From: an uncultured Saprospiraceae bacterium
Lineage (GTDB): Bacteria > Bacteroidota > Bacteroidia > Chitinophagales > Saprospiraceae
Length of the DNA: 36,897 nt
Direction of reading: 5' to 3'
Assembly (NCBI GenBank): GCA_937921595.1
Contig: CAKZTD010000254.1
Location: 1-36,897, forward strand
Shown: in pieces, positions 1 to 36,897 of the stretch
How positions within the stretch are numbered: position 1 is the first letter of the stretch
Layout of the letters: each line of letters opens with the position of its first letter
Position numbers and translations under genes: made by a program
The notes under the pieces: model-generated
Database searches by the model: none
The model's input: the letters and a program-made list of their open reading frames with translations, nothing else
What the model was told of the DNA's origin: nothing

Positions 1-726
1 AATATTGATCAAAGTTCAGAACCTGCAGTTGGTGGTTTTGATCCGAATGATATTTCAGTTAGTCCGGAAGGTTATATTGATAATGATCAAGAATTGGTAT
101 ACACGATTCGTTTTCAAAATGTTGGAAATGCTTCTGTTGCAAATGTTAGAATTACGGATCAATTGCCTACCGATTTAGATGTTCAAACTTTAGAAATGGG
201 TATTGCAAGTCACCCTTACCGTCTTGAAGTTATTGATGGAAATGTATTGGTTTGGAATTTTGAAAATATCAATATGCCAGATAGTACAACTAATGAGGCT
301 GAAAGTCATGGATATATTGTTTTTAAAATAAAACCTGTTGCAGGATTGGAAGAAGGGACGACCTTTAAAAATGATGCATCTATCTTTTTTGATTTTAATG
401 AACCTATTAATACCAATGTAGTTGTGAATACAATTGGTGAAGAACCTAATTTTGAAATTGCTGATGATGCTTCTGGAGTATTGGATATCTTCCCAAATCC
501 AGCTAGTATAAAATCGACAATTCAGATTGTTGATCTTGATGGGAATAATATTTTATTGACCGGAGTGAGTATTCATAATATTGTAGGATCTGAAGTCTTT
601 GCTAAAAGAGGAATGATGAGAACATCTTATGAAATTAAAAAAGGAACGCTTGCGCCAGGATGCTATATCATTAGAGCAATAGGAGAGAATAATAAAGAGT
701 ACATAGGCAAGCTGATTGTCAATTAA
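1..726 (+). CDS. T9SS type A sorting-domain protein, 3' part only
   Basis: The frame is open from the first base, so this is the C-terminal 241 residues of a longer gene cut by the window edge. A TTG at 94 could be read as a start, but homology continues upstream of it, so it is not the start. The first ~130 residues are a DUF11-like beta-sandwich repeat common in Bacteroidota surface proteins (the stretch beginning GGFDPNDISVSPEGY). The last ~80 are a type A T9SS sorting domain, seen from LDIFPNP to the terminal GKLIVN. Such proteins are exported by the Sec and type IX systems and anchored to or released from the cell surface. By eye about four of five residues match the C-terminus of the 2170-residue protein ending at 11744, so the two are paralogues. 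The upstream domains cannot be seen. Confidence 0.9.
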   Translation, partial: NIDQSSEPAVGGFDPNDISVSPEGYIDNDQELVYTIRFQNVGNASVANVRITDQLPTDLDVQTLEMGIASHPYRLEVIDGNVLVWNFENINMPDSTTNEAESHGYIVFKIKPVAGLEEGTTFKNDASIFFDFNEPINTNVVVNTIGEEPNFEIADDASGVLDIFPNPASIKSTIQIVDLDGNNILLTGVSIHNIVGSEVFAKRGMMRTSYEIKKGTLAPGCYIIRAIGENNKEYIGKLIVN

Positions 727-763
727 TAGATAAAGTTTTAAGGGTATTAATACCTGACCTTAG

Positions 764-799
764 AGAGCCATTTCGTTAATTCGGGATGGCTCTTTTTTT
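764..799 (+). terminator. Rho-independent terminator
   Basis: AGAGCCAT and ATGGCTCT form a perfect 8-bp stem, extended by a CG/CG pairing around TTAATT, and a run of seven T follows. It lies about 40 bp after the stop at 726. The same hairpin with the same loop recurs at 11799 after the paralogous gene, so gene end and terminator were duplicated together. Confidence 0.9.
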
Positions 800-1157
800 A
801 ATAGAAATCTTGGTGAATACCACATTTGAACGCCCCTCGAAGTATGATAAGGCCGCATAGAGAACAATTTATATTAGCCTTAAATCATCTAGTCTTCTTC
901 GGCTTTCGAGAGACCGCATAAAACCATTCATAAATATTGTCTCAGGTACAAAAATTGGAACCATATTTGACCTATATAAAGACGCCCTTGTAAATCTCCA
1001 AAGGATGACTCTCCTAGAGAAAATTCAATAAAGAAACAGCTTAAGGTTTTATATAGAAAACCCTAAATGGAAAAACTTTATTAGAATTTTTAAAATATCA
1101 AGCTCATAAACCTACGATCTCAATACATAACCAGGTAAAAAACATTTTCAACAACAT
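800..1157. other. Intergenic region, no gene recognised
   Basis: About 360 bp between the terminator and the next gene. Short open stretches in several frames are interrupted by stops and none matches a family I recognise. It should contain the promoter of the NHL-repeat gene, but I see no clear TTTG-N19-21-TAnnTTTG promoter. A degraded gene remnant is possible but not supported. Confidence 0.4.
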
Positions 1158-1178
1158 GTGAATATACCAAGGAATGCT

Positions 1179-3488
1179 ATGAGAATAATCTATTTCATTT
1201 TTCTATTTCATCTTTCAATAAACCTTTCAGCACAGATCGTTGGCACCTTTGCAGGTATTCGTGATGAAATTGGTGCTCAGGATGGAACTACTCAAGAAGC
1301 TACTTTTAATAATCCGCATGGTATTGCAATTAGCCAAAGTGGTAATCTGTATGTCACTGATCGATTCAATCATTCTATTCGTAAAATCACTCCAAATGGA
1401 ATTGTCAGTACTTTAGCAGGAAACCCCGGTATGATTGGCGATGTTGATGGTTTTGGAACCACAGCCTTGTTCTACGAACCTTGGGGAATCTGTGTTGATG
1501 CAAACGAAAATGTATTTGTAGCTGATACGAGAAATAATAAAATCAGAAAGATTACACCCGATGGGGAAGTGACTACTTATGCAGGCACAGGAAATTACGG
1601 GACGACAAATGGCAGTTTTGGAAATAGTACTTTTGGTCAACCGGTTGGGATTGAAATTGATGATTCTGGAAATATCTATGTTGCTGATCATGGAACTCAT
1701 ATCATACGAAAAATAAGTATTGATGGAAATGTAAGTACCTTGGCTGGTGTTCCATACATCACAGGTGATGCCGATGGCGATCCAACTGTAGCTACTTTTA
1801 ATAGACCATATGGATTGACGCTGGACCTTCAGGGAAATATATTAGTCGCAGATGAATGGAATCATAAAATTCGAAGAATCACACCTCAAGGAGATGTTAG
1901 TACCGTCGCCGGTATAGGAATAGAAGGAGGCGATGATGGTGATGCAAGCAATGCGACTTTTAAATTCCCTTGGGATGTCACCGTCGATTCAGCTGGAATA
2001 ATCTACGTCGCAGATGGATTAAATTCTGCTATTCGAAAAATTATACCTGAAGGAAATATAGAAGTAACAACACTTGCAGGAACAATTGGGTCAGCAGGTA
2101 ATCAAGATGGAATAGGCACCAATGCAAGATTTAGTGGCGCAACAGGAGTTGCCTTTTCACCATTGACGAGAGAAGTTTTTGTTGCCGATGCTTTTAATAA
2201 TCTAATTCGAAAAATAACAGATCTTGATGAAGGTGTTTTTCTAAACCTTGATTATGGCGTGACTTCAATTTGTCCCTATCAATCCTTAGAAGTTCGAGCA
2301 TATCCTGATGTTTTTGAACAATATCATTTCTATTTGGACGGGGAGTATTTAGCAACTAGTGAAACGCCAAACTTTGATACCATAGGTATTAGCTCTGGAA
2401 TTCACAATATAAGTGTGCTTGCTGAGTTGGATACATTTCAAGCCAATTCTATAAATTTTGAGTTCGAAATATTTGAATTAAATCCTGCCTCCATCAATAT
2501 TGTAGGGAATACTACCTTTTTCGATGGCGACTCTGTAGTCTTTATTGCTAGTTTTGGGGAGTCTTATTTTTGGTCAGATGGATCAGATACACCAACGTTG
2601 ACGGTAAGAGAAGCCGGAATTTATACTGTCGAAGTCACTGATGAAAATGGATGTTCTAGTATTTCAGATCCGATTGAAGTAATTGTTAGATTTGATCCGG
2701 ATGCGATCAATATTCTTTATGAAGGAGAGACTCACCTTTGTTCAGGAGAAGAAGTAGAACTAAAGACCAATCAAAAAGAAAACATCCAATGGATAAAAGA
2801 TAATTGGCCAATTCAAGGAGCAACAGATACCTTATTTGTAGCAAATTCTTCTGGTGTTTATCGAGTACAATATACCGCGGAAGAAGGAGTCGTAGTGATT
2901 TCGGATGCTATTGAAATTGTTGTTTCTCCAGAAGTGGATTTGGAATTTCGGTCTGATCGCTTGACTGCAAAACCAGGAGAAGAGGTTCAGTTTATTGCTT
3001 TAAATGAAAACCTCTCTGAACTAAAATGGAATTTTGGGGATCCAAGTTCTGGGGTGCAAAATACTTCAAGCTTGAGAGATCCAATTCATCGTTTTGAAGA
3101 ATCTGGAGTTTATGAAATATCATTATTTGGAATGGATGAGAATGGCTGTGGTGATACTTTGACAAAACCAGAATACCTTTCGATTTTTAGAAATGCTGAC
3201 CCTCGTCAAAATGATGATGACATCTTTGTCGCTACAGCTTTTACACCTAATGGAGACGGCGAAAACGATGTGCTTTTTGTTCGAGGTAGTGATGTAGTGA
3301 GTCTTAGTTTTAAAGTGTATAGTGAAAGAGGGCAACTCGTTTTTGAATCTTCTGAAAAAGCTTTTGGATGGGATGGAAGGTTTAAAAATGATAAATCACC
3401 CATTGGAAATTATGTATTTCAACTGAATTACACCAATCATCTTGGAATTGAGAAAATGACGACTGGAATTGTGACTTTAATTAGATAA
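1179..3488 (+). CDS. NHL-repeat protein with T9SS type B sorting domain
   Basis: Start chosen at the ATG at 1179, because a classical signal peptide (MRIIYFIFLFHLSINLSAQ) begins there; the GTG at 1158 would add seven residues ahead of it. Six NHL repeats of the form GIAI..GNLYVTDRFNHSIRKITP..G.V.TLAG fill roughly residues 25-350 and should form a beta-propeller. Ig-like and PKD-like sandwiches follow (WNFGDPSSG near residue 615). The last ~95 residues are the gliding-motility-associated type B sorting domain (ATAFTPNGDGENDVLFV through the final TLIR). NHL propellers usually bind proteins or glycans, so a surface or extracellular adhesin or sensor is likely, but no ligand can be named. The PorP/SprF gene 55 bp downstream is its probable secretion partner, and the two look like one operon. 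Confidence 0.9.
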   Translation: MRIIYFIFLFHLSINLSAQIVGTFAGIRDEIGAQDGTTQEATFNNPHGIAISQSGNLYVTDRFNHSIRKITPNGIVSTLAGNPGMIGDVDGFGTTALFYEPWGICVDANENVFVADTRNNKIRKITPDGEVTTYAGTGNYGTTNGSFGNSTFGQPVGIEIDDSGNIYVADHGTHIIRKISIDGNVSTLAGVPYITGDADGDPTVATFNRPYGLTLDLQGNILVADEWNHKIRRITPQGDVSTVAGIGIEGGDDGDASNATFKFPWDVTVDSAGIIYVADGLNSAIRKIIPEGNIEVTTLAGTIGSAGNQDGIGTNARFSGATGVAFSPLTREVFVADAFNNLIRKITDLDEGVFLNLDYGVTSICPYQSLEVRAYPDVFEQYHFYLDGEYLATSETPNFDTIGISSGIHNISVLAELDTFQANSINFEFEIFELNPASINIVGNTTFFDGDSVVFIASFGESYFWSDGSDTPTLTVREAGIYTVEVTDENGCSSISDPIEVIVRFDPDAINILYEGETHLCSGEEVELKTNQKENIQWIKDNWPIQGATDTLFVANSSGVYRVQYTAEEGVVVISDAIEIVVSPEVDLEFRSDRLTAKPGEEVQFIALNENLSELKWNFGDPSSGVQNTSSLRDPIHRFEESGVYEISLFGMDENGCGDTLTKPEYLSIFRNADPRQNDDDIFVATAFTPNGDGENDVLFVRGSDVVSLSFKVYSERGQLVFESSEKAFGWDGRFKNDKSPIGNYVFQLNYTNHLGIEKMTTGIVTLIR

Positions 3489-3543
3489 GAAAAGTGATGG
3501 ATAAAAATAATTTATTTGCAATTCCGTCTAATAATTTAGAAAT

Positions 3544-4473
3544 ATGAAATCAATATTTATTTATCTGTTTTGCTTTTTTATAGGAACAATTAATTCCTTT
3601 GCCCAAGATTTTAAATTTGCTCAGTTAGATCAGAATATAAAAATCAATAATGCTGCAAGTCCCGGCTTAATTAAGCAAAAAGCTGAATTAATACTTGGTT
3701 ATCGATCTCGATGGACCAAAGCTTCTCCTTTTAGAGACTTGATGATTTCTTATGATCATAAAGTCAAGAATTTTAATATTGGAACGTCTATCATTCAGAA
3801 TGATGCTGGTAAAGCGTCCCTAAAATCAACGAAGGTTTTATTGAACTTCGGGTATAAGAAACAATTGACTGAATCTGGTGATTTTATTGCGTTGGGTTTA
3901 AATGGAGGAATACTCCAACAAAGGTTTCAGGAGCAACTTTTTCAATTTGATAATCAATACACCGAAGGCAGTGGCTACGATAGTGGAGTAGATAACGGAG
4001 AGGACTTTTCAAATACGAATCAAGTGCTTCCAGTATTAAATATAGGATTAGTAGGGAAAAAGTATTTTAATCGACTGAGTATTACTTTAGGAGTTTCTTT
4101 GAATAATATCAACAAACCATCTACTGGTTTTTATACCGAACAAATGGAATCACTTCCTATGGAAACAGCCTTGTTTTCAAAAATAACAATACCCTGGAGT
4201 GAAAGATTTGAAGGGAATATCTTTTTAGCTTATCAAAAACATAAGTTTTCCAATGAACGTATCGTCGGCTTTCAATTGAACAGCAAACTTACTGAAGCTA
4301 ATTGGATTCATTTTGCACTTTCTAGTAGAATAGGAGAGGCTATTGTTATCGAATCTGGATACCAGTACCAACAAAGTACTTTCATTCTAAGCTATGATAT
4401 CGGTAACAATATGTTGTCTGAAATAGAAGGATTTAAGAATGTCTTTGAACTTAGTTTTAAGAATAATTTTTAA
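3544..4473 (+). CDS. PorP/SprF family type IX secretion membrane protein
   Basis: 309 residues with a signal peptide ending at about residue 21 (NSFAQ). The body reads as amphipathic beta-strands of an outer-membrane barrel. The N-terminal pattern (FAQLDQNIKINNAASPGLI.. then LILGYRSRW) matches the PorP/SprF family, although the usual DPxFSQF..N.lYlNPAfaG opening is weak. In Flavobacterium johnsoniae, SprF is needed for secretion and surface assembly of the type B adhesin SprB. By analogy this protein should serve the type B NHL protein encoded 55 bp upstream, and the spacing suggests co-transcription. At 309 residues it is near the family's usual length. A decayed second copy of its 3' half follows immediately. 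Confidence 0.85.
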   Translation: MKSIFIYLFCFFIGTINSFAQDFKFAQLDQNIKINNAASPGLIKQKAELILGYRSRWTKASPFRDLMISYDHKVKNFNIGTSIIQNDAGKASLKSTKVLLNFGYKKQLTESGDFIALGLNGGILQQRFQEQLFQFDNQYTEGSGYDSGVDNGEDFSNTNQVLPVLNIGLVGKKYFNRLSITLGVSLNNINKPSTGFYTEQMESLPMETALFSKITIPWSERFEGNIFLAYQKHKFSNERIVGFQLNSKLTEANWIHFALSSRIGEAIVIESGYQYQQSTFILSYDIGNNMLSEIEGFKNVFELSFKNNF

Positions 4474-4475
4474 AC

Positions 4476-4960
4476 ACCGAAGGTTGTAGCTACGATAGTG
4501 GAGTAGGTACTGAAGAAAATTTTTCAAATACGAATCATGCATTTCCTGTATTAATTATAGGATTAGTAGGGAAAAGTATTTTGATCGACTCATTATTCCT
4601 TTAGGGTTTTCTTTGAATAAAATCAACAAACCATCTACTGGTTTTTATACCAAACAAATAGAATCACATCCTATGAAAACAGCCTTGTTTTCAAAAATAA
4701 CAATATGTTGGAGTGAAAGATTTGAAAGAAATATCTTTTTTATATCAAAACATAAGTTTTCCAATGAACGTATCGTCGGCTTTCAATTGAACAGCAAACT
4801 AGCTGAAGCTAATTGGATTCATTTTGCGCTTTCCAGTAGAATAGGAGAGGATATTGTTATCGAACCTGGATGATCCTACTAACAAAGTACTTTTATTTTG
4901 CGTTATGATATAGGTAACAATAAGTTGTCTGAAATAGAATAAATTAAAGATAATTTTTAA
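4476..4960 (+). pseudogene. Decayed tandem copy of the PorP/SprF gene (3' half)
   Basis: This stretch aligns base for base with about 3959-4473 of the preceding gene and starts within a few bases of its stop codon. It begins ACACCGAAGG..AGCTACGATAGTGG, as at 3959, and ends GATAATTTTTAA where the intact gene ends GAATAATTTTTAA. A one-base deletion in the A run near 4571-4575 shifts the frame. A 3-bp deletion lies near 4740, the frame meets a stop at 4871-4873, and the last part has lost about 20 bp. There is no signal peptide or start region, so it is a non-functional partial duplication rather than a gene. The longest open piece (about 4613-4873) still encodes recognisable PorP/SprF-like sequence such as FSNERIVGFQLNSKL. 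Confidence 0.9.
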
Positions 4961-5231
4961 TTTATTTGTGACACAGTTAATATTGGAACCCTTTTTGATC
5001 TTAATATGATACTCTCTTAAAATTGACTTGTTTTTGAAAAAATATATTATCAGTTGATATTCTTTAGATTAGGAACAACTCGTTAATATTTGTTTTTTCA
5101 GTTTTGAAAGTCTCATTTAAATCCCTCCAGATTTTTTAATTTCCGCTTTCTAACTCCCCCAGATGGTTTGAAGTATTCCCTTGTTTAGACGAGTGGTATT
5201 TTAAAACCTAGAAACATAAACCAACTTTAAG
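4961..5231. other. Intergenic region upstream of the giant type A gene
   Basis: About 270 bp, AT-rich, with no open frame worth reporting and no strong hairpin. It should hold the promoter for the gene starting at 5232. TAATATTTG near 5092 resembles the Bacteroidota -7 box with one extra spacer base, which is only suggestive. Confidence 0.35.
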
Positions 5232-8200
5232 ATGTTCTCAATTTTTTTGCGTTTAAGCAAAAAGAACCTTAAGCCGTTCTCTAGCTTTTTGACTATTACG
5301 TTGTTTGTTTTTTGTTCCTTACAAAATTTAAATGGACAAAATATTTCTTTCAATAATTCAGTCCCTTCCGATTTAACGGTTTGTGAAGAAACAGAAATAT
5401 TTACGGTTGAGTTTGTTAATATTTCTGCAGGTGTGCTGAGTAACGTTGTTATTCACCTTGAAATGCCAGAAGGCATTAATTATGAGCCAGGAAGTATTAT
5501 TGAAAACTCAAGCTTGAATGTTCAAGAGCAGGACATTTCTAACCTATCTGATCCATATTTTTCCAGCAATGATATTTCAAATAATCAAACATTAAGCTTC
5601 TCATTTGAAGCTAGTGCAGATTTTGTAGCTTATACCAATCAAAATGCAGGCAATGTTTTTAATAACATTATTACTGTTGAGTATGATGGTTTTTCAGAAT
5701 CAGAAACAACGGCTCCATACAATATTCTTTTTGGTGCTTTATCAATTACTGATGTAAGTCCAATGTCAACGACAGCTTTCGTTGGAGGAACTTATATTAG
5801 AGTGGTATCAATTGCCAATGGTGGTTATGGTTCTATTTCATCGTTTGTATTAGAAGACATTCATGATGCAAATTCAACATTAGATGCTGTGAACTTAGGA
5901 ACCATCAATGCTGAAGGTTCTGCAATAACTTTTACATCATCTGATTTTACGACTATTGGAAATGGTGATGGTTATTTCGATCAGAATGAAGTTATCGTAG
6001 TAGAGCAAAAAATAGGAATTGCTGCTTGTGATGACTTTCAATCAACCCTAAGTGCTTATTGGGGATGTACTGGTGAAACGACTTATAGTAATGTGAAAAA
6101 ACCTCAGACCAATGTTGTTTTATATGCTCCGGATTTATTATTTGAAGCAACACCTTCTTTTAATACTTGCGTGGATGGATCACCAGATAACCAACAATTA
6201 AAAATTACTAATAGCGGAACGGGACCAGCCAATGAGTTAGAAATTGAAATAGATCCGGGACATGACAAACAGGTTTCTGCAATTGATATTTCAAGTATCA
6301 CCTTGAGTTTGAATGGTAATTCGCCTTCTTCAATAACACCTATAGCCACGGAAGCGGCACATACTTTTAGCTGTTTAGGTACTGATCCTAGAGATGGTTT
6401 TACACTCGCTATTCCACCGCTTCAACCAGGAGAAACTATTGTCTTAAACTGGGATACTTACACTTGTGCAACGAACACCTGTGGGAATGTTCGCTTAATT
6501 GGCTGGGAGTACGAAGCCGTTTATACCGACATGTGTAATAGTAAAGATTATGAGGATAAAGGAGATGGACAAGAAGAAAAACGAAAAAATATCCAAACAT
6601 TTTTTGAATATCCAACAAATTTAAGAGATCAAGAAGAAGGACTTTATACGTTGATTTTCCATTCTGCAATTTTTGATATGCCAGAAGAGGATGGTGCTTA
6701 TTTTGAAATTGAATATGATATCCCATTAGGTTTAGTGTGGAATGGTAATGCTTCGGATTTAGATCTAGCTTACACTAGTGGTTCTACCGAATGGATGCCA
6801 AGTGACATCGCCTACAATAATGCAAGTCGAAAATTGACGGCTAAATATGCCATGCCTATACCAGATGATTTTAGTTTGATTCACTCTACTTTTGATTTGA
6901 ATTTAACGGCAGATTGCTCTGAAGGTGGAGGAGATGCAAATGTAAAAGCTCAGGTTTACTATGTTATGAACCCGAGTTGTGATCCTCTTTATCGAATGAG
7001 ATTAGCCTGTCCTCAGGATGGTGTAACTAAGCTTTTTTGCCCTGGTAACTGTGAGCATGGATTAGCTTTTGAAAATTTTGAAATAGAAAGAGTAAGTTTA
7101 GGCATTTCTGATAACGATCAAGATGGACTTCCTGATGATGTCGATGCACCAGACTTTTCAAAAATAAAAACGAATCGAGTAATGGTTGGCGATATTTTTC
7201 AAACTGTTTTTGAAGGAACCATTCATACATCGGCGATTTATCCTTCTTGGGATTATGCTTACGCTAGATCTGAAATGCCATATGGAAACGAGATTGATGT
7301 TGCATCTGCTGAAGTCATAATAAAAGATGCTTCAACTGGTCAAACCTTAACTTGTGATCAGGTCTCATTTACTCATACAATGTCAGGGTCAGTTAAGATT
7401 GTTGATTTTGATTTCAGTCCTTCAACTTTAGCGGCTAATGGATGTACTGATTTTTTAGGTTTTGTTTTAGAAGAAGATGACAAAATAATTTTAAATGTAA
7501 AATATAAAGTAACTGGAAACCCTGGAGGTATCATTGAGCAAGTCGTTGTAGAAAATGATTTTTATGTAAGTGATACCGAAAATGCTCCTGGTTTTCAATG
7601 CTATGATTGGAATGATAATTTCACTCTAGTTGGATATTATTATGAAGTAACCACTTCTGATAATTTTAAAGTGACTTCTTGTACAAAAACAATCAACCAA
7701 AACTTTAAAATGAGTATTGGTACTTGTTGTACAAACTATGGAGGAGGAGATATTTTTCCTTACGAATATCGTAATTGGGCTCATGCGAAAACCTTAAAAG
7801 TAAATATCCCTGATGGCTATGCTTTTGATTATGGAAGAATTAGACAGTGGCGAACGGAGTCAAGCAATAAGACAGTAAAAGAAACACATAATAATATCCA
7901 ACCAGAAAGTATAGATGGAAACACATATACTTTTAATTTGGAAAACTATTATAAAATGAATGGTGGAAACCTGAATCTTTCTGATGATGGCTTCCACGGA
8001 AAAGTTTTTATAATTGTAAAACCTGAATGTACAGTTGATGAAACTATTTCTTCACCTGTTACCTGGACGTATACTTTTCAAGAGAATGATATCTTAGGTG
8101 GTTCAGAAACGGAGGAGTATGAAATTGCTCCGGATAACTTAACTTATATAAGGGCAGATCTTGATTTAAGTACAACTTTTCAAACACAACAAGTAACAGG

Positions 8201-11200
8201 TTCTACTGTAAGTTGGGACATTGAAGTAGAAGGCAAAAATGCGGATACTGAAAATGCATGGCTTTACTTGGAACATGTTGATGGAGAAATGGAGATTATA
8301 GAAGTTAGAGATATTGATGCAGATGTAGTGATTGCTAATATTGATGGTTTCTACCAGATAGGAGACGTAGATGAAAACGATACAAAGACTTATACTGTAA
8401 CCGTAAATTATAACGCTTGTGATTTATCAGAATTAAAAGTTGTTTCAGGCTATGATTGCGCTGGTTACCCAACTTCATTGGATGCTTATTCTTGTTCTTA
8501 TAATGAAATGATGCTTTACATTGAACCTCAAGAAACGGAGTTGCAAGTGAAGTTTAATGCCGAGTTACTAGGTAATGTAGATTGCTCGGATTACATAAGT
8601 GTAGAATTTGAAATGTTGAGCGCAAAGCTTTCCACTGTAGAAAATATTTTTGTAAATATTATTCAACCTAATTCACGAACCATTGAAATGGTTCCAGGAA
8701 CGGTTGAGGTTTTATATCCTGAATCAGGAAATTATTCACCAATCTCTGACCCTATATTGGAAGAATATACTTACTCTATTTCTGGGGCAGAAATGGATTC
8801 TGAAATTGGAACCAATGGATTGGTTGGTATTACTGATGTTACGGCTAATCGAGTGAAACTGAAATTTAGTGTGTTTTTGACACCAGATTTTCAGTCAGGA
8901 GATGTGTTGTCAGTTTTGATTGGAGGAGACGAAGCTTGTGGTAATCCATTACCTAATTTATCTTTAACGATTGATCCTAATGCTAGTTTTAGAAAAGTAT
9001 CTTCAATCGGAATCGATGAACTTGGAGATGATTGGTCGACCTCTTGGGGGGATTTTGATAATGATGGATTTGTTGATTTCTTTGTTACAGATTATAGAGC
9101 AGATTGGCCAAATAGATTATATCGAAATCAAGGAGATGGAACTTTTGATCAGGTGATTACTGGAGCAATTGTAACTGACCTTGCAACGTCTCTTGCATCG
9201 ACTTGGGGAGATTATGATAATGATGGAGATCTTGATTTATTTGTTTCTAATAATATTGGGTTTAAAAACTTTTTATATAGAAATAATGGAGATGCTACTT
9301 TTACCAAAATACTAAACGATCCTATAGTTAATTATGACGGATATTCTCATGGTGTATCATGGATCGATTATGACAATGATGGATTTATTGATTTGTTTGT
9401 AACGGATTATTTTTCTACCAGATTCAACCATCTTTACCACAATAACGGAGATGGAACTTTTACAGATGCAAACTCTTTATTACCAAGTTTAGAAAGTAGT
9501 TCTTCTCTAGGTAGTGCTTGGGCTGATTATGATAATGATGGATTTATTGATCTATTTGTAGGGAATATCAACAATGAGAACAATAGCTTATATAAGAATA
9601 CAGGCAATGGAGGATTTATTAAAATCACTAATGGTGATATTGTAAATGATGGTGGAAATTCGGTAGGAGCAAGTTGGGGAGATTATAATAATGATGGAAA
9701 TATTGACTTGTTTGTTTCCAATGCTGGTAACCAGGATAATTTCTTATACACCAATAATGGAGATGGTACTTTTACCAAAGTTACTGATGGTGATATTGTA
9801 AATGACGGTGGTCATTCACATGGTTCTGCTTGGGGGGATTATGACAATGATGGAGATCTTGACTTATTTGTAAGTAACGATCAAGAAGGTAAAAATTTAT
9901 TATACTCCAATAATGGAAACGGTACTTTTTCCAAATTATCGAATAACATTACAGAAGATAAAGAACACTCTTTTGGTGCAGCTTGGGCAGATTATGATAA
10001 CGATATGGATATTGATCTATTAGTGATTAATAGAGGGATGAATGAAAACTCGATGTATAAGAATAGTCGAGGAAAATGTCAAAGTAAAGCTTGTGTTACT
10101 TTAGTAGGAACCAATACTAACCGTTCTGCAATTGGAGCTAAGGTTAGAATAAAAGCAACAATCTATGGAGAAGAAGTTTGGCAATTAAGAGAGGTGACCA
10201 GTCAGTCTGGTGGAGGTACTGGTGGGCAAAATGATATGAAATTGATCATTGGTCTTGGAGATGCTACACAGATTGATGCGATGATGATCGAGTGGCCTTC
10301 AGGATACACACAGATTATAGAAGGGCTACCAATCGATGAATGCCATACAATAGAAGAAGATGAAGGAGGAGAGATTTGTGGAGTTGCATATATTGATGCA
10401 AATAATAATTGTGTGCAAGATAGTTTAGAATTAGGAATTCCTAATTTGAACATTATTATTCAGCCAGGAGATATTACTCTGACCACTGATGAAAATGGAG
10501 TTTATTCTACCTTTGTTGCTCCAGGTGTTTATACCATTAATCAAGGTGCTAGCCCACTTTGGGAACAAGATTGTACTTTAGAACATACAGTGAATGTTGT
10601 TCAATTTGGAGAAAGTTATTGTGGAAATAACTTCGCAAACTTTGCAACCAATCCTGCTCCAGATCTTGCAGTAGGTATTTCGACAACTCCTCATAGAATA
10701 GGTTTTGAAAACTTAATTGCTTTGACTTATTGTAATATGGGAACTGTTCCTGCGACAAATGTTATTTTAACTTTAACGATTGGTCCAGGTACTAATTTTA
10801 ATGGTGGACCAAATGATGACATTGTTTTGATTGATAGTTCTGTTCCTTGGGAAAGTAATGATGGTGAAACTGCGACCTGGTCTATCGGTGATTTAGGAAT
10901 CGGAGAAAGTGCGACAATCTTTGTAAAAGATTCTATTGCAAGTAATGTAGCTGCCGGAACGTTGATTCCTTTGACAGCAACCATTATTTCTAATGAAACT
11001 GAATTGGTGATAGCTAATAATAGTGATCAGAGTATGGAGCCTGCTGTAGGTGGTTTTGATCCAAACGATATTTCAGTTAGTCCGGAAGGTTATATTGATA
11101 ATGATCAAGAATTGATTTATACCATTCGTTTTCAAAATGTTGGAAATGCTGCGGTATCAACGGTTAGGATTACTGATCAGCTACCAACAGAATTAGATGT

Positions 11201-11744
11201 AGAAACCCTGGAAATGGGAGTTGCAAGTCATCCTTATCGTCTTGAAGTTATTGACGGAAATGTATTGGTTTGGAATTTTGAAAATATCAACATGCCAGAT
11301 AGTACAACGAATGAAGCTGAAAGTCATGGATATATTATTTTTAAAATAAAACCTGTTGAAGGACTGGAAGAAGGTGCGACTTTTAAAAATGATGCTTCTA
11401 TCTATTTTGATAATAATGAACCGATTCATACCAATGTAGTGGTGAACATTATTGGTGAAGAACCAAAATTTGAGATAGCAGATGATGCTTCTGAATTATT
11501 GGATATTTTTCCAAATCCAATGAGTGAAAAATCGATGATTAAAATCGTCGATCTTAATGGAAATAATATTTTGATGACCGGTTTGAATATCCATAATATT
11601 GTAGGATCTGAAATCTTTTCAAAAAGAGGAATGCTAAGAGATTCTTATGAATTTGAAAAAGGAGAACTTGCTCCGGGATGTTACTTAATCAGGGCAATAG
11701 GGGAGAATAGGAAAGAGTATGTTGGCAAGTTGATCATTCATTAA
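5232..11744 (+). CDS. Giant FG-GAP/VCBS and DUF11-like protein with T9SS type A sorting domain
   Basis: 2170 residues. The signal peptide is at about 1-36 (hydrophobic stretch then NLNGQ). The N-terminal ~1250 residues are beta-sandwich modules of DUF11-like type, many with paired cysteines. Residues ~1265-1610 hold seven FG-GAP/VCBS repeats of the form WGDYDNDGDLDLFVSN with DxDxDG calcium-binding loops, enough for one seven-bladed integrin-like propeller. An ASPIC/UnbV module follows at ~1615-1695 (IGAKVRIKA..WPSGYTQIIEGL). Next comes an SdrD-B-like domain at ~1712-1770 (GVAYIDANNNCVQDSLELGIPN), then two DUF11-like domains and a type A sorting domain at ~2090-2170 (LLDIFPNP..GKLIIH). It is expected to be a calcium-stabilised surface or secreted protein; its ligand is unknown. 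No dedicated PorP/SprF partner is expected for type A cargo. The C-terminal ~240 residues are paralogous to the truncated gene at the left window edge. Confidence 0.9.
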   Translation: MFSIFLRLSKKNLKPFSSFLTITLFVFCSLQNLNGQNISFNNSVPSDLTVCEETEIFTVEFVNISAGVLSNVVIHLEMPEGINYEPGSIIENSSLNVQEQDISNLSDPYFSSNDISNNQTLSFSFEASADFVAYTNQNAGNVFNNIITVEYDGFSESETTAPYNILFGALSITDVSPMSTTAFVGGTYIRVVSIANGGYGSISSFVLEDIHDANSTLDAVNLGTINAEGSAITFTSSDFTTIGNGDGYFDQNEVIVVEQKIGIAACDDFQSTLSAYWGCTGETTYSNVKKPQTNVVLYAPDLLFEATPSFNTCVDGSPDNQQLKITNSGTGPANELEIEIDPGHDKQVSAIDISSITLSLNGNSPSSITPIATEAAHTFSCLGTDPRDGFTLAIPPLQPGETIVLNWDTYTCATNTCGNVRLIGWEYEAVYTDMCNSKDYEDKGDGQEEKRKNIQTFFEYPTNLRDQEEGLYTLIFHSAIFDMPEEDGAYFEIEYDIPLGLVWNGNASDLDLAYTSGSTEWMPSDIAYNNASRKLTAKYAMPIPDDFSLIHSTFDLNLTADCSEGGGDANVKAQVYYVMNPSCDPLYRMRLACPQDGVTKLFCPGNCEHGLAFENFEIERVSLGISDNDQDGLPDDVDAPDFSKIKTNRVMVGDIFQTVFEGTIHTSAIYPSWDYAYARSEMPYGNEIDVASAEVIIKDASTGQTLTCDQVSFTHTMSGSVKIVDFDFSPSTLAANGCTDFLGFVLEEDDKIILNVKYKVTGNPGGIIEQVVVENDFYVSDTENAPGFQCYDWNDNFTLVGYYYEVTTSDNFKVTSCTKTINQNFKMSIGTCCTNYGGGDIFPYEYRNWAHAKTLKVNIPDGYAFDYGRIRQWRTESSNKTVKETHNNIQPESIDGNTYTFNLENYYKMNGGNLNLSDDGFHGKVFIIVKPECTVDETISSPVTWTYTFQENDILGGSETEEYEIAPDNLTYIRADLDLSTTFQTQQVTGSTVSWDIEVEGKNADTENAWLYLEHVDGEMEIIEVRDIDADVVIANIDGFYQIGDVDENDTKTYTVTVNYNACDLSELKVVSGYDCAGYPTSLDAYSCSYNEMMLYIEPQETELQVKFNAELLGNVDCSDYISVEFEMLSAKLSTVENIFVNIIQPNSRTIEMVPGTVEVLYPESGNYSPISDPILEEYTYSISGAEMDSEIGTNGLVGITDVTANRVKLKFSVFLTPDFQSGDVLSVLIGGDEACGNPLPNLSLTIDPNASFRKVSSIGIDELGDDWSTSWGDFDNDGFVDFFVTDYRADWPNRLYRNQGDGTFDQVITGAIVTDLATSLASTWGDYDNDGDLDLFVSNNIGFKNFLYRNNGDATFTKILNDPIVNYDGYSHGVSWIDYDNDGFIDLFVTDYFSTRFNHLYHNNGDGTFTDANSLLPSLESSSSLGSAWADYDNDGFIDLFVGNINNENNSLYKNTGNGGFIKITNGDIVNDGGNSVGASWGDYNNDGNIDLFVSNAGNQDNFLYTNNGDGTFTKVTDGDIVNDGGHSHGSAWGDYDNDGDLDLFVSNDQEGKNLLYSNNGNGTFSKLSNNITEDKEHSFGAAWADYDNDMDIDLLVINRGMNENSMYKNSRGKCQSKACVTLVGTNTNRSAIGAKVRIKATIYGEEVWQLREVTSQSGGGTGGQNDMKLIIGLGDATQIDAMMIEWPSGYTQIIEGLPIDECHTIEEDEGGEICGVAYIDANNNCVQDSLELGIPNLNIIIQPGDITLTTDENGVYSTFVAPGVYTINQGASPLWEQDCTLEHTVNVVQFGESYCGNNFANFATNPAPDLAVGISTTPHRIGFENLIALTYCNMGTVPATNVILTLTIGPGTNFNGGPNDDIVLIDSSVPWESNDGETATWSIGDLGIGESATIFVKDSIASNVAAGTLIPLTATIISNETELVIANNSDQSMEPAVGGFDPNDISVSPEGYIDNDQELIYTIRFQNVGNAAVSTVRITDQLPTELDVETLEMGVASHPYRLEVIDGNVLVWNFENINMPDSTTNEAESHGYIIFKIKPVEGLEEGATFKNDASIYFDNNEPIHTNVVVNIIGEEPKFEIADDASELLDIFPNPMSEKSMIKIVDLNGNNILMTGLNIHNIVGSEIFSKRGMLRDSYEFEKGELAPGCYLIRAIGENRKEYVGKLIIH

Positions 11745-11798
11745 GGTGTCCTCTTATTATTTACTGAATCCTAACTAAAAAGAGATCAAATCTTAAAG

Positions 11799-11831
11799 AG
11801 CCATTCCGTTAATTCGGGATGGCTTTTTTTA
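11799..11831 (+). terminator. Rho-independent terminator
   Basis: AGCCATTCCG and CGGGATGGCT pair with a single T-G wobble around the loop TTAATT, followed by seven T. It lies 55 bp after the stop at 11744 and is nearly identical to the terminator at 764-799. Confidence 0.9.
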
Positions 11832-12288
11832 TTCATAAGGCATGGGTTAGACTATAATATAACCTATGCTTAGTATATAATTCTTGAAATTTAACGAATT
11901 ATTAATCTAGAATTGTGTCACTAAAATGCTTTAAGCTTAATGAAATTAAATTGTTATCAATAATCAAGAAACGATACATGAATGGTGTAAACGTATTTAA
12001 TTAATTATAAACTATATGAATTTGATTTTCAGTAATCTACAGGATAATTTTTAATAAAGAAAATAACTTGTTTTTTGTATGAACAACGTTTTAATAATAG
12101 AGGACTAATTATATCGTCACAAATTATGTTAAAATGGGAAAGTAATAAAATGCCTTTTAGTATACATTTATTAATAAATAAGGAAGCCCTCATTCCTTAA
12201 TAGAAAGTTAAATAAAAATTCCCTCCATTTAATTGTCCGTTCTCTCCTCCCCAGTAGAATAGTTTTTAATGAAACCAACATGTGACTT
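11832..12288. other. Intergenic region upstream of the second PorP/SprF gene
   Basis: About 457 bp with no supported gene. An imperfect inverted repeat (GCATGGGTTA with TAACCTATGC, about 11838-11871) lies just after the terminator and could be a second, weaker stem. A small AAGGAA/TTCCTT stem lies near 12180-12198. The remainder is AT-rich, and the promoter of the downstream gene is presumably here but cannot be pinned down. Confidence 0.4.
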
Positions 12289-13386
12289 ATGAAAATAATC
12301 TTTACGATTGTCGTTGGATTTTTGTGTACTCAAGCCTTTGCACAAGATCCTTCCTTTTCCCAGTTTTATGCAAATAGAATTTATTTGAATCCAGCCTTTA
12401 CAGGTTTGGAAAGAGGGGTTAGTGTTGCTGGTGTATCTAGGCTTCAGTGGGTCAATGTAGATCAAGGGTTTAGGACTTATGGATTTACTGCAGAAATTCA
12501 AGAGCCACACCTTAGAAGTGGAATCGGTTTAAGCCTTTTTCATAATACCCAAGGTCTTGCACAGTTGAATTCTACTTCTGTTGGAATGTCTTATTCTTAC
12601 CTTATCCCATTAGATAATCATAATATACATATCGGTGTAGAAGCACTTTGGAATCAAAAAACAGTAGACTGGGATGAGATTATTTTCTCTGATCAATTAG
12701 ATGCTGTAAATGGTATTTCTGGAGCGTCAACCTTTGTTCCTATTTTAGAAAAGACAACCTATACAGATTTCAATATGGGTATTCTTTGGCGTTTTAATAC
12801 GGATATGAAAATTGGTAAAAAGAAATACAAAGATACTCGTCATAGCATCGGATTTTCAATGCATCATTTACCAGCGATCTTTGGAACAAATGCTGGAGGT
12901 GAATCACTTCAAAATTTAGAAACTCAGCTTATTCCAAGAATGACTTTCCATGCAGGATCAATGATTCCTTTGACCTTTTTTAGTAGTACAAAAAAAGAAG
13001 TAATGATTTCTCCGAACTTGAAAATTGATGTTCAAGGAGATGCATTATTTGAATTTAAAGAAAATCTTCAAGTGTTTACCTACGGAGGATACTTTTTATA
13101 TGAAGGTGTTTATGTCGGTGCGCTTTATCAAAATAAAAACATTTTGTCTAGCCATAAAAACACCAACGCATGGATACTTGCTGTTGGCGCTTATGTCGAA
13201 TCAGATAAAGACAGTAGAATGTTTTTTGGTTTTAGTTATGATGCGAATACAACAGGAGTTGGTGCGCGAGCAGGAGGTGTTTATGAAGTAGCTTTTCGTT
13301 GGACTGGAAATGCTAAGGTTTCCATTTTTGGAGATGGCAGTAGAAAACGATCGAAAAGATCATTGGACTGTTATCGATTTTTTTAA
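12289..13386 (+). CDS. PorP/SprF family type IX secretion membrane protein
   Basis: 365 residues and a textbook family member. The signal peptide (MKIIFTIVVGFLCTQAFAQ) is followed directly by the diagnostic opening DPSFSQFYANRIYLNPAFTG, then a predicted outer-membrane beta-barrel. The family works with the T9SS: PorP is needed for gingipain secretion in Porphyromonas, and SprF for SprB in Flavobacterium. Its gene lies 153 bp upstream of a 2273-residue type B adhesin with no strong terminator between them, so it is the likely dedicated partner of that adhesin. Gene order here is partner then cargo, the reverse of the 1179/3544 pair. The basic tail (GDGSRKRSKRSLDCYRFF) is unusual in being so rich in Arg and Lys. 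Confidence 0.93.
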   Translation: MKIIFTIVVGFLCTQAFAQDPSFSQFYANRIYLNPAFTGLERGVSVAGVSRLQWVNVDQGFRTYGFTAEIQEPHLRSGIGLSLFHNTQGLAQLNSTSVGMSYSYLIPLDNHNIHIGVEALWNQKTVDWDEIIFSDQLDAVNGISGASTFVPILEKTTYTDFNMGILWRFNTDMKIGKKKYKDTRHSIGFSMHHLPAIFGTNAGGESLQNLETQLIPRMTFHAGSMIPLTFFSSTKKEVMISPNLKIDVQGDALFEFKENLQVFTYGGYFLYEGVYVGALYQNKNILSSHKNTNAWILAVGAYVESDKDSRMFFGFSYDANTTGVGARAGGVYEVAFRWTGNAKVSIFGDGSRKRSKRSLDCYRFF

Positions 13387-13539
13387 AACTCTTTTCCAAA
13401 GCTAAATATAAATATCTTGATCCCATTTTTTAAAACACACGATACTACAAACAGACGGTCTTAGACTTTTTAAAATAAGATAAGACCTATTAATCCTTCT
13501 GTCAAAATTGTATTGAGAATCATTAACACATTCAAGGTT

Positions 13540-16500
13540 ATGAAAAGATTTTATAAAACAGTAGTTTTTTTGATGAGCATTTTTTGCCATCAATTTGTGT
13601 ATGGTCAATGTGACGTAACATTATCTAATCCTACACCATGTGCTAACGAAACAGTGACTTTTACAGTAGATAGTCCTGTTGGTTCTTACGCTTGGGATAT
13701 GGATAATGATGGTTGGATAGATGCTTTTGGAACGAGTGTTACTTATACTTTTCCAGAAAGTAATATCGAATTAAATTATACCATTAATCTATATTTGAAT
13801 GGGACGGAATGTAACAACATTGATGTATTAGTTGGAGGCTTGCCAGATGCAAGTGTAGGAGTTATTCCTGGAAGTGGAATTCTTGAAGGTAATTTAATTC
13901 GGGTTTGTAGTGGAAGTCCAGAAATTACTTTAGAGGTTTATAACTCATCTACGACCTATGATGATAATCAAAGTTATGAGGTAAATTGGGGAGATGGAAC
14001 CATTGAGAATTTTGATAATACAACCTTTCCAAATACGAGTACGATTAGTCATGATTATGATACTTATGGATATTATAATTTGAGTTTTACGGTTACTTCT
14101 ATAAATGGATGTACCAATATAACTTATTACACTTTATACAATGGAAGTAATCCTTCTGTTGGTTTAGCAAATCCAGGAAACACGGTAGGAATTTGTGCTC
14201 CGGCAACAATTGATTTTCCAATTACCAACACAGGAAATAATCCAACAGGAACAATTTATACATTATATGTCAGTGGAGAAGTGGTGGCTTTATATACACA
14301 AGAAACGATACCTGGAGTATTTTCATATACTTTTGAAGAGTCATCTTGTGGAGAAGCAACAGGAACAGGAAATTATCAAAATGCATATGATGTACAAATT
14401 TTAGCATCTAATCCTTGTGGTTCTTCACAAGCGACGATTGAGCCGATTGAGTTGAGTAGTCCACCAGAAGTATTATTTGCTTCAGATGACCCTTCAAATG
14501 GTTGTGAAGAACAAACCTATACATTTACAAATGCATCTGGAAATCTTGCCGAAGTAGTGGCAGGTACTTGTACTAACCTTACTCCTAGTTGGACAATTAC
14601 TCCAGGTATTCCTGGAATACACTGGATTATAGAAAGTGGAAATACTTTCGCTTCAGACGAAATAGAAATTACCTTTTTAATTCCAGGAGAGTATGAGATA
14701 GAAATGACCGTTAATAGTCCGAGTTGTGGTTCTGGAAGTTATAGTGAATCGGTGACTATTTTTGAAGGCCCAGAGGCTGTAGCTAGTGGCGGATTAATTA
14801 CCGCTTCTGTTCCTGCGATATCTGATGATTGTATGCCTTCAATTGGTGTTTTTTCAAATGAATCGACTGGAGATAGTTTAAGTTTTGAATGGGGGATTTC
14901 ACCTGGTTCAGGATGGATGTTTGTTGATACTTTTAATTTTGATAGCCCTGATTTCCAGGTAATGTTTACCGAAGCTGGGGAGTACAATGTATCCTTGACT
15001 GCATCTAATTTTTGTGGATCGGATACCTGGGACACGCTCTTAGTTGTAGCTGATGTACCGGTGGTCACCATTCCATCTATTCCAAATCAATGTGGATCTG
15101 CTACCTTTGACTTTGATCCTTCGATGGTAGATATTTTTGCAAATTTTGGAACCTTATCTTCTGTTGAATGGTCTTTTCCTGGAGCAGTACCAGCAACATC
15201 TTCATCAACTTATCCAACAGGTATTTATTACGAAAATCCTGGTATCTATACCATAGAAGTTACTATAGAAAATCAATGTGGTTCTCATACCGCAACACAA
15301 ACCTTTGAAATTGAAGCAGTGGGTTCAGTATCTGTAAGTGACGATGTAACGATCTGTGAAGATGGTGCACCATTTACCGTTGTTGGAACTGCAAGTGGTG
15401 GTGTTTGGACTGGTAATGGAGTTGAATCAAACGGTGATTTCGATCCGAGCAATAGTAGTGTCGGTGAAAATGTTTTGATCTATTCATTACAGGATGGAGC
15501 TTGTCTTTTACAAGATAGTTTAGTCGTTACTATTAATCCTTTACCAATCGTAGATGCTGGAGAAAATCAATCGGCTTGTATTGATGCGGCCACTTTTTTA
15601 ATCTCAGGAGGAACACCAGTAGGAGGAACCTGGTCAGTCAATAATGGGGGAGTGATTGTAGGAGGAGATTCTTTTGACCCTGTAGCATCAGGAGTAGGCG
15701 TGTTTACCTTGACTTATAATTATACCAGTCTAGAGAATTGTTCTGGTTCAGATACAAAAGTTATTGTGATTAATGAATTGCCAAATGTAGAAGCTGGTCC
15801 AAATCAAAGTCTTTGTGATAATCCTTTTGATTTTGAATTAACAGGAGCAAGTCCGGCAGGTGGAGCATGGTCTGGTCCAGGTGTAAATTTAGATGGTACT
15901 TTTAATGCAGCTTCTGTAGGTGAGGGTACTTATACTTTATACTATGATTTTACAAACCCGTTAACGGGATGTTATAATATTGATAGTTTGATCATGACAG
16001 TAACACCGAATGAAACAGCGGATGCTGGTCCTGGCGAAACATTGTGTTTGAATGTATCTCCTTTTGAAATTACAACGGGAACACCGGTAGGAGGTGTGTG
16101 GAGTGGAGCAGGAATAGATAGTTTAGGAAATGTTTTTAATCCAGAAATTGCTGGTGTAGGAACGCATACTTTGACCTATACCATCGGCCAAGGGGTTTGT
16201 CAAACATCGGATACTAAAGTAATTACTGTTTTAGATATTCCAACTTTGACAGTACCTAAAGGACAGTTGTTATGTATTAATGACTTGGCTTATGATTTGA
16301 GTGCAGCTACTCCGATCGGAGGTACTTGGACAGGGACAGGAATCAATGGAGATTCTTTTGATCCAGCGACTGCTGGTATCGGGTTTCACTTAATTACTTA
16401 TACCTATACTGATCCAGGAAGTAATTGTCCCAATAGCGAGGCTATAGAAATGGAAGTTGTAGGATTACCAAATATTGTAGTAAATGATACGACCTACTGT

Positions 16501-19500
16501 AACACTCCTGGTTTAGTAAATTTACCGACGGTTACTCCAACAGGAGGAACATGGACAGGGACTGGTGTAGTTGGAAATACTTTTGATCCAAGTGCCGCAG
16601 GTGGCCCAGGAAGTTATACTATAATTTATACTTATTCAGATGATAATAATTGTGAAAATTCAGAAGATGTAATTATCACTATTATTGATCCAGTTAATAT
16701 CGATGCAGGTAATGATTTTGAAATTTGTATTGATGCAGATGAAGTTGATTTAAGTCAAGTCGCTTCTCCGGCTGGGGGTATTTGGAATGCCAATGGAAGT
16801 CTTGGTTTAAATGGTACATTATTTAATCCAGCTCAGGCAGGTGTAGGATTACATACGCTGACTTATACTATTGGAACAGGTAATTGCCAAGTTTCGGATG
16901 AAATAGAAATTACGGTTAATCCACTTCCGGTTGTCAATACAATGGAAAATTTTGGAGTCTGTGTTAGTGTGACAAGTGTTGAATTAAGTGCTACTCCAGC
17001 AGGTGGAGATTGGACTGCGAATAACAATGGTTCTCTAGTAGGAAATATTTTTAACCCAAATGATTCTGGGGAAGGTATTTTTTCTTTTACCTATACTTAT
17101 GTTGATGGAAATAATTGTCAAAATACTGATGATCTATTAATCACCGTTTACGGGTTGCCAACAATTATAACTAACGATACTACTTACTGTAGTACTCCTG
17201 GTTTAGTGAGTCTTCCAGCAGCAGAACCTTTGGGAGGTACTTGGACAGGGATTGGAGTAAGTAATGGAATGTTTGATCCTCAAGGTGCAGGAGGTGCTGG
17301 AACTTATACCGCAACTTATACCTTTGCGGATGCTGATGGTTGTCAAAATACAGGAAATTCTATTATCACCGTTATTGAACCTGCAACGATTGATGCAGGA
17401 GTAAATGATACCTTATGTATTGATGATGTAGCATTTCAATTAGGAGGATTTATTCCTGCAAATGGTATTTGGTCTGGTCCTGGAATCATCGATGCTCAAA
17501 TGGGAATTGTTGATCCATCTATAGCAGGAGCAGGAGTCCATGTTTTGACTTACGCTTATGGTATTGGTAATTGTTATGTGGAAGATACAAAAACAATTAC
17601 AGTGATTGATTTAGAAGTGGAAGCAGGAGAAGATGAATCAAGTTGTTTTACTTATGATGTCTTTTTATTAATGGATTATTATCCATTAGGAGGTGTTTGG
17701 ACTGGAACAGGGATCACTAATAACCAGACTGGAGCGTTTGATCCTTCTGTTTCAGGAGATGGAACTTTTGAATTGACCTATACTTATACCGATCCGATTA
17801 CTGGTTGTGTAAGGAGTGATTCTAAAGAGATGACTATTTTTCCAATGGAAGAAGCGGCATTTAATTTACCACCACTTGCTTGTAGAAACGAGCCGGTATC
17901 TTTTGAAAATCTTTCACCAGCAGGTTATGATATGCTCTGGGATTTTGGAATAGGAACCGAACCATCCATGGAAAATAATCCAGTTTATACTTATACCGTA
18001 TCAGGTACTTATACAGTAACCTTAATTGTAGAAAATGAATTCGGATGTAAAGACACTATTAGTCATAATATAGTAATTGCAGATGAACCTGAAGCACTTT
18101 TTGAACCTAGCTCAGATGAAGGATGTGGAAGTGATGGATTTACTTTTGAGAATCAAAGTTTTGGTGATAGCTTATCTTATTTCTGGGAGTTTGGAGATTT
18201 TCAAACAAGTACTGAAGAGGATCCAGGAGTTATTTATTTTGAACAAGGAACTTTTGATACGACCTATTTGATTACTTTGACTGTAACGAATATTTGTGGT
18301 AGTCATACTTATCAGGATTTAATTTTAATTCATCCAAATCCAACAGCAGATTTTGGTATTGCACCATTAACAGAATGCTCTCCTTTACTAGTTGATTTTG
18401 CGAATGCATCGACAGGAGCTGCTACTGAATTTTTCTGGGATTTTGGAAATGGAAATACTTCAACGGAACAAATTCCACCAACACAAACGTATTTTACAGA
18501 TTCAACTTATAGTGTTTATACGGTAACACTTATAACCACTAATCAATGTGGATTAGATACGTCAACAGCTGAGGTGATCGTAGAGTCTGCAAATGTTGTA
18601 GCAGCAGCGGAAGCATCAGTATTATCCGGTTGTGTTCCTTTATCGGTAGATTTTAGCAACTTCAGTACAGCAGTTGCTACGATTAATTGGGATTTTGGAG
18701 ATGGAAATACTTCTTCAGAATTAGAACCAACTCACGTGTTTACAGAGCCAGGAGATTATACCGTAATTCAATATGCAAATAGCGATTGTGGTTATGATAC
18801 GACGGCTTTAAATATTACCGTATATCCTTCACCAGAAGTTAGTTTTAATCACCTGGATCAAGTATGTTCTGGACAGGAGATTTCTTTTAATAATACTTCG
18901 ACTAATATTTCAGGAAACCAATGGGATTTCGGAGATGGTAATACTTCGACTTTAAATAACCCAAGTCATACTTATGCTGCAGCTGGAGATTATACGGTTA
19001 CTTTGACAGGGATTTCATCTTCGAATCAATGTGATGCTATATATACCAGTACGGTTACCGTTTTACCTTTACCGGTAGCTTCTTTCGAACCGTCAACGAC
19101 TTATGGTTGTGCTCCTCTTGATATAGAATTTATTAATAACTCTTCTGGTGCTTTGTTTTATCAGTGGACCTTTGGAGATGGAAATACATCTATTGATGAA
19201 AATCCAAATCATGTTTTTGAAGAAGCAGGAACTTATGAAGTCACTTTATTAGTAACTGATGGAAATGGTTGTTTTGAAGATTATGAAGTCTTTAATATTA
19301 TTGTAACTCCAAGACCAACAGCTATTTTTGATTATGAAAGAGATGCTTCTTGTGGATTGCCGGCAACTATTTATTTTGAAAATAATTCAATAGGAGCGAT
19401 AGGATTTACTTGGTCATTTGGAGAAGGAACAACCTCTCCGTTTACTGATCCAACACATACTTTTACTGAAGAAGGAACTTATGAAGTTACCTTGGTTGCT

Positions 19501-20361
19501 TACAACCAGTTTAGCTGTAGCGATACGACGATATTGAGTATTGATGTTTATGAAAACCCATCGGCTGGAATTGAAATCGAAACGATGAGTGGTTGTGAAC
19601 CTTTAGAAGTACAGTTTAATAATACGTCATTATTTAGTAACTCTTTTATATGGGATTTTGGAGATGGAACAACGTCAACGGAAAATGATCCAACTCATGT
19701 ATATACCGATGCTGGAGATTATGAAGTAACTTTGATTGCCAGTATTAATAATGCCTGTTCAGATACGATTTCACTTTCGGAATTGATTAATGTTCACCCT
19801 GCTCCATTTGCAAACTTTGAAGCTTTTGAATTAGAGGATGATGGAACGTATGAGTTGACTAATTTATCTGAAAATGCAGATGAATATTATTGGGAATTTT
19901 CAGATGGTGCGACTAGTAATTTAGAACATCCAGAGCATCGCTTTTTGACAAACGGTGTTCATCAATTATACCTAGAAGCAAGTAACGAGTATGGATGTGT
20001 AGATGATACGCTTATTAATTTCATACCTGATTTTGTAAAAGGATTATTCTTGCCAAATGGTTTCTCACCAGAACAGGGGATAGGGGATGTTCGATTATTC
20101 AAACCAAAAGGTATTGGTATTAAAGAGTATCATATTCAGATCTTCTCAACTTATGGTCAATTACTTTGGGAGTCTAAAGAGTTAGATGAGCAAGGACGAC
20201 CTTCTGAATCTTGGGATGGAATTGTTGACGGTAGAATGATGCCACAGGATGTTTACGTTTGGAAATGTAATGCGATCTTTAAAGATGGATCGAATTGGGG
20301 CGGTGTTAGAAATAAGAAAGGACATTATAAGACGATTGGATCTTTAGTCTTGTTGAGATAA
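13540..20361 (+). CDS. Giant GGxW/PKD-repeat adhesin with T9SS type B sorting domain
   Basis: Start placed at the ATG at 13540 because a signal peptide begins there (MKRFYKTVVFLMSIFCHQFVYGQ); the upstream TTG at 13513 only adds nine polar residues. The product is 2273 residues. The first ~590 are PKD-like and Ig-like sandwiches. Residues ~600-1440 hold 11 repeats of about 75-85 residues with the core GGTWTGTGV...FDPs.aGvGtHtLTYTY, most with a cysteine near each end that could pair. Residues ~1445-2150 hold nine PKD repeats with the core WDFGDGNTS..NPsHtY. The last ~110 are a type B sorting domain (LFLPNGFSPEQGIGDVRLF through SLVLLR). Length, modular build and the adjacent PorP/SprF gene are those of SprB-like cell-surface adhesins used in gliding or attachment. 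No catalytic domain is visible. Confidence 0.92.
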   Translation: MKRFYKTVVFLMSIFCHQFVYGQCDVTLSNPTPCANETVTFTVDSPVGSYAWDMDNDGWIDAFGTSVTYTFPESNIELNYTINLYLNGTECNNIDVLVGGLPDASVGVIPGSGILEGNLIRVCSGSPEITLEVYNSSTTYDDNQSYEVNWGDGTIENFDNTTFPNTSTISHDYDTYGYYNLSFTVTSINGCTNITYYTLYNGSNPSVGLANPGNTVGICAPATIDFPITNTGNNPTGTIYTLYVSGEVVALYTQETIPGVFSYTFEESSCGEATGTGNYQNAYDVQILASNPCGSSQATIEPIELSSPPEVLFASDDPSNGCEEQTYTFTNASGNLAEVVAGTCTNLTPSWTITPGIPGIHWIIESGNTFASDEIEITFLIPGEYEIEMTVNSPSCGSGSYSESVTIFEGPEAVASGGLITASVPAISDDCMPSIGVFSNESTGDSLSFEWGISPGSGWMFVDTFNFDSPDFQVMFTEAGEYNVSLTASNFCGSDTWDTLLVVADVPVVTIPSIPNQCGSATFDFDPSMVDIFANFGTLSSVEWSFPGAVPATSSSTYPTGIYYENPGIYTIEVTIENQCGSHTATQTFEIEAVGSVSVSDDVTICEDGAPFTVVGTASGGVWTGNGVESNGDFDPSNSSVGENVLIYSLQDGACLLQDSLVVTINPLPIVDAGENQSACIDAATFLISGGTPVGGTWSVNNGGVIVGGDSFDPVASGVGVFTLTYNYTSLENCSGSDTKVIVINELPNVEAGPNQSLCDNPFDFELTGASPAGGAWSGPGVNLDGTFNAASVGEGTYTLYYDFTNPLTGCYNIDSLIMTVTPNETADAGPGETLCLNVSPFEITTGTPVGGVWSGAGIDSLGNVFNPEIAGVGTHTLTYTIGQGVCQTSDTKVITVLDIPTLTVPKGQLLCINDLAYDLSAATPIGGTWTGTGINGDSFDPATAGIGFHLITYTYTDPGSNCPNSEAIEMEVVGLPNIVVNDTTYCNTPGLVNLPTVTPTGGTWTGTGVVGNTFDPSAAGGPGSYTIIYTYSDDNNCENSEDVIITIIDPVNIDAGNDFEICIDADEVDLSQVASPAGGIWNANGSLGLNGTLFNPAQAGVGLHTLTYTIGTGNCQVSDEIEITVNPLPVVNTMENFGVCVSVTSVELSATPAGGDWTANNNGSLVGNIFNPNDSGEGIFSFTYTYVDGNNCQNTDDLLITVYGLPTIITNDTTYCSTPGLVSLPAAEPLGGTWTGIGVSNGMFDPQGAGGAGTYTATYTFADADGCQNTGNSIITVIEPATIDAGVNDTLCIDDVAFQLGGFIPANGIWSGPGIIDAQMGIVDPSIAGAGVHVLTYAYGIGNCYVEDTKTITVIDLEVEAGEDESSCFTYDVFLLMDYYPLGGVWTGTGITNNQTGAFDPSVSGDGTFELTYTYTDPITGCVRSDSKEMTIFPMEEAAFNLPPLACRNEPVSFENLSPAGYDMLWDFGIGTEPSMENNPVYTYTVSGTYTVTLIVENEFGCKDTISHNIVIADEPEALFEPSSDEGCGSDGFTFENQSFGDSLSYFWEFGDFQTSTEEDPGVIYFEQGTFDTTYLITLTVTNICGSHTYQDLILIHPNPTADFGIAPLTECSPLLVDFANASTGAATEFFWDFGNGNTSTEQIPPTQTYFTDSTYSVYTVTLITTNQCGLDTSTAEVIVESANVVAAAEASVLSGCVPLSVDFSNFSTAVATINWDFGDGNTSSELEPTHVFTEPGDYTVIQYANSDCGYDTTALNITVYPSPEVSFNHLDQVCSGQEISFNNTSTNISGNQWDFGDGNTSTLNNPSHTYAAAGDYTVTLTGISSSNQCDAIYTSTVTVLPLPVASFEPSTTYGCAPLDIEFINNSSGALFYQWTFGDGNTSIDENPNHVFEEAGTYEVTLLVTDGNGCFEDYEVFNIIVTPRPTAIFDYERDASCGLPATIYFENNSIGAIGFTWSFGEGTTSPFTDPTHTFTEEGTYEVTLVAYNQFSCSDTTILSIDVYENPSAGIEIETMSGCEPLEVQFNNTSLFSNSFIWDFGDGTTSTENDPTHVYTDAGDYEVTLIASINNACSDTISLSELINVHPAPFANFEAFELEDDGTYELTNLSENADEYYWEFSDGATSNLEHPEHRFLTNGVHQLYLEASNEYGCVDDTLINFIPDFVKGLFLPNGFSPEQGIGDVRLFKPKGIGIKEYHIQIFSTYGQLLWESKELDEQGRPSESWDGIVDGRMMPQDVYVWKCNAIFKDGSNWGGVRNKKGHYKTIGSLVLLR

Positions 20362-20413
20362 TTAAGATTATAAGTAAGGATAATAAACTAAAAAATTTAG
20401 TATTCTTAAAACG

Positions 20414-20452
20414 AAAAAAGCCTGAAGGAATTAATCTTTTGGGCTTTTTTTT
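20414..20452 (+). terminator. Probable rho-independent terminator
   Basis: AAAAAAGCC and GGCTTTTTT pair across a loop of about 19 bases and end in a long T run, 50 bp after the adhesin stop. Its left arm (AAAAAAGCCTGAAGGAA) is identical to that of the perfect terminator at 21479, but the right arm has diverged. Confidence 0.75.
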
Positions 20453-20600
20453 ATGGCTCGATTGGATACTAATATTAAATCAGATGTAATAAACGAAATG
20501 GCAGCAATTTGTCTTAAAAATATTAAATTCTTGTTCAAAGATTCAAGTAATAAACTAACTTACAATTAATAAATCCATCTCTTAAAATTTGAATCATAAA

Positions 20601-21440
20601 ATGTATAAATATCGTTTGTATTTGATCGGAGTTCTTCTTTTTTTCTCAATTTTTGCATTTGGACAAGAACAAAAATCAAATGAAAGTAAGAAAAATTCAT
20701 TTTTCATTTTCTGGGGATACAATAGGAGTTATTACTCAAAAACAAATTTACATTTCAACGGACCAAACTATGATTTTACCTTATATAACCTTAAAGCAAA
20801 AGATAGACCTAGCCAAAGAGTTTTAACCTATATTAATCCATCAACGATAACTGTGCCTCAGTATAATTTTAGGTTTGGCTATTTTCTTACTAATAGAATT
20901 TCGATTTCTATGGGAATTGATCATATGAAATATGTGATTAATCCAAATCAAGAAACGTTAATTTCAGGTGTCATTACTGCAAATGCTTCAGATACTTATG
21001 CTGGAACTTATTTAAATCAACCTATCCTATTAGATAGAGATTTACTTGAATTCGAACACACAGATGGATTCAATTTAATAACTTTAGATTTAGAATATTT
21101 ACAACCAATCAAATCATTTAAGAAAACAAAAATATCTACTTTTTGGAATTTTGGAATCGGAGGAATTTGGGTGGCTACGAAAACAAATGTAAAAGTTTTA
21201 AAAGATGGTTTAGACAATGATTTTCATATCGCTGGATATTCTCTCGTAGGAAAAACAGGACCTCGAATAGAATATAATAATCGTTTTTTTATCCTTAGCG
21301 AAATAAAAGGAGGCTATGCAAGCTTACCTTCTGTATTAGTAAAGAATTCTGCTCCTGAATTGGGAGATCATAACTTAAGTTTCATAGAATTTTATATTGC
21401 CATTGGGGTCAATTTTAAAATTGGAAATAAACATAGTTAA
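20601..21440 (+). CDS. Predicted outer-membrane beta-barrel protein, function unknown
   Basis: Start taken at the ATG at 20601, where a signal peptide begins (MYKYRLYLIGVLLFFSIFAFGQ); the TTG at 20589 adds four residues. The mature ~258 residues show alternating hydrophobic and aromatic strands (FRFGYFLTNRISISMGIDHMKYVI, STFWNFGIGGIWVATKTNV) and end in IEFYIAIGVNFKIG, a pattern typical of small outer-membrane barrels in Bacteroidota. I cannot assign a named family. It stands alone between two terminators, so it is probably monocistronic, and it converges on the TPR gene. Confidence 0.7.
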   Translation: MYKYRLYLIGVLLFFSIFAFGQEQKSNESKKNSFFIFWGYNRSYYSKTNLHFNGPNYDFTLYNLKAKDRPSQRVLTYINPSTITVPQYNFRFGYFLTNRISISMGIDHMKYVINPNQETLISGVITANASDTYAGTYLNQPILLDRDLLEFEHTDGFNLITLDLEYLQPIKSFKKTKISTFWNFGIGGIWVATKTNVKVLKDGLDNDFHIAGYSLVGKTGPRIEYNNRFFILSEIKGGYASLPSVLVKNSAPELGDHNLSFIEFYIAIGVNFKIGNKHS

Positions 21441-21478
21441 CATTTTAAATATCCAAAAACTGCTTAAGTGCTTAAAAC

Positions 21479-21516
21479 AAAAAAAGCCTGAAGGAATTTT
21501 CCTTCAGGCTTTTTTA
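21479..21516. terminator. Bidirectional rho-independent terminator
   Basis: AAAAAAGCCTGAAGGAA pairs perfectly with TTCCTTCAGGCTTTTTT, giving A/T tails on both strands. It sits between the convergent stops at 21440 (plus) and 21534 (minus) and can end both transcripts. Confidence 0.95.
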
Positions 21517-21533
21517 TTATAAACTCTTAATTC

Positions 21534-22901
21534 TTATTCATTGAAATAAGAAGAAGCGTTAGTTTCACCGTTCTGAATCTTTTCGTATCTAGTTTTAAAT
21601 TCGTTAGATTTTACGATGTCATCTATTCTTGCATAAATTTCTTTTAATGCAAGTAGAGTATTTGTATCGTTAGCATTTAAGCTTTCTGCTTTTTTGAAAT
21701 GAGGTAAAGCCTGGTTAAATAACTCAACAGATTGAGCTTTGAATGCGTCATACTTTTTCATACCTGATTTAGTAAGGTCATCATTCAATTTTATCATCTC
21801 CTGTGTTACTAAAGCTGCTTTGTTAAAATATAGAGCACCCATACTATAGTGAGCATCTACATTTTTAGGTTCTTTCTCAACAGCTGCGCTGTAGTTTTTG
21901 AAAGCGTTATCAAAATAACTTTGTTCTTTATCAGATCCACCTTCTTTTACAGCTGCTTGGTAAAGATTATCGTAAACATTTCCTAAAGTCGTGTAAAGAG
22001 AAACGTTATCTGGCTCAATCTCTATAGCTTTTTCTAATCTTTCGATTAATTCATCTAATTTTCCAATTCTAAGGAAGTGATTGATTTCTTCGAATAATAA
22101 ACCATTATCGTCTGGGTATTTTTCACGACCAGCCTCTAAGTATTTATATGCACCTTCAGCATCCGTCTCCGCTTCGATTGCATAAAGAGAAGAATAGACC
22201 AAAGCATCATCGTATTTCTTTTCATATAACTTTACTAAGAAAGGCTTTGTTACATCATACTTCTTAGCATTAAGACCAGCTAATCCAATTAGATAGTGTT
22301 GGTAATCATAGTTTTCTTTCCCATGAGCTTCTCCAACGCCATCAAGGAGACTTGAACTAGATTTTGATTTTAATAAATCATGAGCAGTAACAACCGCAAT
22401 AAAGTTGTTTAAAGCTTTTTCATAATCTTTAGCTTCATAAGCCAACAGTGCTGTATTCTGAATGTGATTCTGATTTTCATTCAAACCAGCCAAGGCTTTT
22501 TTCTTATGGCCACTTTTGGTTCCTAATTCCAAAGCTTTGACATAAGCTTCATAAGCTTCAGTTGCAGGATTATCAGCAGCAACAGCAGGAGCACCTTTTG
22601 AAGCTATCTCTTCTCCTTGCTTTGCTAAATTAGCAGCAGTGATTTGTGTACTAGCAATTGTATTGTAAATATCTCCTTTTATTTGATAAGGATCTTGTGG
22701 ATTTTTGATGCCAGAAAGATCTCCAGTCATCGCATAATCGATTTTCTCTTTCGCTTGTTCAAGCTTATCAGAGTTCTCTTTTGGAGACATGTTATAAGTA
22801 CCTAATAATTTTTTCGCTTTTTTGTAGGCTTTTTCATGATCCTGAGCAGATAGAGAACCAACAAGTAATAAAGCGACAAATGCAAAGACTAACTTCTTCA
22901 T
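21534..22901 (-). CDS. Secreted tetratricopeptide-repeat protein
   Basis: Start placed at the ATG whose codon ends at 22901, since a signal peptide follows (MKKLVFAFVALLLVGSLSAQ); a start eight codons upstream is possible but gives no better leader. The mature ~435 residues are helical, Lys- and Glu-rich, with TPR-like units; the clearest are around NVSLYTTLGNVYDNL and NVDAHYSMGALYFNKA in the C-terminal half. A periplasmic scaffold role is usual for such proteins, but the partner is unknown. A TAAATTTG sequence on the minus strand at 22923-22930 fits the Bacteroidota -7 box (TAnnTTTG) about 22 bp ahead of the start, though no convincing -33 TTG lies upstream of it. Confidence 0.85.
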   Translation of the reverse strand: MKKLVFAFVALLLVGSLSAQDHEKAYKKAKKLLGTYNMSPKENSDKLEQAKEKIDYAMTGDLSGIKNPQDPYQIKGDIYNTIASTQITAANLAKQGEEIASKGAPAVAADNPATEAYEAYVKALELGTKSGHKKKALAGLNENQNHIQNTALLAYEAKDYEKALNNFIAVVTAHDLLKSKSSSSLLDGVGEAHGKENYDYQHYLIGLAGLNAKKYDVTKPFLVKLYEKKYDDALVYSSLYAIEAETDAEGAYKYLEAGREKYPDDNGLLFEEINHFLRIGKLDELIERLEKAIEIEPDNVSLYTTLGNVYDNLYQAAVKEGGSDKEQSYFDNAFKNYSAAVEKEPKNVDAHYSMGALYFNKAALVTQEMIKLNDDLTKSGMKKYDAFKAQSVELFNQALPHFKKAESLNANDTNTLLALKEIYARIDDIVKSNEFKTRYEKIQNGETNASSYFNE

Positions 22902-22930
22902 AATAGTAATTTTACTTTTAGACAAATTTA

Positions 22931-23226
22931 AAAATGGATGTAAAAAGTATAAGTGTTCTTAATAGTTAACGATTTTGAGTTTCGGGTCACAAAATTAAGG
23001 AACTTTTTCCCCTTTTTTCATAAATTTTGACACCTATTCTTGTTTTTAGTCACCGGAGTACCTGAAAATGCTTTATTTCACCAGTACTTTCGGCGATCTT
23101 TCCGTCGAATATAACGCTAAAAACGTCTATAATGCAAGGTATAGGCAACACCTTTAGGTTAGTTTTAACAAGAATATGGATGATTATTAAAATTCCGTTA
23201 AAATTATTTTCAAACCTAAAAATGAA
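22931..23226. other. Intergenic region between TPR and dehalogenase genes
   Basis: About 300 bp without a supported gene. A loose interrupted inverted repeat lies at about 23053-23093 (CCG, AGTAC, GAAA on one side; TTTC, GTACT, CGG on the other). It lies beyond the dehalogenase stop in the direction of transcription but has no clean T run, so calling it a terminator would be weak. Confidence 0.35.
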
Positions 23227-24111
23227 TCATTTTTTAAAGAAATCAACACATAATTCAGCAATTTCTTCTCCTTTGTCTTCTTGTAAAAAGTGTCCAGCAT
23301 TCTCAATGATTGAATGTGCTTGCCCCTTGGTACCTGGAATGATCTTTAAAAATATCTTTTCCATCCCTTTCATGATATCATCTTTGTCGCTAAATAAAGT
23401 CAAAAATGGCTTCTTCCATTCCGCTAATTTTGTCCAGGCATTTCGATTATTGACAGATTCTGGATCATCAAAAGCAGTAGGAACAAGTTTGGGAAACATC
23501 CTTGCGCCTGATTTATAAGTTTCATCTGGAAAAGGTGCATCATATGCTGCAATTACTTCTGGTGAGAGGTCCGTTGTTGTTCCTTTATTGATAATTCCTC
23601 CGATTGGGAAACTTTCTGCGGTTTGAGAGAAATTTACCCAATTTTCAAAAGCTTTATTTGGAGCCCCTTGACCAGTTGGTAAGATGGTATTTCCAGCAAC
23701 AACTTTAGCAAAACGTTGTGGTTGATCGGCAATAATCCGGAGCCCGAGTAAACCGCCCCAATCTTGAATAAAAAGGTTTACGTTTTTTAAATCCAATTTT
23801 TCTATAAGTTTGCTTAACCAACTAAGGTGACTTGCATAGGTGTAATTAGATCGCTCACTTGGTTTGTCAGATTTTCCAAAACCAATCAAATCAGGAGCAA
23901 TTACTCGAAATCCATTCTCTACAAAGACAGGAATCATTTTTCTATATAAATAAGACCAACTCGGTTCGCCATGTAATAACAAAACAATGTCTCCTTCTCC
24001 TTCATCGACATAATGCATTTGTAATTGATTTCCAACGTCTAGATAGTTAGCACTAAAAGGATAATCGGGTAGATTGGTGAACCGAATTTCAGGGGTCTTG
24101 AGTATATGCAT
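23227..24111 (-). CDS. Haloalkane dehalogenase-like alpha/beta hydrolase
   Basis: 294 residues, the usual length of the family. It shows the subfamily I (DhlA/DhmA-type) signature: HGEPSWSYLYRKM at residues 47-59 for the oxyanion side, the nucleophile D117 in QDWGG with halide-binding W118 beside it, a likely acid D244 in FSDKDDIM after strand beta-7, and the base H274 in NAGHFLQED. W158 in the cap could supply the second halide contact. The reaction expected is hydrolytic cleavage of a carbon-halogen bond to an alcohol and halide in the cytoplasm; there is no signal peptide. Related hydrolases (epoxide hydrolase, fluoroacetate dehalogenase) differ at W118 or the HGEP motif, so dehalogenase is favoured, but the substrate cannot be read from sequence. 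It appears to be a single-gene unit. Confidence 0.85.
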   Translation of the reverse strand: MHILKTPEIRFTNLPDYPFSANYLDVGNQLQMHYVDEGEGDIVLLLHGEPSWSYLYRKMIPVFVENGFRVIAPDLIGFGKSDKPSERSNYTYASHLSWLSKLIEKLDLKNVNLFIQDWGGLLGLRIIADQPQRFAKVVAGNTILPTGQGAPNKAFENWVNFSQTAESFPIGGIINKGTTTDLSPEVIAAYDAPFPDETYKSGARMFPKLVPTAFDDPESVNNRNAWTKLAEWKKPFLTLFSDKDDIMKGMEKIFLKIIPGTKGQAHSIIENAGHFLQEDKGEEIAELCVDFFKK

Positions 24112-24357
24112 ATTATCTTTTTATAACAAATGAGGGAATAATAGATTCAATTAAGCTAGTAAAAGTGATCTAATATAAAAAAGGAAATATAGAAGTTGTA
24201 GTTTTTCTGAAATTCTCTTAATCATATGCTTAAGTTTGGTAAGCCTAGACTGCTTCGAAATTGTTTTGTTTGGCCATATTTTTGCTTTAAGAGGTATGGA
24301 AACCTCTAAAAAATCTCTCATACCCATTTATTAAATTTTTCAATTAATTGATTTTTA

Positions 24358-25677
24358 ATGAAGTCAACTAAGGATACCTATGTGGACGCTATTAGAGGAA
24401 ACGATTCAAGTCTTAAATTAGAGGATAAAGAAAAGCAGTTAGAAATTATAAATGATTTTGTAATTGAACTTTTTAGTAAGGTCACTATAGATGAAATAGT
24501 TTGGTGTATAGCAAAGAAGGTTATTGCTCGACTTGGATTTGTAGATTGTGTGGTGTATTTGTATGATGAAGCAGAAAATGTATTTATACAAAAGGCTGCT
24601 CATGGACCGAAGAATCCGATCGAGTTTGATATTAAAAATCCAATAAAAATTGCAATTGGTGAAGGAATCGTTGGATCTGTTGCAAAATCAAGAAAAGGAG
24701 AAATTGTTTCAGATACAAGGTTAGACGCTCGATATGTGATTGATGATGATTATAGATTGTCAGAGATTGCTGTTCCTATTTATCATGAAGATCAAGTGAT
24801 TGCGGTCATCGATTCGGAACACCCTGAAGTTGATTTTTACACTCCAGACCATTTAGAGCTTTTGAAATCTATTGCGGCTATTTCTGCCACAAAGATTATG
24901 CATGCAAAGGCAATGGGAAGAATTCAAGAATATCAAAAAAATCTTGAATTAGAAGTCACTAAGAAAACCCAAGAATTACAAAATACAATTTCGAAATTAA
25001 AAAAGTCAAACGAGGATTTAGAAAGTTTTGCGTATGCTGCTTCACATGATCTTCAGGAGCCGATACGTACGATCGCTAGCTATTTGCAATTGATAAAAAA
25101 ACGAGAAAAGAATTTATCTGTTGAATCTGGAGAGTTTATTGATTTTGCGGTGGATGGTTCTATCAGGATGCGAAGATTATTAGAAGGTTTACTAGCTTAC
25201 AGCAAACTGAAAAAAATTGATGAGGAATTTGAGGTGATCTGTATGGATCATATTCTTGAAGTAATCAAAGCGAATTTGTATACTCAAATACAAGAAACGC
25301 AGGCAAAGATTAGCGTAAATAATCTGGGGAAGATCGTTGGAGATAAAACCCAGATATTGCAACTGTTTCAAAATCTTATTTCAAATGCGATTAAGTTTAG
25401 GAAAAAAGATGAAGCTCCGGTAATAGAGATTTCTATGATCGAGAAACCTAAACTAAAGGTTTTTAAAATTAAAGATCAAGGTATAGGTATTGATACTTCT
25501 TTTTATGAAAAAATATTTAGTCTCTTTAGTCGATTAAATACTATTGATAAATTTAGTGGTAGCGGAATTGGTCTTGCATTATGTAAGAAGATTGTCGAAA
25601 ACCATAATGGAGAAATCGATCTTAAATCTGAAATAAATAAAGGAACTACCTTCTTTATTTCTTTGCCAGTCATTTAA
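24358..25677 (+). CDS. GAF-domain sensor histidine kinase
   Basis: 439 residues with no membrane segment, so cytoplasmic. A GAF sensor domain covers about residues 35-182 (GEGIVGSVAKSRKGEIVSDT, then IAVPIYHEDQVIAVIDSEH). A coiled coil runs from ~186 to 222. The HisKA domain has the phospho-acceptor H230 in AYAASHDLQEPIRTI. The ATPase domain shows N343 in the N box (NLISNAIKF), the G1 box D373-Q-G-I-G and the G2 box GSGIGLAL (401-408). All catalytic motifs are intact. No response regulator is adjacent, so it is an orphan kinase and its signal is unknown. TATTTTTG at 24277-24284 fits the -7 box pattern, without a well-spaced -33 element. Its stop overlaps the convergent DUF2071 gene by 4 bp. 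Confidence 0.92.
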   Translation: MKSTKDTYVDAIRGNDSSLKLEDKEKQLEIINDFVIELFSKVTIDEIVWCIAKKVIARLGFVDCVVYLYDEAENVFIQKAAHGPKNPIEFDIKNPIKIAIGEGIVGSVAKSRKGEIVSDTRLDARYVIDDDYRLSEIAVPIYHEDQVIAVIDSEHPEVDFYTPDHLELLKSIAAISATKIMHAKAMGRIQEYQKNLELEVTKKTQELQNTISKLKKSNEDLESFAYAASHDLQEPIRTIASYLQLIKKREKNLSVESGEFIDFAVDGSIRMRRLLEGLLAYSKLKKIDEEFEVICMDHILEVIKANLYTQIQETQAKISVNNLGKIVGDKTQILQLFQNLISNAIKFRKKDEAPVIEISMIEKPKLKVFKIKDQGIGIDTSFYEKIFSLFSRLNTIDKFSGSGIGLALCKKIVENHNGEIDLKSEINKGTTFFISLPVI

Positions 25678-26381
25678 ATAGTCCTCTTACTTTCTACAGT
25701 GATTTCTGAACCTTCAGCAAGCATTACTGAAATGGGATTCAGGGTCGTCAACATTTTAAAATCATCACCATAATTTAAAGCGAAGTCAACATCAATATTA
25801 TAATCATTGATGTGATAGTGATTCCATTTTGGGTGAGTAACTTCGTATTCGTAGGTTTTGTTTTTCTTGATTTTGGAATAGCCCCAGTAATGTTCAGTGA
25901 TAAATTCTGCTTCACTTCCTTCGTCAATGGACAATTCGTTTGTATCAGCATCTACGGAGAAATGTTGCCATAGATTATTTTTATTCCATTCATATTTGAT
26001 GTGTTGTTGATCCGGTTTTATATCCCAAGAGTGTCTCATCTTTTGTGTTTCATAATGTTCTTTGTAAAGCGTATTGGCGACGAGTGTTATTGCCGGTTTG
26101 GGAACAATCTCTTTGATGAAAACTACTCCTCTTTTCCATTTATCGTGATGCTTGAATCTTACGTAAAATCGGAGATTGACTTCTTCGAAATTGATATGGA
26201 AAGGAATTTTCATTCCTAGCATTTTTGTGTTTTTAAACATAAAACCTACGAGGCTGACATAACAACGATTTTGCCAGGTGTCAATTTCGGTTTTGTAAGG
26301 AAGATAGCTTTTTAATATCGAAGGATCGATTTCATAATTTGCGAGGATCAATTTTCTCCATTCTGCGTTTAGGAAACTCAT
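25674..26381 (-). CDS. DUF2071 family protein
   Basis: 235 residues, matching the YqjF/DUF2071 family. Recognisable segments are FLNAEWRKLILANYEIDPSILKSYLP at the start, CYVSLVGFMF, FEEVNLRFYVR, and the HYWGYSK segment in the C-terminal half. The family is soluble and widely distributed, with no established enzymatic role. It is convergent with and overlaps the histidine kinase gene by 4 bp around the shared TTTAA, so no terminator separates them. Nothing nearby suggests its job. Confidence 0.85.
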   Translation of the reverse strand: MSFLNAEWRKLILANYEIDPSILKSYLPYKTEIDTWQNRCYVSLVGFMFKNTKMLGMKIPFHINFEEVNLRFYVRFKHHDKWKRGVVFIKEIVPKPAITLVANTLYKEHYETQKMRHSWDIKPDQQHIKYEWNKNNLWQHFSVDADTNELSIDEGSEAEFITEHYWGYSKIKKNKTYEYEVTHPKWNHYHINDYNIDVDFALNYGDDFKMLTTLNPISVMLAEGSEITVESKRTI

Positions 26382-26580
26382 AGTATTTTGATTTTAATAT
26401 AGTGATTTTTTAAAACAAAGAAGAAAACATATTTTCCTTGGTTATTAGATGACCGAAAGTTGTTCAAAAACTAAGCGATATATCTTCCTATGGTAACACT
26501 GGAACGCGGTGTTTGTTGCTATTTAATGTCGATTGAAATGACTACCTTTCTAACTAGAATTAATCTAAGCTTCATCTCTT

Positions 26581-26769
26581 ATGCAAAAAATAATTTACGG
26601 ATTCATTTTTATAGCGATTGTACTTTTGATTTGTAGCCATACAATCATAGCATTTTCTCCAAATCCCTGGCTCATGGGTATGCCTTTTTGGTTGTACTGG
26701 TATATGTTTTTGCACCTACTGTTAATTGGCGTGCTCATTCTTTTTATAAAAAATGTAAAAGAGGAATAA
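26581..26769 (+). CDS. DUF3311-like small membrane protein
   Basis: 62 residues with two predicted transmembrane helices (about 4-25 and 36-57) around the short loop FSPNPWLMGMPFWLYWYMF. The GMPFW.YWY pattern is that of DUF3311 proteins. In other bacteria, for example the yhjC-yhjB pair of Bacillus subtilis, a DUF3311 gene sits next to a sodium:solute symporter gene. Here the symporter starts 3 bp after the stop, so translational coupling is likely and the small protein is probably an accessory subunit. Confidence 0.82.
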   Translation: MQKIIYGFIFIAIVLLICSHTIIAFSPNPWLMGMPFWLYWYMFLHLLLIGVLILFIKNVKEE

Positions 26770-26772
26770 GCG

Positions 26773-28206
26773 ATGATGGTATATGTTATATTGATCAGTT
26801 ATATCTTCTTGACTTTTATAGTGAGTTTAGTAGGAGTGGGAAAGCAAGAAAACACGCCCGAATCCTACTTTTTGGCAAATCGTGGATTGAAAACAATTGG
26901 TCTTTTCTTTACCATTCTGGCGACAAATTTCAGTGCGTTTTACTTCTTGGGATTTGCAGGAGAAGGATATAAAATCGGATATGCTCATTACACGATTATG
27001 GCCTTTGGGACAGGACTTGCTGCCTTGTCAATCTATCTGATTGGTGTTCCGGTTTGGAAATTGGGAAAGGAAAAAGGATATATCACTCCGGCAGAACTAA
27101 TCTACGATCAAACGAAAAGTCGATGGCTTGGATATCTATATGCAGCTGTCATGGTCGTGTTTACATTGCCTTATTTATCCTTGCAAATTGTTGGAGGTGG
27201 ATATCTTTTAGAAAATTTGACAGGTGGAGAAATACCTTACGCGTTTGGGATTGTGCTCTTGACTATTTTTACGATTGCGTATGTCTTGATTGGAGGGATG
27301 CAGAGCGTAGCGAAGACGGATTTAAAACAAGGGATTTTAGTCATTTTGTTGATGTTCATTGGGGTGATTATCTTGAGTAATCAATTGGGTGGATTGAGCG
27401 AAGCGAATCAGGCGGTCTATGAATTGAAACCGGAACTATTTTCTGTCGAAGGAATCAGTGGTCATTACACACCACAAAAGTGGATTAGTTTTATTGTTTT
27501 TTGGTTTTTTTGTATTCCGATGTTTCCACAATTATTTATCCGATTTTATATCGCAAAAGATCTAGGACATTTAAAACGTTCGACGATTTTGTATGGATTT
27601 GCTCCTTTGATTATTTCTTTGTTTCCGGTGATTATTGGTGTCTTGGGGCACCTTTCATTTCCTGGCTTAGTTGGCAAGGAATCTGATCAAATTTTGCCAA
27701 TGATGTTGATGGAACATACGACGGACTGGTTTGCTGCCTTAGTGATGACTGGAGCGATTGCTGCTTTTATGTCGACCTTGGATTCACAACTTTTGGCGAT
27801 GAGTACGATCTTTACTAGAGATTTCTACAAGCCATTGGTGAATGATAAAATTCCTTTTAAAAAGGAAGTCTTTATTGGCAGAGTGATGGTTGTGATTTTT
27901 GCATTGATCGGATTGCTGATTGCTTTTAAACCTTTTGCGACGATATTCGATATGGGAAAATTAGCTTTTGGTGGATTAGCGGTTTTGTTTCCTTTGACTT
28001 ATGCTATTTTAAGAAAAGGTGGGGTAGATGTGAAATGGGGAATTGCTTCGATTATTGTCGGTGAACTATTGCTGACCGCTTTTTATTATGGATGGTTGTC
28101 GAAAGAAATTTTGATGGGTTTTGAATCTTTTATGTTTGTGATACTGGTGTGTTCTATTATTGTGTTTATTGGGAATAAGGTGGAAAAACGTAAGGAGCTT
28201 AAGTAA
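26773..28206 (+). CDS. Sodium:solute symporter family protein
   Basis: 477 residues with about 13 hydrophobic helices, the fold and length of the SSF family. Characteristic segments are ESYFLANRGLKTIGLFFTILATNFSAF near the N-terminus, QSVAKTDLKQG in the middle, and AAFMSTLDSQLLAMSTIFTRDFY, which fits the family's conserved sodium-site helix. It should import an organic solute with Na+ across the inner membrane. The substrate is not evident; DUF3311-associated members are often linked to organic acids, so a carboxylate is a guess. It lies 3 bp after the DUF3311 gene and 26 bp before a ferric-reductase-like gene, a probable three-gene operon. The ATG at 26776 is an equally possible start. Confidence 0.9.
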   Translation: MMVYVILISYIFLTFIVSLVGVGKQENTPESYFLANRGLKTIGLFFTILATNFSAFYFLGFAGEGYKIGYAHYTIMAFGTGLAALSIYLIGVPVWKLGKEKGYITPAELIYDQTKSRWLGYLYAAVMVVFTLPYLSLQIVGGGYLLENLTGGEIPYAFGIVLLTIFTIAYVLIGGMQSVAKTDLKQGILVILLMFIGVIILSNQLGGLSEANQAVYELKPELFSVEGISGHYTPQKWISFIVFWFFCIPMFPQLFIRFYIAKDLGHLKRSTILYGFAPLIISLFPVIIGVLGHLSFPGLVGKESDQILPMMLMEHTTDWFAALVMTGAIAAFMSTLDSQLLAMSTIFTRDFYKPLVNDKIPFKKEVFIGRVMVVIFALIGLLIAFKPFATIFDMGKLAFGGLAVLFPLTYAILRKGGVDVKWGIASIIVGELLLTAFYYGWLSKEILMGFESFMFVILVCSIIVFIGNKVEKRKELK

Positions 28207-28232
28207 TCAAGAAATATGTTAAATTTTATAGA

Positions 28233-28826
28233 ATGAATAATGCATCCTCTTCCGGTATTTGGGAATGGCAATTAGTAAGGTTGATTGTATTTGGTGCAAT
28301 AGCTTTGTTTATTTTATTTATAGCTATTGAAGGATTTACTGAAGAAGGAATACGCTTGGTCATTCGGTGGACCGCAAGGATTGATGTGGTTTGTTTTTGC
28401 ATAGCTTTTGGAGCCTCTGCTTTTCATCGAATGCGAAAGAATTCTTTTTCTTTCTGGGTGTACATGAATCGGAAATATTTTGGAATCTCTTTCGCCATTC
28501 TTCATTTGATTCATTTGCTGGCGCTTGGTGTTTTACAATATGTTTTCCATCCTGTTTTTGAGCAAGCAGCAGGTATTTCACTCCTAGCTGGAGGTATAGC
28601 TTATCTTTTTATCATCCTAATGTTACTGACCTCTTTTGAATATTTTTCGAAAATGATTTCGAGAAAAAATTGGAAGCTACTCCATACCTTTGGTGGATAT
28701 TGGATATTGATGATATTCTTTAGTAGTTATGGGAAGGGAGTGATGAGAGGGGAGTATTGGGATCTGATTTTTTTGACGATGTTGGTGATGGTTTTGGGAA
28801 TACGAATGTTAGTAGCCAGAAAGTGA
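28233..28826 (+). CDS. Ferric-reductase-like (MsrQ/YedZ-type) heme membrane protein
   Basis: 197 residues with about six transmembrane helices. The layout is that of the ferric reductase-like transmembrane domain: a short N-terminal helix, an arginine-rich loop (RMRKNSFSFWVYMNRKYFGIS), a helix carrying H91 and H94 (ILHLIHLLAL), and a later helix with H151 (WKLLHTFGGYWIL). In MsrQ and relatives a further heme histidine lies about 13 residues after the equivalent of H151; here that place is in FFSSYG and holds serine, so the heme set may be reduced. No catalytic partner (MsrP-type molybdopterin or FAD/NAD domain) is encoded nearby. It lies 26 bp after the symporter gene and probably shares its transcript. 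A role in membrane electron transfer is inferred only. Confidence 0.75.
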   Translation: MNNASSSGIWEWQLVRLIVFGAIALFILFIAIEGFTEEGIRLVIRWTARIDVVCFCIAFGASAFHRMRKNSFSFWVYMNRKYFGISFAILHLIHLLALGVLQYVFHPVFEQAAGISLLAGGIAYLFIILMLLTSFEYFSKMISRKNWKLLHTFGGYWILMIFFSSYGKGVMRGEYWDLIFLTMLVMVLGIRMLVARK

Positions 28827-29004
28827 GAAGTAACAGGCTCCTGCTAGAATTAGAAGTAAGATTTTTTTTGAAATTAGTAGGTCTATGTATAATTTTTGCT
28901 TTATACTATTAAAGTAAAGTTAAAGGTCTTGACGGCTACAAAAATACGATGTAAATTCATGTTTAAATTAAAAGTTATTTTAAACTAAATCAAACCAGAC
29001 ACTC

Positions 29005-29562
29005 ATGAAAAAAGTACTTTTCTTATTTTGCCTATCTCTATTTGTATTTTCCTGTGATAAAGATGATGATGATTTAACTGCCGACCTTGTGAATGATCGG
29101 GGATTAAATGATGCGCCATATTTATTAGCTGGAGAATATATCGTTGCCAGCCGCTTTCCCGCATCTGAAATGAGCAGCTTTCAAGGAAAAAAATTAGAGG
29201 AAATCGAATATTATTTAAAAAATAAACCTACTCAGGCTGAAGTTAGAGTCTATAACGGTAGCACCGGAGACGAACCAGGAACCTTGGTTTATTCGAAAAG
29301 TGTAACTGTAGAAATGGATGCAGAAAGTTGGAATCTCCATACGCTTTCTGATGATATTGAAATCACAGGTGAAGATATGTGGATTGCGGTTCGTCTAGTA
29401 TTAAATGCTGAAGATCAAACCATTGGTTGTGATGTAGGTCCTGCAGTAACGAATGGGGATTGGATTAGCTCAAGCACCGATAATATTTGGACGACCTATC
29501 GAGAGTTTACAAGTCCTGAGGTAAGTATTAATTGGAATATTCGGGGACATATTTCTAATTAA
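29005..29562 (+). CDS. Predicted lipoprotein with beta-sandwich domain, function unknown
   Basis: 185 residues. The leader MKKVLFLFCLSLFVFSC ends in a lipobox-like FVFSC with C17 as the lipidation site, followed at once by DKDDDD; an acidic stretch after Cys is common in Bacteroidota outer-membrane and surface-exposed lipoproteins. The rest reads as beta-strands (EVRVYNGSTGDEPGTLVYSKSV, DMWIAVRLVLNA, SINWNIRGHI). This resembles a sandwich domain often appended to Bacteroidota secreted proteases and adhesins, where the final NWNIRG strand is typical. I cannot name a family with certainty. It has its own 5' region of about 180 bp with no other gene. Confidence 0.75.
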   Translation: MKKVLFLFCLSLFVFSCDKDDDDLTADLVNDRGLNDAPYLLAGEYIVASRFPASEMSSFQGKKLEEIEYYLKNKPTQAEVRVYNGSTGDEPGTLVYSKSVTVEMDAESWNLHTLSDDIEITGEDMWIAVRLVLNAEDQTIGCDVGPAVTNGDWISSSTDNIWTTYREFTSPEVSINWNIRGHISN

Positions 29563-29573
29563 TTCCAGCTCCT

Positions 29574-29588
29574 AAATCACGGTGATTT
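29574..29588. promoter_or_regulatory. Palindrome, first of an inverted pair (possible operator)
   Basis: AAATCAC-G-GTGATTT is a perfect 7-bp palindrome about one central base, 12 bp after the lipoprotein stop. Its reverse complement occurs at 29639-29653. A dimeric regulator site is a reasonable reading; a terminator of the lipoprotein gene formed by pairing the two copies is the alternative. Confidence 0.5.
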
Positions 29589-29638
29589 GGATAATTCATT
29601 CTTCTAATCCGAAAGGATAAATACTGATGACTCAACAT

Positions 29639-29653
29639 AAATCACCGTGATTT
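29639..29653. promoter_or_regulatory. Palindrome, second of an inverted pair (possible operator of tesB)
   Basis: AAATCAC-C-GTGATTT is the reverse complement of the element at 29574-29588. Centre-to-centre distance is 65 bp, about six helical turns. It ends 38 bp before the tesB start chosen here. It is followed by TTTCGCTTTTTT, so a stem formed between the two copies (15 bp, 50-base loop) could also act as a terminator. Confidence 0.5.
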
Positions 29654-29691
29654 TCGCTTTTTTAATTCCTCAATATGCTTACCTTGTAGGT

Positions 29692-30564
29692 GTGAAAAAT
29701 TCAGAAGAACTATTAAACCTACTAGACCTTGAACAGATTGATGATAATATCTTTCGAGGTCAAAATTATAAAACGCCTTGGGGACGAGTATTTGGAGGGC
29801 AAGTATTGGCTCAGGCTTTACATGCTGCTTCACAAACGGTTCCCGTTGAGCGTTGTGCTCATTCCATGCACGGCTATTTTATCCTTGCCGGCGACATCAA
29901 TGTTCCAGTTGTTTATCAAGTTGAGCGATTACGAGACGGAGGTAGTTTTGCTACTCGTCGAGTAACGGCGATCCAGAAGGGGAGACCTATTTTTAATATG
30001 GCAGCTTCTTTTCAATTGGATCAACCGGGTGTAGAGCATCAGATCGAAATGCCTGATGTTCCAGCTCCGGAAGATGTGCAAACAGATTTGGATTATGCCG
30101 CTTCATTGAAAGAGTCTAATCCGACTTGGTATCAACGATTGAGTTTGCCAAAGCCTATCGAATTTCGTACCGTCGAAAAATTCAATTTTATTGATTCTAA
30201 AAAGAGTGATCCTTTCCGTCATATTTGGATGAAAGCGATTGGTGAAATGCCGGATGATAAGCGAGCACATCAAGAAGTCTTGGCTTATGGTTCTGATTAT
30301 AGTTTGTTGACAACTGCTTTTCTTCCACATACTGGAACAGTCGATATTCGGAATATGTTTTTTGCCAGTCTTGATCATGCGATGTGGTTTCATAAAGATT
30401 TTAGAATTGATGATTGGTTACTCTATGCTTTGGATAGTCCAAGTGCATCAAATTCTCGTGGATTTTCTCGAGGTAATATTTTTAATCGGGAAGGGAAGCT
30501 GGTGGCTTCGGTGGTGCAGGAAGGCTTGATGAGAGATAATTCCTCCCGACGGTCGGATAAGTAA
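29692..30564 (+). CDS. tesB: Acyl-CoA thioesterase II
   Basis: With the GTG at 29692 as start the product is 290 residues and begins MKNSEELLNLLDLEQIDDNIFRG, matching the usual TesB N-terminus; the GTG at 29647 would add 15 odd residues and lie inside a palindrome. It has the tandem hot-dog fold segments VFGGQVLAQAL and LDHAMWFHKDFRIDDWLLY. The positions equivalent to the Escherichia coli catalytic set are D202 (YGSDYSLL), S226 in place of Thr (FASLDHAMWF) and Q276 (VVQEGLMR). It hydrolyses acyl-CoA to free fatty acid and CoA in the cytoplasm. The last seven residues (SSRRSDK) go beyond the usual end and are encoded by sequence that belongs to the hairpin mosaic starting about 30540. Confidence 0.92.
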   Translation: MKNSEELLNLLDLEQIDDNIFRGQNYKTPWGRVFGGQVLAQALHAASQTVPVERCAHSMHGYFILAGDINVPVVYQVERLRDGGSFATRRVTAIQKGRPIFNMAASFQLDQPGVEHQIEMPDVPAPEDVQTDLDYAASLKESNPTWYQRLSLPKPIEFRTVEKFNFIDSKKSDPFRHIWMKAIGEMPDDKRAHQEVLAYGSDYSLLTTAFLPHTGTVDIRNMFFASLDHAMWFHKDFRIDDWLLYALDSPSASNSRGFSRGNIFNREGKLVASVVQEGLMRDNSSRRSDK

Positions 30565-30770
30565 ATGAGCGAATAGGGGTAGATTTTCCTGACGGAAAAT
30601 AGTGATGAGTGATAGGATTCGCTAAAGCGAATAGGGATAGATTGCCTGCGGTAATAGTGATTGATAAAAACCAAAAGCGGAGTGCTGATCTTTTAGACTA
30701 GCACTCCGCTTTTGGTTATATGACTATTCGCGTAGCGAATCTATCCCTAATTCAGCTCTGCTGAATTATC
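30540..30770. repeat. Mosaic of short hairpins in inverted arrangement (REP/BIME-like)
   Basis: At least five small hairpins, most with ATT/AAT ends, occur in about 230 bp. They are ATTTTCC-TGAC-GGAAAAT at 30583-30600, ATTCGCT-AA-AGCGAAT at 30617-30632, ATTGCC-TGC-GGTAAT at 30641-30655, ATTCGC-GTA-GCGAAT at 30726-30740 and AATTCAGC-TCT-GCTGAATT at 30749-30767. A shorter CCGAC-G-GTCGG lies at 30546-30556. They are joined by conserved spacers. On the plus strand of the left half, hairpin-AGGGATAG-hairpin-AGTGAT; on the minus strand of the right half, hairpin-AGGGATAG-hairpin-AGTCAT. The two halves are therefore inverted copies of the same layout around the long stem at 30669-30717. It lies between two convergent genes, as REP and BIME elements usually do. 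Confidence 0.8.
30669..30717. terminator. Long perfect hairpin between convergent genes
   Basis: AACCAAAAGCGGAGTGCT pairs over 18 bp with AGCACTCCGCTTTTGGTT around a 13-base loop. It sits midway between tesB and the receptor gene and is symmetrical, so it could end transcription from both sides, although no long T run follows the stem on either strand. It also forms the centre of the hairpin mosaic. Confidence 0.7.
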
Positions 30771-33609
30771 CCCTCCATCTTCTGCGTTCATCGCGGTCCG
30801 ATTTAGTTTTTGCTTTTCCAGAATTGAAGTTTCTAAAATTATAAGCAAAATTGAGCATAACGTACCGTTGCAAAACTTTTGAGCGCAAGTCTTCGATATA
30901 AGTCTCCGTGACATTTCTTGAAATACTTTGATTTTGTTTTAATACATCAAAAACAGAAAGCGTCAATTCTCCTCTTTGATTTTTAAAGAGTTTCTTTCCA
31001 ATACCTGCAGTCCAAAGGAAATAATCATCATTGAAACCATCAGCTAATCCAGTGTATAATTGGTGAGCAATATTGGTTCTAAAAACGATACCTTTTGGAA
31101 AAATTACATTGAATTTTACTTTTGAAGTTTGATTAAGGAACTTTGAATCAATCCCCGTTTGAATGGTATTGGTAACATTGTTGAAATTTGAACGAGTCGA
31201 AATAGTAAAGTCAACATACTCGCTAATATTGCTACTTAAACTAAAACCTGCTCCGACAGCTCTATTGTTAGAGGTATTAGCAATATCGTTGATGAGGCCT
31301 GGGGTCTTGTTTAATGATGCGGTCAGATCGATATTGAAATTACTTTTAATTTTACTCAATGGAAGACCATAAGTGATATAAGTATTTGCTGCCCAATAAC
31401 CAGATAAGTTAACTGGAAGCGTTAGTTGTGTACCTCGTTCAAAATCTATTTTATCAAAAATTGGATTATCAGTTTGTGATAAATAAGTGGAGTTTCCGAT
31501 ATAGTTATTGGAGAAAGAACTATTCAACATGAAATAAAATACTGTTGCTTTCTCTGTATTTGTTTTTGAATAACGAGCAGAAACCCGATGAGTATATGCT
31601 TGATCTAATTCTGGATTTCCAATGGATAGTTGTAGTGGGTTAGAATTGTCAATGACATTTTGTAATTGCTCAACACTTGGCGATTGTGTTCTACCCATGT
31701 AAAAAATTCTTAGGTTTTCTTGGCGATCAAAATTGTAACGGATCATAGCCATTGGGAGGAGATTAACAAAGGTTTCTGAAACTTGATTCGCTTGAGGAAA
31801 AAGTTCATCGCTATTTAAAAACGACCATTGAACATTGGCTCTGGCCATGATGAAAAAATCTCTTCCTTTGTTGTAATTATAACCGGCACCTGCTCGATGG
31901 GTGATGTATTCATTTTTAAAAACATTAGTCAAGTCAGTGTTGAGATCATCATGTAATAAGGTCTCATCAGAAAAGTCAAAAGTTTCTTTATCAGAATTAT
32001 CACGATCATAAGAATAACGATACATCAACATCAGTCGACTTCGTTCTCCCAAGGGCTCCGTATAAGTCACATTAGAGGAGATGTTCCAACCATCAATGTC
32101 GATATTGGCAACTTGGTCAAGAGTGTCAATTCTTGTTTCTATTCTGAAGAATTTGTCTTCAGAATCTAGTGAGCTATTCCCCGATTTATAATTGTTTCCA
32201 TGACGTAAATCTAGGGAAATCGTTCTGCCAGGTTTGTTTAGTCTTCGACGATAGTTGATGGAATTTGAAAAATCAAGTGCTGATAAATCAGAGAAATAAG
32301 TATTGTTCGTTTGAGAAGCTAGATCGGTTCCGAAAAGCGTTTGTCCGAAAGTATTGGAAAGCCCTTCGTTTTCTTGAAAGCTCAAACGAGGACGGATTGA
32401 AATCTCGTTTAGAGAATCAATTTTATATTGGATTCTAGCATTGAATCGATGATTGAAATTTCGAGTGTCGGCAGAGTTGGTTTCAGAATAAAGTTCGTTT
32501 ACTGCCTCATCATTGATGTATTCAAGATTGGAAATATCCTCAGAAGAAATATCTGTCATATTGAAAAAATAACTTCCACTGACATCGATTTTCTTACCCC
32601 ATTTATCAGAGTAGTTTAATCCAACCGCATTGGTTTCAGCAATACCACCTTGTTGGCTAACTAAAAAATCACGAGATGATCCACCACCTCTTCCTCCTCG
32701 GCTTCCGCCACCTCTTCCGCCTCTTCCTCTACCTCTTCCTCCTCGGCCACCACCGCCAGTTACCCCTAATAAATCTTCAGAAGAAAAATTTTGTTGGTTG
32801 ACATTATTCGCTTGTCCGATAATTGAAATTCGTCGATCACCATCGAAAAAACTACTGTTCCCTCCAGCTTGATATCGATCTTCGTAACCATAGCCAGCAT
32901 ATGCTTTTCCGAATTGGCCATTTCGCATTTCAGGTCGGGTAATGATATTTATAGTTTTGCTGGTTTCTCCATCTTGAAAACCAGAAAATTTTGCCTGCTC
33001 ACTGGTTTGATCGTAAACTTGAATTTTGCTAATGACTTCAGCAGGTAGATTTTTTAATGCAGCCTGAGGATCATTACCAAAGAATCGACGACCATCCACT
33101 AAAACTTGTGTTACATCTTCTCCTTGTGCTTGAATTTTTCCATCTTGAATCACTACACCTGGCATCTTTTCAATCAACTCTTCTGCCGAAGCATCTTTCA
33201 TCACTTTAAAAGCATCCGCATTGTATTGAGTCGTATCTCCTTTTTGTTCAGCGAGAGGAATTTTTCCAGTAACTTCCACTTCACTCAATTCTACTCCTTC
33301 TCTCATTTTGACCGTACCCATATCAATGTCTTTGTCTGTGATGGTGATTTCTGCATTTAAATCACTAAAACCGATATAGGAAATTTGGAATTTATAGCCA
33401 CCTTGAGAAATATCTTTTATTTCAAAACTTCCATCTGCGCCAGTGACTGCTGTCTTGTAGGCTTCACCCCAAGGTTGCATTAACGAAACATGCGCTCCAA
33501 TTAAGGATTCACTATTTTTGATGTCAATGACTTTGCCTTTGAGTGTGAAATTTTGAGCACTTAGAAATGAAGTGAAACTTAGAAAGAATAGGAGTAGACT
33601 TATTCGCAT
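30766..33609 (-). CDS. Outer-membrane beta-barrel family receptor (TonB-dependent receptor-like)
   Basis: Start taken at the ATG whose codon ends at 33609, where a signal peptide begins (MRISLLLFFLSFTSFLSAQ); 25 more codons are open upstream but add no leader. The product is 947 residues. Residues ~20-100 are a carboxypeptidase-regulatory-like domain (LKGKVIDIKNSESLIGAHV). Residues ~105-230 are a plug-like domain (VTGKIPLAEQKGDTTQYNADAF, then VLVDGRRFFGNDPQAALKNLP). The rest is the large barrel of the OMP_b-brl family. A glycine/arginine-rich segment lies at ~284-312, between early barrel strands. The role is probably uptake or surface binding of an unidentified ligand; no TonB box was identified. 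The stop codon lies inside a hairpin of the repeat mosaic. The Spy-like gene 97 bp upstream is on the same strand and probably in the same operon. Confidence 0.9.
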   Translation of the reverse strand: MRISLLLFFLSFTSFLSAQNFTLKGKVIDIKNSESLIGAHVSLMQPWGEAYKTAVTGADGSFEIKDISQGGYKFQISYIGFSDLNAEITITDKDIDMGTVKMREGVELSEVEVTGKIPLAEQKGDTTQYNADAFKVMKDASAEELIEKMPGVVIQDGKIQAQGEDVTQVLVDGRRFFGNDPQAALKNLPAEVISKIQVYDQTSEQAKFSGFQDGETSKTINIITRPEMRNGQFGKAYAGYGYEDRYQAGGNSSFFDGDRRISIIGQANNVNQQNFSSEDLLGVTGGGGRGGRGRGRGGRGGGSRGGRGGGSSRDFLVSQQGGIAETNAVGLNYSDKWGKKIDVSGSYFFNMTDISSEDISNLEYINDEAVNELYSETNSADTRNFNHRFNARIQYKIDSLNEISIRPRLSFQENEGLSNTFGQTLFGTDLASQTNNTYFSDLSALDFSNSINYRRRLNKPGRTISLDLRHGNNYKSGNSSLDSEDKFFRIETRIDTLDQVANIDIDGWNISSNVTYTEPLGERSRLMLMYRYSYDRDNSDKETFDFSDETLLHDDLNTDLTNVFKNEYITHRAGAGYNYNKGRDFFIMARANVQWSFLNSDELFPQANQVSETFVNLLPMAMIRYNFDRQENLRIFYMGRTQSPSVEQLQNVIDNSNPLQLSIGNPELDQAYTHRVSARYSKTNTEKATVFYFMLNSSFSNNYIGNSTYLSQTDNPIFDKIDFERGTQLTLPVNLSGYWAANTYITYGLPLSKIKSNFNIDLTASLNKTPGLINDIANTSNNRAVGAGFSLSSNISEYVDFTISTRSNFNNVTNTIQTGIDSKFLNQTSKVKFNVIFPKGIVFRTNIAHQLYTGLADGFNDDYFLWTAGIGKKLFKNQRGELTLSVFDVLKQNQSISRNVTETYIEDLRSKVLQRYVMLNFAYNFRNFNSGKAKTKSDRDERRRWRG

Positions 33610-33706
33610 AGGAGGAGGGTTTATTGAGGACTTGTGAAGGATTAAAATTAAAAATGAATAACTAGGTAAAACCCGATTATTCATTTTTAATTAAGATTGT
33701 TTTAAT

Positions 33707-34150
33707 TTAATTATCGTCAGATTTTTTTTCGCCTTTCTTGATACGGTCGCCTTTCCTTTGTCCTCTAGGTCCACGTCGGCCTTTACCTTTTCTGTTAGCT
33801 TGCATCTTTTCCCATTTCGCAGATTGCTCTGAAGTCATATACTTTTTAAGCTCTGCATTTTGTTCTGCTCTGATTTTTTGCATCATTTCGCGAACATTGG
33901 TATAATCACCTTCTGCATTTGCTCTTGCTTCAGTTCTAGCATCAGACATTTTCTTAACATACTTGAGATTCACCTCATCGATCTTGATCATTTGAGCATC
34001 AGAAAGCGCAAGGCTATCTTTCATGATTTTAGAAGTACGCTTTGCAGCATCCTCTGGTGATCTTTGACGATCTCCTCGTTGAGCTTGAGCTATAGAAAAA
34101 GTTGAAATAAATACAATCAACATTAAAAGGATTTTTCCTGTTTGATTCAT
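33707..34150 (-). CDS. Spy/LTxxQ-like periplasmic protein
   Basis: 147 residues with a signal peptide (MNQTGKILLMLIVFISTFSIAQAQ). The mature part is almost entirely helical and charged, with DSLALSDAQMIKIDEVNLKYVKKM near residue 45 and KKYMTSEQSAKWEKMQ near residue 105. The latter resembles the LTxxQ motif of the Spy/CpxP group of periplasmic chaperones and sensors of envelope or metal stress. The C-terminal ~30 residues are a basic, glycine-containing tail (RKGKGRRGPRGQRKGDR, then Lys-rich), which the classical family lacks. The gene precedes the beta-barrel receptor on the same strand, suggesting the two act together at the outer membrane. The exact family is uncertain. Confidence 0.75.
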   Translation of the reverse strand: MNQTGKILLMLIVFISTFSIAQAQRGDRQRSPEDAAKRTSKIMKDSLALSDAQMIKIDEVNLKYVKKMSDARTEARANAEGDYTNVREMMQKIRAEQNAELKKYMTSEQSAKWEKMQANRKGKGRRGPRGQRKGDRIKKGEKKSDDN

Positions 34151-34320
34151 TTTTAATGATATTTAGTTTAAAAGATAAATAATATAGTCAACTAAGACCA
34201 TTTACTTAGATACAAAAATCATGAAAAGGTTTAACCTGACCTAATCTAATCAATGAAAAGGGGAGATTTATCTATGAAATGGAATGGAATAGGAGGAGTT
34301 TAATAAGGTTAAAGAGAATT

Positions 34321-34364
34321 AAAAAGGGTTAAGGGAGTTCATTTAACTTCCCTTAACCCTCTTT
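34321..34364 (-). terminator. Rho-independent terminator of the CDGSH gene
   Basis: AGGGTTAAGGGA at 34325-34336 pairs with TCCCTTAACCCT at 34349-34360, with a short GTT/AAC extension past a bulged base. Read on the minus strand the stem is followed by TTTTT. It lies about 25 bp beyond the CDGSH stop and insulates it from the Spy-like gene. Confidence 0.8.
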
Positions 34365-34383
34365 AAAGTCCAAATCCCTTGAA

Positions 34384-34629
34384 TTATGCAAGTGATTTAT
34401 GTGATCCGTCGCAAGAATAGTCATTTTTAGTTTGTTTGCAGGTACACATTCCACAAGGTTTGCTTACTTCAGCAGTAAAAACGACAGGTGTAAAATCAGT
34501 CCCTTTATGCGAACCATCACAAAATGGTTGATTAGTAGATTCTCCACAAGAGCACCATGCATATGTTTTTCCAGCTTCTAGTTCTACTCTGATTGGGCTT
34601 TTGCCTGCGATTTTAGGTTCTTTACTCAT
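34384..34629 (-). CDS. Dual CDGSH iron-sulfur protein
   Basis: 81 residues with two CDGSH motifs. The first has C26, C28, C37 and H41 (CSCGESTNQPFCDGSH). The second has C62, C64, C73 and H77 (CTCKQTKNDYSCDGSH). Each three-Cys one-His set is expected to hold a redox-active, labile [2Fe-2S] cluster of the mitoNEET type. Two motifs in one chain resemble human CISD3 and many bacterial homologues. It has no signal peptide or membrane anchor, so it is cytoplasmic. The second motif lacks the proline that usually precedes its third Cys. It stands alone with its own terminator, and its physiological role is not evident. Confidence 0.93.
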   Translation of the reverse strand: MSKEPKIAGKSPIRVELEAGKTYAWCSCGESTNQPFCDGSHKGTDFTPVVFTAEVSKPCGMCTCKQTKNDYSCDGSHKSLA

Positions 34630-34831
34630 TTCTTTATAAGGTTTTAATGATAAATTTTTTGAATACTCATTTATAGTAAAATATCAAATAACTGTCCAAA
34701 TTACTAATCTCTAAAGTAATCTAAAAATATTAAAATCAAAAGAGAAATGGAGGATTGAAAGGAATTTAGAAAGGTTCTTATTAAGGCGTTGGTACATGTT
34801 TTTTAGCCTATAACGCTGTCTAGAACTATTT

Positions 34832-35944
34832 CTACCTTTTTAAAAATACTTTTTGAGTATAGAGATCTCCATCTGTCGATTCTGCGACAATTAGATAAAT
34901 CCCCTCTGCCTCTTGATTTGCATTCCAGATTTGATTATCGCTAATGATTCTTGTTTCGATAAGTACTCCTAAGAAATTATAAATGGAAACAACTTTAATA
35001 TTTAAATCGTTTTTTGATGATAAATAAAAACTTGTACCTATAGTTGGCTGAATAAATTCCAATGCTGTTTCTATTTGAGTGGTAGAAACAGGAGCTGCGA
35101 CTACTCTAACTCTGACTGCATTTGGAAGAATTAAATCAGCTGTTCCACTTGGAATGATATCTTCAATAAAATTGCCATTTGGATCAAAAAGTTTAACAGC
35201 ACTGGTTTGTCCGTTTCCAATTAAAATATTTCCACTAGGAAGATAATCAACACCTTCGGGATTACCGAGACCAGTAATGAAATCGTCGATATAGTTACCT
35301 GAGGCATCAAATCTTTTTATTGCTGTGCCACTCCAGTTGGCAACGAGTAATTCACCATCTTCGTTAAACCAGATATTAGTTGGTCCTTGAAGGGAAGAGG
35401 TGATGAAATTACCTAAACTATTTCCTAAGGTATCAAAACTTTCTACTTTAGCTCCACCCCAAGAAGATACATATAAATTACCTGCTAGATCCCAATCGAT
35501 TCCGATGCTTTGACTTACTCCAGAATTGGTGAAATCATCAACAAAGGTTCCATCTAATTGGTATCTTTTGACTTTACCGTTTCCTTGCCATTGTAAAACA
35601 TAAAGCAAACTATCTGACCCTATTTTCATTCTAGTCGGACCATCGATACCTGTCGCAAAATCTCCAACATAAGTACCATCGTCAATATTGTATTTTGTTA
35701 TTTTTCCGGTGTTTAAATTAGAAACAAGCAGGATGTTTTGATCTTCTAGAAAGAGGATGTCTTGTGGCCATCCCAATTCTTCTGTGATAAAGGTTTCTAC
35801 GTTTTCGCCAGTCTCATCTGATTTTAAAATTTGCCAAGGTTCGAGATTAAAATTTCCACCATCACTCACATAGATTTCTATGGTTTGACTATGTATGTTT
35901 GTAAGGAAAAGTATGGATAGGAATAGTAGTAATATTTTTTTCAT
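34832..35944 (-). CDS. NHL-like beta-propeller protein with T9SS type A sorting domain
   Basis: 370 residues. The signal peptide is MKKILLLFLSILFLTNIHSQ. From ~25 to ~280 there are about six propeller repeats of the type G.LYVLQWQGNGKVKRYQLDGTFVDDF and GELLVANWSGTAIKRFDASGNYIDDF, close to NHL/SMP-30-type blades. The last ~75 residues form a type A T9SS sorting domain (VVSIYNFLGVLIETRII through the final QKVFLKR). The protein should be secreted by the T9SS and retained at the surface or released. Nothing indicates an enzymatic site. It is the only T9SS cargo in the minus-strand block and shows no close sequence kinship with the NHL protein at 1179. Confidence 0.88.
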   Translation of the reverse strand: MKKILLLFLSILFLTNIHSQTIEIYVSDGGNFNLEPWQILKSDETGENVETFITEELGWPQDILFLEDQNILLVSNLNTGKITKYNIDDGTYVGDFATGIDGPTRMKIGSDSLLYVLQWQGNGKVKRYQLDGTFVDDFTNSGVSQSIGIDWDLAGNLYVSSWGGAKVESFDTLGNSLGNFITSSLQGPTNIWFNEDGELLVANWSGTAIKRFDASGNYIDDFITGLGNPEGVDYLPSGNILIGNGQTSAVKLFDPNGNFIEDIIPSGTADLILPNAVRVRVVAAPVSTTQIETALEFIQPTIGTSFYLSSKNDLNIKVVSIYNFLGVLIETRIISDNQIWNANQEAEGIYLIVAESTDGDLYTQKVFLKR

Positions 35945-35969
35945 TTTACTTTATATTTTGTGGAAAAAA

Positions 35970-36016
35970 GTTTCGATGCAATGCATCAGCTGCTTTAAGA
36001 TGTAAGGCATCGAAAC
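35970..36016. repeat. Imperfect hairpin between minus-strand genes
   Basis: GTTTCGATGC at 35970-35979 pairs with GCATCGAAAC at 36007-36016, and CATC/GATG can pair inside. It lies between two genes read leftward, so it could be a transcript-processing or terminator stem, but no T run follows. Confidence 0.6.
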
Positions 36017-36024
36017 ATAACATT

Positions 36025-36052
36025 TGTACAAAACGGATAAGGCTTTTGTACA
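36025..36052. terminator. Hairpin downstream of the DUF1579-like gene
   Basis: TGTACAAAA at 36025-36033 pairs with TTTTGTACA at 36044-36052 around a 10-base loop. It starts 11 bp beyond the stop of the minus-strand gene ending at 36063, so a terminator or 3' stabilising stem is likely, although the T run is inside the stem. Confidence 0.5.
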
Positions 36053-36062
36053 GTACCTATAT

Positions 36063-36575
36063 TTAATTTTTCTTTTTATAAATTCCAGTAAAAGTGACTA
36101 CCCAAGATTTTCCTTGATCTTTGGAATCCTCCATGATCTGAGTAACATTACCGGTTGAATTTTTGGTGTACGTCATTCTTGTTATCTTTCCTTCCTTATT
36201 TTTGACCGACATTTGCAAGTAGTTTTTCTTAGCCTCAACTTCTTTAAAAATAGTAATGTTGTTGAATTTGTCGATCCAAATTTGAGTGTATTTTTTATCA
36301 ACAGGATCGTAATAATTTGTGCTTCTGCCAAGGAACCCTTTGAAGGTTTTATAATCTTCATAAAGTGTACAACCACCTTCACTTTTGGTAATACTACTGG
36401 TACCTGTTTTTTTATCATTGACATAAACATCCCATTCTCCTAGCCAAAAATCTAATGGTTTATATTCTTCTCCATATCTGCATGGGAATGCTTTTTTATC
36501 ATCTTGATCTTGAGCGAAACAATTTGAATTTAAAATCAGTAGAAAAATTAGCAATGAGAAATGTACTTTTTTCAT
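36063..36575 (-). CDS. Secreted DUF1579-like protein
   Basis: Start chosen at the ATG whose codon ends at 36575, giving MKKVHFSLLIFLLILNSNCFAQ as signal peptide; nine more codons upstream are open but polar. The mature ~148 residues contain LDFWLGEWDVYVNDKKTG, a hallmark of the DUF1579-like family (predicted lipocalin-like beta-barrel). Strands follow (YTQIWIDKFNNITIFKEV, KSWVVTFTGIYKKK). A C-F-A-Q end to the leader raises the possibility of a lipoprotein, but the residues around that Cys fit an ordinary signal peptidase I site at FAQ better. The function of the family is not established. Confidence 0.75.
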   Translation of the reverse strand: MKKVHFSLLIFLLILNSNCFAQDQDDKKAFPCRYGEEYKPLDFWLGEWDVYVNDKKTGTSSITKSEGGCTLYEDYKTFKGFLGRSTNYYDPVDKKYTQIWIDKFNNITIFKEVEAKKNYLQMSVKNKEGKITRMTYTKNSTGNVTQIMEDSKDQGKSWVVTFTGIYKKKN

Positions 36576-36660
36576 AGATGAGGTATTAGAATTTAAAAAC
36601 AAAGTAAATCCTAAATACTGAATGAAAATTGTAAAAAACGCTTATCTACTGTTTTTTCGA

Positions 36661-36897
36661 TTAATGTTTTTGGATGAAATGTTTTGGAGAAGTGCCGATA
36701 ACAGATTTAAAATCTTTTATAAAATGGGCCTGGTCAAAATATCCGAGTTGGTAAGTTAATTCTGTAAGTGAGTTTTGAAAATTATTTTCAAAAATGGAGA
36801 GGGTCGTATTGATGCGAATTATTTTGCAATATTGACTAGGGGAGATGCCTATTTCTTCTTTGAATCTTTTTCGAAATTGGGCAGCACTCAATGTTGC
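36661..36897 (-). CDS. AraC-family transcriptional regulator, 3' part only
   Basis: The frame is open to the last base of the window, so only the C-terminal 78 residues are present. Both parts of the AraC DNA-binding domain are visible: the end of the first helix-turn-helix (LSAAQFRKRFKEEIGISPSQYCKIIRI) and the complete second one (SLTELTYQLGYFDQAHFIKDFKSVIGTSPKHF). The stop at 36661 is a normal family end. Ligand and target are unknown because the sensing domain is outside the window. The gene is read in the same direction as the DUF1579-like gene 86 bp downstream, whose expression it might control. Confidence 0.9.
   Translation of the reverse strand, partial: ATLSAAQFRKRFKEEIGISPSQYCKIIRINTTLSIFENNFQNSLTELTYQLGYFDQAHFIKDFKSVIGTSPKHFIQKH

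Follow-up and report, generated by a model that had tools for sequence, protein, structure and literature searches.

Between two convergent genes of an uncultured Saprospiraceae bacterium lies a cluster of short hairpins that differ in their stems and share their ends and joints, with a left half that seems to be mirrored by the right half. What kind of element is this, and is the mirror image its essential property? The window analysed here, that is, the whole stretch of DNA with its 36,897 nucleotides, holds the cluster at positions 30539-30766. We consider it probable that this array belongs, as a single copy, to a young REP/BIME-like family confined to one species; the family's inferred role is that of hairpins in the 3' untranslated region (3' UTR) of mRNAs. 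The features of the locus are as follows, with R1 denoting a covariance model of the module.

29647-30564, plus strand: acyl-CoA thioesterase II (TesB-like) gene (Pfam PF02551, PF20789, PF13622)
30539-30558, plus strand: module 1, weak hairpin ATTCCTCCCGACGGTCGGAT with internal mismatches, located over the 3'-terminal part of the thioesterase frame
30575-30582, plus strand: linker AGGGGTAG (sequence read)
30583-30600, plus strand: hairpin module 2, ATTTTCCTGACGGAAAAT, 7-bp stem and 4-nt loop (R1 match 30575-30608, E 1.9e-4; fold)
30601-30616, plus strand: compound linker AGTGATGAGTGATAGG, which with the preceding T gives TAG TGA TGA (sequence read)
30617-30632, plus strand: hairpin module 3, 6-bp stem (sequence and fold)
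30633-30640, plus strand: linker AGGGATAG, the commonest linker of the family (genome counts)
30641-30655, plus strand: hairpin module 4, TGC loop with C-G closure (R1 match 30633-30663, E 1.2e-6)
30656-30661, plus strand: end word AGTGAT of the plus-strand array (sequence read)
30669-30717, no strand: central stem-loop, 18-bp perfect stem with arms 30669-30686 and 30700-30717 (inverted-repeat search, fold)
30720-30725, minus strand: end word AGTCAT of the minus-strand array (sequence read)
30726-30740, minus strand: hairpin module of the minus-strand array (R1 match 30718-30748, E 2.4e-5)
30741-30748, minus strand: linker AGGGATAG of the minus-strand array, CTATCCCT on the plus strand (sequence, R1 match)
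30750-30766, minus strand: first hairpin of the minus-strand array, sharing one base with the TAA stop codon of the convergent gene (sequence read)
30766-33684, minus strand: convergent gene encoding an outer-membrane beta-barrel protein of 972 aa (Pfam PF14905, PF13715, PF13620)

The array is real and not a product of chance. Positions 30540-30770 fold with a z-score of -8.15, none of 200 shuffles being as good, in large part because of the central stem, and R1 finds three modules (E 1.2e-6 to 1.9e-4), all of them outside the 39 on which it was trained. The first-pass annotation had described hairpins with ATT/AAT ends and recurring linkers around an 18-bp stem; these are present as described and the perfect central stem is confirmed. 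Its five hairpins become six beside the central stem, the sixth being the weak module 1, a hairpin with a TC/TC mismatch that has similar counterparts among family members. Words of the AGGGATAG type form the joints; the plus-strand part reaches 30661, and the minus-strand part occupies 30720 onwards. Both halves had been said to follow the same linker order: the last two linkers are indeed repeated on the right, the other linkers of the left half are not, and the mirror is partial. The central stem-loop at 30669-30717 is a candidate for a two-way transcription terminator; a simple terminator scan did not flag it. It is akin to a stem at locus L077 (~2060-2110; CGGAGTRCT...AGYACTCCG), and both stems lie between mirrored arrays, as if the central stem were a repeated element itself. 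An Rfam search of the window gave 0 matches at the gathering score, and promoter and PHROGs scans added nothing. Further upstream, the plus strand of the window contains two very large open reading frames of 2170 and 2282 aa (5232-11744 and 13513-20361).

The thioesterase frame traverses module 1 and ends in SSRRSDK followed by TAA, these terminal residues being encoded by module 1 and the bases just beyond it. The alignment with the best PDB homologue extends to residue 298 of 305, at which point the homologue has three residues left. As far as sequence goes, this fits an array that started at about the original stop position; C-termini vary, so it is no proof. Orthologues of the thioesterase were found nowhere in the genus, which leaves the window's own site without a sister comparison. 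On the opposite side, the stop codon of the barrel gene lies inside GGGGATAA, a linker-like word.

The same layout recurs throughout the genome. Linker AATAGGGATAGATT, with up to one mismatch, has 112 copies in 8.04 Mb compared with 5 for the reversed pattern, and R1 recognizes at least 132 modules with E values of at most 1 when 150 of 5512 candidates are scored. Further copies had been anticipated in this genome or in related ones; they are abundant in the former, and none were found in the latter. The unit is a hairpin, mostly of 13-20 nt, joined head-to-tail to others by AGGGATAG-type linkers. R1 was built from 39 aligned modules selected for pairing, in which 98.7% of the stem cells are paired and covariation reaches 0.742 versus 0.210 in shuffled alignments (0 of 500). 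Pairing is also found without a stem filter, in 159 modules defined by a linker-like word plus AT...AT ends only: their inner pairs are Watson-Crick in 89.7% of cases, compared with 56.8% for swapped arms (maximum 62.6% in 200 trials). Perfect stems occur in 106 of the 159; as whole modules these comprise 66 distinct sequences, built on 35 distinct stems. Conserved linkers, another early claim, call for a qualification: the left linker of these modules matches AGGGATAG exactly in 124 and ends in GTAG in 8 of the 159, but loci were located with the linker word or with a model containing it, and part of the constancy is a consequence of this. The longest identical stretch common to arrays at different loci measures 41 nt, about one module with its linkers, and copying of whole arrays is thus not visible.

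Hairpins of a TCGCTGCGCTTG class were noted at 36 places; among the 21 loci listed, they are mostly coding-looking or isolated. At L273, L283, L285 and L299 (C4, C60, C63 and C235), isolated TCGCTGCGCTTG-type words stand in intergenic-looking DNA without AGGGATAG linkers. These isolated words may be decayed copies or may belong to a different family of palindromes.

The position of the arrays relative to genes is informative about the mirror. In 88 loci (345,657 bases) found by linker or model, R1 gives 191 hits with E values no higher than 5; the best 159 of these (E up to 0.041), a set distinct from the 159 unfiltered modules, group into 107 arrays. By our gene calls, a same-strand gene precedes 89 of the 107: 44 of these arrays lie between tandem genes, 43 between convergent ones, and 2 have no further gene on the stretch. 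The other 18 comprise 10 antisense arrays in tandem gaps and 8 arrays in divergent gaps. Within tandem gaps, sense arrays outnumber antisense ones by 44 to 10 (binomial p 3.4e-6). A convergent neighbour is seen for 43 of 87 array genes and for 64 of 219 background genes (p 0.0013), the latter taken from 20 stretches covering 326 kb, with array and background genes called by different rules, both simple and our own. The location between convergent genes proposed for the family holds for 43 arrays, and 44 sense arrays lie in tandem gaps instead.

Close module pairs, defined as those within 130 nt, are head-to-tail in 52 of 67 cases and have their tags outside in 15 and inside in 0. Mirrored gaps number 18 and contain 36 of the 107 arrays; 12 are convergent by our gene calls, each of the other three arrangements accounts for 2, and the reverse array order occurs in 0. 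Tandem gaps also contain sense arrays, most of which have no mirrored counterpart. Mirror images thus arise mainly because each convergent gene has its own sense array, and the idea of the mirror as a unit of its own is in the main abandoned. Most simply, the mirror in the window consists of two sense arrays meeting tail to tail.

Arrays also tend to begin at the stop codon. A stricter coding-score test is passed by 79 of the 107 arrays and failed by 28, including both window arrays; about 10 of these failures, among them the window's two, are due to a low score alone; a long frame does end at these arrays. Of the 79 array genes, 41 stop with TAG, compared with 46 of 218 background genes (p 6e-7). 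A TAG belonging to a linker serves as the stop in 16 of the 79 tested genes, compared with 2 of 180 in the control, and the first paired base follows the stop by 0-1 nt in 41 of 79 versus 40 of 180. As read from the sequence, the linkers contain stops of the form TAG GGA TAG and TAG TGA TGA that are absent from their reverse complements. The host genes, named from their C-termini by reading, look mixed and include SerC, AlaRS, Pgk, deformylase and others; some of these C-termini resemble Bacteroidota secretion signals, which, together with the OMP_b-brl_3 barrel protein of the window, points to a genome of that phylum.

Which known repeat systems does the family resemble? REPINs consist of short palindromic units in inverted pairs, two inverted REPs moving as a unit with a RAYT. 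Part of the copies described here likewise form inverted pairs; unlike in REPINs, most close pairs are head-to-tail and a RAYT partner was not found. In this context, a look for a RAYT-type tyrosine transposase in the genome had been proposed. Two PF01797 (RAYT-type) genes do exist, L085 (C131:44660-45001) and L086 (C333:6768-7010), R1 has no match at either locus, and neither gene is flanked by the family. A reading as RAYT-flanked REPs was accordingly set aside, both candidate genes being free of family copies around them. By eye, the two loci carry palindromes of their own, of the CCCTGAAGGG type and the GCAAGTTT..AAACTTGC type, which are unlike the window family; the GCAAGTTT..AAACTTGC type also adjoins the array at L021.

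In the portions of PMC3733652 available to us, REPs are described as preferring tandem and convergent gaps, lying close to 3' ends and being distributed patchily over species, with most convergent-gap REPs of P. entomophila and S. wittichi at most 20 bp from both 3' ends. GTAG ends of REPs often provide the TAG stop of the flanking gene there, the GTAG tag is found in more than 90% of the members of most published families, inverted dimers dominate, and head-to-tail arrangements are absent or rare in most. Sub-families show alternative complementary stem residues, G-T pairing is frequent, and association of GTAG repeats with a RAYT is frequent, not universal (PMC3733652). Compared with this account, our family has much in common with GTAG REP/BIME elements: many dispersed small palindromes with a one-sided unpaired tag, an intergenic location near 3' ends, use of the tag's TAG as a stop, clusters, inverted pairs with tags outside, a patchy occurrence over species, and stems with alternative complementary residues. 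It differs in that the tag is mostly AGGGATAG and only rarely GTAG (8/159), head-to-tail pairs predominate (52/67), a G-T excess is lacking and no RAYT flanks the copies. The stems seem more varied here (35 kinds in 106), a statement made without numerical comparison with a published family. The REP/BIME-like organisation suggested at first sight is thus matched in location and stop-codon habits and departed from in the GTAG tag, the inverted dimers and the RAYT.

Two further systems are worth comparing. According to the same portions of PMC3733652, CGTC-tagged REPs have no dedicated transposase, count Bacteroidetes among their phyla, lie near 3' ends, have stems of 8-9 bp and rarely form clusters. 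The family is like them in its closeness to 3' ends, the lack of a dedicated transposase and its Bacteroidota host, and unlike them in that its linkers carry no CGTC tag. Arrays of the TAACTGA heptamer, as far as the available parts of PMC4679880 describe them, are direct repeats without a predicted fold, located mostly upstream of start codons in the most-studied species. They share with our family a short repeated word yielding forward stops and a sparse occurrence that includes Bacteroidetes, and some overlap gene ends (PMC4679880); in contrast, the family folds into hairpins and mostly sits at the stops of genes. The family is REP-like and a member of neither the GTAG nor the CGTC superfamily. 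No published description of it was found in the literature, where a small part of the matches to the linker letters was viewed.

The distribution among relatives is narrow. In 59 related genomes the linker occurs 0-11 times per genome and the reversed pattern 0-12 times; four genomes of the same genus have 5, 3, 1 and 3 copies against 4, 3, 1 and 6 in the controls, and R1 has no match in the three same-genus genomes listed. R1 matches were obtained in 1 of 199 genomes of the taxonomic family and in 3 of 396 of the order, the source genome included. The order-level genomes G044 and G366 were rejected as carriers, since their single matches (E 0.0014 and 0.0023) correspond to the chance expectation for 396 genomes at a cut of 0.01. 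A wide distribution suggested by exact long-pattern stretches, 34 in named genomes and 2 in viral contigs, was also rejected: their outer paired runs span 3-4 bp, of which 3 are forced by the pattern.

Sister species offer a view of the sites themselves. Same-genus orthologues of SerC, AlaRS and Pgk, all of which carry arrays in the source genome, have 71-85% protein identity. The array is absent from 9 of 9 readable 3' gaps (three sister genomes for SerC, two for AlaRS and four for Pgk), and R1 yields no significant match in 11 sister loci (best E 0.26). At the Pgk gap, the convergent gene of ~350 codons found in the source genome is retained by sisters G001 and G002; in the remaining two the convergent frame is shorter. 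An inverted repeat is seen by eye in this gap in three of the four sisters; in the source genome, arrays lie between each stop codon and such an inverted repeat. Samples of 360 kb and 283 kb from two sister genomes, searched de novo for arrays built on different linkers, revealed no dominant word or obvious array, with little power, since the same sampling of the source genome barely reveals the family. Because sisters at 71-85% protein identity have no arrays at the nine sites, the gain was, judging from these sequences, probably recent.

Several other explanations have to be weighed against this picture. Chance palindromes in AT-rich intergenic DNA account well for random stretches of the genome, where 419 6-bp hairpins compare with 426 from a Markov model. 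They do not account for the array stretches, with 267 compared with 175, for the stem covariation or for the linker counts (112 against 5); the copy numbers already refute this explanation, which we hold to be next to impossible. Ordinary intrinsic transcription terminators in series would suit hairpins between convergent genes, and a terminator-like stem does lie in the middle of the window array. None of the 79 genes, however, has a terminator-like site, meaning a stem followed by a T run, between its stop and the end of the array, and serial terminators were rejected for this reason. Past the array such sites are no commoner than in control frames (11/78 vs 31/176), and the sister Pgk gaps have the inverted repeat, in three of four, without any array, all of which makes terminators in series very improbable.

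A host regulatory 3'-UTR element, in which single-stranded AGGGAUAG between the hairpins would bind an RNA-binding protein and arrays would be gained where useful, deserves more attention and is nevertheless unlikely. It would agree with a linker that stays exact in 124 of 159 modules, partly by construction, while stems drift, with the mostly sense orientation and the position at the stop codon, and with the stronger folding just 3' of the stop, where the median is -9.3 kcal/mol compared with -3.1 in control frames. Against it, linker counts in the same genus are at control level and R1 has no match in the three listed genomes, the host genes look mixed, some arrays lie away from genes, and a G-U preference is missing. 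This last point also bears on the claim that the fold, not the sequence, is under selection: stems covary and pairing is kept, but selection at the RNA level is unproved, since the non-Watson-Crick inner pairs (G-T 20, A-C 18, others 37, of 728) show no preference for the pair tolerated by the transcribed strand alone. Such strand symmetry is what one would expect of a DNA-level palindrome array, in which gyrase, an HUH enzyme or replication proteins would act on a single-stranded hairpin or a cruciform, with pairing kept as either strand must fold or as template switching mends quasi-palindromes. The loops of odd-length modules fit this too: on the linker strand they are TNC in 80 cases and GNA in 4 (n=116), with C-G closure in 101 of 116, and the opposite strand consequently has C-GNA-G triloops, which are unusually stable in DNA. 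A role in DNA alone would not explain, however, why arrays are mostly in sense and begin at stop codons, and the stabilities computed for the two strands, as DNA and as RNA, are nearly equal, which is why we think this explanation distinctly unlikely.

We therefore return to a young REP/BIME-like family with a putative role in mRNA. Once transcribed, an array would fold into consecutive hairpins right where the 3' UTR begins. By analogy with other REPs close to stop codons, this series could be a structural obstacle that protects the transcript's 3' end against exonucleases, impedes ribosomes at the stop, or does both. An effect on ribosomes is cited, in the part of PMC12306157 available to us, for REPs within 15 nt of the stop codon, and 3' decay is among the roles named for REPs in the portions of PMC3733652 used here. 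Stops present in the linkers in the sense direction only would render insertion at a gene end harmless mainly in that direction, which may explain part of the orientation bias. How the family spreads is a separate question. RAYT-type processing in trans is possible and unsupported. Doubtful as well is a self-spreading unit of one hairpin plus AGGGATAG (mostly 23-26 nt), added singly and in sense orientation at stop codons, in which each new TAG could receive the next unit, with fold and linker inherited and stems renewed or co-mutated.

The family adds to the Bacteroidota a REP-like element outside both tag classes described in the available portions of PMC3733652. It combines near-constant linkers, changing yet paired stems, a mostly sense orientation and a start at the stop codon, which is an unusual combination. 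If the gain is as recent as it appears, a comparison of close strains could reveal how such elements arise at gene ends. The same strains could also tell whether hairpins close to the stop have an effect on ribosomes, on exonucleases, or on neither.
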